Shown piece by piece: positions 1 through 64,000 of a DNA stretch of 64,000 bases (its first letter is position 1; each line of letters begins with the position of its first letter). The position numbers and the translations under genes are program-made. Source of the stretch: Acidimicrobiaceae bacterium (lineage in GTDB: Bacteria; Actinomycetota; Acidimicrobiia; Acidimicrobiales; RAAP-2); NCBI GenBank assembly GCA_003133685.1, contig PKYQ01000018.1:79105-143104 (forward strand), given 5' to 3'. Under the pieces are notes generated by a model. It worked only from the letters and a program-made list of their open reading frames with translations. It did no database searches and was not told where the DNA came from.

Positions 1-34
1 CCTAGGCTGAGGGCGATTCGATCAAGGAGCACGA

Positions 35-859
35 GTGGAGTTTTCGTCCGATGTATTGACCTTCGAAGTCGACGGTCATGTCGCCACGTTGTGGCTGGAC
101 CGCGAAGAGGCCCGCAACGCCATGGGCAGCGCCCTGTGGCGCGACCTGCCCCTCGCCGCGGCGGCGCTCGCGAATGAGCGAGACGTACGAGTACTGATCA
201 TCGCGGCGAAGGGACCGCACTTCAGCGTCGGGCTTGACTTAAAAGAGTTTGGCGGCGGCTTCGTGGCGGGTGCGTCATCGTCGTCCAAGGCCGCGTCGAA
301 CGCGCAGACCTTTGCGGCCGTGCGCTCGATGCAGGCGTCGGTGACCTCAATCGCCGATCTCGCGGTGCCGGTGATCGCCGCCATTCACGGGTACTGCATC
401 GGCGGCGGCGTCGATCTCGTCAGCGCCTGTGACGTGCGCCTGTGTGCGAATGACACCAAGTTCTCGGTGCGCGAAACGAAGGTTGCGATCGTCGCGGACC
501 TCGGCTCGTTGCAGCGACTACCGAAGATCATTAACGCCGGACACTTGGCCGAGCTGGCCTACACCGGCAAGGACATCGACGCGCAGCGCGCGCTCGCCAT
601 CGGCCTCGTGAACGCGGTGTACGGAGATAGTGATGAGGTGCTGGCCGGTGCTCGCGCACTCGCGAACGAGATCGCCCAGAACTCACCGCTCGCCGTTCAA
701 GGCACGAAGGCGGTGCTCGCGGCGAACGACGGACGGAGTGTCGACGAGGGTCTGGAATTCGTCGCCCGCTGGAACACGATGTATCTACAGAGCAACGACC
801 TGCGCGAGGCGATGATGGCCTTCATGGAGAAACGACCACCGGTCTTTCACGGCGACTAA
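35..859 (+). CDS. enoyl-CoA hydratase/isomerase (crotonase) family protein
   Basis: 274-aa ORF with crotonase features (HFSVGLDLKEF, AAIHGYCIGGGVDLVSACDVRL). Confidence 0.9.
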   Translation: MEFSSDVLTFEVDGHVATLWLDREEARNAMGSALWRDLPLAAAALANERDVRVLIIAAKGPHFSVGLDLKEFGGGFVAGASSSSKAASNAQTFAAVRSMQASVTSIADLAVPVIAAIHGYCIGGGVDLVSACDVRLCANDTKFSVRETKVAIVADLGSLQRLPKIINAGHLAELAYTGKDIDAQRALAIGLVNAVYGDSDEVLAGARALANEIAQNSPLAVQGTKAVLAANDGRSVDEGLEFVARWNTMYLQSNDLREAMMAFMEKRPPVFHGD

Positions 860-1206
860 CGTTTCCAGAACTTCCAGCCGCGCTGCTTGCGCTCCATCTC
901 GTCGAGTTCCTTGCGCCGCTCTTCGTACATCTCGGGCGCGACGTTGTTGACGATCTCACTGGCCATGTCGAGCAGTTCTCGCCGCTCGTCCACAGAGGCG
1001 CTCGTCTCGGGCGCCTTTTCGACCGGCCGATCGACAAGCGATCCGTGGGACCAGCCGACGTCGGCCAGTCGCCGCTCGTAGGTGACACAGTTCTCCGGAC
1101 AGGACCAGGGCTGATCGGGGGCGTTGCCGATCACGCAGAAGCGCGCAACCTCCCCGGACTTGTAGGTCCGGCTCTGAAAGTGCTTGCACTCTTCGCGCAT
1201 TCCCAT
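856..1206 (-). CDS. conserved hypothetical Cys-containing small protein
   Basis: ORF 856..1389; likely start is MGMREECKHF (ATG near 1206); Cys residues in EECKHF, ARFCVIG and WSCPENC. Confidence 0.55.
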   Translation of the reverse strand: MGMREECKHFQSRTYKSGEVARFCVIGNAPDQPWSCPENCVTYERRLADVGWSHGSLVDRPVEKAPETSASVDERRELLDMASEIVNNVAPEMYEERRKELDEMERKQRGWKFWKR

Positions 1207-1253
1207 TCCCCTATTCTTCCACGTCGAGACGGCAAATTTGGTAAGAATTACGA

Positions 1254-1877
1254 ATGCCGCAACGCCGAATCGATGAAAGGCCGCTGGTCGGAGCCGATTT
1301 GTCAGCCGTCGTCGAGTTGTCCAGTCGCGCCTTCTTCGACGATCCGTTTTTCTCGTACCTGCTCCCCGACGACGCGATGCGACGATCACGACTCCCGTTC
1401 TTTTTCCGCGCCGTCTACACCCACATGGGCGAACACGGTCGGATCGTCACCGTGCGCAACGACACCGGCGAAGCGTTGGGGGTCGCGGCGTGGTTGACGA
1501 CCGGCGGCTACCCGCTGCCGATCAAAGTGCAACTGAGTCAGGTGCCGTCATCGCTGCGGGCCTTCTATCGACGGCCCCGGGCCATCATGGCGGGCAATCG
1601 ATACATGGCGGCGTTGGTGCGCGCGCATCGCAAGGATCCGCAGTGGTACTTGATGGTGCTCTGCGCCGATCCACCGGCGCAGAGGAGCGGCGTGGGCACG
1701 ATGCTGCTCGAGCACGCCTTCGCGCAGGTTGACACCGAAGGGGTCGGCAGTCACCTCGAGACGCCACGCCTGGACAACGTCGCCTACTACCAACGCTTCG
1801 GCTACGAACTGATCGAGACCTTGACCCCGGTCGAGGGCGCACCACCGTATTACACGATGTGGCGCGCGCCTCGTTAG
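1254..1877 (+). CDS. GNAT family N-acetyltransferase
   Basis: acetyl-CoA binding-like [21 protein letters not shown] and [14 protein letters not shown]. Confidence 0.85.
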
Positions 1878-3274
1878 CCGATCGAGCCTTCCATCTGCAG
1901 TTCGATCAATCGCGACCACTCGACGGCGTACTCCATCGGCAACGTTCGCGTCACGGGCTCGATGAAACCGTTCACGATCATGCCCATCGCCTGGCTCTCG
2001 GTGAGGCCGCGACTCATGAGATAGAACAGTTGGTCGTCGCCGATCTTCGACACCGTCGCCTCGTGACCGATCGACGCGTCTTGCTCGCCGACCTCCATGT
2101 AGGGCTTGGTCTCAGAGACTGACTGTTCGTCCAAGATCAACGCGTCGCAGCGAACGAAGCTCTTGGCGCCAGTCGCGCCCTCTTCGACCTTCACGAGGCC
2201 GCGGTAAGTCGTCTGGCCACCGTCTTTTGAAATCGACTTCGAGATGATCGTCGAAGTCGTCTCCGGCGCGCAGTGGATCATCTTGGCGCCCGCGTCTTGG
2301 ACCTGACCGGGTCCGGCGTAGGCGACCGAAAGAACTTCGCCCGAGGCCTTGGGACCCATCAGGTAGACCGACGGGTACTTCATTGTGAGTCGCGAACCGA
2401 TGTTCCCGTCGATCCACTCGACGTGCGCCTCGGCTTCGGCGCGAGCGCGCTTGGTCACGAGGTTGTAGACGTTGTTCGACCAGTTCTGGATTGTCGTGTA
2501 GGTGATGCGGGCACCGGGCAAGGCGACGAGTTCAACGACGGCGGAGTGCAACGAGTCGGTCGAATAGACCGGCGCCGAGCAGCCCTCCACGTAGTGGACC
2601 TGCGAACCCTCATCGGCGATGATGAGCGTGCGTTCGAACTGACCCATGTTCTCGGTGTTGATGCGAAAGTACGCCTGGAGCGGCTGGTCGACGTTGACGC
2701 CGGGCGGCACGTAGACGAACGATCCCCCACTCCACACGGCGGAATTGAGCGCGGCGAATTTGTTGTCGTTCGGCGGAATCAAGGTGCCGAAATACTTGCG
2801 AACCAGATCGGGGTATTCGCGCACGGCGGTGTCCATGTCACAGAACAGGACGCCGAGACGCTCGAGGTCCTCGCGGTTTCTGTGAAATACCACCTCGGAC
2901 TCGTACTGCGCGGTGACGCCCGCTAAGTACTTGCGCTCGGCCTCGGGGATGCCCAAGCGTTCGTACGTGTTCTTAATGTCGTCGGGGAGGTCCTCCCATC
3001 GGTCAACCTGGTTCTCGGTGGGCTTGATGTAGTAGTAGATGTCGTTGAAATCGAGGTCCGGCATGCGGTCCGCGAACCACGGCACCATCGGCTTCTTCTC
3101 GAATTTCTTGAGCGCATTGAGGCGGAAGTCGAGCATCCACTTTTCTTCGTTCTTGATGCCCGACATCTCGCGGACGATCGCTTCGTTGATGCCCTTCTTG
3201 GGCTTGAAGACCGGAATCTGATCGTCAGACCAGCCCAGTTGGTACCTGCTGAAATCCAGATTGTCGACTGACAT
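1874..3274 (-). CDS. sufB: Fe-S cluster assembly protein SufB
   Basis: 466 aa; typical SufB sequence ([50 protein letters not shown]). Confidence 0.95.
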
Positions 3275-3355
3275 CGCGCTCCCTTGGGATAATCCCTACG
3301 TCCATAGTACTAACTCAGAATCGGGACATGTCAACAAATAAGGCAAAGTAGAGCG

Positions 3356-5518
3356 GTGCCCAGTCCCCCAACCGTCCCGCAACACCCCTTTTCGATCACG
3401 CGCCACGGCGACGTCCGCGACGACCCTTACTACTGGTTGATGGACCGCGAGGACAAGGCGGTCCTCGCCCACTTGCGAGCCGAGAACGAATTCCTGAGCC
3501 AGAGCTTCGCCGAGTTGAAGCCACTCGAGGACGAACTGTTCGAAGAGATCAAGAGTCGCATCGAAGAGACCGATATCTCCGTGCCCGTTCGCAAAGGGGC
3601 GTGGTGGTACTTCGAACGAACGCGTGAAGGACTGAACTATCCGCTCAGCTGTCGCGTGGTCGCCATCGGCGACGATCTGACGCCGCCGGAGATCGATCCG
3701 TTGACGACGCTCGCCGGCGAGCAGGTGATCCTCGACGAAAACGCAGAAGCCGGCGATAGTGACTACTTCTCGGTCGGAGTTCTCGCCTTGAGCCCCGACG
3801 ACGACTGGGTCTGCGTCGGAACGGACTTCGACGGCGACGAACTCCACCACGTCACGGTGCGTCCGCTCGCCGGACAGCCTTCCGTTGACGATGAACTTGA
3901 CGACGTCCACTACGGCTTCGCCTGGGCCATGGACAGTCGACATTTTTTCTATACGCGCGTTGATGACGCCAAGCGACCGTTTCAACTCTGGCGCCACGAA
4001 CTCGGGACCGACACCAGTACCGACGTGCTGATCTTTCAAGAGGACGACGCCCAGTTCAACCTGGCAGTCGGTCGCAGTCGCGACGACGCCGTCATCTACG
4101 TGCACCTCGGTTCATCCATGACGACCGAGGTGCACTTTCTCGACGCCCACGATCCAACCGGAGCGTTGACATTGCTCGAGGCGCGCCGACACGGCGTCGA
4201 ATACGGCGTCGAACACTTCGTCGACGAAAACGGCGTCGCGTGGTGGCTGAAAGTCACCAACGAAGGGGCGAGGGACTTTCGGTTGCTGGCGCGCGAAGTC
4301 GACGGCGGTGAATGGCGCGAGGTGATCCCCGAGCGACCGGGCTCTCGACTCGACGGCGTCGACGCCTTTAAATCGTTCCTCGCGATCAGCGAACGGCACG
4401 ACGGCGGTGCGGCAGTTCGACTCGTGTCGATGTTGAGCGGCGCGGATCCCTTCGGCGATGACCTCCTCGAACGCTCACGCATGGTTGAGGGCCCGGCGAG
4501 TCCGAGCACCGTGTCGCTCTCGGCGAACCCCAACTTCGATACGGCGCAGTTACGGGTGTCGGTCACCTCACTCGTCACTCCCCGGTTGGTCGGTGACATC
4601 GTCATCGCCACTGGAGAGATGATCGTACGCAAGCAACAAATCGTTCTTGGCGGTTACGACGCCGATCAGTACGCGACGGGACGTCTGTGGGTGACGGCCA
4701 GCGACGGAGTGCGAATACCAGTCTCGGTCGTGGCGCGCGCCGACCTCGTTGAGGTGGGCGCTGACGGCGACCTCCGCGCATTGGTGCCCTCCCCCGTCGT
4801 GCTCTACGGCTACGGCAGTTATGAGATCTCGATCGACCCCGCGTTCTCGTCGCTGCGGCTGTCGTTGCTCGAGCGCGGTGTCATCTTCGCGATCGCCCAC
4901 GTCAGAGGCGGAGGCGAGATGGGCCGCTCCTGGTACGAGACGGGGAAACTCGCCCAAAAGCCCACGACCTTCAGCGACTTCGTCGCCGTCGCTCGAGAGC
5001 TGATTGCGCGTGGTTGGACGACGAGTGAGCAGCTGGCGATTCGTGGCGGGTCGGCCGGCGGCCTTCTCATGGGGGCCGTCATGAACCTGGCCCCCGAGCT
5101 CTTTCGCTGCGTGGTGGCCGACGTGCCCTTCGTCGATGCCCTCACGACGATGCTCGACGCGTCGCTCCCGCTCACCGTTGGTGAGTGGGAAGAATGGGGC
5201 AACCCCGACGCGAGCGCGATGGCCTATCGCACGATGAAGAGCTACTCCCCCTACGACAATGTCGTCGCGACGAACGCCGACGGGACGCCGCGTACGTACC
5301 CGCATCTCTTCGCGTCGGGCGGACTCAATGACCCGCGCGTCGGATTTTGGGAGCCGACCAAGTGGGTTCTGAAGATCCGCGACGCCAACGCTGAGAACGT
5401 CGCCTACTTGAAGACCGAGATGGGCGCGGGCCACGGTGGTCCGTCGGGGCGTTACGACGCGTGGCGCGACGAAGCCCAAGTCCTCGCGTGGACGCTGAAG
5501 GAGATCGGCGCGCTATGA
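3356..5518 (+). CDS. S9 family peptidase, oligopeptidase B-like
   Basis: 720 aa; GGSAGGLLMGAVMN catalytic Ser motif, HVRGGGEMGRSWYE, C-terminal GAGHGGPSGRYD; GTG start. Confidence 0.92.
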   Translation: MPSPPTVPQHPFSITRHGDVRDDPYYWLMDREDKAVLAHLRAENEFLSQSFAELKPLEDELFEEIKSRIEETDISVPVRKGAWWYFERTREGLNYPLSCRVVAIGDDLTPPEIDPLTTLAGEQVILDENAEAGDSDYFSVGVLALSPDDDWVCVGTDFDGDELHHVTVRPLAGQPSVDDELDDVHYGFAWAMDSRHFFYTRVDDAKRPFQLWRHELGTDTSTDVLIFQEDDAQFNLAVGRSRDDAVIYVHLGSSMTTEVHFLDAHDPTGALTLLEARRHGVEYGVEHFVDENGVAWWLKVTNEGARDFRLLAREVDGGEWREVIPERPGSRLDGVDAFKSFLAISERHDGGAAVRLVSMLSGADPFGDDLLERSRMVEGPASPSTVSLSANPNFDTAQLRVSVTSLVTPRLVGDIVIATGEMIVRKQQIVLGGYDADQYATGRLWVTASDGVRIPVSVVARADLVEVGADGDLRALVPSPVVLYGYGSYEISIDPAFSSLRLSLLERGVIFAIAHVRGGGEMGRSWYETGKLAQKPTTFSDFVAVARELIARGWTTSEQLAIRGGSAGGLLMGAVMNLAPELFRCVVADVPFVDALTTMLDASLPLTVGEWEEWGNPDASAMAYRTMKSYSPYDNVVATNADGTPRTYPHLFASGGLNDPRVGFWEPTKWVLKIRDANAENVAYLKTEMGAGHGGPSGRYDAWRDEAQVLAWTLKEIGAL

Positions 5519-6337
5519 CGAGACGAAGGACAACACCAGCGTCGTCGGCAGCGGCGACGGGAAGACTACGGTTTTCCCTTCGACCGTGACGCTCGCGCTC
5601 TTGGGCGCACCGATCGTGATCTGCGAATCCCCAATCATCTGAAGTGACTCGACGGCTCCTTGCTTGACGGTGCCCTGCCATTCGAGTGTGCTCCGAGGAC
5701 CCATTTTGTACGCGGCCCACGTCGGCCCGAGTGCACCGTGCACGACGACGGCGTAGTTCTTGAGGGGCACGCGATAGGTCGCGGTCTCGCCACTCGTGGA
5801 CGTCGCGACGAACGACGAGGGTAGAGCCAGCGCGGTTGTGGTCGTCGTCGAATGTGGCCTGGTGGTTGTCGTAGTTGTCGACGTCGTGGGGACGGCCTTC
5901 GAGCGATGCTGGAGGTAGAGACCGATCCCACCGACGATTACGACGATGATCAACGCAGTGACGCCGACGCGCATTCCCGTGAACGACACCGAATGTCGCG
6001 CGGACTTCGACAATGCCCACTGCTCATTGTGGCGAAGATGTGACGGGATCACCTCACCGTCGCCGGGCATTTGCGTTTCACTGAAGACGTACGCTCGATC
6101 GGTTTCGAGTCGGGGCCGAAGGGGCTCGGGACGGCGGGTCGCGTCGAGTGGCCCGTCGAGAAGTCGGAATCCCTTGGACGGCGCGTACGGTGACGGCGGT
6201 GGTGACATGAGGCGACGTTCGACCGGTTGTGAGAGTTCTCGAATTTCGTCTCGCCGGAGCTTGCGAATCCGCAGGGCGGCGACCCCGACGACCAGAATGA
6301 CCACGACAACGATGATGATCTTGAGAGCGAGCGTCAT
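5513..6337 (-). CDS. membrane protein with Thr-rich linker and C-terminal DUF4115/RodZ-C-like domain
   Basis: ORF 5513..6385; likely start MTLALKIIIVVVV; second TM segment, TTSTTTTTTRPHSTTTTT linker, C-terminal beta-rich region ending in SVTVEGKTV. Confidence 0.55.
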   Translation of the reverse strand: MTLALKIIIVVVVILVVGVAALRIRKLRRDEIRELSQPVERRLMSPPPSPYAPSKGFRLLDGPLDATRRPEPLRPRLETDRAYVFSETQMPGDGEVIPSHLRHNEQWALSKSARHSVSFTGMRVGVTALIIVVIVGGIGLYLQHRSKAVPTTSTTTTTTRPHSTTTTTALALPSSFVATSTSGETATYRVPLKNYAVVVHGALGPTWAAYKMGPRSTLEWQGTVKQGAVESLQMIGDSQITIGAPKSASVTVEGKTVVFPSPLPTTLVLSFVSS

Positions 6338-6409
6338 CAGCGCCTCGTTCGAACACCAACGGGACTGACGAGTGCCATCACGCAACGAAGCGTAGTGAAA
6401 TCTTTCGAA

Positions 6410-6922
6410 TCAATCGAAGCCGCGAAAACCGCCCCGGTAGAAAACCAGCGGCGCGCCGTGGTGGCTGACGACGTACTCCGCCGCTACTACGACAATGTCG
6501 TGGTCACCTTGGGTCGTGACGAACTCGATTCGGCCCTCCAAATGAGCGAGCGCTCCGTCAATCATCGGCGCGCCACTCGGCCCGGGTGACCAGCCAATAC
6601 CGGCGAACTTAGCGTTGCCCGGCTTGCCAAAGACCCGGGCGACCGCCTCTTGCTCGGAGGAGAGAATGTTCACGCCCACCACGCCAACTTCACGAGCCCG
6701 TGGCCACGAATTGCTGGCCGACACGGCTGAGAACGAAATCAGGGAGGGTTCGAGTGAAAGAGCGCCGAAGGTCTGACAGGTAAATCCGACCGGTCCCTCG
6801 GGCGTGTCGGCGGTGACGACGGCGATTCCCGTGACGAAATGTCCGAGGACCTCCCTGAATCGTGCAACGTCGATAGAACTCACGAAGTCGAGATTATCGA
6901 GGGCCGAGCACGCCCCGAGCAC
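6410..6922 (-). CDS. flavin reductase family protein (FMN-binding split barrel)
   Basis: FREVLGHFVTGIAVVTADTPEGPVGFTCQTFGALSLEPSLISF is characteristic. Confidence 0.88.
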   Translation of the reverse strand: MLGACSALDNLDFVSSIDVARFREVLGHFVTGIAVVTADTPEGPVGFTCQTFGALSLEPSLISFSAVSASNSWPRAREVGVVGVNILSSEQEAVARVFGKPGNAKFAGIGWSPGPSGAPMIDGALAHLEGRIEFVTTQGDHDIVVVAAEYVVSHHGAPLVFYRGGFRGFD

Positions 6923-6932
6923 ATTGAGTTCC

Positions 6933-7817
6933 TTACTCGTCGCCGCTCAGGCGCACGCGTTGTCCATGTTTTTCGATGAGACCATCGGCAATCAATGCGG
7001 CGACAAGAGTCGCACTTCGTTGGGGGTCATTGTCGTCGACGCACGTCACGAGGTGTTGCACGGAGCGCGGCCGCTCCCGAAGTGCCGCCAGTACTCGCCC
7101 CCGAGCCTGACGATCCGATCCCTGGAATCTCGGCTGCGGCCGCGACACGCCCGCGCTTCGCGGCGCCGGGTCCGGGCCGCCTTCCCGGTTCCATTGGCAG
7201 ACGCGAGCTACGGGACACGACTGACAGCGCGGCGTCGACGTGCAGTATTGCGCCCCGAGGTCCAACATGGACTGGTTGAACGACGCCGCGTCCTTTCGGG
7301 GCAGGAGTTCGTTCGCGGTGGACCGTGCGTCGCCGACGCTGAGGGTCTGATTCGCAATGGCGCGCGCGAGAACTCGACCGACGTTGGTGTCAACGACGGC
7401 GACGCTTTGGCCGAAGGCGAACGAAGCAACGGCGTTCGCCGTGTACTCACCGACGCCGGGAAGTCGTCGCAGGTCCACCACGGCACCGGGCACCGCACCA
7501 TCGAACACGTCGCGAATCATCGTCGCCGCGTCGTGCAGGGCCTTGGCCCGACGGTGGTAGCCGAGTCCACTCCAGAGCCGTAGTACCTCGGACAATGGTG
7601 CGTTGGCGCACGAGGTTGGCGTCGGGAAGGCGTTGACGAACTTCGTCCACGGAGCAATGACCCGCGACGTTTGCGTCTGTTGGAGCATGACTTCGCTCAC
7701 CAACACCGCCCAGGGATCGGCGTGCTCTATCCAGGGCAGATCGCGCGCCAGTTGCGTCGCGTTTCGACGCAGGACTCGTCGAAACGCCGCGTGGTCGTTA
7801 CGCCCAGACGTCGCCAC
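6933..7817 (-). CDS. mutY: A/G-specific adenine glycosylase (MutY)
   Basis: HhH-GPD features EVMLQQTQTSRV, LPGVGEYTANAVASFAFG, VDTNVGRVLAR; Fe-S Cys cluster CTSTPRCQSCPVARVC. Confidence 0.93.
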   Translation of the reverse strand: MATSGRNDHAAFRRVLRRNATQLARDLPWIEHADPWAVLVSEVMLQQTQTSRVIAPWTKFVNAFPTPTSCANAPLSEVLRLWSGLGYHRRAKALHDAATMIRDVFDGAVPGAVVDLRRLPGVGEYTANAVASFAFGQSVAVVDTNVGRVLARAIANQTLSVGDARSTANELLPRKDAASFNQSMLDLGAQYCTSTPRCQSCPVARVCQWNREGGPDPAPRSAGVSRPQPRFQGSDRQARGRVLAALRERPRSVQHLVTCVDDNDPQRSATLVAALIADGLIEKHGQRVRLSGDE

Positions 7818-8328
7818 TGTACGGACGCTGCCGCTCCGGAGCGAATGCTCGCTTCCAGACCATTACCTTGCGTCGGAAGTAACAGACTTCGAGGCCGTCT
7901 TGATTGAAGCCCTTCGTCTCGACGATGACGATGCCCCGGTCGTTCTTCGACGTCGAAGGGATCTTCTCGAGCACGTGCGTCTCGGCGTAAATCGTGTCGC
8001 CGTGAAACGTCGGGTTTCGATGTACCAATGTCTCGACTTCGAGATTCGCGATCGCCGAGCCCGAGACGTCGGGGACGCTCATTCCCAGGACCAGGGAATA
8101 GACGAGGTTTCCGACGACGACGTTCTTGTGGTGCACGGTCTCGTGTTCGGCGAACCACGCGTTGGTGTGCAACGGATGATGGTTCATCGTGATCATGCAA
8201 AAGAGATGGTCGTCGGCCTCAGTGATCGTCTTACCGGGCCAGTGTTTGTAGACGTCGCCGACCTCGAACTCTTCGAAGTAGCGCCCGAAGGGACGTTCAA
8301 ATGAACTCACGGGTCCATCCTCTCGCAC
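7798..8328 (-). CDS. MaoC family dehydratase
   Basis: GRYFEEFEVGDVYKHWPGKTITEADDHLFCMITMNHHPLHTNAWFAE. Confidence 0.9.
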   Translation of the reverse strand: MREDGPVSSFERPFGRYFEEFEVGDVYKHWPGKTITEADDHLFCMITMNHHPLHTNAWFAEHETVHHKNVVVGNLVYSLVLGMSVPDVSGSAIANLEVETLVHRNPTFHGDTIYAETHVLEKIPSTSKNDRGIVIVETKGFNQDGLEVCYFRRKVMVWKRAFAPERQRPYSGDVWA

Positions 8329-8345
8329 GCCGCGATCACTTCGAC

Positions 8346-8786
8346 TTACTCTTCGTCGACACTCGGTAGTGACGGGCGCGTCGTGAAGGCAACGGTGGCG
8401 CCGGGCAACGAGTCACCGTCGATCACCATGCGCCAGGTAAATCGAGAGCCCTCTTGCAGGGGAATCGGTCCGAAGTTGACCGCAATCGGCACGTCAACGG
8501 GCGTGCCGACCGGCACGCCTTCGGGCGCCACGGCCGAGAAATCACCGCGCACCTCAATCGGCTGGGGACCGTCGGGCGTATCGAGACGCACCGGCTGGCC
8601 GTCGGCGTCTTCGAGGAACAGTTCCCAGTGATGGCTGGCATTGAATTCGTGCCAATCGACCATGACCTTTATGGCGACGGCCGACGGCGTGGGATTCGGT
8701 CCGGTGACCGACCAGCCACCACCCAGGATGTAGAGCTTTCCGTCGGCCACTTGGGCCGAATCGGCGAGGAGCATTGTCACATTCAC
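8346..8786 (-). CDS. conserved hypothetical protein (DUF6941-like)
   Basis: MNVTMLLADSAQVADGKLYILGGGW...; the family name is from recall and was not searched. Confidence 0.55.
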   Translation of the reverse strand: MNVTMLLADSAQVADGKLYILGGGWSVTGPNPTPSAVAIKVMVDWHEFNASHHWELFLEDADGQPVRLDTPDGPQPIEVRGDFSAVAPEGVPVGTPVDVPIAVNFGPIPLQEGSRFTWRMVIDGDSLPGATVAFTTRPSLPSVDEE

Positions 8787-8839
8787 GCTTAGGAGCCTAG
8801 GTCTCAGGGACCGCTTGCTCCACCCGTTAAATTTCTGGA

Positions 8840-10447
8840 GTGACCGTTCCCCCGCTCGATCTCGTCAACGCCGCGGAACTCGTCGAGCGCGCGCAGTCAG
8901 TAATTGGCGGCGCACTGATTTCGCTGAAGCGCGGTGGTGGCGTCGACGCCCACCAGAGCCTCGCTTACGACGTCGCGCACGCCGCGAGCGCCCTCGCCAC
9001 GGCGCGCGCGTCGCTCACCTACGCCGCCCAGGGCGAGGTCGAGTCGAATCTGGTCGCCGCGTTCCTCGCGATTGCACTGAGTGACCTCGCATCGCGGATT
9101 CTCGGACGAGAAGTTCTCTGGGCGGTCGAGGACGATTGGTACCGGCCCTACGCCGCGTTCGTGAGCACCTACCGCGATCCGCAGTTCGTCGCCAGCCTCG
9201 CCGAAAGCCCCGGACCGCGTCACCTGGGTGAGGACTTCGAGATGGTGGCCGACACCTTTCACCGATTCGCCCTCGAGCAGGTGCGCCCGCACGCCGAACA
9301 CGTGCACCGGGCGAACGCCGACATTCCCGAATCCGTTATCTCGGGACTCGCCGCACTTGGCGGATTCGGTCTTTCGGTACCCGAAGAGTTCGGCGGCTTC
9401 GCCTCCGGCGGCGAATCGGAGTACCTCGGAATGGTGGTGGCGACCGAGGAACTCTCCTGGGGTGCTCTCGGCGTCGGCGGATCGCTGATCACGCGTCCGG
9501 AGATTTTGACGCGCGCGCTCGTGAACGGCGGCACGCAAGAGCAGAAGGAACGATGGCTGCCCCGACTCGCCTCCGGCGACGTCCTCGCCGCGGTGGCGGT
9601 GACCGAACCGGACTTCGGGAGCGACGTCGCGGGCGTGACGACGAGTGCGACGAAGACCGAGGGCGGCTGGCTCATCAACGGCACGAAAACGTGGTGCACG
9701 TTCGCGGCGCGCGCTGACGTCTTGATGCTGCTCGCGCGCACCGACGCAGATCGCAGTGCAACGCATCGGGGACTGTCCCTATTCCTCGTCGAGAAGCACC
9801 AGGCCGAAAGCGAAGGTTTCGTGCTCACCGAGGGCGCGCACGTCGGCCCGGGCCACGGCCAGGGCCGCCTCGAAGGACGTCCCATCGACACGATCGGTTA
9901 TCGCGGCATGCACTCGTACGAACTGAGCTTCGACCACTGGTTCGTTCCCGACCGCGACCTGGTCGGTGGCGAGGAGGGACTCGGGCGTGGTTTCTACTTC
10001 CAAATGTCCGGATTCGAGAACGGCCGAATCCAGACCGCGGCACGCGCCATTGGCGTGATGCAGGCCGCGTACGAAGCGGCACTCGAATACGCGCGCAATC
10101 GCGTGGTCTTCGGTCAACCAATTTTGAACTACGAACTGACCCGTGTGAAGTTGGGCACCATGGCTGCGATCATCCAGTGTTCGCGCCAGTTCGCCCTCGA
10201 GGTCGCGCGACAGATGGGTCGAGGTGACGGTGGGCTCGAAGCCTCGATGGCCAAGGCCTACGTCTGTCGGGCCGCGGAGTGGGTGACCCGTGAGGCCATG
10301 CAGATACACGGTGGGATGGGCTACGCCGAGGAGTTTCCGGTCAGTCGCTACTACGTTGACGCACGAGTGCTGTCTATCTTCGAGGGCGCCGACGAGACAC
10401 TCTGCTTGAAAGTGATAGCGCGTCGACTGCTCGAAGACGCGAAGTAG
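8840..10447 (+). CDS. acyl-CoA dehydrogenase family protein
   Basis: 535 aa; AVTEPDFGSDVAGV, INGTKTWCTFAARAD, QIHGGMGYAEEFPVSRYYVDARVLSIFEGADE. Confidence 0.93.
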   Translation: MTVPPLDLVNAAELVERAQSVIGGALISLKRGGGVDAHQSLAYDVAHAASALATARASLTYAAQGEVESNLVAAFLAIALSDLASRILGREVLWAVEDDWYRPYAAFVSTYRDPQFVASLAESPGPRHLGEDFEMVADTFHRFALEQVRPHAEHVHRANADIPESVISGLAALGGFGLSVPEEFGGFASGGESEYLGMVVATEELSWGALGVGGSLITRPEILTRALVNGGTQEQKERWLPRLASGDVLAAVAVTEPDFGSDVAGVTTSATKTEGGWLINGTKTWCTFAARADVLMLLARTDADRSATHRGLSLFLVEKHQAESEGFVLTEGAHVGPGHGQGRLEGRPIDTIGYRGMHSYELSFDHWFVPDRDLVGGEEGLGRGFYFQMSGFENGRIQTAARAIGVMQAAYEAALEYARNRVVFGQPILNYELTRVKLGTMAAIIQCSRQFALEVARQMGRGDGGLEASMAKAYVCRAAEWVTREAMQIHGGMGYAEEFPVSRYYVDARVLSIFEGADETLCLKVIARRLLEDAK

Positions 10448-10449
10448 CT

Positions 10450-11649
10450 CTACTCGGCGTCGATGGTGAAGGGCTTGTGGACCTTACCGAGCGTGATGCC
10501 GGCCGAGTGCAAGTCCAACTTCTCGCCGCGAGCCTGTTGGGCCTTTAGGGCAGCGCGCTCCCAGCGCTCTTCCACGTGGCCGTACTTCCAATAGAGCAGA
10601 GCGAACGTCCAGGTCGCAACGAAGATACCGACGATGACGAAGCCGGCCCCGTTAATGGAGAACCCGGCCGCGTAGTTCCAAATGCCACCGTGAAGTTTCA
10701 ACTGGCTCTGGAGAACCTGCAAGAGTTCGAGCGTCCCGATGTAGAACGCGACGAAGACGCTCAGACCGGTGATCGCAATGTTGTAATAGACCTTGCGCAC
10801 CGGCTTGGAGAAGGCCCAGCCGTAGGCAAAATTCATGAACGAGCCGTCGATTGTGTCGAGAAGACTCATGCCCGCCGCGAAGAGGATCGGTAAACTCAGC
10901 ACCGCCCAGAACGGCAGTCCGCCCGCGACGACCGTGCCAGTCAGCACCAGAAACGCGACCTCGGTGGCGGTATCGAAACCAAGACCGAAGAGCACGCCCA
11001 ACGGGTACATCTTCCAGGGTTCATCGATCGAGCGAGCGAGTGGTCCAAAGAATCGCATCATGAAACCGCGTGAGTTGAGGTGCTTCTCCAACTCCGAGTC
11101 ATCAAAGCGCCCTTGGCGCATCTGCATGAACAGTCGGACAATGCCCCAGAGGATGATGAGGTTCAAGATCGCGATCAGGTAGAGGAAGCTTCCTGAGACG
11201 ACGGTGCCAATCAGCGTGCCGTAGTGGTGCAGCGGCGAGTTGTTGTTGCGCACCTGGGATCCAAGCGCTCGTGCCCCGAGTCCCAACAGGACCGTGAGGC
11301 AGACAACGATCGTCGAGTGACCGAGCGAGAAGAAGAAGCCGACGGACATCGGACGCTTTCCCTCGGCCATGAACTTTCTCGTGGTGTTGTCAATCGCGGC
11401 GATGTGGTCGGCGTCAAAAGCGTGGCGCATGCCGAGCGAATACGCGAGGACCCCGGTGCCGACGCCGAGCGCGCCCTTGGTGCCGATGCTGTAGTGGTGC
11501 GTCGAGGCGAGTATGAGCAGCGTCCAGCCGACCACGTGCAGGAGGGCAATGAAGCCAAACATGGCGTAGAGGCGACGCCATTCACTGGGTGAGAACGAGG
11601 CGCGGACTCGACTGCGTCTGGTGGAGCCCGGCGCGAGGGCGGTGGCCAT
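10450..11649 (-). CDS. HoxN/HupN/NixA (NiCoT) family nickel/cobalt transporter
   Basis: signature motifs RHAFDADHIAAIDN (HX4DH) and LGFDTATEV; multiple TM segments. Confidence 0.95.
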   Translation of the reverse strand: MATALAPGSTRRSRVRASFSPSEWRRLYAMFGFIALLHVVGWTLLILASTHHYSIGTKGALGVGTGVLAYSLGMRHAFDADHIAAIDNTTRKFMAEGKRPMSVGFFFSLGHSTIVVCLTVLLGLGARALGSQVRNNNSPLHHYGTLIGTVVSGSFLYLIAILNLIILWGIVRLFMQMRQGRFDDSELEKHLNSRGFMMRFFGPLARSIDEPWKMYPLGVLFGLGFDTATEVAFLVLTGTVVAGGLPFWAVLSLPILFAAGMSLLDTIDGSFMNFAYGWAFSKPVRKVYYNIAITGLSVFVAFYIGTLELLQVLQSQLKLHGGIWNYAAGFSINGAGFVIVGIFVATWTFALLYWKYGHVEERWERAALKAQQARGEKLDLHSAGITLGKVHKPFTIDAE

Positions 11650-11656
11650 GACCACA

Positions 11657-11683
11657 CTTTAATAGGAATGAGTCCTATTAAAG
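11657..11683. promoter_or_regulatory. perfect inverted repeat CTTTAATAGGA-ATGAG-TCCTATTAAAG upstream of the Ni/Co transporter (candidate metalloregulator operator)
   Basis: 11-bp arms, 5-bp spacer, no mismatches, 8 bp upstream of the ATG at 11649; AT-rich in a GC-rich context. Confidence 0.6.
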
Positions 11684-11688
11684 ATCTT

Positions 11689-12627
11689 TTATTGCGCGGT
11701 GCGCTTCATCCCTGATCGCGCTCCGCGAGCGACGAACGAGTTCGCGATTTTGGCCGAGGCCTCGTCGATCATCTCGTCTCCGAACATGACCGCGCCGGTG
11801 TGGTCCTTCTCCGTGGCGACGCGGTAGGCGTCAAGGATGTCGAAGGATTTGTCAAAGAGTTCCTGGCTCGGCGAGTAGACCTCGTTGAGCACGACCGCCT
11901 GGTCGGGGGTGAGCGCCCACTTGCCGTCGAAACCGTACGAGGCCGAGATCCGCGCCGCGTAGCGCAGCGCTTCGAGGTCACGAACCTTGAGGAACGGTCC
12001 GTCGATCACGTGCAGACCGTTGGCCCGTCCGGCCATCAAGATCTTGGCGAAGACGTAGCTGAAGGGATTCGACGGGCCGTGATGAATCGTCTCGTCGATC
12101 GTCGTCACGGGCATGCCGATCGAGGCTGCGAAGTCGGCCGGACCGAACACGATTGACTCCAGCCGAGGTGACGACGCGCAGATTTCTTCCACGTTGATGA
12201 GGCCTTCAGCCGTTTCGATCTGGGCCTCGATGCCGATATGGCCGGGCTCGAGGCCGGCGTTTCGCTCCACCTGGGAGAGCAGGAGATCAAGCGCAACAAC
12301 GTCCGAGGCCCGTTGCACCTTGGGGAGCATGACCTCGTCCAAGCGCGGCCCCGCGCTCGAGACGACGTCGATCACGTCGCCGTAGGTCCAGGGCGTGTCC
12401 CACGCATTCACTCGCACGCACAGCACGCGGTCGTCCCAGTCGAGAGTGCGTATCGCCTGGGCAACCTTGGCGCGCGCGGCGACCTTCTCGTTCGGAGCGA
12501 CGGAGTCCTCGAGGTCGAGGAAGGAGAAGTCCGTCGTGGCGATCGGCGCCTTCGCGAGGAAGCGCTCGGACGAGCCCGGCGTCGAGAGACAGGAACGACG
12601 CGGTAACGCGCGAGAACGATTCGACAT
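11689..12627 (-). CDS. HpcH/HpaI aldolase / citrate lyase beta-like (CoA ester lyase, malyl-CoA lyase-like)
   Basis: FLDLEDSVAPNEK, VCVRVNAWDTPW, IVFGPADFAASIGMP. Confidence 0.9.
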   Translation of the reverse strand: MSNRSRALPRRSCLSTPGSSERFLAKAPIATTDFSFLDLEDSVAPNEKVAARAKVAQAIRTLDWDDRVLCVRVNAWDTPWTYGDVIDVVSSAGPRLDEVMLPKVQRASDVVALDLLLSQVERNAGLEPGHIGIEAQIETAEGLINVEEICASSPRLESIVFGPADFAASIGMPVTTIDETIHHGPSNPFSYVFAKILMAGRANGLHVIDGPFLKVRDLEALRYAARISASYGFDGKWALTPDQAVVLNEVYSPSQELFDKSFDILDAYRVATEKDHTGAVMFGDEMIDEASAKIANSFVARGARSGMKRTAQ

Positions 12628-12779
12628 GCGCCGAGCCTATTCTCAGGCAACAAACTGTCCGATCACACCTCAGAATTACTATGAATACTGAAGCGATTCA
12701 CCCGTATTGATCAGGTCTTAGAGAACTTCTTACTCAATCGGGCCTGCACGGGAACGGCCACAACCGGTAACCTTGTCGC

Positions 12780-13883
12780 GTGACTGACGTCGTGCGCTTT
12801 GCGCCCCCGACGCTACGGCCAGCAAGGGAACTCAGGCGCTTCCGATGGATGTTTTCCATTTTGGCTGTGGTCGCAGTGTGTCTTGGCACTGTGACCTCCT
12901 CTTCGCATCTCGCGTCGGCCTCGACCCTCAGCACGGACCGTGCGAGAGCGAACCAACTCCTCAAGCAGATCAATCGAATCAGCGCGCACGTCGACTACCT
13001 CGGACAGAAGTACGACCTCGCCAAGATCAAGTTGGACAAGATCGCCAACGAGATCACGAACACCAAGGCTGACGTCAAGGTGATCAAGAAGAACGTCGCC
13101 AAGGGCGACTCGCAGCTGCGCGCCGAAGCCGTCTTCGCCTACGTGACCAACGGGTCGGCCGCGAGCAACAATCCCCTCTTCTCCAACAGCGCCTCGAAGA
13201 TCGGCGCGACCAACGTCTACAACCAGTTGGCCCAGGGCAACGTCGCCGCGACCCTCTCGAACCTGAAGAACTACAAGATCGAACTGACCCAGGAGCGCAA
13301 CATCCTGGCGAGTGAGGTGGGCCGGGCGGCCAGTCTTACTCGGGCGGCGGCGAAGTCGTTCCATTCAGCGAACGAGTACCAATCGTCGCTCAACCATGCA
13401 TTGTCGCAGGTGAAGGGCAACATCGCCACCTTCATCGCCCAGGCCCAGGCGGCCGCGTCGGCCAAGGTAGTGACGTCGTTCAACTCGCAGTCCCTCGCCG
13501 ACGGCATCACAAATCCCCCACCGGACTCGCGGGCCAACATCGCGATCCGCGCGGCGATGGGGTACATCGGCACCTGGTACGTCTGGGGTGGGGCGAGTAA
13601 ATCCGGCGTCGACTGCTCGGGACTGATCATGCTGGCCTACGAAGCCGCGGGCATTGACTTCCCGCATTACTCCGGGGCGCAGTACGAGGACACCCTGCGC
13701 GTACCGCTCGTCGACATCGAGCCCGGTGACCTCCTCTTCTACGGTTATGGCGGCGACGAGCACGTGGCAATGTACGTCGGTGACGGCAAGATGATTGAAG
13801 CTGAGATGACCGGCACGCAGGTGCACGTCGTGCCGGTTCGCCTCGGCTACGGATTCTTTGGTCTTGGTCGCCCGCGGGCCTAG
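12780..13883 (+). CDS. NlpC/P60 (C40) peptidoglycan hydrolase with N-terminal coiled coil
   Basis: signal-like N-terminus, coiled coil, WGGASKSGVDCSGLIMLAYEAAGIDFPHYSGAQ and DEHVAMYVGDGKMIEA. Confidence 0.93.
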   Translation: MTDVVRFAPPTLRPARELRRFRWMFSILAVVAVCLGTVTSSSHLASASTLSTDRARANQLLKQINRISAHVDYLGQKYDLAKIKLDKIANEITNTKADVKVIKKNVAKGDSQLRAEAVFAYVTNGSAASNNPLFSNSASKIGATNVYNQLAQGNVAATLSNLKNYKIELTQERNILASEVGRAASLTRAAAKSFHSANEYQSSLNHALSQVKGNIATFIAQAQAAASAKVVTSFNSQSLADGITNPPPDSRANIAIRAAMGYIGTWYVWGGASKSGVDCSGLIMLAYEAAGIDFPHYSGAQYEDTLRVPLVDIEPGDLLFYGYGGDEHVAMYVGDGKMIEAEMTGTQVHVVPVRLGYGFFGLGRPRA

Positions 13884-13885
13884 CC

Positions 13886-14686
13886 GTGTCGGGCGTTCCC
13901 ACTTCGTTTCACCTCGGCCCTCTTAACTTTCACACCTACGGCTTCGGTCTCGCGATCGCGGCCTACGTCTGTTTCCTCTACGCTCGCAGGCGACTCTCTA
14001 AGTCTGACTTCGACGTCGCGCCGTTTGGCAAGTACGCGTTCTCCCTCATCGTGGCTGGTTTACTCGGTGCGCGCCTCGCCAACATCGCGACCAATTGGGG
14101 CTACTACTCCGATCGCCCCGCGCGATGGATCGCCGTCTGGCAGGGCGGTCTCGCGAGCTTCGGGGGCATCGCACTGGCCCTGCCCGTCGGTCTCTACCTC
14201 CAGCGTCGGTGGTGGCCCGAGAGTTCACTGGCGCGTTTCACCGACGCGCTCGTGCCGGCACTCATCGCCGGATGGGCGCTCGGACGCGTGCTCGGTCCCC
14301 AGTTCATGGTCAACGGCGGAGGCCACCTCACCCACCAATGGTTCGGCATCCATTACGCCGGTCAAGTCGGCAAACGAGTCCCGGTGCCGCTCATCCAGGG
14401 TGCGGAAGACGGCCTCTTGTGGCTCGCACTACTCGCGATCGAGCACCTTCGCGTCAACCGTCGCGTCGGCGTCCTCACTGGCGTGGCGTTGATCGTCTGG
14501 GGCGTCGTACGCTCGCTCGACGAGCGGTTACTCCTCGGTCAAGAGTCCCATAGCGGTTCCCTCGGCGTTCAAATTGCCGGTCTCGTCCTGGCGCTCTCGG
14601 GCGTCGTGCTGCTCCTGCGCCAGATCAGAGTTGGGCGTTCCACTCCATATCCGTCAGTCGACCCACGCGCTCCAGTGACTCATTAG
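13886..14686 (+). CDS. lgt: prolipoprotein diacylglyceryl transferase family protein
   Basis: FHTYGFGLAIAAYVCFLYARRR, GGLASFGGIA, GRVLGPQFMVNGGGHLTHQWFGIHYAG; TM-rich. Confidence 0.85.
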   Translation: MSGVPTSFHLGPLNFHTYGFGLAIAAYVCFLYARRRLSKSDFDVAPFGKYAFSLIVAGLLGARLANIATNWGYYSDRPARWIAVWQGGLASFGGIALALPVGLYLQRRWWPESSLARFTDALVPALIAGWALGRVLGPQFMVNGGGHLTHQWFGIHYAGQVGKRVPVPLIQGAEDGLLWLALLAIEHLRVNRRVGVLTGVALIVWGVVRSLDERLLLGQESHSGSLGVQIAGLVLALSGVVLLLRQIRVGRSTPYPSVDPRAPVTH

Positions 14687-15641
14687 GAGCGACGTTGAGA
14701 ACAACACGAATGTCATCGACATAACAGACGTGATCGAGACCGAGTCGACGCCACGCCCGTAGGACGTTCCTCGTCGAGGCGCCACTGGAATAGATAGGAC
14801 GTACCAGCACCGCGTCGGCGCTGGCCGCGACCACGAGGGCCGGGCGTTCTTTCGATTTCTGTTCGGGGACGGAGGGATCAGTGGCGCCGAACGGTACCTC
14901 GGCGATGACGACCGTACCCACCAGGGCGTGCTCGGGATCGAAGCGATCGAGCTCCGCCGGTGTGAAGATCATCGGTCGGCGACGTTCGCCCGACTCATCG
15001 ACGACGCTCCGTGTCTCACTTTGCGTCGGGCGCACTTTCGGAGACGGTTTGATCTTGGTCGGTCGCGGGGGGCGCTGCGACGTCGGCCCTCGTTTTCGTT
15101 TCTTCTCTTCCTCGCGACGCCGTCGTCGCTGTTCCTTGATTTCGGGGGCGGTCTCTTTCGGGACGAGCAGCGTTGACGTAACGACGACGTCGGGCAAATC
15201 GGGTAGCCCCAATTCCGCGCGTTCGTCGAGCAGTCGGCGACAATGCGGCGCGGCCGGGAACTCTTCGGCGATGGCGAAGGTGAGCACCGCGACGACGTCG
15301 TCGATCGTCGCCCCGTCGCGACTCACGGTGTCGATGGCCTCGCTGAGCTGTTCGAAGTTCGGCGTGTCCGCGTGTTCGCCCAGTGCGGCAATGACTCTTT
15401 CCAGAGGAGCCATGGCGAGCACCTCGAGCATTGCGGTGACGGCGGCAATGGGCGCGGTGGCCGCGAAGGTGGCAACCTCGCGTCGTTGCTGCAGGTTTCG
15501 AAGCGGTATACCCACGACGGCACTGATCTTGGCGTGGCCACGGAGATCGAGTCCGTCAACGGCGGTGAGGATCGTCGACTCACTGATCTTGAGCAATCCC
15601 CGTCGCGACGTCTCGGCGGCGTTACCCGTGGTCGGGGCCAT
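14625..15641 (-). CDS. unknown N-terminal helical domain, basic linker, and C-terminal MazF/PemK-like domain
   Basis: C-terminal VIAEVPFGATDPSVPEQKSKERPALVVAASADAVLVRPIYSS resembles the PemK/MazF core; linker KEQRRRRREEEKKRKRG. Confidence 0.5.
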   Translation of the reverse strand: MAPTTGNAAETSRRGLLKISESTILTAVDGLDLRGHAKISAVVGIPLRNLQQRREVATFAATAPIAAVTAMLEVLAMAPLERVIAALGEHADTPNFEQLSEAIDTVSRDGATIDDVVAVLTFAIAEEFPAAPHCRRLLDERAELGLPDLPDVVVTSTLLVPKETAPEIKEQRRRRREEEKKRKRGPTSQRPPRPTKIKPSPKVRPTQSETRSVVDESGERRRPMIFTPAELDRFDPEHALVGTVVIAEVPFGATDPSVPEQKSKERPALVVAASADAVLVRPIYSSGASTRNVLRAWRRLGLDHVCYVDDIRVVLNVAPNESLERVGRLTDMEWNAQL

Positions 15642-15843
15642 AGTTAACTCTCTTCTTGGCGGTGGCCGCGACTAATTCGTGGTCCTGGCCCAACCGTTCC
15701 TGGCCCCAAGAGGTGTGGTCGTACCTCGTAGATTGAAAGAACGGCGGGGGGACCATTTCGGCCCGATGACGAGAGGACATAGTCCACGCTATCGCGGTCG
15801 AACTCGGTTCGGCTCCAACAAAACCGGTATCAACCAACGCCAC
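15622..15843 (-). CDS. possible small hypothetical protein overlapping the start of the downstream gene
   Basis: 73-aa ORF with coding-like C-terminus (RYDHTSWGQERLGQDHELVAATAKKRVNYGPDHG); 20-bp overlap with the next same-strand start. Confidence 0.3.
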   Translation of the reverse strand: MALVDTGFVGAEPSSTAIAWTMSSRHRAEMVPPPFFQSTRYDHTSWGQERLGQDHELVAATAKKRVNYGPDHG

Positions 15844-16028
15844 ATTGAAGATTACGGAAAACTCACTTTGATTTCTTCGAGCCCTTGGGAAGGTCGAGCA
15901 TCGTGTTGTTGCTGCGAGAAATGTACTCAGGACGCAGATTGGGGAGAGTCTGATGGTGTCGCGGCCTGGGGCGATGGATCTGGCTGGCGTCCCGTGCTGT
16001 CACGGCGTCGCTGATCGCTGAGACGACT

Positions 16029-17288
16029 TTGACGCTTCTCGATCGACCTCGACGCGTGACGCCGTTAGGAATCGGCGCTGTCGTCCTCGGACTTCTCGCG
16101 ACACTCGTCATGTCGATACTCGTAGCACGGACGCACGGCTTTCACCCGTGGACCTTCGCGGGCCGCTATACCTACGTGTTCCGAGACCTCAAGGGTCGTG
16201 TCACCAACCTTCAGACGCTGCGACGCACCGGCAACATTTACGTTCCCTTCGGAGTCGAGGCGTTCACCTACCCGCCGGGGGCGATTTTCTTGTTCTGGCC
16301 CCTGGTCTGGCTGCCGACGTCGACCATTCCCTTCCTGTGGTCGTGGTTGAGCATTCTCTGTCTTGCGGTGTCGCTCGCGGTCTGTCTCAACCGACTGACG
16401 CCTCGACACTGGACGACCTCGCTCGCTATAGGTTGTTGGTTCGCTCTCGCGTCCATTGTGCTCATGCCGGTCGAGGTCGAATGCCTCATCTGGGGACAGA
16501 CGGCGACGATTTTGCTGCTGATCGTGGTCCTCGACTCGCTCGTCGTGAAGGGCCGCGGTCGCGGAATATTGGTGGGACTCGCCACGGCCTTCAAGATCTA
16601 CCCGGTCGTGTTCATCATCATGTGGTTCTGGCGTCGACAGTTCCGTGAAGCGATCACGGCATTGGTCACGACCGCCGTCGCGACGTCGATCGCGTGGATC
16701 CTCTGGCCGACGAGTTTCTCGACCTTCGTGCGGGTCCTCATCGTCGGTCACAAAGAGTTCGGACGATTCGCCAACGGCGGAGCCGCGACGTACGCGAGCT
16801 CGAGTATCACCTCGTTCTTCATGCGCGCGCCGTTCCACATCGGACTACTCAATTGGGCCTGGGACGGAGTATTTTCGGTCCTGGTCATCGCCCTGGGTCT
16901 CTGCGCTTCCCAGAAACTGTGGAAGATGGACTGCGAGATCTCCGCGATGGTCTGTGTCCTCTACGCCAGCGTCCTCGGCTCCCCAGTGGCGTGGGACCAC
17001 TACTTCGCCTTCGCGCCATTGCTGGTGCTCGTCATCCGAGAGGTCGGGTTACGTAGCTGGCTCGGTCGAGCGTGCGTACTCGCGCTCGCGAATTTTCTCA
17101 TTCCCTGGCTCTTCATCCACAATTCACTCGAGACGTCTACGTACCTCGCGATACGTGATTTCGTTGCTCGAAACGCAATCCTCTTGACGTCACTGACGCT
17201 CCTTGGGTCAGTCTTCGCCACGTCGCGACAGTCAGTCCCAGAACGCTTGGGCCAGGGCGAGCGATGGCGCTGGAAGGCGCTTCGCTAA
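16029..17288 (+). CDS. glycosyltransferase family 87-like (DUF2029) membrane protein
   Basis: multi-TM; FTYPPGAIFLFWPLVWLP, GLATAFKIYPVVFIIMWFWRR, SSITSFFMRAP. Confidence 0.8.
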   Translation: MTLLDRPRRVTPLGIGAVVLGLLATLVMSILVARTHGFHPWTFAGRYTYVFRDLKGRVTNLQTLRRTGNIYVPFGVEAFTYPPGAIFLFWPLVWLPTSTIPFLWSWLSILCLAVSLAVCLNRLTPRHWTTSLAIGCWFALASIVLMPVEVECLIWGQTATILLLIVVLDSLVVKGRGRGILVGLATAFKIYPVVFIIMWFWRRQFREAITALVTTAVATSIAWILWPTSFSTFVRVLIVGHKEFGRFANGGAATYASSSITSFFMRAPFHIGLLNWAWDGVFSVLVIALGLCASQKLWKMDCEISAMVCVLYASVLGSPVAWDHYFAFAPLLVLVIREVGLRSWLGRACVLALANFLIPWLFIHNSLETSTYLAIRDFVARNAILLTSLTLLGSVFATSRQSVPERLGQGERWRWKALR

Positions 17289-17372
17289 TCGCGAAGCAAA
17301 AAAACAAGTCCGCTCCCATTTTGGTGCTGAGGTGTCCGTGCAAAACGAACGTCTTCCATCCGTAGGAGAAAC

Positions 17373-18209
17373 TCAGTTTGGCACCGAGATGCCAACAACC
17401 ACCTGCTGGCGCGCATGAACGGTGGCCCCACCTCGCGGCGAAGTCCAAACGATGTGTCCTAGCGGAACCGAAGTGCTATGGACGTCCTGTATGACCACTC
17501 CGACTCCGAGCCCGGAGAGCTCGCCGACCGCAGTGGGTGTCACCATGCCCACAACATTCGGGAGAACGAGCGTCGTCGAAGGACACGGAATCGTGGTAAT
17601 GGTTTGCCCACCGCCCGCGGTCTCGGAATACACGCTCTCAGGCTTGCAAGAAAGTGCCCAAGGCGACGTGCCAAGCCGCACAAAGCCAATTCCCGGATAT
17701 TCGTGTCCGAGAAGCGTCGTCAGGTTGCTGGCGAAGACGGGTGCAATCCGACCGTCCAGAGAATCATTGGAGGAGCCATCGGGCGCGGCGAGGTAGGCCT
17801 TTGGTGTGTATCCGACTTTATTTGGCCCGATGTAGACCGAAAGGTAGTCGGGAATTTTGTTGTAAGGAACGATTTTGTTTTGGCTGTACGGCATCCCACC
17901 CTTCGTCGGACCCGATACGGACAAAAGTCCGAAGCCATTCGTGGCGAAACCGATCACCGCAATGAGTACGACGAGTGGTGCACTGCTTGAAACGAGCAGT
18001 CGCCGATACGAAGTTCGAGATTGTTCGGACCGGACTCGCAGTGCGTTCATGACGATGTTGAGTGATCGACCCGGCCAGAATGGTCGATCCACCATTGAAT
18101 CTTCGAGCAGTACGACAAACTCCTCTTCGTGGGTCTCGCGCCACCAACGCGGATACCAGCGCAGCAAACGGCGGGCGCGTCGTTCCACAGAATTCATGGC
18201 GTCCCCCAC
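17373..18209 (-). CDS. membrane protein with N-terminal RRLLRWYPRWWRETHEEEF module and C-terminal PASTA-like domain
   Basis: N-terminal module recalled from PadR-associated membrane proteins; one TM; C-terminus VLPNVVGMVTPTAVGELSGLGVGVVI...IVWTSPRGGATVHARQQVVVGIS. Confidence 0.65.
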   Translation of the reverse strand: MGDAMNSVERRARRLLRWYPRWWRETHEEEFVVLLEDSMVDRPFWPGRSLNIVMNALRVRSEQSRTSYRRLLVSSSAPLVVLIAVIGFATNGFGLLSVSGPTKGGMPYSQNKIVPYNKIPDYLSVYIGPNKVGYTPKAYLAAPDGSSNDSLDGRIAPVFASNLTTLLGHEYPGIGFVRLGTSPWALSCKPESVYSETAGGGQTITTIPCPSTTLVLPNVVGMVTPTAVGELSGLGVGVVIQDVHSTSVPLGHIVWTSPRGGATVHARQQVVVGISVPN

Positions 18210-18523
18210 TCACCGGAGAGACGACCAAGACCCGTTTCGGTTACGCGACGCTGTGCTTGCAAGTGCGCCATGAGAGCGGTCGCTCCCACGGCAGTGATCT
18301 TGTATGGGCGTCGCCTTCCGACGGCCTCGAGTCCTTCAATGAGACCGTGGTCAACGAGCCGATCGAGAGCTGCGTACAAAGTCCCCGGCGCGAGGTGAAC
18401 GCCAGCGAAGTGCTCAATGTCCTTGGTCAGGGCATAGCCGTGCTTGGGCCCGTCGGCGAGACTCGATAGTACGAGGGTGGCGGGACCCGTGTAGCGGCCA
18501 AGAGCGGATAACTCGCCTGTCAT
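18194..18523 (-). CDS. PadR family transcriptional regulator
   Basis: LVLSSLADGPKHGYALTKDIEHFAGVHLAPGTLYAALDRLVDHGLIEG...GRRRPYKITAVG. Confidence 0.92.
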   Translation of the reverse strand: MTGELSALGRYTGPATLVLSSLADGPKHGYALTKDIEHFAGVHLAPGTLYAALDRLVDHGLIEGLEAVGRRRPYKITAVGATALMAHLQAQRRVTETGLGRLSGEWGTP

Positions 18524-18679
18524 GTCTCAAATTTACTCCGTACCACGGTATACAGTCAACATGAGTGACTGATCCGCAATATCGGAGGCCTCGACGTGCC
18601 ATGAATGCCACATTGCATTGAGGACTGAACTCCGTAACGAAATCAAGCTAAGAAGAAAATGGAGAGAAGAGGACTTCTA

Positions 18680-19909
18680 ATGTCAGCAGCAATACCCAGT
18701 GGCGAGAAGAGGGTAACCGGTCGCACGTGGATGCGTCCATTCACCTTCGCCGCTTCCTTTGGACTGCTTTGCAGTATGTCGATCGCTCTGTGGTCGGCTC
18801 AGCCTGCGTCGTCAGCCGCGTCGACTACCACGACAGCGCCGCCGGGATTTGCACTTTCAATGGAGTCGTTCGATTTCGCCAACTCGTCGTCCGGGTTCGG
18901 CGTGTTTACTAGAGAGTCTCCCAGTGGAAAGGTGTGCTCGGACCTCGTGGGGAAGTCAACGGACGGTGGTGAAATCTTCAAATCGCTGGTTGATGTAATG
19001 ACGTGGGACTGCGCCAACAGTGATTTCAGTTCCTCGCTTACGACTGACGGATACGGTGACGCATTCTTATACGGTCCGCAGCTTTTCGTAAGCCACGACA
19101 ACGCTAAGACGTGGACCAGGAGTCCTCAATCGGGATTTGTTCTGGACGTAAAGGCAATTGGACGCTCGGTCTGGATCGTCGTTGCCACGTGCACGCGCGC
19201 TGAGACGGCTTCCGATGTGGCGTGTCCAGTGCAACTTCGTGAGTCAAACAATGGGGGGCGCACCTGGGAGTCTTCTTTGGTGGGTCCGAAAGGTCACAGC
19301 GGAGGGATCTCATATGGTGCGCACGGACAGAGTTACTTGATTCGCATCAATCGATTGAGCGCGTATTTGATGTTGGCGCCAACCGTCAGCACTAATGGCG
19401 GCCCGAGCGTCGTTCCTCTTTGGTTTACCTCTACCGGCGGAAGGTCCTGGTCAAGTCGCCAAGTGCCATGTCACATTGGCGCCCTGTCAGCGGTTCTCTC
19501 GGCGGCGCCGAACGGAACACTGATGACGGTGTGCGCCTCGGGACCCAGCACCGGTAGTCAGATTAAGTCAGTGCTCGAATCGAGTGACGGTGGTCGCACA
19601 TGGGAACTGAAGACCGATTCAAACATTGATTTCGGGTATCTCGGGGCCATCGATTTGGTCACTAAACAGGAGGCTTTCTTGGTAGGGGGTCGGAGTTCGC
19701 TATTGGTCACGCACGATGGCGGTGCCCTTTGGGAACCTGTGCGGCCCCTGCTTGGTGGATCAGACGGAGGTACCTCTGAGGTCGTGTTTTTCAACGTTGA
19801 TCACGGCATTGTGTTGGGCAATGAAGAGAATAACAATGAGAAATTGACTCTTTGGAGTACGGCTGACGGCGGAAAGCACTGGATCTCGAAACCGCCGCGG
19901 GTCGAATGA
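18680..19909 (+). CDS. exported BNR/sialidase-like beta-propeller repeat protein
   Basis: signal/TM N-terminus; repeated S-x-D-G-G-x-T/x-W motifs (STDGGEIF, SNNGGRTWESS, SSDGGRTWELK, THDGGALWEP, TADGGKHW). Confidence 0.75.
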   Translation: MSAAIPSGEKRVTGRTWMRPFTFAASFGLLCSMSIALWSAQPASSAASTTTTAPPGFALSMESFDFANSSSGFGVFTRESPSGKVCSDLVGKSTDGGEIFKSLVDVMTWDCANSDFSSSLTTDGYGDAFLYGPQLFVSHDNAKTWTRSPQSGFVLDVKAIGRSVWIVVATCTRAETASDVACPVQLRESNNGGRTWESSLVGPKGHSGGISYGAHGQSYLIRINRLSAYLMLAPTVSTNGGPSVVPLWFTSTGGRSWSSRQVPCHIGALSAVLSAAPNGTLMTVCASGPSTGSQIKSVLESSDGGRTWELKTDSNIDFGYLGAIDLVTKQEAFLVGGRSSLLVTHDGGALWEPVRPLLGGSDGGTSEVVFFNVDHGIVLGNEENNNEKLTLWSTADGGKHWISKPPRVE

Positions 19910-19963
19910 GTACTTGAAAGACGTAATGGCAAGTTACACATAAGCACCTCGAAGTTGCGTATA

Positions 19964-21109
19964 TCAATTCTTGAGCAGGTGTTTTGCGATGACTACGCGC
20001 TGGATCTGATTGGTACCCTCGTAGATTTGCGTGATCTTCGCGTCGCGCATAAAACGTTCGACCGGGAACTCCTTCGTGAAGCCGTAACCACCGAGGAGTT
20101 GAACGGCGTCAGTGGTGACGCTCATCGCGGTGTCGGAGGCGAAAGACTTCGCGGCTGCTCCCAGGTACGAGAGGTTGCCATCGGGATCGCCAGCGTCGAT
20201 TGTCGCGCATGCCTGATAGACCAACGCGCGCGCCGCTTCGGTACGAATCGCCATATCGGCCAGCATGAATCGCAGTCCCTGCAGGTCGGCAATCGGTCGA
20301 CCGAAGGCCTTGCGACCCTTCATGTAGTGAGCGGCGAAGTCAATCGCCGCCTGGGCAATGCCGACAGCTTGGGCGCCGATCGTCGGGCGGGACCGGTCCA
20401 GCGTGTGCATCGCCATGAGGAACCCTTCACCCTCGTTGCCGATCCGATGCGACGCCGGGACACGAACGTCGTGAAAGACGACCTCGCCGGTCGGCGAGGC
20501 TCGGAGTCCCATCTTGTCTTCGTGCTTGGGAAATTCGACGCCGGGGCCCTTCTCGACGAGGAAACACGTAATGCCGTGGGTGCGCGCTGTCGGGTCGGTC
20601 GTCGCGAACACGGTGTAGGTGTCCGAGACCCCGGCGTTGGTGATCCAATACTTCGAACCGTTCAAGACGTAGTCGTCGCCGTCGCGTACCGCGCGACAGC
20701 GCATGGCCGCGACGTCGGATCCGGCGTCGGCTTCCGAGAGGCAGTAGCTCCCCTGGATCTCACCCGACGCAATACGCGGCAGGTAGGCCTGCTTGATCTC
20801 TTCGGAGGCGAAGTTCATGATGGGCAGCATCGCCAGTTTGGAGATCAGGATCGTGACCGACGTCGATGCACATCCACGCGCCAACTGTTCGACCATGATT
20901 GCTTGGGTCACCATGTCCGCCCCGACGCCGCCGTAAGCGGCAGGGACCTGCATCGCGGGCAGGTCCATCTTCACGCAGGCGTCGAAACTCTCTTGGGGAT
21001 AGGTCTGATCGCGGTCGTGCTCGGCGGCGTAGGGGGCGACCTGTTCGTCGACGAAACTGCGCATCACGTCGCGAAAAGCCCGTTGTTCTTCGGTGAGGAC
21101 GAAACTCAT
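19964..21109 (-). CDS. acyl-CoA dehydrogenase family protein
   Basis: YCLSEADAGSDVAAMRCRAV, LLGGYGFTKEFPVERFMRDAKITQIYEGTNQIQRVVIA. Confidence 0.95.
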   Translation of the reverse strand: MSFVLTEEQRAFRDVMRSFVDEQVAPYAAEHDRDQTYPQESFDACVKMDLPAMQVPAAYGGVGADMVTQAIMVEQLARGCASTSVTILISKLAMLPIMNFASEEIKQAYLPRIASGEIQGSYCLSEADAGSDVAAMRCRAVRDGDDYVLNGSKYWITNAGVSDTYTVFATTDPTARTHGITCFLVEKGPGVEFPKHEDKMGLRASPTGEVVFHDVRVPASHRIGNEGEGFLMAMHTLDRSRPTIGAQAVGIAQAAIDFAAHYMKGRKAFGRPIADLQGLRFMLADMAIRTEAARALVYQACATIDAGDPDGNLSYLGAAAKSFASDTAMSVTTDAVQLLGGYGFTKEFPVERFMRDAKITQIYEGTNQIQRVVIAKHLLKN

Positions 21110-21132
21110 GTCACTCCTTTACGAGTTGAGAA

Positions 21133-21603
21133 CTAAAGAGAAGTTGGGGCACCCGTCGCGACAAGTTCATCGCCGTCGACGGCGTCGACGAACCGGCGCT
21201 GAAGGACGTAACTGTGCGCCAGACCACGAAACGGTTCGCTCAACTGGTGATCGATCGACGGCGCGTCACGCAGTCCGTAAAGGTCCATCGCGACCTTGAC
21301 GTCGCCCAACTGCGGACCGCGTCCGATGAGGCTGGCGCGCTTGGCGGCGACCAGTCCGATGCCGAGGGCGACGTCGTGACGGTCGTGCTCGTGATCGAAG
21401 ATCAGTTTCGCGCACTCACGAGCGGCGATGGTCAACGCAAATCCTTCACCGGGCGCCTGGGTGCCGCGACCCGCTTGACCGGCGGCGGGCACGGCGTGCA
21501 ACAGCCCGGCCTTGGGCGTCCGAGAGATCTGGGCGATTCCCGTCTCCATGGTGGGGCGAACTTGGCCCGTCGCTGAAACTGGGGAAAACGTTGGTTGGGT
21601 CAC
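21133..21603 (-). CDS. conserved hypothetical protein
   Basis: 156-aa ORF upstream of the acyl-CoA dehydrogenase on the same strand; compositionally coding. Confidence 0.5.
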   Translation of the reverse strand: MTQPTFSPVSATGQVRPTMETGIAQISRTPKAGLLHAVPAAGQAGRGTQAPGEGFALTIAARECAKLIFDHEHDRHDVALGIGLVAAKRASLIGRGPQLGDVKVAMDLYGLRDAPSIDHQLSEPFRGLAHSYVLQRRFVDAVDGDELVATGAPTSL

Positions 21604-21627
21604 TTCTTGAGACTACAACGAGGTCCT

Positions 21628-22554
21628 TTAGACCTTGGTCAGCCAACTCTCGTAGGCCGGTCGCGCACCGCGCACGGCCTGGAAATACGTCGACTGGATC
21701 TCCATGGTTATCGGACCGGGTTTTCCGGCGCCAACGACGCGGTCATCGACCGAGTCGATCGGGACGACCTCGGCGGCCGTACCGGTGAGGAACGCTTCGT
21801 CGGCGAGGTAGAGGTCGTCGCGTCGCAGCGCCTCGAAGCTCACGGCGTGACCAAGGTCGTTCGCGATCTTCACGATGCTCGACTGAGTGATTCCGCGCAG
21901 CGCCCCGGCTTCGGACGGCGGCGGGCTGATGATCAGTCCGTCGCGCACGATGAACAGGTTCTCACCAGTGCACTCACTGACGAGGCCGTCCGTACCCAGC
22001 ATGATCGCTTCGTCGTAGCCGGCCTTCACCGCTTCGAGTTTGGCGAGGCACGAATTGACGTAGCCGCCAACGGTCTTAGACGCCGTCGGCATCGAGTTCG
22101 GATGGTGTCGGGCCCAGGACGAGATCTTCATCCGCACGCCCTTTTCGAGGCTGTCGGCGCCCAGGTACGCGCCCCACGGCCATACGCCGATGATGACATT
22201 GATCGGGGCCCCCATCGGGTTCACGCCCATCTCGCCGTAGCCGAGGTAAACGAGCGGTCGAATGTAGCAACCGTCGTTCATCTCGTTCACCCGCACCGTT
22301 TCGACCGCGGCGTCGCACAGTTCATCGAGCGTGTAGGGCACGTCGATCATCAAGATCTTGCAACTGCGCAGCAGTCGTTCCATGTGCTCGCGCAAACGGA
22401 AGATCGCCACGCCTTGGGGTGTCTTGTAGGCGCGTATGCCTTCGAAGGCGCCCATCCCGTAGTGCAGCGTGTGACTGAGTACGTGGGTGGTCGCGTTCTC
22501 CCAGTCGACCAGCGCTCCGTCCGTCCAGATCTTCTTCGTGGGGGTTAAAGCCAT
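21628..22554 (-). CDS. ilvE: branched-chain amino acid aminotransferase
   Basis: TPTKKIWTDGALVDWENATTHVLSHTLHYGMGAFEGIRAYKT; class IV aminotransferase features, ECTGENLFIVRDG. Confidence 0.95.
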   Translation of the reverse strand: MALTPTKKIWTDGALVDWENATTHVLSHTLHYGMGAFEGIRAYKTPQGVAIFRLREHMERLLRSCKILMIDVPYTLDELCDAAVETVRVNEMNDGCYIRPLVYLGYGEMGVNPMGAPINVIIGVWPWGAYLGADSLEKGVRMKISSWARHHPNSMPTASKTVGGYVNSCLAKLEAVKAGYDEAIMLGTDGLVSECTGENLFIVRDGLIISPPPSEAGALRGITQSSIVKIANDLGHAVSFEALRRDDLYLADEAFLTGTAAEVVPIDSVDDRVVGAGKPGPITMEIQSTYFQAVRGARPAYESWLTKV

Positions 22555-23577
22555 TTACAACCTTCCAATTAGATTTTTCGCGACACCGTCCGTACCCAGT
22601 ACGGCAACGTCACCATCAAAGTCTGCCACCGCCCGAGCAATACGTCGTGCGGCCGCCACTTCTTCCAGGTGCTCGAGCATGAGAACGGCCGACGACACCG
22701 CGGCCAAGGGATTGGCCTTACCGGTGCCCACGATGTCGTGCGCCGCGCCGTGGACCGGCTCGAAGAGCGAGGCGCCGGTGCGCGCGGGGTTCAGATTCGC
22801 GCTCGCGGCGAACCCGATGCCGCCCGTGACGGCACCGGCTAAGTCCGAGAGGATGTCGCCGAACAGATTGTCGGTCACGATGACGCCGTAGCGCTGCGGA
22901 CTCTCGACCAGATAGATGCACGCGGCGTCGACGTGGTTGTAGTCGACCGCGACGTCGGGGAACTCTGCGCCCACTTCGCTCACGACACGCGACCAGAGGT
23001 CGCCAGCGAAGGTGAGCACGTTGGTCTTGTGCACGAGCGTCAATCGAGGGGACTCGAGCGACGCAGTTCGACCAAAGGCGTAACGCACGCAACGCTCGAC
23101 GCCGAAGCGCGTGTTGACCGATCCCTGGGTCGCCACTTCGTGCGGGGTACCGCGCCGAAGGATCCCTCCCTCGCCGGCGTAGGGCCCTTCAGTGTTCTCG
23201 CGCACGATGGCGAACTCACATCCTTGCGCGATCGAACCGGCCACGCCACGAAACGGTCGGTAGTTGATGTAGAGGTCGAGTCCGAAGCGCAATCGAAGCA
23301 GTAACCCGCGTTCGAGTACTCCCCCGGGAATTCGAGTGTCGCCAATTGCCGGTCCGACCGCGCCCAGCATGATGGCGTCGTAGCCCCGAAGTTCTTCCAA
23401 CGTGGCGTCATCGAGGACGAAGCCGTCCTTCAGATACCGAGCGGCGCCGAGTTCATAGGACGTGGTCGCGAGAGTGACACCGGCGGCTCGAACGACGTCA
23501 AGCGCTGCGCCCGTGACCTCGGGGCCGATGCCGTCGCCACCGATCACCGCCACGCGGTGGGTGCGTTCGTTGCTCAC
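22555..23577 (-). CDS. leuB: 3-isopropylmalate dehydrogenase
   Basis: [73 protein letters not shown]. Confidence 0.93.
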
Positions 23578-23694
23578 GGGCCGTCTCCTTCTTTGGTCTA
23601 TTTTGCTCGCCCGCCCGTGTGCGTAGCAAACCCGTCGGAGGCCTCGTCAGATCCGGACGGTAGAATTGCGCTCTCTCCCCTAGAAGAGAAGGCT

Positions 23695-24171
23695 ATGGCC
23701 GGCGAAATCCACCGCATCACCCAAGAGACACTCGACAAGCTTCAGGCCGAGTACGACGAACTCACGACCGTGGGTCGTACCGAGATCGCTCGGGTCATCG
23801 AGTCCGCCCGACTCCTCGGCGACCTCTCGGAGAACGGGGACTACCACGCCGCCAAGGACAGCCAAGGCAAGATGGAGTCGCGAATCCGCCAGATCGACAA
23901 CGTGATCCGAAATCACGAAATCGTCGAGCGCGACGAGAATTCCAACACGGTCGAACACGCCACCATCGTCCAGATCGTCTACGAGGGCGACGATGACGAT
24001 GACCGCCAGGAGTTCTTCATCGGGTCGATCGAAGAAAAGCCCGACGGTGTACTCGTGGCCTCCCCCACATCACCGTTGGGCAGCGCGCTGCTCGGTCACG
24101 CCGTGGGCGACGCAGTCGAATACGAAGCGCCGTCAGGTGTCCTGCGTCTCAAGATCGTGGGAATTCGCTAA
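23695..24171 (+). CDS. greA: transcription elongation factor GreA
   Basis: ITQETLDKLQAEYDEL, ARLLGDLSENGDYHAAKDSQG, SPLGSALLGHAVGDAVEYEAPSG; start ATG at 23695. Confidence 0.93.
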   Translation: MAGEIHRITQETLDKLQAEYDELTTVGRTEIARVIESARLLGDLSENGDYHAAKDSQGKMESRIRQIDNVIRNHEIVERDENSNTVEHATIVQIVYEGDDDDDRQEFFIGSIEEKPDGVLVASPTSPLGSALLGHAVGDAVEYEAPSGVLRLKIVGIR

Positions 24172-25575
24172 GTGCCGACTGGCCGGACCCTCTTCGAGAA
24201 GATCTGGGAAGAGCACGCCATCGAGGCGTCCGGCGAACAGACACTGCTCTATATCGATTTGCACCTCGTACACGAAGTGACGAGCCCCCAGGCCTTCGAG
24301 AGTTTGCGACTGAACGGGCGAGGCGTGCGACGACCCGAGCGCACCTTGGCCACGGCCGATCACAACGTTCCGACCGATCCGATCTCGACGCCGGTGAGCG
24401 ACCCGGTGTCACGACGCCAGCTCGAGGCGCTCGAAGAGAACTGTGAGGAGTTCGGTATCACCGTCTTCCCGCGGGGACATGAGAATCAGGGGATCGTCCA
24501 CGTGATCGGTCCGGAACTTGGCGTGACCCAGCCGGGCATGACCATCGTCTGCGGTGATTCGCACACTTCGACCCACGGTGCCTTCGGCGCACTGGCCTTC
24601 GGCATCGGCACCAGCGAAGTGGAGCACGTGCTCGCGACACAAACGCTCCCCCAACAAAAGGCCAAGTCGATGGCCGTCACGCTCGAGGGCAGCCTGCGGC
24701 CGGGTGTCTCGGCCAAGGACATCGCGCTCGCCATCGTCTCGACGCTCGGCACCGGTGGCGGCGCCGGCCACGTCATCGAGTATCGGGGCGACGCGATTCG
24801 CGACCTCTCGATGGAAGGTCGAATGACAGTCTGCAACATGAGCATCGAAGCGGGCGCCCGTGCCGGACTGGTTGCCGTGGACGACACGACGATCGAGTAT
24901 TTACGCTCGCGACCGAGCGTCCCGAAGGGCGACGAGTTCGAGACCGCCGCCGAGCGCTGGCGGACGTTCGTAAGTGACGACGACGCCACGTTCGACGACG
25001 AGGTCGTCCTGCGCGCCGAGGACATCGTGCCATCGATCACGTGGGGCACGAACCCCGCGCAGGTCGTCTCACTCGACGGCGTCATACCGTCGCCCGAAGG
25101 GATCGTCGATCCCGACGAGAGGTCGACGACCGAGCGCTCCCTCGCCTACATGGGGCTCACGCCGGGCACACCGGTTCGCTCGATACCGATTGACGTCGTT
25201 TTCATCGGTTCGTGCACGAACTCACGTATCGAGGACCTGCGCGTCGCGGCCTCGCTCGCGCAAGGTCACCGCGTCGCCGAGGGCGTTCGAGCCCTGGTCG
25301 TACCGGGCTCGCACCGCGTGAAACGCCAGGCCGAAGCCGAGGGTTTGGACCAGATATTTCTCGACGCCGGTTTCGAGTGGCGCGAGCCCGGTTGCTCGAT
25401 GTGTTTGGGCATGAACCCGGATCAACTCGGCGCCGAGAAGCGCTGCGCGTCGACGTCGAATCGAAACTTCGAGGGTCGCCAGGGCCGCGGCGGCCGTACA
25501 CACCTCGTCTCACCAGCGGTCGCGGCGGCGAGCGCAATCATGGGTCGATTCGCGTCGCCCGAGGAGTTGTCATGA
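24172..25575 (+). CDS. leuC: 3-isopropylmalate dehydratase large subunit
   Basis: [80 protein letters not shown] start directly after the greA stop. Confidence 0.95.
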
Positions 25576-26189
25576 AACCCGTTCGTGTCGTCGAGGGTCG
25601 CGCCGTCCCGCTCGAGCGCTCGGACGTCGACACCGACCAGATCATTCCCTCGGACTGGTTGAAACGAGTTGAGCGCACGGGTTTCGGCCGAGGACTCTTC
25701 AGTGAGTGGCGCGACGACCCCGATTTCGTTCTCAATCGGCCCGACTTCGTGGGTGCGAGCGTCCTCGTAGCCGGTCCGCGCTTCGGCATCGGATCCTCAC
25801 GCGAACACGCGGTCTGGGCACTCATGGACTACGGGTTCGAAGCCGTGATCGCGCCGTCCTTCGGCGACATCTTCGTCAACAACTCCTCGAAACAGGGTCT
25901 CGTCATCGTGGTGCTCGCCCTCGCCGACGTCGAAGAGCTGTCGAAACTCATCAAGGACGATCCGAGTCGACTCGTCGTGGTCGACGTCGATCGACAACTC
26001 GTGGAGGTTCCCGAGGCCGGTTTCCAACGCCACTTCGAGATCGATCCGATGACGCGCGAGCGACTGCTCAACGGATGGGACGACATCGGTCTCACGCTGT
26101 TACGCGAGCCCGCCATTACTGCCTTCGAAGCGACCGAACAGGCACCGAGTCTCGAAGGAATCTTCGACGACGCCGGTCACGTGCGCTAA
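25572..26189 (+). CDS. leuD: 3-isopropylmalate dehydratase small subunit
   Basis: [87 protein letters not shown] overlap with leuC. Confidence 0.95.
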
Positions 26190-26252
26190 ACGCGCACTTC
26201 GGCATCAGATCGTTTCGGTCTACCATTTTTGAAGCCACCGATAGGAGACGCT

Positions 26253-27632
26253 GTGAGTCGATTCCCTTACCTCGACGAGTACGACGTTCATCGCACGATG
26301 CCCGATGAGGGAACCGCGCGCGAGGAGATCCTCGCCATGATGAACGACATGGCCGTACGCGAGAACGTCGTGTGGGAAGACGGGCAGTGCTCGGGCACGA
26401 TGTACTGCGGTGACCATGACCACTACGACTTCTTGAACGCGGCGTTCTCGAACTTCTCGTACGTGAACACGCTGCAGCGCGACATGTGTCCGAGCGCCAC
26501 CAAGTTCGAAGCCGAGATCATCGCCATGACGCTCGACATGCTTCGCGTTGGATCGTTGGAGGGGAAGAATCCGGGCGGTCTCGTGACCTCGGGCGGCTCA
26601 GGGTCAATCGCCCACGCCGTGCTCGCCTACCGAGAAGGCAATCCGAGCGTTGCGCGCGCCAACATGATCAAACCCGAGACCGCGCACCCGGCCTTCGCCA
26701 AGGCCGGGCATCTCTTCGGCGTCGACATGAAGATCGCGCCCGTCGATCCGGTGACACTTCAGGTCGACCTCGAATGGGTGCGAGCGAACATTGACGACAA
26801 CACGGTGGCGCTCGTCGGTTCAGCGCCGAACTACGGCTACGGCACGGTCGATCCGATCACCGAACTCGGGGCGCTCGCGCTGGAACACGGGATCGGACTT
26901 CACGTCGACGGGTGCCTCGGCGGTTTCCTCCTGCCCTTCGGCCGCGAGTTGGGCTACGACATCCCGGCGTTCGATTTCACGGTGCCCGGGGTCACGACCA
27001 TTTCGGCGGACACCCATAAGTACGGATATGCGTTGAAGGGCACGAGTGTGCTCGCCTTCGCCGACCAGTCGCTTCGTAATTCGCAGTACTTCTACCTGAC
27101 GGACTGGTCCGGGGGGAAGTACTGTTCACCGGGAATGGACGGGTCGCGTTCCGGCGGACTCTTGGCGGCCACGTGGGCGGCGATGGTGAGTCTCGGTCGA
27201 GCGGGCTACCTGCGGTACGCGAAGGCGATCTTCGAGACCTCGGCGGCGATGCAGGACGCGATTCGCAGCCACCCTTCACTGCGCGTCATGGGTAAACCAA
27301 GTTTTCTGTTCTCGTTCACTTCGGACGAATTCGACATCTATCTCGTCAACGATTTCTTGCGCACCAAGGGATGGCGAATGAACGGCCAGCAGTACCCCAA
27401 CGCCATTCACATGGCGGTCACTCGTCCCCAGACGCAGCCGGGCGTAGTGGAACGATGGACGAGCGACCTCGCCGAAGCCGTTGCGTACGCCAAAGCCCAC
27501 CGCGACGAACCGGCCAAGTCCGGCGCCATCTACGGCGGCGTCGCCGGCGGCATGAGCGACGAGGCCGACGAATTCATCCGGGCCGTGATGGCCGACATGA
27601 TGGACCAACAGGCCTCAATTCCTCCTGCATGA
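26253..27632 (+). CDS. PLP-dependent decarboxylase/lyase, sphingosine-1-phosphate lyase-like
   Basis: VTSGGSGSIAHAVLAYRE, HVDGCLGGFLLPFGRELGYDIPAFDFTVPGVTTISADTHKYGYALKGTSV; GTG start near 26253. Confidence 0.85.
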   Translation: MSRFPYLDEYDVHRTMPDEGTAREEILAMMNDMAVRENVVWEDGQCSGTMYCGDHDHYDFLNAAFSNFSYVNTLQRDMCPSATKFEAEIIAMTLDMLRVGSLEGKNPGGLVTSGGSGSIAHAVLAYREGNPSVARANMIKPETAHPAFAKAGHLFGVDMKIAPVDPVTLQVDLEWVRANIDDNTVALVGSAPNYGYGTVDPITELGALALEHGIGLHVDGCLGGFLLPFGRELGYDIPAFDFTVPGVTTISADTHKYGYALKGTSVLAFADQSLRNSQYFYLTDWSGGKYCSPGMDGSRSGGLLAATWAAMVSLGRAGYLRYAKAIFETSAAMQDAIRSHPSLRVMGKPSFLFSFTSDEFDIYLVNDFLRTKGWRMNGQQYPNAIHMAVTRPQTQPGVVERWTSDLAEAVAYAKAHRDEPAKSGAIYGGVAGGMSDEADEFIRAVMADMMDQQASIPPA

Positions 27633-29167
27633 GCGACGAAGTCTGTCTCAGCATCGACCTGGGAACGGGCGGCCCGAAGATCGGCCTCGTCAGCCTCGAC
27701 GGCGAAGTTCTTGACCACGAACTCCACGCGGTTGAGACGACGTACACGGGTGACGGGGGCGCGACGCAGGATCCAGCGCTGTGGTGGACACTCATTTGCG
27801 ACACGGCACGACGACTCATGGGCAGAGCGGACGTCACTAGGGATCGCGTGAAGGCCGTCGCCGTCACCGGTCAATACGCGTCGACGGTGCCGGTCGACGC
27901 GAACGGCATTCCGACTGGTCCTTGTTCGATGTGGCTCGACACGCGCGGACGCGAATTCTCGCGCCGGGCCATCGGCGGACCAATCGAGGGCTACAACCCG
28001 CGAAAGATCCTGCCCTTCGTGCGAAAGTCGGGCGGCGGGCCCTCGCCCTCTGGTGCCGACCCGATCGGGCAGATCTTGTATTTGATGAACCGCGAACCCG
28101 AAATCATGAGCGCGACGCGCTGGATGATGGAGCCGGTTGACTATCTCACGATGCGATTCACGGGCGTGGCGTCAGCGACACACGCGTCGCGACTGGCGAG
28201 TTGGCTGACGGACAATCGCGTGCTCACGCGATACGAATACGACGAGCAGCTCCTCAAAATTGTCGGCCTCGACCGACGACTTCTCCCGCCATTACAACCA
28301 ATTGGCAGCGTCGTGGGAACGGTCACGCGTGACGTCGCCGAAAGTCTCGGACTCGCGACGGACACCATCGTGATCACGGGCATTCCGGACCTTCACGCCG
28401 CGGCGATCGGGTCAGGTGGCACTGGCTTGTACGAAACACACGTCGCACTTTCCACCACTTCGTGGATTAGCTGCCCGGTGCCCAAGAAGAAGACTGACGC
28501 CATCCACTCAATCGCCGCGATTCCGGGACTCACGAACGATTCATATTTGATCATCGACAATCAAGAAACGGGTGCCAAGTCACTCGAGTGGCTGCGGACT
28601 CTCCTGGCGGGCACGGGAACACCGATGCGTTATGACGAGATGACCGCGCTCGCGGCGACGTCGTCGCCGGGCGCGAACGGCGTGCTCTTCACGCCGTGGC
28701 TGGCCGGTGAACGATCGCCCATTGGCAATAAGCACCTGCGAGGCGGCTTCACGAACCTCGCGCTCACCACCGCGACGGCCGATCTCATTCGCGCCGTGCT
28801 CGAAGGCGTCGCCGCGAACAGCGCGTGGTTGCTGAGCTACGTCGAAAAGTTCGCCGGGCGGGAGCTGACGCCACTACGACTCCTCGGCGGTGGTGCGCAG
28901 TCGAGCGAATGGTGCCAGATCTACGCCGATTCCCTCGGACGGGCCGTCGAACAGGTTCCCGATCCGATGGTCGCGCAACTTCGCGGTGCCGCGCTCTTGG
29001 CGGCGATCAACCGGGGCCGACATCACCTCGATGACGTCGCCGGACTTCGCCCCCGTGGCCGCACGTTCACGCCCAATGAGGACGTCGCCGAGCTCTACCG
29101 CGTCCGACGACAGCAGTTTCCGACTCTCTATACCCGCGACAAGAAATGGTCGCGCCGGGTCAGCTGA
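27629..29167 (+). CDS. FGGY-family carbohydrate kinase (xylulokinase-like)
   Basis: LSIDLGTGGPKIGLVSLDG, VAVTGQYASTVPVDANG, SMWLDTRG, FTPWLAGERSP, LRLLGGGAQSSEWCQIYAD; ATGA overlap with the upstream gene. Confidence 0.9.
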   Translation: MSDEVCLSIDLGTGGPKIGLVSLDGEVLDHELHAVETTYTGDGGATQDPALWWTLICDTARRLMGRADVTRDRVKAVAVTGQYASTVPVDANGIPTGPCSMWLDTRGREFSRRAIGGPIEGYNPRKILPFVRKSGGGPSPSGADPIGQILYLMNREPEIMSATRWMMEPVDYLTMRFTGVASATHASRLASWLTDNRVLTRYEYDEQLLKIVGLDRRLLPPLQPIGSVVGTVTRDVAESLGLATDTIVITGIPDLHAAAIGSGGTGLYETHVALSTTSWISCPVPKKKTDAIHSIAAIPGLTNDSYLIIDNQETGAKSLEWLRTLLAGTGTPMRYDEMTALAATSSPGANGVLFTPWLAGERSPIGNKHLRGGFTNLALTTATADLIRAVLEGVAANSAWLLSYVEKFAGRELTPLRLLGGGAQSSEWCQIYADSLGRAVEQVPDPMVAQLRGAALLAAINRGRHHLDDVAGLRPRGRTFTPNEDVAELYRVRRQQFPTLYTRDKKWSRRVS

Positions 29168-29227
29168 CGCGTCGATGGAGTTCGCGAGGAAGCTCAGATA
29201 TCGCTCGCCACTTGGTACGGTTCTCCC

Positions 29228-29791
29228 ATGCGATGTTCGTGGGCCGAAGGTGAAGAGATGCGCACCTACCACGACGAAGAGTGCGGCGTGCCCCTGCACG
29301 ACGACGCGAAACTCTTCGAACTGCTCACCCTCGAAGGAGCGCAGGCCGGTCTCAGTTGGCTGACGATACTGAAGCGCCGTCCCGGCTACGTGAAGGCCTT
29401 CAAGAAGTTCAACCCGAAGGCCGTCGCGGCCTTCAACGACGCCGACGTCGAGCGACTGCTGGAGAACGTCGACATCATTCGCCACCGCGGCAAGATCGAA
29501 TCAACCATTAACAATGCCGGTGCCGTTCTCAATCTTCAAAAGAACGGCTCGAGCCTCGATGAACTTCTGTGGTCCTTCGTCGACAACAAACCGCTACAAC
29601 GTAATTGGACTCGTGACCCAAATGTTCCGGCCTCGACTCCTCGGGCCACGCTTATGAGCAAGGAGTTGAAGAAGCGCGGTTTCCGCTTCGTCGGCCCCAC
29701 GACCTGCTATTCGCTCATGCAGGCCGCCGGCCTCGTCAACGACCACAGTCCCCAGTGCCGCCGCTACGCCGAAGTTCGCCCCCGGCGCTAG
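29228..29791 (+). CDS. tag: DNA-3-methyladenine glycosylase I (Tag-like)
   Basis: MRCSWAEGEEMRTYHDEECGVPLHDDAKLFELLTLEGAQAGLSWLTILKRRPGYVKAF; FRFVGPTTCYSLMQAAGLVNDH. Confidence 0.93.
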   Translation: MRCSWAEGEEMRTYHDEECGVPLHDDAKLFELLTLEGAQAGLSWLTILKRRPGYVKAFKKFNPKAVAAFNDADVERLLENVDIIRHRGKIESTINNAGAVLNLQKNGSSLDELLWSFVDNKPLQRNWTRDPNVPASTPRATLMSKELKKRGFRFVGPTTCYSLMQAAGLVNDHSPQCRRYAEVRPRR

Positions 29792-30432
29792 CCCGGAGAC
29801 TTTCGAATTCGTCCTGAACGTTTCGCCGTCGAAGGGTTCGTGAGCAGTTTCGACACGGCGACGTGACCATCCAGGAAATATCTCGAAGGACGATCGATCT
29901 CTCGAGTGATGCCGATGCGTTTCGACTGTCTCGTCGGCAAATCGTTCGCGCCACGACGCGCCCGATGGAACGTGAGATGTCGACCTTCGCCGCCGCAGCA
30001 ATCGAGCCCGTTGTCAGCTCCGGTGATGCCGAGGCCTCTAGTCAGATTTCCGGGACCGCGAAGCGCCACCGATTCTTCGTTGCCGTCGGGCTTAGGAACG
30101 ATGAGTTCGGCCGCGCGCAGTAACACCGCGGTGGCCGTGCCTTCCGGCTCGGTCACGACATTCATGCACCAATGCATGCCGTAGATCAAGTACACGTAGA
30201 GGAACCCCGCGGGTCCGAACATGATCGCGCTGCGCTTGGTTGGTCCTCGAAAGGCGTGTGACGCCGGATCGTCGCTCCCGCCGTAGGCCTCGGTTTCGAC
30301 GATGAGCGCGCGACGTTCATGATGCGCGTCGTGGAGGACGAGCCACGATCCAACCAAGTCGTAGGCGACGTCATCGGGAGGTCGCTCGAAGAAGCGCCGA
30401 GCCACCGGCGCGGACAGTTTCACGTTGCTCAT
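29788..30432 (-). CDS. DNA-3-methyladenine glycosylase (MPG/AAG family)
   Basis: VETEAYGGSDDPASHAFRGPTKRSAIMFGPAGFLYVYLIYGMHWCMNVVTEPEGTATAVLLRA. Confidence 0.93.
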   Translation of the reverse strand: MSNVKLSAPVARRFFERPPDDVAYDLVGSWLVLHDAHHERRALIVETEAYGGSDDPASHAFRGPTKRSAIMFGPAGFLYVYLIYGMHWCMNVVTEPEGTATAVLLRAAELIVPKPDGNEESVALRGPGNLTRGLGITGADNGLDCCGGEGRHLTFHRARRGANDLPTRQSKRIGITREIDRPSRYFLDGHVAVSKLLTNPSTAKRSGRIRKSPG

Positions 30433-30480
30433 TCTTCCTCGTCACTGGGCTCGATGACGCCCATTGACCATCGACCGCGC

Positions 30481-32922
30481 TTACGAAGTCGAAATGTACG
30501 ACGACGCTATCTCGTCGGTCGTGACGCCGGCGCGAGCGGACAGGCTTTCTTGTTGAAAGGACAGTTTGTGTGCGGGCATGGGTCGACTGATGTAGTAACC
30601 CTGGGCGACGTCACAGCCGAGTTCACTCAAGAGATCCAGCGTGGCGACGTCCTCAATCCCTTCGGCCACCACTCGTAGTTCCATATCGTGACCCAATTGG
30701 ATGGTGGCGCGAACCAACTCGAGATCGCGTTCCTTCCCTTCGCCGCCGAGTCCGGTGATGAACTCCCGGTCGAGCTTCAGCTCGCCCACCGCCAGAGAAC
30801 TGAGGTAGGCCAAAGACGTGAAGCCCGCACCAAAGTCGTCAATCGACACGACGATGCCCATTTCCTTCAACGATTCGATCACCGCCTTGGAGCGAGCGAA
30901 GTCAGTGATGATGCTGGTCTCCGTGATCTCGATGATGAGCGCACTGCCGGGCAAGTTGTGTTGAAGAAGGAGTTGCGTGACGAGTTCGCTGAACCCCTCT
31001 TCTAAGAGGTTCGTCGTCGTGATGTTGACCGACATCGTCAAGTTGCGACCGGAATCGCGCCACGTCGCGCATTGGGCCAACGCCTCGGAGAGCACCCAAT
31101 GCGTCAGTTCTTGCATAAGACCGGCGTCTTCAGCCAATGGCAAGAATTTCAATGGTGGAACCAGTCCGAGGGTGTCGTGGGGCCAGCGGATTAGAGCCTC
31201 GACGGCAAGGATTTCGCCCGTGCGCAGATTCAATTGCGGTTGATAGTGGAGGACAAAGTTGCCTTCGTCGACCGCAATGCGTAGCTCTTCGGCCAGATTG
31301 AGCTTCTGCTCGCCCCCGTCGATCTCCTGGTCGTAGAACACGTAAGGGATACGGCCCAATTTGGCGCGGTACATCGCGGTGTCCGCACACCACGTCAGTC
31401 CAATCGCTTCGGCGGCGTCGGACGGCGCGAGGGCGATGCCGATACTGGCGCCGACGCTGGCCTTCATCTTTTGGAGGACGAACGGTTCGCAGATCACTTT
31501 CAAGATCTCCTCGGCGGCGGCTCCGGCGGCGGCTCCGTCGGCGTCAACCAACACCACCGCGAGTTCGTCGCCCCCTAGGCGAAACACCGAACCGGTCGCG
31601 GGCACCACCCGGTTGAGTCGCGGGCCGAGTTGGCGCAGCAACTCGTCTCCCGCCGGGTGTCCGAAGGAGTCGTTGATCTCTTTGAATCGATTGAGGTCGA
31701 TGAAGAGGAAGGCCAAATTGCGCGACGTCGTCCACGGATTGGCGTAGTCCGCGAAGAACGTCTCCAGGACGTGGAAGAGATAGCGGCGGTTGCCGAGGCC
31801 GGTCAGTTCATCAGTTTGGGCCTGTCGATGGCGCTCTTCGGTCAGGATGCGAAGGTCGCGCGCCGAGAGGGTCAATCGCAGTCCGGCGGCCAACAGCGTC
31901 GCCGTCGCCAGCCACAACGCCACCCACGTCACCGTGTGCACGTAGCCGATCAAAAGAATGGCCAGACCGCCAATGGCGGCCGCACTCGGCAGGGCTACGC
32001 CGGCGACGCGTTGGGCCCGTAGCGGATCGAGCGTTCGCGGTTTCAGCCACACGGACATTGACATGAGCAGAATCGAGGCCGGCCAGGCAACGGCGTTGAA
32101 ATCGGAGCCGAGTTTCGACGCGAAGATCGTCGACGACGAAAAGAGATTTGCGGTGTCGCCGATGACGTTGAGTGAGATTCCCGCCGCGAGCAAGAACCAC
32201 GGCCACGTTGAACGGCCGGCGAGGAGCACCGTGCCGCCAATGACTAACGAAAGTAACAAGAGGTCCCCGATTGGGTACGCCAGGTTGGTCGCCGCCGTGG
32301 CCACGCTGCCACCCGCGGCGTGCAAAACGCTATGGAACGCGAAGGCCGCGCAAATGGCGGCCGCACCGAACCCCGCCACGACGCCGTCGAGCCAGTTGGG
32401 CCGCGAAAGACGACCCAACGCGGTGCGCAGCAACTGCACCGTGGCGACGTAGGCCAAGGGATAGAACCCGATGTAGAAGACGTCGGCGAGCGACGGCACC
32501 GAGGGGGTCTTCCCGCCGAGCGACTCAATGGTCAAGAAGACGTCGCCCAGTGACCACGACAAGAGGCCCACTCCCAGAGCGAGAGGGGCGATTCGGCCCG
32601 AATTCTTATCGAGGCCGCGAACGATGCAAATCAGTGACGCAGCCACTTCGATGGCGCACACGACCCAGCCATCGAGCCACGTCCAGTTTGAATTGTGACT
32701 GCGCACCAGCAGCGAGATCAGATAAACGACGACCATGACGCCGAGGATGCCGAACGTCGTCCACGCGTAGGGTGAGAGATCCTGGATTCGCGACGAGAAC
32801 TCCGGCGCCTCGCCGACGTGAGGTTGAAGGGGTACGACTGACGCAGCCGACGACACTGCGTCGTTTCGACGCACGTAACGGAAATGACTCGGGCGGATAT
32901 CCTCTTCGGTGTCGTCAATCAT
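30481..32922 (-). CDS. membrane-anchored GGDEF-EAL protein (diguanylate cyclase/phosphodiesterase)
   Basis: multi-TM N-terminus; GGDEF domain (DELTGLGNRRYLF, FRLGGDELAVVL) and EAL domain (EALIRWPH, MSVNIT, EITET, IDDFGAG, VAEGIE, AQGYYISRPM). Confidence 0.93.
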   Translation of the reverse strand: MIDDTEEDIRPSHFRYVRRNDAVSSAASVVPLQPHVGEAPEFSSRIQDLSPYAWTTFGILGVMVVVYLISLLVRSHNSNWTWLDGWVVCAIEVAASLICIVRGLDKNSGRIAPLALGVGLLSWSLGDVFLTIESLGGKTPSVPSLADVFYIGFYPLAYVATVQLLRTALGRLSRPNWLDGVVAGFGAAAICAAFAFHSVLHAAGGSVATAATNLAYPIGDLLLLSLVIGGTVLLAGRSTWPWFLLAAGISLNVIGDTANLFSSSTIFASKLGSDFNAVAWPASILLMSMSVWLKPRTLDPLRAQRVAGVALPSAAAIGGLAILLIGYVHTVTWVALWLATATLLAAGLRLTLSARDLRILTEERHRQAQTDELTGLGNRRYLFHVLETFFADYANPWTTSRNLAFLFIDLNRFKEINDSFGHPAGDELLRQLGPRLNRVVPATGSVFRLGGDELAVVLVDADGAAAGAAAEEILKVICEPFVLQKMKASVGASIGIALAPSDAAEAIGLTWCADTAMYRAKLGRIPYVFYDQEIDGGEQKLNLAEELRIAVDEGNFVLHYQPQLNLRTGEILAVEALIRWPHDTLGLVPPLKFLPLAEDAGLMQELTHWVLSEALAQCATWRDSGRNLTMSVNITTTNLLEEGFSELVTQLLLQHNLPGSALIIEITETSIITDFARSKAVIESLKEMGIVVSIDDFGAGFTSLAYLSSLAVGELKLDREFITGLGGEGKERDLELVRATIQLGHDMELRVVAEGIEDVATLDLLSELGCDVAQGYYISRPMPAHKLSFQQESLSARAGVTTDEIASSYISTS

Positions 32923-33093
32923 TTCCCGACCTCCTGACGGTCTTCGTTCGGAAGAACCGTGCCAACACTCTGCGATGGGCGCGAATCGACACCAACGTTT
33001 TTTCAACGGTAGTGCGTGATTTGTGAAATTGTGGACATCCTCAAGCGCAGATGTCGCAGAGGTTTCTCAGCCAAGCGAGTCGACGAACGTCCG

Positions 33094-33432
33094 TCAAAGT
33101 CGGTACGCGCAACCGTCCCAATACGCGACCAGATGAGGTCGCAATCGCCCACGCACTTCTACGTTCACTTTCGTCGGTAGGACCGAGCCGAGGTGAAGGA
33201 GACGAACTTTGGGATTCTCTCCGTTCACCTTTTCATACCGGTCGCCGTCTCGGTGCGCGCTCGTGGCGGCGTCGAGAAAGGTCAGCCCACCGGAGCAGCA
33301 TCGATTGTGTCGCACGCGCAAAAACAGGGTTCCGCCGCGCGTCGCCACGTAATCGCGCGCCTGGTCGCTCAATTCGATGTCCGTAACTTCAATCCTACGG
33401 AGCTCGCTGCGAGCACGTACCGCAGAACTCAA
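33094..33432 (-). CDS. conserved hypothetical protein, HesB/IscA-like with CC motif
   Basis: IELSDQARDYVATRGGTLFLRVRHNRCCSGGLTFLDA; family resemblance by eye only. Confidence 0.5.
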   Translation of the reverse strand: MSSAVRARSELRRIEVTDIELSDQARDYVATRGGTLFLRVRHNRCCSGGLTFLDAATSAHRDGDRYEKVNGENPKVRLLHLGSVLPTKVNVEVRGRLRPHLVAYWDGCAYRL

Positions 33433-33499
33433 CCTCGACCGACGAGTGATCGGTGGGGTTGCGATAACTTCAAAAGTGCGAATGAACTAAGGAGGCGCC

Positions 33500-34507
33500 A
33501 TGTCGTTGGAATCGTTTCCGCGTTACCCGCTCATGTTCGGCCCGTCGCCGATTCATCGGCTTGATCGACTGACCGAATACCTCGAAGGCGCCACCGTGTG
33601 GGCCAAGCGTGATGACGTCAACTCGGCACTCGCCTTCGGTGGCAACAAGACCCGAAAACTCGAATATCTCGTCGCCGACGCGTTGGCGAGCGGCTGTGAC
33701 ACGCTCGTGTCAATCGGAGGCGTGCAATCGAACCACACGCGACAGGTGGCCGCGGCGGCGGCCAAGACCGGGATGAAGTGCGTCCTCATCCAAGAGAGTT
33801 GGGTGGAGTGGCCCGACGTGACCTACGACCGCGTGGGCAACATCCTGCTCAGTCGCTTGATGGGGGCTGACGTTCGTGTCGTGGACGCGGGCTTCGGCAT
33901 CGGATTCAAAGAGAGCTGGGAAAAGGCGATCCTCGAGATCGAAGACCGTGGGGGCAAGCCCTACGCCATCCCGGCGGGCGCGTCGGACCATCCCCTCGGC
34001 GGCCTCGGCTTTGCCGGATGGGCGCAAGAGGTCGAGCAACAAGAGGTCGAGCTCGGCGTTACCTTCGACTACGTCTTCGTGTGTTCGGTGACCGGTGGCA
34101 CGCAGGCCGGCATGGTCGCCGGTTTTGCCCTGCGCGACGATGCACATACCGTCATCGGCATCGACGCGTCGGCCAAACCCGATGCGACCTGGAAACAGAT
34201 TGCTCGTATCGCGCGTGCCACCGCAAGGCTCATCGGCGTCGAACGAGAGATCCCCGACGAGGAGATCATCCTCGACGAACGCTTTCACGCGGGTACCTAC
34301 GGTATCCCCGATGACCGCACGCTCGACGCCATGCGACTCGGGGCCTCCTTGGAAGCGATGATCACCGACCCGGTCTACGAGGGCAAATCACTCGCCGGTT
34401 TGATTCATATGGTCCAGGACCGCGAGATCGCGCCCGACGCCAACGTGCTCTTCGCCCACTTGGGGGGCCAGCCGGCTCTCAACGCCTACGCCAGTCTCTT
34501 CAAGTAA
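33500..34507 (+). CDS. acdS: 1-aminocyclopropane-1-carboxylate (ACC) deaminase
   Basis: 335 aa; [85 protein letters not shown] (Glu) and [14 protein letters not shown] (Leu); strong SD AAGGAGGCGCC-ATG. Confidence 0.88.
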
Positions 34508-34513
34508 GCACCC

Positions 34514-35434
34514 GTGGACACCTTCATCGTCACCGTTCCGAATGCATTGGTGCGCGCGACACTCGGCGAGTTGCCGAGCAACGTGGAAGTCGTGGAGTGG
34601 GATATGTCGGGACCGGCGCCATTCGCGCGCGCCGACATGGTGATCCCGCCGTACCTGGAATCACCCGAGGGCCTCAAGAATCTCGAGGGCCTCGACGTCG
34701 CACTCGTGCAGGGTCTCTCGCTCGGCTACGACGGCGTCGCCGACGTCCTGCCGGCGCACATGACGTTCGCCAATGCCGCGTCGGTACACGAGACGTCGAC
34801 CGCCGAAATGACGTTGGCCCTGATCCTCGCGTCGCAGCGAGCGATACCGGAGTTCGTGCGAGCGGCGCAAGCGGGTACCTGGTCGCCCTCGTGGCACCAG
34901 AGCTTGGCCGATCGCACGGTGCTGCTCGTCGGCTACGGCGGCGTAGGTCGCGCCATCGAATCGCGACTGGTGCCCTTCGAAACGACGGTGGTGCGACTCG
35001 CCCACCACGAACGAAACGACGACCGCGGCCGCGTCTACGGTCGCGAGTCGTTATTCGAACTTCTCCCGTTCGCCGACATCGTGGTGGTCGCGGTGCCACT
35101 CGATGAGCACACGCATCATCTCGTCGACGCCGACTTTCTGGCCCGGATGCCCGACGGCGGCCTCCTCGTCAACGTCTCGCGCGGCGCCGTCGCTGACACT
35201 TCGGCGTTGCTCGCCGAAGCCCAGAGCGGGCGACTTCGCCTCGCTCTTGACGTGACGGATCCCGAACCGCTCCCGGACGGCCACCCGCTCTTCGCGCTCG
35301 AAAACGTTCTCATCTCGCCCCACGTCGGCGGGATGAGTTCGGCGGCGATACCGAGGATTGCTCGACTCGTTCACCAACAGATCGAACGAATGCAACGAGG
35401 CGAGGAACCCTTGAACGTAGTGCTGCGAACCTAA
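34514..35434 (+). CDS. D-isomer-specific 2-hydroxyacid dehydrogenase
   Basis: LLVGYGGVGRAIESRL, LLPFADIVVVAVPLDEHTHHLVDADFLARMPDGGLLVNVSRGAVADTSAL, ISPHVGGMS. Confidence 0.9.
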   Translation: MDTFIVTVPNALVRATLGELPSNVEVVEWDMSGPAPFARADMVIPPYLESPEGLKNLEGLDVALVQGLSLGYDGVADVLPAHMTFANAASVHETSTAEMTLALILASQRAIPEFVRAAQAGTWSPSWHQSLADRTVLLVGYGGVGRAIESRLVPFETTVVRLAHHERNDDRGRVYGRESLFELLPFADIVVVAVPLDEHTHHLVDADFLARMPDGGLLVNVSRGAVADTSALLAEAQSGRLRLALDVTDPEPLPDGHPLFALENVLISPHVGGMSSAAIPRIARLVHQQIERMQRGEEPLNVVLRT

Positions 35435-35435
35435 T

Positions 35436-36719
35436 TCACGCTTCGCCCACGACGGCGAGATACACGTCGCATAGATTCCAACCGGTCCGACCACCGGTGA
35501 TGAGTTGTCCCAACTCGTTCAGTGCGGAATAACTATCACTCTCTTCAACAACGCTCGACCAATCGATGCCGCGCTCACGAGCGCGACGCGCCGTCGTCTC
35601 GTCGACCCAACCACCAGCAATGCCCTTCACGAAGTCTCGCCCATCAGTGGCCCGCGCCGCGACCACCACGTTGCGCTCGAAACCGTCGAGCAATTCGGCC
35701 ATCCGCCACGCGAACTCTTGACATCGGCCGCCGGTGCCCGAACCCCGAACCCGCAGGGTCACCTCCCCCACTCCCATGACGCAGAAAGGGCCATCCTCAA
35801 CGGATCCCGCCGACAGTTGCTCGCCCATCAGTGCAACGACGTCTTGGACGTCGCCGTGCAAGGAGCCGCCCAGGTCGATGACGCGATAGCCGCGTCGGGT
35901 CGCTTCCTGGGCCACCGCGGCCAGCACTCCAGCTGGTTCGGCGATCACTCGATTGTCGAGGGCGCTCGTGACCGGACGACCCATCACTTCACCACGCCGA
36001 TTCCGGGCTTCGAGAATCTTCGCTGCCAACGGTCCCGTGTCGCGGCCGATTTTCTGGAGCAAGGATTCAACGTCGTCACTCTTCGGCTCGTAGTCATACG
36101 TCAGGGCCGACGCCACCCAGCGCTCCCCCGACACCACGTTGTCGACCATGATCAGAGCGAGCGTGTGCGGTGTGTGAACAAGGCGAAGAACCGCGCCGCC
36201 GGCGATCCTCGAGCTCGCCGCGCGCAGTTGGTTGAGCGTCGTGATGTCGGTTCCCGATTCGAGAGCGGCCGCGAATAGTTCGTGCAGATCGTCGAGTTCC
36301 ATGGGCGACTGCGGCAATGCGCAGAGGCTCGACGCTCCCCCGGACACCAAGAAGATCGTGCACTCGACGTCCGTCGAGGTCTCGAGAAACTCGACCAGTC
36401 GTTCGCCGGCCATCAGACTGCCCAGACCGGGCAACGGGTGCTCGCCGATGACGAACTCGACGTCGGAGTCCATAGAGAATGCTGGCCCTTCATCAACGAT
36501 GATGAGTTGACGGCGCACGTGTGCTCCGAGAAGGTCGCGAGTGGCCAACGCCATCTCGCGCGCGGCCTTACCAACTGCGACGACGTCGACCGAGTGACTC
36601 ATAACGCCGGACGCCCGTAGCTCGGTGTCGATCAGTTCTCGAAGGTCAAGCTCGCTCGACCACGCGTCACTGATCGCCAGGGCATCGTTCAGGAGTTCAT
36701 TCGTCACGCGAACCTGCAA
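35436..36719 (-). CDS. DUF4147 / MOFRL-type glycerate 2-kinase family protein
   Basis: VVAVGKAAREMA, VIGEHPLPGLGSLMAGERL, FLVSGGASSLCALP, RGSGTGGRCQEFAWRMA, AARATDGRD. Confidence 0.85.
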   Translation of the reverse strand: MQVRVTNELLNDALAISDAWSSELDLRELIDTELRASGVMSHSVDVVAVGKAAREMALATRDLLGAHVRRQLIIVDEGPAFSMDSDVEFVIGEHPLPGLGSLMAGERLVEFLETSTDVECTIFLVSGGASSLCALPQSPMELDDLHELFAAALESGTDITTLNQLRAASSRIAGGAVLRLVHTPHTLALIMVDNVVSGERWVASALTYDYEPKSDDVESLLQKIGRDTGPLAAKILEARNRRGEVMGRPVTSALDNRVIAEPAGVLAAVAQEATRRGYRVIDLGGSLHGDVQDVVALMGEQLSAGSVEDGPFCVMGVGEVTLRVRGSGTGGRCQEFAWRMAELLDGFERNVVVAARATDGRDFVKGIAGGWVDETTARRARERGIDWSSVVEESDSYSALNELGQLITGGRTGWNLCDVYLAVVGEA

Positions 36720-36792
36720 TCACGGCCGGGCGTCTCTTCGGCTTCAGCGAATCCTACGGAAGTTTTCCCGCGTCGAGAGACGCCGTCGATCC

Positions 36793-37419
36793 CTACGTCG
36801 AGTGAGCGAACACCTCGCGCGCGATCATGTCTTGGCGGGACTGGCTGTGACGCCACGTCGCGAGCAACGCAATAGCGAGATTGGCGAGTCCGGCGAAGGC
36901 CGTCGCGGTGAGCGCCGCCCACAGGTGCACACCGGTGTAGTACAGAATCCAGAGTGTGCACCCGATCGCTCCGACGAACCACGAAGTCGCGGACACGCCC
37001 GTCGCGTCGGGGTGGCGCACCAACTCAATGAGTTGCGGGGCGCGGTTGATCGTCATGGCCACGCCCGTGCCGAAGACACCACCAGCCCAACCCCAGAGCA
37101 GTGTCGGCATCACACAACACACCACGAAGTAGCCCAGCGCCCTCGCGGGTACGGCCCACCGGCGCCAGGGAGCCATTCGAAAAAGGATCGAAAGTTGGAT
37201 CGGTAAAATCAACGCACTGCCGAGGACGACCTCGGCCGAGTGGGCCGCAAAGCCATAAGTGATCCAGAAACAGCCCATATACACAAAGAGAACCCAGGTC
37301 GCCAGCGAGACCCCCTCGATACCCAACGCGCGCACGCGACGCAGTTGGTACGAGGTCCCGACGACACCGCTCGCCACGGCCAGCCACCCCATCAACGTCG
37401 TGATGGAGTGCCAATTCAT
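36793..37419 (-). CDS. two-repeat SWEET/SemiSWEET (PQ-loop) family membrane protein
   Basis: 208 aa; repeat 1 YQLRRVRALGIEGVSLATWVLFVYMGCFWITYG; repeat 2 NRAPQLIELVRHPDATGVSATSWFVGAIGCTLWILYYTG. Confidence 0.7.
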   Translation of the reverse strand: MNWHSITTLMGWLAVASGVVGTSYQLRRVRALGIEGVSLATWVLFVYMGCFWITYGFAAHSAEVVLGSALILPIQLSILFRMAPWRRWAVPARALGYFVVCCVMPTLLWGWAGGVFGTGVAMTINRAPQLIELVRHPDATGVSATSWFVGAIGCTLWILYYTGVHLWAALTATAFAGLANLAIALLATWRHSQSRQDMIAREVFAHST

Positions 37420-37444
37420 CAGTCCAGTTTAGTTGCGACGATTT

Positions 37445-39236
<1,792 letters not shown>

Positions 39237-39242
39237 TCCCGC

Positions 39243-39270
39243 ATTCTACCCCAACGGGCGTAAATGTCCA
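39243..39270 (-). promoter_or_regulatory. leuA promoter, TGGACA-N16-TAGAAT
   Basis: minus-strand hexamers at 39270..39265 (-35) and 39248..39243 (-10); the leader GTG begins 6 nt past the -10. Confidence 0.7.
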
Positions 39271-39298
39271 GAGAAACTCGCCGCTAAACTCAAGGGTC

Positions 39299-39454
39299 AT
39301 GGGCGCACTCAAAACAGTTCTCAAACTCATGTTCGTTCTGGTCGTCGCGGCGAGCATCGCCGGCGTCGTCACGCTGGTGAAGCGGCCCAGGGACGCAGGT
39401 CCCGTCTCCTTTGACGAGTGGCCCGACGTACCGCGCAATCCCGATTCTGAATAG
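39299..39454 (+). CDS. small single-TM membrane protein (51 aa)
   Basis: [51 protein letters not shown], divergent from leuA. Confidence 0.6.
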
Positions 39455-39486
39455 ACGTCCCCAACACCCCAGCGCAAGGAGAAACC

Positions 39487-40467
39487 ATGACTGACATGCA
39501 ATATCGCCGACTCGGCCGTTCCGGTCTCAAAGTAAGCCTGCTGTCCCTTGGCAGTTGGGTCACCTTCGCCAACGCCGACCAGATCGAGACCGGTAAGCAG
39601 GCGGCCGAGTGCTTGCACGCCGCCAAAGAGGCCGGCGTCAACTTCTTCGACAACGCCGAGGCCTACGCCGCCGGCGAGTCCGAGCGCGTCATGGGCGAAG
39701 CCTTTCGCGAGCTCGGCTGGAAGCGCCACGAGTACGTCGTCTCCACCAAGCTCTTCTGGGGGCTGCACAACGTGCCGAACATGCGTAACACTCTGAATCG
39801 TAAGTACCTCACCCAGGCCATCGACGGTTCGCTCGAACGCTTCGGCCTCGACTTCGTCGACCTGGTCTTCTGTCACCGTCCCGACGCCGAGACGCCGATC
39901 GAAGAGACGGTCTGGGCGATGAGCGACATGATCACCCAGGGCAAGGCCCTCTACTGGGGCACGTCGGAGTGGAGCGCCGACGAGATCCGCGCGGCCTACG
40001 ACATCGCCGATCGCCACCATCTCCACAAGCCGCTGATGGAGCAACCCGAGTACAACATCCTTCACCGCGACAAAGTGGACAAGGAATTCCTGCGTCTCTA
40101 CGAGGACATCGGACTCGGCATTACCACGTGGTCACCACTCGCCTCGGGCCTCTTGACCGGCAAGTACCTCAATGGCGTGCCGGAAGGTTCGCGCGCGTCA
40201 CTACCGGGATATGAGTGGCTGAAGGGCACGCTCACCGACGAAGGGCGCAACAAGAAGGTCGCCGACCTCAAGGTCATCGCCGATGAACTCGACGTCTCGC
40301 TCACTCAATTCGCCCTGGCATGGTGCGCGATGAACCCGCACGTGTCGACGGTCATGACGGGCGCCTCGAACGCCGCGCAGGTTCGAGAGAACATGACGGC
40401 CCTCGACGTGATGCCACTGCTCACGCCCGAGATCATGGAACGCGTCGATCTCATCAGTTACTTCTAG
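39487..40467 (+). CDS. aldo/keto reductase (Kv-beta-like subfamily)
   Basis: [67 protein letters not shown]. Confidence 0.92.
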
Positions 40468-40476
40468 ACGTCGTCG

Positions 40477-41157
40477 ATGAGTGAAACACGTATCGGGATC
40501 ATCGGCGGTCTCTCCTGGGAGTCCACGGCCTCGTACTATCGCTTTTTCAACGAACTCTTTGTCGGTGCCAATGCGTGGTCGCAGCCGCAACTCCTGATCG
40601 ACTCGGTCGATTTCGGGGCGATCGTGCCACTGCAGCGAGAGTGCAACTGGGAAGCGACCGGAGAGATCCTGGCCGCCTCGGCACAACGTCTCGAGTGCGC
40701 GGGCGCGACGGTGCTCGGCATCGGCGCCAACACGATGCACGTCAACTTCGCCCGAGTGCAAGACGCCGTCGCCATACCAGTGGTTGACGTGCGCGACGCC
40801 GTCGCCAAGGAGTCGCTCGGCAGCGGTCACCACACCATGGGGCTGCTCGGAACAAAGTACCTCGTCGAGGGCGAGTTCTATTCGGATCGTTTGCTCGAAT
40901 TAGGCGTCACGTCGATCAAACCGACCGAAGAACAAACCGAACGACTGCAGTTCATCATCTTCTCGGAGTTGACTGGTGGCATCGTCACCAAAGGTTCACG
41001 CGCCTACCTGCGTGAAGTCGCGTCGTCATGTCTCGAGCGCGGCGCGAGCATCGTCGGACTCTGTTGCACCGAATTCGGGATGCTCATGAGCGAAGAGGAG
41101 TCCTTCCCGGTGATCGATTCGACCAGGGCCCACGTACGAGCGTTGCTCGCGGCCTGA
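40477..41157 (+). CDS. aspartate/glutamate racemase family protein
   Basis: IGIIGGLSWESTASYYRFFNE, IGANTMHVNF, GLCCTEFGML. Confidence 0.87.
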   Translation: MSETRIGIIGGLSWESTASYYRFFNELFVGANAWSQPQLLIDSVDFGAIVPLQRECNWEATGEILAASAQRLECAGATVLGIGANTMHVNFARVQDAVAIPVVDVRDAVAKESLGSGHHTMGLLGTKYLVEGEFYSDRLLELGVTSIKPTEEQTERLQFIIFSELTGGIVTKGSRAYLREVASSCLERGASIVGLCCTEFGMLMSEEESFPVIDSTRAHVRALLAA

Positions 41158-41176
41158 GTGCCGTGTCGCCACACTC

Positions 41177-42859
41177 TTAATGGTCCGGGTCGGTCGAGCT
41201 CTCGAAGAGTTCGACAGTGTGATCGTCGATCTCGTCGATGTACGTATTCAATTGTGCGAGGTACGGGGCACCCGACTCGTGGAATAGATGCGGTTCGATG
41301 CCGGCAAGCTTAATCGCGCTGCGCGCCGTGGTCACCGATCGAAAGGCGTTGCGACGAAGCGAATGACGGGTGACGGGATCGCTCGTCGAAGACGTCCGCC
41401 TATAGTTCTCCACGGCCACGCCGACCTGTTCGAGCTGCTGACGGGGCCGTAGCGACGGGGCGTGCAGCCACATCACGTAGTCGATTGCCAAGACGATCGA
41501 GGCACCGATCGCGGTGTCAACTATCCGAGGTCCAAACAGGTTTTGGTCGGGACCGAGCACGCCCACGAAGACGAAAATGATCGGCGTGAAGACCATGACG
41601 GTGAGCGCGTGGCTTCGTTGGGCCGCCCACGGTACCGCCGCGGCCATGGCGCAACACAGAATGATGAGCGAGACCTGTTGATTGCCCGCGATCGCCACGA
41701 GAGCGGCGATGCCGACGCCGGCGAGCGTCCCAATGACTCGTGACATTGCTCGACGCATCACCGGACCCAAATCCGGACGGAAGACGAACGCCACCGTCAT
41801 CGGCAACCAGTAGCCTCTTGGGCCGTCCAGCGCGTGCGCGATGATCGTCGCGACGACGACCGCACCGGCGAACAACAGCGCGAATCGCAATCGGTCGATC
41901 ATCGGTAACCGTTGGATGGTCGAACGAAAGGGCATCTCGCTCACGAGCGTCGTGCGCTCGGGGCAACGAAATGAGTCGGCGACGAGCCGACGGGACCGAG
42001 ACGCGAGCGTCATAGCGAACGTTGCGGCCAAGCCGTTCAACTGCGCAACCGCGTCCACGCACGAGCGCTCTCGAATCGTCACCGCTACCTCGCGCAGAGC
42101 CTCGGACACGACGACGTCCACGGCTTCCACCTTGCTCGTCAAGTACGAGACGAGTTCACCGATCTGCAGAACCACGACGAACACTTGGTGGATCGCCACG
42201 CCCTCTTCGTCCTTCGGCAGTTTCCTCGCGCCGACCACGTCTTGGGCGGCGTCCAGGATCACGACGGCGCGGCTGCGCGCGTGATTCAGTGCCTCGGTGC
42301 CGACAGCGTCCAGGAGTTGAGCGAGCGCCTGCATCGAATTCTCGAGACAGAGACGTTGGTCGGCTCGTCTGCTGCGACGATCGGTCAGGCTGGCGACCGA
42401 GTACACGAAGAGTCCGCCCACCATGAGACAGAACGCCGACTGCCAGACCCGTCCGGCAAAACCCAGTCCCCCGCCGAGGATGGCGCCCAACAAGAGGTAC
42501 ATACCCTGGGTCGCCCAGAGTGACGCCTCAATGAGTCCGGCGACAAAGGCGACGACGCCGAAGAGCACGACGAGTGACCACGGGGCGCTGACGTGATTGA
42601 CGAACAGCGCACCGAGGGCGAGCCCCGGACCTCCCGCAAGAGCGACGCCGAGCATTCTCGGAGATCGGTTGCGCCAGCGATCCGAACCGTCTTGACTGAC
42701 GCCCCAGAGTGCCCCGATGGCCACGAGCGTCCCGTACGCTCGCTGGCCGGTGATCAGGCCCACGACCAGGGGTGTCGCCAGACATAGGGCCGCTCGAGCG
42801 GAGAGTCGGGTTTGCGACGAGAGTTGCCAGCGTCGCATCGAACGGGCCGTGTGGTTCAC
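41177..42859 (-). CDS. FUSC family membrane protein
   Basis: paired TM bundles (GQRAYGTLVAIGALWGVSQDG; GYWLPMTVAFVFRPDLGPVMRRAMSRVIGTLAGVG). Confidence 0.85.
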   Translation of the reverse strand: MNHTARSMRRWQLSSQTRLSARAALCLATPLVVGLITGQRAYGTLVAIGALWGVSQDGSDRWRNRSPRMLGVALAGGPGLALGALFVNHVSAPWSLVVLFGVVAFVAGLIEASLWATQGMYLLLGAILGGGLGFAGRVWQSAFCLMVGGLFVYSVASLTDRRSRRADQRLCLENSMQALAQLLDAVGTEALNHARSRAVVILDAAQDVVGARKLPKDEEGVAIHQVFVVVLQIGELVSYLTSKVEAVDVVVSEALREVAVTIRERSCVDAVAQLNGLAATFAMTLASRSRRLVADSFRCPERTTLVSEMPFRSTIQRLPMIDRLRFALLFAGAVVVATIIAHALDGPRGYWLPMTVAFVFRPDLGPVMRRAMSRVIGTLAGVGIAALVAIAGNQQVSLIILCCAMAAAVPWAAQRSHALTVMVFTPIIFVFVGVLGPDQNLFGPRIVDTAIGASIVLAIDYVMWLHAPSLRPRQQLEQVGVAVENYRRTSSTSDPVTRHSLRRNAFRSVTTARSAIKLAGIEPHLFHESGAPYLAQLNTYIDEIDDHTVELFESSTDPDH

Positions 42860-42943
42860 GCTGACGAGGTTAACGGCGTCCGTGATCCTCGCTGTGGTGT
42901 CGGCTCGAAGCGACCGATCATCGACGCGAGTATGTCGGCCCGA

Positions 42944-45424
42944 TTACGACTGAGCCGTCATTGGGAGATCGACCGCGACGGTCAAACCCCCGCCCGGTGT
43001 GTCCTCAAAGAGGAGCCGCCCGCCCAACAGTTGAATGAATCCGGAGGCGACGGTCAAGTTGAGTCCCGCGTTGAGTTGAGCCCCCCGCAGTCGGTCAAAT
43101 GGTGCGAGTACGGCGTCACGCAGCGCGACCGGCATGCCCGGTCCTCGGTCCACCACGAGCAGTTGAACGTAGTCGCCGACGACGCCCACTTTGATGGTGA
43201 CCGGCTTATCGGCCGGTCCGAATCGACAAGCGTTGCTCACAATGTTGCCGATGACGCGCTGCAACAATATCGAGTCAGTGCGCAACGCCGGCAGATCACT
43301 CGGTACGTCGCACTCCACCATTCGGCCCCGGGTGTCAATGTTGTTGACCACGTTCGTCAATGCCGCATTCAGCAACACGGACTCCGGATGAACCGACACT
43401 TCGCCCGCCTCGAGGCGCCCGGCGTCAATGAGGTTGACCACGAGACGCGTGACTTGTCGCACTTGGGAATCGATGCCCGCGAGTAGGGCGTTCCTCTCGT
43501 CAAGCGAGCGGCGCTCATGGCTCCCGGCGAGCAAAGAGATATTGGCCCTCACCTTCTCAAGCGGTCCGAGTAGTTCCTTCGAAGCGGTTCTGAACAGGGC
43601 CAGTCGTAGTGACTCGGCTTCGGCGATCTCTTGGAGTTGCGTCGCGTCACGCGCGATGATCTGGCTCCGGAGTCCGGCGGCGACTCGGCGCGCGAAGGCG
43701 CTGACCAGTTGATTGTCCTGATCGCTCAGCGTCGCCCCAATCACGTACAGACGATGCTCGTCATCGATTTCGAATAATGAACCGGTCTCGAACACGTCGA
43801 TCGCTTCGCCACTCACGAGGTCACTGACCCACTGTCCATCTCGTTCGACAACCAGCGCCACACTCGAGGCCGCGAAGACGGTTCGCAGGGATTCGAGCAG
43901 CGGCTGGAGGTCTTCGTGCGAAGAGGCGACACTGGCAGCGACTCCAGCAAGAATTTGGGCCTCGGAGCGGGCGCGGTCGGCCTCGTGGGTACTCTGCGCG
44001 AAACGATTCACGATCACGCTCGCTGCCACCGCGAAGAGCAAGAATGCGACAATGGCGACGACGTCATCGGGGCGGGCGACCTCTAGCGTGTGCAACGGCT
44101 TCACGAAGTAGTAGTTCTCTAATCCCGAAGCGAAAATGGCGCTAAGCACACCGACGATCACACCGGCCCACGTGCCGAGGGCGAGGATCGCGACGAGGTA
44201 CACCAGGAACACCGTGGACGGGGAGAGGCTCGAGCGAATCTGACTCATGACGATCGTGAGTACCGGCAGAACCAGCGACATGACGATGGTCGCCAATATC
44301 TGGCGCGGCCACGTCACGCGCTTGGTCTGTCTTCTCTGGTGAACGTGGGGCGGCCGTTCTCCCCCCACGGCGATGATGTGCACGTCGAGGTCTCGTGCGC
44401 GACGAAGAACCTTTTCCACAACTCCATTCGCCGGTCGCCAGAAGGGACGTGGTCGACTCGCGCCGAGGACGATCTGGGTCCCGCGCTCACTACGGGCGAA
44501 GGAGACCAGTGCGGTGGCAATGTCGTCATCGACCACCTCTTGGAACTTGCCTTCGAACTCTTCGACGAGTTCGCGGGCCTCGGAGGTGTCTGTCGGGAGG
44601 TGATGCATCTCATCGGATTTCACGATGTGTACAGCGAAGAGCTCCGCCCCGGTCCGCGACGCGATGCGGGCGGCACGGCGTAGCAGGTCCGCGTCCGTGG
44701 CGGTGCCGGTGATCCCGACGATGAGCCGTTCCCGGGTCTCCCAGGTCTGATCAATCGCGTGATCGTCGAGGTAGCGCTGCAGCGAGTCTTCGACGCGATC
44801 GGCCAACCACAGCAGTGCCAACTCGCGAAGCGCGCTGAGGTTACCGACGCGGAAATAGTTTGACAACGAGGCGTCGATCTTGTCCGCGGCGTAGATGTTG
44901 CCGTGCGCCATCCGGCGACGAAGCGCCTCGGGCGTGACGTCGACGATCTCGATCTGTTCGGCTCGACGGACGATGGCGTCGGGAATGGTCTCTTGTTGGT
45001 GAATACCGGTGATCTTCTCGACCACGTCGTTCACCGACTCCAGATGTTGAATGTTGACGGTTGTGATCACGTCGATGCCGGCGTCGAGCAGGACGTCGAC
45101 GTCCTGCCAGCGTTTCTCGTGCGTGCTGCCGGTGACGTTGGTGTGCGCTAACTCATCGACCAATGCGACGGCCGGGTGACGCGCTAATACCGCGTCGAGG
45201 TCCATCTCTTCCAACATCGCGCCACGGTATTCACGTCTCGCGCGCGGAATCACTTCGAGGTCCCTGAGTTGGGCGTCGGTGAGTGCGCGACCGTGCGTCT
45301 CCACGTAGGCGACCACCACGTCGGTACCACGTTCTCGACGACGCCAACCTTCATCGAGCATGCGAAAGGTCTTGCCGACCCCGGGCGCCGACCCCAGATA
45401 GACCCGTAGGACTCCTCGCTGCAT
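42944..45424 (-). CDS. kdpD: KdpD-type sensor (KdpD N-terminal, USP and DUF4118 domains) with degenerate histidine-kinase region
   Basis: LRVYLGSAPGVGKTFRMLDEGWRRRERGTDVVVAYVETHGR; H-box position reads TASKELLGPL (no His), G2 box GLNLTV. Confidence 0.88.
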   Translation of the reverse strand: MQRGVLRVYLGSAPGVGKTFRMLDEGWRRRERGTDVVVAYVETHGRALTDAQLRDLEVIPRARREYRGAMLEEMDLDAVLARHPAVALVDELAHTNVTGSTHEKRWQDVDVLLDAGIDVITTVNIQHLESVNDVVEKITGIHQQETIPDAIVRRAEQIEIVDVTPEALRRRMAHGNIYAADKIDASLSNYFRVGNLSALRELALLWLADRVEDSLQRYLDDHAIDQTWETRERLIVGITGTATDADLLRRAARIASRTGAELFAVHIVKSDEMHHLPTDTSEARELVEEFEGKFQEVVDDDIATALVSFARSERGTQIVLGASRPRPFWRPANGVVEKVLRRARDLDVHIIAVGGERPPHVHQRRQTKRVTWPRQILATIVMSLVLPVLTIVMSQIRSSLSPSTVFLVYLVAILALGTWAGVIVGVLSAIFASGLENYYFVKPLHTLEVARPDDVVAIVAFLLFAVAASVIVNRFAQSTHEADRARSEAQILAGVAASVASSHEDLQPLLESLRTVFAASSVALVVERDGQWVSDLVSGEAIDVFETGSLFEIDDEHRLYVIGATLSDQDNQLVSAFARRVAAGLRSQIIARDATQLQEIAEAESLRLALFRTASKELLGPLEKVRANISLLAGSHERRSLDERNALLAGIDSQVRQVTRLVVNLIDAGRLEAGEVSVHPESVLLNAALTNVVNNIDTRGRMVECDVPSDLPALRTDSILLQRVIGNIVSNACRFGPADKPVTIKVGVVGDYVQLLVVDRGPGMPVALRDAVLAPFDRLRGAQLNAGLNLTVASGFIQLLGGRLLFEDTPGGGLTVAVDLPMTAQS

Positions 45425-45547
45425 TGAACCAGTATCCCTTATCGACGTTCGATTTCGACGATTTGACGTCGGGGCCAAATCGTGCGCGACACCCCATCGC
45501 AATTCATCGAATGAAGGCGCCCGTTCGGACCATTGATTGCCCTCGAT

Positions 45548-46309
45548 TTACATCGCATGCAACTCGCCGACGAGGTACGCGGCGGCGACGTCGACCAGGG
45601 CCACGGCCACGATTCGCTGCTCCAACGTGACCGCCGCGCCCCGCGTTGGGGTCATCACGAATCGACCGACAACGCGGCTGCGCCATTTCGCCAGGATTTC
45701 CGCCTCGGGACCGGGAATGCCGATCTCCTTGGCGGGCCAACGCATTCCGACCAGTTCCACATCGCCGTTGGATTGGATTCGGGCGAGCGGCGGATCCGAA
45801 AGCACTCGGTCGAACCGACACGCGCGCAGCGACAGCAGTCGAATGAGTGAATCAGTCGTCTGGCTGATGATCTCCGTGACCGGCGCCGAGTTCGACGCGA
45901 GCACGGCCACGCCGTGAATCATCGCGACGTACGCCGTGGCGCTGTTCGCCTCCTGCCAATGACGGCGGCTGCGGGCCGCGAGCTCGGTCACGAGCACCCC
46001 GACGACGAAGATCGCGATGGTGGTCTCGAGGTCCGGTCGATGACTTACCGCAAATCGGTCGTAGGGACTGGTGAGAAAGAAATCGAACCAGAGCGCTGCC
46101 GACGCACTGGCCACGATGCCCGCGAGTCGAGGACCGATCACGGCAACGGCGGTGATGACGATCACCATCGTGAGGGCTGCCGCGGTGTTCGCGAAGGTGC
46201 CGCGGAAGGGAACGAGCACCGCCGCAACAACGATGGGCGCGAGGACCGCGGCGGCGACCGCCAGTCGATTGCGATAGAGAAGAACACGGCGTGTCATGGC
46301 GGCCCCCAT
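45548..46309 (-). CDS. stand-alone DUF4118 (KdpD-like sensor domain) protein without kinase module
   Basis: hydrophobic N-terminus with GPRLAGIVASASAALWFDFFLTSPYDRFAVSHRPDLETTIAIFVVGVLVTELAARSRR; ends with no HisKA/HATPase. Confidence 0.75.
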   Translation of the reverse strand: MGAAMTRRVLLYRNRLAVAAAVLAPIVVAAVLVPFRGTFANTAAALTMVIVITAVAVIGPRLAGIVASASAALWFDFFLTSPYDRFAVSHRPDLETTIAIFVVGVLVTELAARSRRHWQEANSATAYVAMIHGVAVLASNSAPVTEIISQTTDSLIRLLSLRACRFDRVLSDPPLARIQSNGDVELVGMRWPAKEIGIPGPEAEILAKWRSRVVGRFVMTPTRGAAVTLEQRIVAVALVDVAAAYLVGELHAM

Positions 46310-46393
46310 TTCACGTTGCCGCCGTCAGAGTGTGAATTTCAACACCGGAACCGAAATCTGTCGTCGGGCAGACTTCGGACCTCACCACGTCGT

Positions 46394-47020
46394 TCACTTC
46401 TCTAGTTTCGCGAGGCCCTCGTTCAATTGCAACACGTCGATGTAACTGGAACCCAAGAATCCCCACTGCGCCGGGTGCGTCTGTTGCCTGATGAGCGTAC
46501 GCAGTCGGGCCGGCGAGATCCCGGTGGCCTTGGACACCATCGGAATCTGAACCGTCGCGTCCAGCGCCGAGATATCGGGGTCGATGCCGCTGCCCGAGGT
46601 GGTCACCAGATCCGGCGTGGGGTCGACACCGAGCTTGTGCCAGTACGCAACGAGCGCCTTGGTGTCGGCGAGCAGGACCTTGGAACGGGGACCGAGGTTA
46701 GTCGCCCCGGACTCACCACTGACGCCATTGGCGACGAGGGGATTGTCTCCACCGGACACGTTGTCTTTGGGGTTGGCGGCGTAGGGTCCGGTGTCATCGG
46801 GGCGACCGTTGAAGACGCAACTACCCAGAGGGTTTCCCGGGCACTTGGTAGCGGCCCAGTTCTGGCCAATAAGCGTCGATCCGTTGGCCGTCAGTGAACC
46901 GTCGGCTTGGTGCTTGAACAGCAACTGAGACACGCCGATACCCGCGAAGGCGTAGACGAACCCGAAGAACACGAGACAGATGACTGCCAGAACGAGAGAG
47001 CGGCGAAGATGTACGAGCAT
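46394..47020 (-). CDS. kdpC: K+-transporting ATPase subunit C
   Basis: SQLLFKHQADGSLTANGSTLIGQNW, TSGSGIDPDISALDATVQIPMVSKATGISPARLRTLIRQQT. Confidence 0.95.
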   Translation of the reverse strand: MLVHLRRSLVLAVICLVFFGFVYAFAGIGVSQLLFKHQADGSLTANGSTLIGQNWAATKCPGNPLGSCVFNGRPDDTGPYAANPKDNVSGGDNPLVANGVSGESGATNLGPRSKVLLADTKALVAYWHKLGVDPTPDLVTTSGSGIDPDISALDATVQIPMVSKATGISPARLRTLIRQQTHPAQWGFLGSSYIDVLQLNEGLAKLEK

Positions 47021-47033
47021 GACGAACCTCCTT

Positions 47034-49094
47034 TTAGTAGGCGTGCAGCGCGACGAGCACGAGATCGATGAGCTTGATGAAGATGAACGGGATAATGATG
47101 CCGCCCACCCCGTAGATCAAGACGTTGCGCCTGAGAATCGCCGCCGAATTGGTGGCACGGAACTTGACTCCTCGAAGCGCCAAGGGGATGAGTGCCACGA
47201 TCACCAGGGCGTTGAAGATCACGGCCGATAGCACGGCGCTCTCGGGACTGTGCAGTCGCATGATGTTGAGCGAGTGCAGCTGGGGATAGGCCACGACGAA
47301 GAGCGCGGGAATGATCGCGAAGTACTTGGCGATGTCGTTGGCAATCGAGAAGGTCGTCAGTGACCCTCTGGTGATAAGCAGCTGCTTGCCAATCTCGACG
47401 ATGTCGAGCAGTTTCGTGGGGTTTGAATCCAGGTCCACCATGTTGCCCGCCTCTTTGGCGGCCGTCGTGCCGGTGTTCATGGCGACGCCGACGTCGGCCT
47501 GGGCCAGCGCCGGAGCGTCGTTGGTGCCGTCACCGGTCATGGCCACCAACTTGCCGCCCTCTTGCTCCTTCTTGATGAGCGCCATCTTGGCTTCGGGCGT
47601 GGCTTCGGCGAGGAAGTCGTCCACACCCGCCTCCTGCGCGATCGCGGCCGCGGTCAACGGGTTGTCGCCGGTGATCATGACGGTGCGAATACCCAACTGG
47701 CGCATCTCGTCGAACTTTTCGCGGATGCCCTGCTTCACGACGTCCTTCAATTCGATGACGCCCAGGATGACCGTGCCGTCGGCCACGACCAGCGGGGTCG
47801 ATCCGGCGCGCGACACCCGCTCGACGATCTCATCAAGATCGCTCGGCGGCGTGCCGCCCTGTTCACTTACCCAGCTCTTCACCGATTCACCCGCGCCCTT
47901 GCGGATCTGTCGCTCGCCCATGTCAAGCCCCGACATGCGGGTCGTTGCGGTGAAGGGCACGAAGACGTGATCGGCCTCGAGCGAACGCCCTCGGATGTCG
48001 AAGAGCTCCTTCGCGAGCACCACGATGGAGCGACCCTCGGGAGTCTCGTCCGCCAGCGACGCGAGCTGGGCCACGTCCGCGACCTCTTGCTCGCTGTGTC
48101 CACCCACCGGGTAGAAGTTGGACGCCATGCGGTTGCCCAACGTGATCGTGCCGGTCTTGTCCAGCAGCAGCGTCTGCACGTCCCCGGCCGCTTCGACGGC
48201 CCGTCCGCTCATTGCAAGCACGTTGCGCTGGACGAGACGGTCCATGCCCGCGATGCCGATGGCTGACAACAACGCGCCGATCGTCGTAGGGATGAGGCAG
48301 ACCAGGAGGGCCACCAGCACGACGACCGACACGGAACCGTGGGCGAAGTTGGCGAAGGGTACCAGAGTGACCACAACCGGGATGAAGACGATGGTCAGCA
48401 CGACGAGCAATATCGTGAGGGCGATCTCGTTGGGGGTCTTCTGGCGGTTGGCGCCCTCGACGAGCGAGATCATCCGGTCGATGAAGGTGTGGCCGCGCTC
48501 GGCCGTGATGCGCACCACGATTCGGTCCGACAGCACCTTCGTGCCCCCGGTGACGGCCGATCGGTCGCCTCCGGACTCGCGGATCACGGGCGCCGATTCG
48601 CCGGTTATCGCTGATTCGTCCACCGACGCGATCCCTTCGATGATGTCGCCATCGGAGGGAATGACATCGTTCGCCTCGCAGACCACCAGGTCACCCTTGG
48701 AGAGGGACGCGGCGGGAACCAGTTCTTCCGTGCCGTCCGGTCGCAGGCGACGCGCCTCGGTCTCCGAACGCATTTTGCGCAAGGTCTCCGCCTGCGCCTT
48801 GCCCCGGCCCTCGGCCATGGCCTCGGCGAAATTAGCGAAGATCACCGTCAGGAAGAGCCAGATTGTGATGGACCAAGTGAAAGTGCTGGGGTGGGCAAAC
48901 GCCTCGAAGAGTGAGATGACCGAGCCGACCAGCACGACGAACATCACGGGATTCTTGACCTGCAACCTCGGATCGAGCTTGGTGAGCGAGTCCTTCAACG
49001 CCTGGCGCAGGATCGGCCCGTCAAAGAGTCCCCGGGCCTGGGCCACGCCGTGGGCGCCCGGCTCAGCGGTTGGCTGATTCATAACAGTGGTCAT
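47034..49094 (-). CDS. kdpB: K+-transporting ATPase subunit B
   Basis: P-type ATPase [58 protein letters not shown]. Confidence 0.97.
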
Positions 49095-50782
49095 TAGAAG
49101 AACCTCAAGTGGCTAAGTTGCTCGACGATTGGGCCGAGGGAGACGGCGGGGAAGAACGTCAGTCCGCCGATGATCAGGATCACACCGATCGTGAGACCGA
49201 CGAACATCCCGTTATCGGTACGGAACGTACCGAGGCTCTCGGGCACAACATCCTTCGCCGCCAGGACCCCACCCAGCGCGAGCGCCGGAATCATGATGCC
49301 GAAGCGACCTATCAACATGTCAATTCCGCCGATAATGTTGTAGAAGGGCGTGTTACCGGTGAGGCCGGCCATGGCCGAGCCATTGTTGTTTCCCTGAGAG
49401 GTGAGGCCGTAGAGGATCTCGCTAAAACCATGGGGCCCGGCATTGAGAGGTCCCGCGCGCCCTTCGGCCAGAGAGACCGCCAGCGCCGTGAGCACGAGCA
49501 CTGTAATGGGCATAACGAGGGCCCCAAGGCCCGCGAGTTTGATCTCTCTCGCCTGGATCTTCTTACCCAGAAACTCAGGCGTGCGCCCGATCATCAATCC
49601 GCCGATGAACACGGCGATGATCGCGTAAATGAGAAGTGTATAGAGCCCCGAGCCCGTGCCACCCGGCGTCACTTCGCCGAGCATCATGCCCGTCAAGGGG
49701 CCGAAGCCGCCCATCGGGTTGTACGAATCGGTTGCACTGTCGACGGCACCATCGGAGGTCTGAGTCATAGACACGTTGAACAGGGCGCTGGTGGTGTCGC
49801 CGAAGCGAACCTCTTTGCCCTCCATGTTGCCCACGGGCGAGTACACGTGCGCCGCGGCGACGGCCGAGTTGTTCTGGTGCTCAGCGTTGGCGCTGAAGCC
49901 CACCCACACCCCGAAAATGATCACCATGACCGCCAGCAGAGCAACACCATGGCGGATACTCCCCACCATCTTGCCGAAGGTGTAGGTGAGGGCGAACGGG
50001 ATGGACAGGGTGAGCCAGATGTAGAGCAGGTTGGTCAACCCTGTTGGGTTCTCCAAGGGGTGGGCCAAATCGACGTTGAAGAACCCGCCGCCGTTGGTTC
50101 CCAGCTGCATTATGGAGCCCATAAATCCGGCCGGGCCACGGGCGATGGTCTGAGTGACGCCGTTCAAAGCGTCGTGGAAAGTCGTGGTTCCAGCTAGGGT
50201 GTCCACCGCGCCCTGGCCGACGAGCACGATGCCGGCGACGAAGGAGATCGGTAACAAGACGTAGAACAGGCAGCGCGTTATGTCGACCCAGAAGTTGCCG
50301 ATGGTGGGCGACTTACGACGCGAGAAGCCTCGAACCAGCACCATGGCGGCCGAGATACCCACAGCCGCACTGACGAACTGCTGGACGGTGAGGGCCCCCA
50401 TCTGGGAGAAGTACGACATCGACGTCTCGCCGCCGTAGTTCTGCCAGTTGGTATTGGTCACGAAAGACGTCGCCGTGTTGAAACTCAACGCCGGTCCGAC
50501 AGCGCCCAAGTGCTGTGGATTCAAGGGCAACGAGCCCTGAATCCGAAGAATCACGTAGGTGAAGGCGATCGACACGGCCGAGAAAATGATCATCGCACCG
50601 GCGTAGCGCTTCCACGTCTGTTCTTGTTCGGGGCTCGTGCCGAGCATTCGGTAGATCGGGCGCTCGATGAAGCCGAGGAAATGCACGCGGCCTTCGAAGA
50701 CGGCCGCCATGTACGAGCCGAGGTAGCGCCAGGCCAGGCCCAGCGTCACCACGAGGGCGAGGATGGTGAGGAAGAAACCCAT
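49094..50782 (-). CDS. kdpA: K+-transporting ATPase subunit A
   Basis: KdpA features [65 protein letters not shown]. Confidence 0.97.
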
Positions 50783-50872
50783 TTAGAACTTCTCCGGCTT
50801 GAACATGGCGTAGCCGACGTAAACGAACATCACGACGGCGACGCAAAAGAGAATGATCTGGGAAAAACTCAT
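50783..50872 (-). CDS. kdpF: KdpF small subunit (29 aa), absent from the supplied ORF track
   Basis: translation MSFSQIILFCVAVVMFVYVGYAMFKPEKF, immediately upstream of kdpA; KdpF-like C-terminus. Confidence 0.85.
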   Translation of the reverse strand: MSFSQIILFCVAVVMFVYVGYAMFKPEKF

Positions 50873-50952
50873 ACGCGGTCCAACGCCCAAATGAGTCCGA
50901 GCATCGCCGCGGTGAACCCAATAACGCCTAATGCTGTGAATAGATCTGCCAT
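50869..50952 (-). CDS. 27-aa membrane peptide MADLFTALGVIGFTAAMLGLIWALDRV, first gene of the kdp operon
   Basis: ATG..TGA with 4-bp ATGA overlap to kdpF; one hydrophobic helix. Confidence 0.65.
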   Translation of the reverse strand: MADLFTALGVIGFTAAMLGLIWALDRV

Positions 50953-50975
50953 GACTCCAGTGTCATCGGCGCGTC

Positions 50976-51012
50976 CTTAATCCAATCTTAAAAACGAACT
51001 TGGCGTCTTAAT
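50976..51012. promoter_or_regulatory. three CTTAA(T/A) direct repeats in the kdp / sensor-kinase divergent intergenic region (candidate KdpE sites)
   Basis: CTTAAT at 50976, CTTAAA at 50987, CTTAAT at 51007: offsets of 11 and 20 bp, same helical face. Confidence 0.4.
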
Positions 51013-51068
51013 AATCTCTTTATTTTGCCTCGCAAAAGGCGAATCGGGCGCTGGACAATACTGAGACG

Positions 51069-52538
51069 ATGCGCAAACATCTCGTCGGATCGGTCGTCGG
51101 AGTGGCGAGTGTCCTCATACTCGGATTCGCGATGCTGCCCCTTCGTTCGCACATCAGCGTGTCGACCGCGGCGCTGATCCTCGTCGTACCGGTCGTGGTC
51201 GGATCCGCTATCGGGGGAATACGAGCCGGAATTGCCAGCGTGATCGCCGGGTTCCTCGTCTACGACTACGGCTACATACCGCCCTACAAGACACTCGATG
51301 TCGGCACGCCACAGAACTGGACCGCCCTCGCCGTCTACGTCATCGTCATGTTGGCGATCGCGAGCGTCGTGGCGAGCCTGGATTCATCGAGAATCGAGGC
51401 GAAGCGCGGCGCCGAGGCGGCGCACCGCCTCTCAGAACTCTCCGAACACTTGGTCGGCGATCGCCCCGTCGACGACCTGCTCGAGACCATCGTGTCGGCG
51501 GTCCACGTCGTCTTCGAGATCCCCGGTGTCTCGCTTCTGGTCCTCGACGAGGGGCTCTTGAAGGTTGTGGCTTCCGCGGGCGATCCGCTCTCCGAAGAGG
51601 AACTCGCACAACTCGGACCACACTCGGGACAGCCAATCAGCGTTGGCACGGACACCGAATCGTCCGGAGAACTACGCACAATCGCGCTTTCGGCGTCCGG
51701 TCACGCGGTCGGTATCCTGGCGCTTCGCGGTCTACCAACCTCAAAGAACGATCGCGCCGTCCTCACCACGTTTGCCAACGACGCGGCGTTGGCGTTAGAG
51801 CGCGCGCAACTACGCGAGCAAGCTCTGCGCTCGAAACTCCTTGAAGAGGTTGACCGCTTTCGCCAGAGTTTGATGGGCGCAGTGTCCCACGACCTTCGAA
51901 CTCCTCTCGCGACCATCAAAGTCGCCTCTTCGACACTGGCGAACCGGTCCGCCTCGCTCTCGAGGGAGGAACTGGCCGAGCTCTACAGGCTCATCGAGGT
52001 CGAGTCGGATCGTCTCACGCGATTGGTTTCAAATCTCCTAGACATCACGCGCATCGAAGCCGGAGTCTTCACCGTCCACCCGACACCGACATCCATCCGA
52101 GAGTTGGTGCGCGAAGCGGTGAATGCAATGGAACCGACCTTGAGCACTCACCGCGTCGATTCGATCGTTCCGATGAACTTGCCAGCGGTGAACGTCGACC
52201 CGCTCTTGATCGGCCAAGTGTTGATCAATCTCCTCGACAACGCGATTCGACACTCGCCCGTTGACGGCGTCATCACCGTCGAAGCGCGACGAGATCGCAA
52301 CCAGACGATTCTCTCGGTCACCGATCAAGGACCTGGCATCGCGCCCAACAAGCGACAGAAGGTCTTCGAACGATTCGCACAACTCGACACCGGGGGCCGA
52401 GCGGGACTCGGCCTCACGATCGCCAAGACCTTCGTCGAAGCCCACGGAGAGGAGATTTGGTACGAGGATGCCCCGAACCACGGCGCACGATTCGTCTTCA
52501 CCCTCCCGGTGGCTGACGAGACCACGACGCTACGGTAA
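51069..52538 (+). CDS. sensor histidine kinase (DUF4118-GAF-HisKA-HATPase)
   Basis: intact H-box GAVSHDLRTPLATIK; NLLDNAIRHSP; DQGPGI; GLGLTIAKTFVEAHG. Confidence 0.93.
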   Translation: MRKHLVGSVVGVASVLILGFAMLPLRSHISVSTAALILVVPVVVGSAIGGIRAGIASVIAGFLVYDYGYIPPYKTLDVGTPQNWTALAVYVIVMLAIASVVASLDSSRIEAKRGAEAAHRLSELSEHLVGDRPVDDLLETIVSAVHVVFEIPGVSLLVLDEGLLKVVASAGDPLSEEELAQLGPHSGQPISVGTDTESSGELRTIALSASGHAVGILALRGLPTSKNDRAVLTTFANDAALALERAQLREQALRSKLLEEVDRFRQSLMGAVSHDLRTPLATIKVASSTLANRSASLSREELAELYRLIEVESDRLTRLVSNLLDITRIEAGVFTVHPTPTSIRELVREAVNAMEPTLSTHRVDSIVPMNLPAVNVDPLLIGQVLINLLDNAIRHSPVDGVITVEARRDRNQTILSVTDQGPGIAPNKRQKVFERFAQLDTGGRAGLGLTIAKTFVEAHGEEIWYEDAPNHGARFVFTLPVADETTTLR

Positions 52539-52543
52539 ACGTT

Positions 52544-53227
52544 ATGGCAAAGGTTCTGGTGATCGACGACGACCCATCACTCAATCGAGCGTTACGCCTG
52601 GGCCTTCAGGCCGGCGGCCACGACGTCACGACCGCCTCAACCGGCGAACACGGCATCTCCCAAACCGCGCTCACCGCGCCGGACGTGGTCGTATTGGACT
52701 TGGGACTGCCCGACATGGACGGTATCGAGGTGTGTCGCACTATTCGTGGGTGGAGCGACGTACCCATCATCATCCTCTCGGCGATCGGCGCCGAGAATCG
52801 CAAAATCACTGCGCTCGACGCCGGGGCGAACGACTACGTGACCAAGCCCTTCAGCATGCCCGAACTCGAGGCGCGGATACGGGTCGTCACTCGTGGTCGT
52901 GGCCTCGACCATGACGATCCCGCCGAGACCACCTTGACCTGTGGCACGCTCGAACTTGATCTAGTCCATCACGACGTGACGCGCGACGGTGTCAATGTCG
53001 CCCTGACCACCAAGGAGTTCGAGGTCCTGGCATTCCTCGCTCGCCACTCGGGAAAGACGTGCACGCATCAGATGATTCTCAGTGCCGTCTGGGGTAGCGG
53101 CTACGGTGCCGAAGCGCAGTACGTGCACGCCTACGTCCACCGGTTGCGCCAGAAGTTGAACGACGAGTCGGCCGAACTCATCAACACGATCACGGGCGTC
53201 GGCTATTCCCTCAACTGCGCCGACTGA
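52544..53227 (+). CDS. kdpE: OmpR-family response regulator, KdpE-like
   Basis: VIDDDPSLNRALRLGLQAGG, VVLDLGLPDMDGIEV, DYVTKPFSMPELEAR, C-terminal winged helix TTKEFEVLAFLARHSGKTCTHQMILSAVWG. Confidence 0.9.
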   Translation: MAKVLVIDDDPSLNRALRLGLQAGGHDVTTASTGEHGISQTALTAPDVVVLDLGLPDMDGIEVCRTIRGWSDVPIIILSAIGAENRKITALDAGANDYVTKPFSMPELEARIRVVTRGRGLDHDDPAETTLTCGTLELDLVHHDVTRDGVNVALTTKEFEVLAFLARHSGKTCTHQMILSAVWGSGYGAEAQYVHAYVHRLRQKLNDESAELINTITGVGYSLNCAD

Positions 53228-53242
53228 GTCGCCACATCGGCT

Positions 53243-54817
53243 CTAACGGAGCGTGATCAGGTGAATATCTTGGATGCCCTCGGTGTCGCGAAGGGCATCG
53301 ATGACGTCGGACGGCGTCGGAATCTGGGTCGAGAGCACCATCAACGCGGTCTTCGTGCGCTGGTCGGGACCGACGGCCATTGAACTGATCGAGACGCCGG
53401 CCTCGCCGAGCGCTACGCCGATTATGCCGATCATGCCCGGGCGGTCATCGTTGTGCACCACGAGCATCGAGGCCGCCGGAGGTATCTCGACGCTGTGGCC
53501 GTCGACGCCGACGATCCGCGTCTCGAGTCGCGTGCCTATCGTGACCAGCGTGCCCGAGACCGCGTGATCCCCCGAACGAACCGAGATCTGATTCACGTAT
53601 TCTGGTGATTCGACGGTCGAAATCTCGCTGTACGTGAGGTTGTGGTCCTCAGCCAGTTGCGGCGCGTTCACGAAGGAGACCCCTTCATGGCCCGTCGCCG
53701 TCAGGAGTCCCTTGAGAGCACAGAGGGTGAGAATTTTCGTCCCCGAGCCCGCGAGTTCACCTAAGTAAGTGACTTCCAGGTCGGCCGGTTTCCCGTCCAG
53801 GAGTCCGCCGATGAAACGACCGAGTACCTCAGCTAGACCCATGAAGGGGCGAACGGCGTTGGATACTTCGCCGGCGGCGACGTTGACGGCGTAGGGAACG
53901 AAATCTCCGGCGAGCGCCAACTGCACCTGCTCGGCGATCGTGATCCCGGCCTTGTCTTGCGCTTCGAAGGTTGAAGCGCCGAGGTGAGGGACCACGACGA
54001 CCGAGGGCAGTTCGAAGAGCGGCGACTCCGTCGTCGGTTCCTTTTCGAACACGTCGAGCGCCGCACCCTGCACGTGTCCGTCGCGAATGGCGTCGGCCAA
54101 ATCGGCTTCGTTGACGATGCCACCGCGAGCGACGTTGATGATGCGCACGCCCGGCTTGGTCTTGACCAGCGCGGCGGCGTCCAACAGGTTCGTCGTCTCC
54201 TTCGTCTTGGGAAGGTGAATCGTAATGAAGTCGCTCTGGGCGAGCAGCGTGTCGAAGTCGACTAACTCGACGCCCATGTGTCGCGCCCGATCCTCGGTGA
54301 TGAACGGGTCGAAAGCAATCAGTCTCATGCCGAAGGCCGACGCACGCTGGGCGACGAGCGCGCCAATCTTGCCCAGTCCCACGACACCGAGTGTCTTGCC
54401 GTAAAGTTCAACGCCCTCCCACTTACTGCGCTCCCATTTGCCGGCCTTCAACGCCGAGTGGGCTTGGGGAATGTTTCGCGCCTGCGCCAGCAACAGCGCC
54501 ATGGTCTGTTCCGCCGCGGAGAGAATATTCGAGACCGGCGCGTTGACGACCATTACTCCCAACTCGGTGGCCTTGGCGACGTCGACGTTGTCCAGTCCAA
54601 TTCCGGCGCGTCCGACGACGATGAGGTCCTTCGCCGCTTCGAGCGTCGCAGCGTCAACCTTGGTCGCCGAGCGAATGATGAGTGCGTGAGCACCCGCCAG
54701 AGCCTCAATCAATTCAGCCGGTGAAAGTCCCAATCGGATCTCCACGTCGTGCCCGGCGTCGCGCAACTCTTGAAGACCGGAGTCGGCAATCTCTTCGGTT
54801 ACCAATACACGAGCCAC
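53243..54817 (-). CDS. serA: D-3-phosphoglycerate dehydrogenase with C-terminal ACT domain
   Basis: GRAGIGLDNVDVAKATELGVMVVNAPVSN, GVVGLGKIGALVAQRASAFGM, C-terminal DDRPGMIGIIGVALGEAGVSISSMAVG. Confidence 0.96.
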   Translation of the reverse strand: MARVLVTEEIADSGLQELRDAGHDVEIRLGLSPAELIEALAGAHALIIRSATKVDAATLEAAKDLIVVGRAGIGLDNVDVAKATELGVMVVNAPVSNILSAAEQTMALLLAQARNIPQAHSALKAGKWERSKWEGVELYGKTLGVVGLGKIGALVAQRASAFGMRLIAFDPFITEDRARHMGVELVDFDTLLAQSDFITIHLPKTKETTNLLDAAALVKTKPGVRIINVARGGIVNEADLADAIRDGHVQGAALDVFEKEPTTESPLFELPSVVVVPHLGASTFEAQDKAGITIAEQVQLALAGDFVPYAVNVAAGEVSNAVRPFMGLAEVLGRFIGGLLDGKPADLEVTYLGELAGSGTKILTLCALKGLLTATGHEGVSFVNAPQLAEDHNLTYSEISTVESPEYVNQISVRSGDHAVSGTLVTIGTRLETRIVGVDGHSVEIPPAASMLVVHNDDRPGMIGIIGVALGEAGVSISSMAVGPDQRTKTALMVLSTQIPTPSDVIDALRDTEGIQDIHLITLR

Positions 54818-54867
54818 AAGGTCACCTTTCGTTGAGTCCTCTCAGACTAAGGGAAATCGAGTGAATA

Positions 54868-57224
<2,357 letters not shown>

Positions 57225-57571
57225 CGTCAGAGCGGTCCCCACGACGACACTCAATTGAGTGGACCGGTTTTGTGCCCTTGGCGGGGCGCTGCAGAGCACC
57301 TTGACCGATTCGACGTGTTTCGTCGTGCCATGGTTAGTGATTCCGGTTTCGCGCGGCGGTGCGCTTCTAGCTGTGGCGAGAACTTCGGAATGATCTCGGA
57401 AAACTAACGGGCCGGAATCTGCAGTTATTGAAATGTGGTGTCGGCGCCCCCGTAACGAGTGAATGTGACGTCATTAAGGAATTATGACGAGCCTCCGACG
57501 ATTTTTAAGGATCTATTTATCTCCGTGCCAACAGAATTGAAAGGTAATGAGACTTCCCGTAGGAGGGGACA

Positions 57572-58177
57572 ATGAGTACTGAACGTACATCGGACACGAC
57601 GAAACATGATCGTTGGCACGTTTCGTCGAAGAACGCTCGTCACGGACGCCGAGTAGCGAAGAGAGATTTCCCGTTGCCGAACGAGAACCGGGGCGCGATC
57701 CCAACCCGCGCGCAGGTCGAGACAACGGTATTGGAAGGACCTCGCGCTGATCTTGTTCCCCTGCGCTTCATTTTTGGAGCCAGAATCCTCGGAATCTCTC
57801 TCGACGACAAACTCGCGGAAGGGAATTCTCCGGAGACCAGCCGATTACTAGCGACGCGGGCTCGATTGATCGTCACGATGGCTGAACGTCAGGCTTTGGC
57901 ACGGAACTGGCTGGACGTCATTGCGTGCGCACGTGCCCCGTATGCGCCTCTGAGCCCGAGCGTTCCGATCGTTCGCAACCGAGTGATCGAGGCACAGGAT
58001 CAAATTGAATCTTTGGCCGACGCCCTGATGGCTCCGCTGCCAACCGTACGCGGCGTGGCGATGGCCAGTTCACTACTAAGCGATGGCGCGGGCCCGATCT
58101 ACAACCGTGCGTGTCCAGTTGATCTCGGTTCAGCGATCGGTGAAGTAATAGCCCGGTTGGATCCGTTGAACGCATAA
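57572..58177 (+). CDS. conserved hypothetical protein
   Basis: 201 aa; strong SD (GTAGGAGGGGACAATG); LADALMAPLPTVRGVAMASSLLSDGAGPIYN. Confidence 0.65.
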   Translation: MSTERTSDTTKHDRWHVSSKNARHGRRVAKRDFPLPNENRGAIPTRAQVETTVLEGPRADLVPLRFIFGARILGISLDDKLAEGNSPETSRLLATRARLIVTMAERQALARNWLDVIACARAPYAPLSPSVPIVRNRVIEAQDQIESLADALMAPLPTVRGVAMASSLLSDGAGPIYNRACPVDLGSAIGEVIARLDPLNA

Positions 58178-58345
58178 AGAGTGTTGTCAGGTTTTCGACA
58201 CTTGCTGACGGGGCCGCACGACGCTCGATTTCAGTAGAGACAGTCGAATTTGTGAGTTCGACGGCTCCAACCAATCCATGTGGGTGGGTTCAGTTGGAGA
58301 TCATTGGACAGCGAAGGAGTAAGTGTCGTTCCTGCCCCTGCGACG

Positions 58346-59737
58346 TCATGTCCCGCTCGGACGATTTCGCGCCTCTATGCTTTCGACCAATCGATTGAAG
58401 TGCCACAAGATGTCATTCAGGTCATTCTGGTCGTTTACCGAATCTTGTGAACTCTTCATGATCATCTCACCTTGTCGTAGCAGCACTTCACGCTGAGACG
58501 CAGTTGTCGTGGCGTCGACCACTGCATTGAGTGAGTCGAGGATACGGATGATGACCGCCGGCATACCCCGAGCCGCTTGCCGTATCTTGTCGAACGCTCG
58601 GTTCACCATTTTTGGATAGGACCAGTCGGCGCCGATGAGGCGAATGCGACCTTCGTCATCTCGGTAAACCCGTTCGGTGAAGTCTCGTCCCGAGATTCGA
58701 CTCAGGCCCGAAGAGATCCAATCGAGGCACGTCAAGGCCGTGAAAGTGTCGTTCACCGCCGGCGAGAGCGCTCGAATTGCGATTTCCACCAGTTGGTCGA
58801 TGGCGAAAACGGGATCCTGCATGAGCGTGCGGTGGGGTCCGGTCACGTGCGCCTTGGCCAGCGCCTTTTCAACTTGCTGGGCTGCGCCTTGGGGAAAGAC
58901 CATGGCCACCGGTCGCCCCGCGACGATGAAATGGCCGGGTCGGTAGTCGAGGCGAATGACGGCGTCGACCAATTTGGCAATCTTGGCGAGTTGCGCGTAC
59001 CCAACGAATTGGAGATATCCACTCTTGGACGCGAGAACGGCGCCACCGCGATGCTCAATGGTCGCCAACAGCTCCGCCGGTTGTTCGTTCAGGACAAGTC
59101 TTGGATTGGCGCTCGAGCCAACTGAGATCTCTCGATTCATAGCCGGAAACTCGGTGTCGATTGCCGAATCGAGATCTCGAGCAATTCCCGCGATGACCTC
59201 AGGAAGTTGGATGGACGCGGCGATGTGATTGATGAAATATATGAGGACCGCCAAATCCACGAGAAGCAGGGCTTCTGCAACGGTGATGCTCAAGTGGGGC
59301 ACAAAATTACCGTGGGGGTATACGGTAATCGAACCGAGCGCCAGCACCGAGAAGACAAAAGTGGCAACGAAGACTCCCAGCGTGACTTGATTGCCAACGT
59401 CACGAACGAAATTTCGCATCATGCGAGGACCGAACTGCTGCGAGGCCAGGGTAAGTGCGAGGATCGTTATGGAAAAGACGACGCCGACCACCGTGATGAT
59501 CGCCGCGGCGGCGGCAATGAGCACTTCCCTGCCCGATTGTGAATTTCCGCTGCGAAGCCATGTCGGAAGTTGAATATGATCGAAGTGCGCTGCGACGTCA
59601 ATATTGAACGTAATTAAGAAGATCAATATCCCGAAGACGATGAGAATCGACGGTACGAACCACAAGGTGGTACGTAGTGCCTCCCATCGCCAATTTGGAA
59701 GCCTCTTGCTTCGGACCTTCATCGAGGTTCGATCCAT
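58346..59737 (-). CDS. DUF2254-like membrane protein
   Basis: 463 aa, N-terminal TM segments, FSITILALTLASQQFGPRMMRNFVRD, AIRALSPAVNDTFTALTCLDWISSGL. Confidence 0.8.
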   Translation of the reverse strand: MDRTSMKVRSKRLPNWRWEALRTTLWFVPSILIVFGILIFLITFNIDVAAHFDHIQLPTWLRSGNSQSGREVLIAAAAAIITVVGVVFSITILALTLASQQFGPRMMRNFVRDVGNQVTLGVFVATFVFSVLALGSITVYPHGNFVPHLSITVAEALLLVDLAVLIYFINHIAASIQLPEVIAGIARDLDSAIDTEFPAMNREISVGSSANPRLVLNEQPAELLATIEHRGGAVLASKSGYLQFVGYAQLAKIAKLVDAVIRLDYRPGHFIVAGRPVAMVFPQGAAQQVEKALAKAHVTGPHRTLMQDPVFAIDQLVEIAIRALSPAVNDTFTALTCLDWISSGLSRISGRDFTERVYRDDEGRIRLIGADWSYPKMVNRAFDKIRQAARGMPAVIIRILDSLNAVVDATTTASQREVLLRQGEMIMKSSQDSVNDQNDLNDILWHFNRLVESIEARNRPSGT

Positions 59738-60421
59738 AGGGACCTTGACATTGACCGCACCACACTTATTGGATTCCCATTGAAGTTGGCGTGTCGAGCC
59801 GCGTGACGGTTGGAACAGTCACCGTTATCAGCGGCTCCGTCTGCACAAGAGCGGCAACGACCATGGATGCGTCCGAAAATGCTGATCATTGACATGCTCC
59901 CTGCCGCCGACCAGTCTTCCCGGCACACCTTTGAGACGTGGACTGATATTAGCCCACGGCGTGTCAAGACTCGTCCCGGAGGAACTAGTCAACGCCCCGT
60001 TTCAACCAGGTGACAAACTCGTGCCATTCGCCGATTATTTCGATTTCGGACAATTCGGAGATTCAAAATTAACTATTCTCTAAATGCTCGGAGGGGCCGC
60101 GTCTTTCCAGTTTTGAGGACACTACGATTTGCCATTTTCACCCAGGGGCCGATTCACGAAAATCTTGTCCTTCAGTATTTCTTGGTTCGGTCGGAACCAA
60201 TTACGAGTTGCCGCGAATGGGAGCGTCGACTTCAGGAGCGTCTCGCCACTTTGTGCATGTATAGACCACATCGTCGGAAGCCTCCATCAGCGGATTGTGC
60301 ACTGTTCGCGTTCAGCGTGCGGGTTCACGTCGGGCCAGCGACATTGAGGTGATTGCACGGAGTTCATTACTAGCGATCTTGAAAAATCGTCTTCCAATAC
60401 CTCACAAGTAGCATCTCGTTC

Positions 60422-61119
60422 ATGTCACTAGTGCGGTCCCGACCAAGAGATTCTCTGTTGCTAACCGCCCTAGGGGCCATCGCAGGACCGCTCTTCGTGA
60501 CAGCGTTCACCGTGATCGGCGCAAAGCGAGCCGGATATGACTGGAAGCGTCATGCAGTGAGTTCGTTGGGAACAGAACGAAACGGGTGGACTCAGCGTCT
60601 CAATTTCGTGCTGACCGGAATCATGTATGTCTTCGCCGCATCAGGTCTTGCAAGAAGTTCCCGAAATGTCGTCGGATCGCGTCTCGTTCCGGCGTTGGTC
60701 GGAGCAGCTGGAGTGGGATTGATCGGCTCAGGGGTCTTCGTTACAGACCCAGTAGGTGGATTCCCGCCGCCTTCTACTGTTGACGATGAATCGGAGGTTG
60801 ACGCAATTACGATTCAGCACAGACTCGTTCCGGCCAATTACATAATCTTTTCGCCATCCCCATTTTCGTCGGAGTACCTCTGGCGGGCGCATTGTCGGCC
60901 GTGTCTTTTGGTAGGAGTCGAAACTATTGGTGGGCGGCATATTCGGCTGGTTCCAGCCTGCTCATGGTGGCTAGTTTCATTTTGTTTGGCGCGGCCTTCG
61001 GTGAAAAACCACATCTGGCCGGGAGGGGCGGCATCTTTCAACGGCTTTCTGTTGTCGCAGGCTTTGGCTGGATGAGTGCCATATCAATCCGCGCATTTTC
61101 TTCGCCTCTAGCGCGGTGA
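60422..61119 (+). pseudogene. DUF998-like membrane protein disrupted by a frameshift
   Basis: N-terminal half in frame of 60422 (YDWKRHAVSSLGTERNGWTQRLNFVLTGIMYVF), C-terminal half in another frame (SGQLHNLFAIPIFVGVPLAGALSAVSFG...WMSAISIRAFSS); shift between ~60802 and 60830. Confidence 0.7.
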
Positions 61120-61348
61120 TCTTATTCGTTCAAGTCTGATCCAAGACTGAATTCGCCATTAGATTGTTGACGTCGGCCCGCCGACTTGACAGTCATTAGG
61201 AGCATCAGCAGCAAGAAGCAAAAGTACTGGTCACGTCCTATTTCTGCGAGTCAGTATTTGGTTGTGTTGGTTTGGGCGTTACATGGGCGCTTAGCCTTCG
61301 CTTTTCTTGCCGTATGGGCCATAATGTGAACACTTCTAGGAGCCACGT

Positions 61349-62497
61349 ATGAAGCGCAAGATTGCCGTCAGTATCGCCAGCGTTGCACTCTGTCTCGGTG
61401 GGCTCGTTGTAGCTCAGGCGGGCGCAACGACGAGAACGGTTGGCGCCTCGGGTGGCTCGCTAACGTTCACTGCCACGGTGAGAAACGCCACGACCTGCGC
61501 CTGGTCATCGAGACCGACAATCACGGGATTCGCAAAGACCGTGAAGTGCAAGACCGGCACCGTCGCTCGCTCGGCCAGGTTCACGGCGAACACCTGGACC
61601 ACGGCGAAGTCCTACGAGGTCACACTGATCGTGCGCGGCAAGACCACAACGATTGATCGCTGGAAGGTCAATCAGGCCGGAGAGACACCACCGACCAAGA
61701 CTACGACCACGACAACAACAACGGTGCCACCTACTACAACCACAACGGCCTCCTCGATGTTCTACATCAGCCTCGGTGACTCCTATGCCGCAGGGTCCGA
61801 AGATGCCGGGGGATACACCACCAAGGTGGTCACCGACGTCGCTCCGACACACACGCTGATATTGCGCAACTTCGCGTGCGGTGGTGCGACGACGACGTCG
61901 ATGATGAGTGCTATCGGTTGTTCGGGCGTTCTCGCTTCGCCCGACGGCGTGGCCTACCCGACAACGACCCAGTTGGCGGCCGCAATAAGCTTCATCGATG
62001 CGCATCCCGGTCAAATTGGACTTATCACGATCACGATCGGCGGCAACGACCTCGGCGGCACTGCGGACAACGCATCGACGATAGCGACCAACATCGCCAA
62101 CATCTCGGCGCAGCTTCGCGCTGCGGCAGGTACATCGGTTCCCATCATCGGGCTCACCTATTTCGACGTTGATCTTGCTGATTGGCTTAGTGGCCCGAGC
62201 GGCGTAGCGATTGCCAAGGAGTCAGTCACCGCCGTTCAACAAGTTATCAATCCGGATTGGAAGACGGCTTACGCCTCGTCGAATGTTGCGTTCGTAGACG
62301 TCGACGCTGCGTCCGGTGCCTACACTCCCCTTACCCAGTTAGTGAATTACTCGACGTACGGTGAGATTCCTTACGCGGTGGCCCAGGTTTGCATTCTGAC
62401 AAATATGTGCAGTCAGAACGACGTCCACCCGACCGACGCTGGTTACACACTGATCGCCCAGCAGATAGTGCTCGCCTACCTCCAACTGGTCTCCTGA
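61349..62497 (+). CDS. secreted SGNH/GDSL-type hydrolase with N-terminal beta domain and Thr-rich linker
   Basis: signal peptide; linker TKTTTTTTTTVPPTTTTTA; SGNH blocks ISLGDSYAAGSE, TIGGNDLGG, NDVHPTDAGY. Confidence 0.85.
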   Translation: MKRKIAVSIASVALCLGGLVVAQAGATTRTVGASGGSLTFTATVRNATTCAWSSRPTITGFAKTVKCKTGTVARSARFTANTWTTAKSYEVTLIVRGKTTTIDRWKVNQAGETPPTKTTTTTTTTVPPTTTTTASSMFYISLGDSYAAGSEDAGGYTTKVVTDVAPTHTLILRNFACGGATTTSMMSAIGCSGVLASPDGVAYPTTTQLAAAISFIDAHPGQIGLITITIGGNDLGGTADNASTIATNIANISAQLRAAAGTSVPIIGLTYFDVDLADWLSGPSGVAIAKESVTAVQQVINPDWKTAYASSNVAFVDVDAASGAYTPLTQLVNYSTYGEIPYAVAQVCILTNMCSQNDVHPTDAGYTLIAQQIVLAYLQLVS

Positions 62498-62507
62498 TTC
62501 GTCAGCC

Positions 62508-62558
62508 CAATGTAAGTGGAGCTCCGTTCGGAGCTCAATGTAAGTGGAGCTCCGTTCG
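62508..62558. repeat. two copies of 23-bp CAATGTAAGTGGAGCTCCGTTCG in direct orientation (28-bp period)
   Basis: identical copies at 62508..62530 and 62536..62558; GAGCTCC-GTTC-GGAGCTC inverted repeat between them. Confidence 0.85.
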
Positions 62559-62827
62559 TTGAGTTGTCCTCCCACCGTCTTAGCAATGCCAGTGCTCGAA
62601 GGGACATCGAATTAACGACAGTGAGAGTGAACCTGGCGCATCAACACAACGAATTTCAACCGCGTTGAGACTCCGTCTGTGCTCGGCGTCTTCCGAATAC
62701 GGTCTCCGCAGGGCTTCCGAGAGCTGTCTGCGAATTTGTCCACTTGCCGTAGTACAACGGCGTCCGACCATTTCCAAGGAGGGCGGTCAGGCTAGTAATC
62801 GATGCCTCTATAAAGCAAATCGACGCG

Positions 62828-63203
62828 TCATGCCGCTTTAGCGATTGACAACCTTGCTCGATGGTCGGCCATGACGCGCTGAAAGATCTCGCGGGCGAGG
62901 TGTCGCTTGAGACAGCGAATGATGTCCTTTTTGGTCAGCCCCTCCTCGGTGCGCCGGCTCATGTAAGCAATGGTCGGTGCGTGATATTGCATTCGAACGA
63001 CGATGGCTCGATAGATTGCGGCGTTGGCTTGTCGGTGGCCACCGCGGTAGAGCCGGTGCTTGTTCGTGAGTCCCGACGAGGCCGGGATGGGACAGACGCC
63101 GCAGAGCTTTGCGAACGCCGCTTCGGAGTGGATTCGCTCGGGGTTGTCGCCGAAGACGATGAGCACCTCGGCGGCGACGTCGGGGCCAATGGAAAGATCC
63201 CTC
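62828..63203 (-). pseudogene. IS110-family transposase, 3' part only (Transposase_20-like domain), 5' part removed by the IS3 insertion
   Basis: IGPDVAAEVLIVFGDNPERIHSEAAFAKLCGVCPIPASSGLTNKHRLYRGGHRQANAAIYRAIVVRM...LTKKDIIRCLKRHLAREIF. Confidence 0.88.
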
Positions 63204-63262
63204 TGAACTGATCCACTAGTAATGCGAGTCCCGATGCTCCAAAATGGAGCGTGGAGGACAGC

Positions 63263-63541
63263 ATGAAACAGCGACGTCACTCACCCGAACAGGTGATCCG
63301 AAAGCTTGCCGAAGGCGAGAAGTTGTTCAACCAAGGCGAGGTCATCGCCGAGGTCTGTCGTCAACTCGAGATCACCGAGTCGACCTGGCACCGCTGGCGC
63401 AACCAATACGGCGGCATGAAGGCCAACGACGCGAAGCGACTGAAGGAACTCGAGAAGGAGAACACCCAGTTAAAGCGCATCGTCGCCAATCAGGCCCTCG
63501 ACATCGACGTGTTGAGGTTCGTCGCCGAGGGAAAATCCTGA
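63263..63541 (+). CDS. IS3-family transposase OrfA
   Basis: MKQRRHSPEQVIRKLAEGEKLFNQGEVIAEVCRQLEITESTWHRWRNQYGGMKANDAKRLKELEKENTQLKRIVANQALDIDVLRF. Confidence 0.93.
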   Translation: MKQRRHSPEQVIRKLAEGEKLFNQGEVIAEVCRQLEITESTWHRWRNQYGGMKANDAKRLKELEKENTQLKRIVANQALDIDVLRFVAEGKS

Positions 63542-64000
63542 CCCCGAACCGTCGGCGTCAAGTGGTCGTTGCACTTGAGCAGCAGTTCGGGGTGTCGGAA
63601 CGCCGAGCGTGCGTCGTGATTGGCCAGAGTCGATCTACGCAACGACTCACTCCGCCGAGTCCCTCGGCCGATGAGGAGAAGTTGCGCGCCTTCCTTCGAG
63701 CTTTCGCCACGCGCCATCCCCGTTGGGGCTGGCGCCGCGCCCACGACGCGGCACTCGCGGCCGGGTGGCACGTGAACCACAAGCGACTGCAGCGTTTATG
63801 GCGTGACGAGGGCCTCAAAGTCCCCTATCGCAAGAAGAAAAATCGACTCACCGGCATTGGCGTGCAGCTCGGCGCCATGCGTCCGATCGCCCCCAACGTC
63901 ATCTGGGCGATGGACTTTCAGTTCGACCAGACGAGCAACCTGCGCACCATCAAGATGCTCAACATCATCGATGAGTTCACTAGGTGCGCGGGTCAGAATC
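63538..64000 (+). CDS. IS3-family transposase OrfB (rve integrase core), truncated by the window edge
   Basis: -1 frame relative to OrfA: LTPNRRRQVVVALEQQFGVSERRACVVIGQSRSTQR...RHPRWGWRRAHDAALAAGW...NVIWAMDFQFDQTSNLRTIKMLNIIDEFTR. Confidence 0.9.
   Translation, partial: MTPNRRRQVVVALEQQFGVSERRACVVIGQSRSTQRLTPPSPSADEEKLRAFLRAFATRHPRWGWRRAHDAALAAGWHVNHKRLQRLWRDEGLKVPYRKKKNRLTGIGVQLGAMRPIAPNVIWAMDFQFDQTSNLRTIKMLNIIDEFTRCAGQN

Follow-up and report, generated by a model that had tools for sequence, protein, structure and literature searches.

The KdpD encoded at the end of a kdpFABC operon of an Acidimicrobiaceae bacterium has lost the phospho-acceptor histidine of its histidine kinase (HK) module, and its sequence supports the conclusion that it cannot be a canonical autophosphorylating histidine kinase. 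It is probably a serine-kinase-only regulator of KdpFABC whose DHp-CA module would serve as a scaffold, with transcription left to the divergently encoded kinase and its KdpE. This reading is drawn from the loss of HK residues, the retention of serine-kinase residues, the gene arrangement and the pattern of selection, all seen in the window (the whole stretch of 64,000 nucleotides analysed) and in its relatives. More generally, we lean towards reciprocal point decay having parted the tandem KdpD: operon-linked proteins would have become membrane-bound regulators of the pump that act by the serine kinase only and retain the pseudo-HK as a structure, and unlinked KdpD-KdpE pairs HK-only systems.

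KdpD has long been regarded as a histidine kinase only. In 2024 a serine kinase acting on KdpB was reported with the E. coli and Deinococcus proteins (PMC11018627). The activity belongs to the N-terminal domain of KdpD, an atypical serine kinase by which, at high K+, S162 of KdpB is phosphorylated and the pump inhibited (Silberberg et al. 2024, PMC11018627). E. coli KdpD carrying H673A, or devoid of DHpCA, still phosphorylates KdpB, and changes in Walker A, Walker B and W39/R190 abolish or nearly abolish the serine-kinase activity (PMC11018627).

The N-terminal KdpD, USP and DUF4118 domains recognised in the first-pass annotation were all found by Pfam, together with HATPase_c (Table 1); HisKA is recognisable and stays below the threshold (18.4 bits against a cut-off of 26.9). 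The Lys claimed at the phospho-acceptor site is indeed there: Lys616 falls, in an ungapped alignment, on E. coli H673 (LLAALSHDLRTPLT / LFRTASKELLGPLE), the column is His in 69/69 proteobacterial KdpDs, and an independent alignment to the solved E. coli KdpD core 6lgq gives the same placement. The neighbouring E617 is retained, and the Arg at +3 and the Thr at +4 of the H-box are replaced by Leu619 and Gly620. In the ATP-binding domain the N box (VSNACRF), the G1 box (DRGPGM) and the F region are retained and the G2 box reads AGLNLTV (GLNL), in keeping with the earlier description of a degraded G2 beside intact N and G1 boxes. In the AlphaFold2 model, which has a fair mean per-residue confidence (77.5) but a pTM of 0.35, too low for the domain arrangement to be used, DHp-CA adopts an ordinary DHp-CA fold, and Foldseek matches this part to histidine kinases, including the pseudokinase DivL. 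A sequencing or assembly error behind Lys616 was considered and excluded, because four further genomes share the Lys and other replacements occur across the clade.

Table 1. Features of the kdp locus in the window (positions counted from the first letter of the window)
Feature	Positions	Strand	Basis or remark
kdpD, 826 aa, full-length architecture, non-canonical (pseudo) histidine kinase module	42944..45424	-	domain search, alignments
N-terminal KdpD domain, predicted atypical serine kinase, residues 2-211	44792..45421	-	PF02702 E 7e-94; catalytic residues kept; matches 2r8r
Usp domain, residues 232-343	44396..44731	-	Pfam PF00582
DUF4118 four-helix membrane domain, residues 381-484	43973..44284	-	Pfam PF13493; AlphaFold2 helices
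DHp-CA module without phospho-acceptor, residues 600-823	42956..43627	-	HATPase_c 61 bits; predicted fold kept
Lys616 codon AAG, position of E. coli KdpD His673	43577..43579	-	alignments
Gly620 codon, position of the phosphatase Thr (E. coli T677)	43565..43567	-	alignment
DUF4118 protein between kdpC and kdpD, probably with a GAF-like C-terminal part, no kinase domain	45548..46309	-	Pfam, synteny
kdpC	46394..47020	-	Pfam KdpC E 4e-39
kdpB, target motif DESAITGES (E. coli S162)	47034..49094	-	alignment
kdpA	49094..50782	-	
kdpF small ORF, 29 aa, MSFSQIILFCVAVVMFVYVGYAMFKPEKF	50783..50872	-	conserved in relatives
27-aa hydrophobic small ORF, MADLFTALGVIGFTAAMLGLIWALDRV, overlapping the kdpF start	50869..50952	-	conserved in relatives
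Candidate KdpE operator, two pairs of 11-bp direct repeats	50975..51027		half-sites 50975, 50986, 51006, 51017
Divergent histidine kinase, DUF4118-GAF-HisKA-HATPase_c, catalytically complete by motifs	51069..52538	+	
KdpE-type response regulator	52544..53227	+	

The N-terminal domain of the same protein, which matches the solved structure 2r8r, carries Walker A (GSAPGVGKTF) and Walker B (VDELAHTN) motifs, and every residue defined by mutagenesis (G36, K37, T38, the aromatic residue 39, D109, E110 and R190 in E. coli numbering) is kept; at position 39 Phe stands for E. coli Trp39, and most relatives have Tyr or Phe. The same residues are kept in every relative with a degenerate HK and a complete N-terminus, and the KdpB motif DESAITGES, with the target serine of TGES, is present in 67/67 readable copies. 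Module HMMs built from an independent set, the proteobacterial KdpDs, give the window KdpD 282 bits for the serine-kinase domain, a normal score, and 117 for the HK module; full-length separate HKs in such operons score 190-214 in nearly all cases. The first interpretation was right about the loss of the histidine kinase and the intact divergent kinase, and it overlooked the N-terminal serine kinase for KdpB, the part that selection preserves.

The operon runs on the minus strand in the order kdpF, kdpA, kdpB, kdpC, a DUF4118 protein and kdpD as the last gene. No KdpE lies next to this kdpD; KdpE sits with the divergent HK, the intactness of which, as first claimed, is confirmed by the presence of all its boxes (SHDLRTPL, NLLDNA, DQGPGI, FERF and GLGL). 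The DUF4118 protein between kdpC and kdpD is kept in most operons of the window type, and together with KdpD and the HK it brings the number of DUF4118 proteins in the locus to three. A YccS/YhfK-like membrane protein (41177..42859, minus strand) adjoins kdpD and is conserved in the neighbourhoods of close relatives. The 11-bp direct repeats in the divergent promoter region contain TCTTNA and are conserved across the genus. The paired repeat occurs in the intergenic regions of 27/37 relatives versus about 1% in shuffles, and paired direct repeats are what an operator of the OmpR family is expected to look like. A second kdp locus of the window's genome (L038) encodes the HK apart from a short KdpD/Usp chain, together with KdpE.

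The sample of KdpD loci covers about 75 genomes of the genus, with outgroups from the order and the phylum. Among named relatives, an Acidimicrobiaceae MAG from a peat bog stands closest (93%). Conservation of the His-to-Lys change in close relatives, proposed earlier as a check, was found in four (76-93% identical) and in one more distant relative, a fifth close relative (89%) having Asn. Loss of the His or of its surrounding residues recurs in about 40 relatives of this Acidimicrobiaceae genus of peat-dwelling Actinomycetota: operon-type KdpDs have K, N, S, Y, R, T or A at the His position, others of this type keep H but have lost the +4 Thr, the F box or G2, and in several the whole core is eroded. 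In the operon KdpDs of L045 and L166 Tyr replaces the phospho-accepting His (SYDLREPL), as it does in DivL. The residue at this site has changed at least 12 times according to a tree from which the HK columns were left out. When the HK was scored as sound only with His, D/E, T/S/N at +4 and an HMM score of at least 130, 44/71 complete KdpDs failed, 26 without His and 18 with it; the latter fail only on the +4 residue or the score, and some of their HK modules may be active. Within the window clade dN/dS (NG86) lies at 0.04-0.06 in the serine kinase and at 0.10-0.14 in the HK module; in the most eroded clades the HK module reaches 0.31-0.38. The value for the window clade indicates that its HK module is constrained and therefore no pseudogene; this constraint on DHp-CA could reflect some undiscovered function.

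The two kinases decay in opposite settings. KdpDs that are paired with KdpE at a distance from the pump retain the HK. Among the 67 of 71 complete KdpDs with a known neighbour, the HK test was passed by 25/29 with an adjacent KdpE versus 2/38 without one (Fisher P 4e-12, which, as all P values given here, ignores shared ancestry); a tree-aware test of the same association found 3-6 independent pairs and was not significant. At three loci (L045, L165 and L166) a KdpE-like gene still adjoins a KdpD whose HK is dead or dying. On the other side, the serine-kinase residues are kept in 59/59 KdpDs with kdpC just upstream, even where the HK is dead, and are lost in 5 of the 14 others (P 1e-4). In these five (L046, L058, L070, L073 and L182) GKT has become GTT and/or DE has become DD; the HK is intact, KdpE is adjacent and they never stand in a visible kdpABC operon, which for L058 and L182 was judged on a short stretch because the contig ends 416-678 bases upstream. 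kdpB was not detectable in two of the five genomes (G048 and G104). All five losers fall among the 27 HK-sound proteins (hypergeometric P about 0.006), and loss of both kinases was seen in 0/71 complete KdpDs. In two genomes, G031 and G103, an operon KdpD whose HK fails coexists with an unlinked KdpD-KdpE whose HK is sound; the unlinked copy lacks some serine-kinase residues in G031 and merely has a lower score in G103. Elsewhere in the phylum, nearly all of 47 KdpDs have both modules sound. The two exceptions show one loss of each kind: in L254/L257, a second kdp operon that lacks KdpE, the HK is dead and the serine kinase intact, and the second KdpD of L247 has E110D and an intact HK. The convergent KdpD of L257 (9101..11707, minus strand), from another actinomycete, is an independent case of a destroyed HK beside an intact serine kinase.

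From these patterns we infer a scheme of biochemical activities, K+ sensing, operator function and historical order. When K+ is plentiful, the N-terminal domain of the window KdpD would phosphorylate the TGES serine of KdpB and turn the pump off. The membrane, GAF and DHp-CA parts would form a K+-sensing, dimerising scaffold for the serine kinase, with no HK or phosphatase role, and the divergent DUF4118-GAF HK and KdpE would govern kdpFABC transcription through the repeats of the shared promoter. Control by c-di-AMP, as shown for the short Deinococcus KdpD, was also considered; the lack of any hit to the known diadenylate cyclase family (PF02457) in 100 genomes of the genus, against 11/14 positive control genomes, makes it unlikely. 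This absence fits K+ sensing through the kept membrane/GAF part. The split kdp locus L038 is present although no diadenylate cyclase was detected in the window's genome.

As to the history, a kdpABC operon with its own HK-KdpE may have gained a full-length KdpD-KdpE pair behind it, after which the acquired KdpE would have been lost and the redundant kinase core would have decayed while selection held the serine kinase. KdpB of the window-type operons groups with split-type kdp operons (100*), apart from most canonical KdpD-KdpE operons of the order. In the tree of the KdpD N-terminal domain the operon KdpDs are not placed with the short split-type chains; the deep branches of this tree, from which the replacement history is drawn, are weakly supported. 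Two loci (L164 and L170) have a KdpD-KdpE pair judged to be working behind kdpABC plus a divergent HK-KdpE, and L045, L165 and L166 have a degenerate KdpD with a diverged KdpE; it is therefore suggested that a KdpD-KdpE pair joined a pump that already had an HK-KdpE, and that redundant parts then decayed.

Other explanations of the H-less module have to be weighed against the serine-kinase-only reading. DHp-CA could act as a DivL-like pseudokinase which binds KdpE~P or, as a heterodimer, the 51069 kinase and tunes transcription, besides or instead of any serine-kinase role. DivL, with Tyr for His, ranks second among the sequence matches of solved structure and is one of the best matches by fold, the N, G1 and F boxes are retained, two relatives carry Tyr at the phospho-acceptor position and purifying selection acts on the HK module in the window clade (dN/dS 0.10-0.14). 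Such a role is nevertheless unlikely: the +3 Arg, which docks the response regulator in DivL (R553), is Leu619, no KdpE partner adjoins the window kdpD, and related operons keep the gene with its whole kinase core eroded (L060, L061, L063, L184-L186 and L188-L190). The first-pass annotation had proposed a pseudokinase or a phosphatase-only sensor. The former holds in so far as canonical autophosphorylation is concerned; the latter, a sensor acting on KdpE, could appeal to the retained fold and E617 and is very improbable, because HisKA phosphatase activity requires the Thr/Asn of H-E/D-x-x-T/N (Willett & Kirby, PMC3510030) and that residue is Gly620 here, being gone also in most relatives of the same operon type.

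It may also be asked whether kdpD is simply decaying towards a pseudogene with no remaining role. An HK module eroded or missing in several relatives, with a relaxed dN/dS of 0.31-0.38 in some, would agree with that, but few parts are as constrained as the serine-kinase domain (0.04-0.06), its catalytic residues are fully kept and the frame is open in nearly all relatives, so that we give decay hardly any credence. Just as hard to credit is an active HK using another residue, for example another His of the DHp helix. The search for a conserved His elsewhere in this helix, by which the earlier claim could be overturned, found none near position 616 on helix 1, where the alignment to E. coli and to solved HKs is ungapped and the 6lgq alignment upholds the placement.

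If the reading of reciprocal decay is true, these proteins separate the functions of the bifunctional kinase described in 2024 in a natural series that runs from intact to fully eroded, and the series is suited to asking if the membrane/GAF sensor controls the serine kinase without HK output. A lineage which keeps the serine kinase while the HK goes, mirrored by the opposite loss away from the pump, provides independent evidence from evolution that the serine kinase is important to the pump. Domain-based annotation is likely to label all such KdpDs sensor histidine kinases. KdpDs that are split or truncated have already been described, as have species whose HK is separate (PMC11018627); beside them, a full-length KdpD inactivated by point changes, with mirror-image paralogues, is a new form. 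The main text of that paper mentions neither 'degenerate' nor Actinomycetota, and a literature search on KdpD as a 'pseudokinase', of incomplete coverage, found no paper on the subject.

The window protein has its domains in the same order as E. coli KdpD (PMC11018627) and agrees with it in every serine-kinase residue tested and in the target serine of KdpB; it differs in the replaced His, +3 Arg and +4 Thr, the altered G2 and the lack of an adjacent KdpE. Unlike that tandem kinase, it would be a full-length, membrane-bound protein with one expected kinase activity. Split Kdp regulators, known from Chloroflexota, Acidobacteriota, Deinococcus and others, pair a short KdpD/Usp serine kinase with a TM/GAF/DHpCA HK (PMC11018627). 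The window system resembles them in having serine kinase and HK on separate chains with KdpE and in the relationship of its KdpB to those operons, whereas its KdpD keeps the Usp, membrane, GAF-like and DHp-CA parts, its HK is disabled by point changes and its genus has no detected diadenylate cyclase (100 genomes). The N-terminal KdpD-Usp part also matches NCBIfam NF038185, 'KdpD-like non-kinase potassium sensor', with 356 bits, but this is below the family cut-off of 550, and the family model of 373 aa has no membrane or transmitter domains. As in Caulobacter DivL (PMC4211667), a HisKA/CA fold persists with the phospho-acceptor replaced; DivL, however, retains the Arg that docks the response regulator and reads DivK~P, while the window KdpD has Leu there and its retained output would be an unrelated N-terminal serine kinase.
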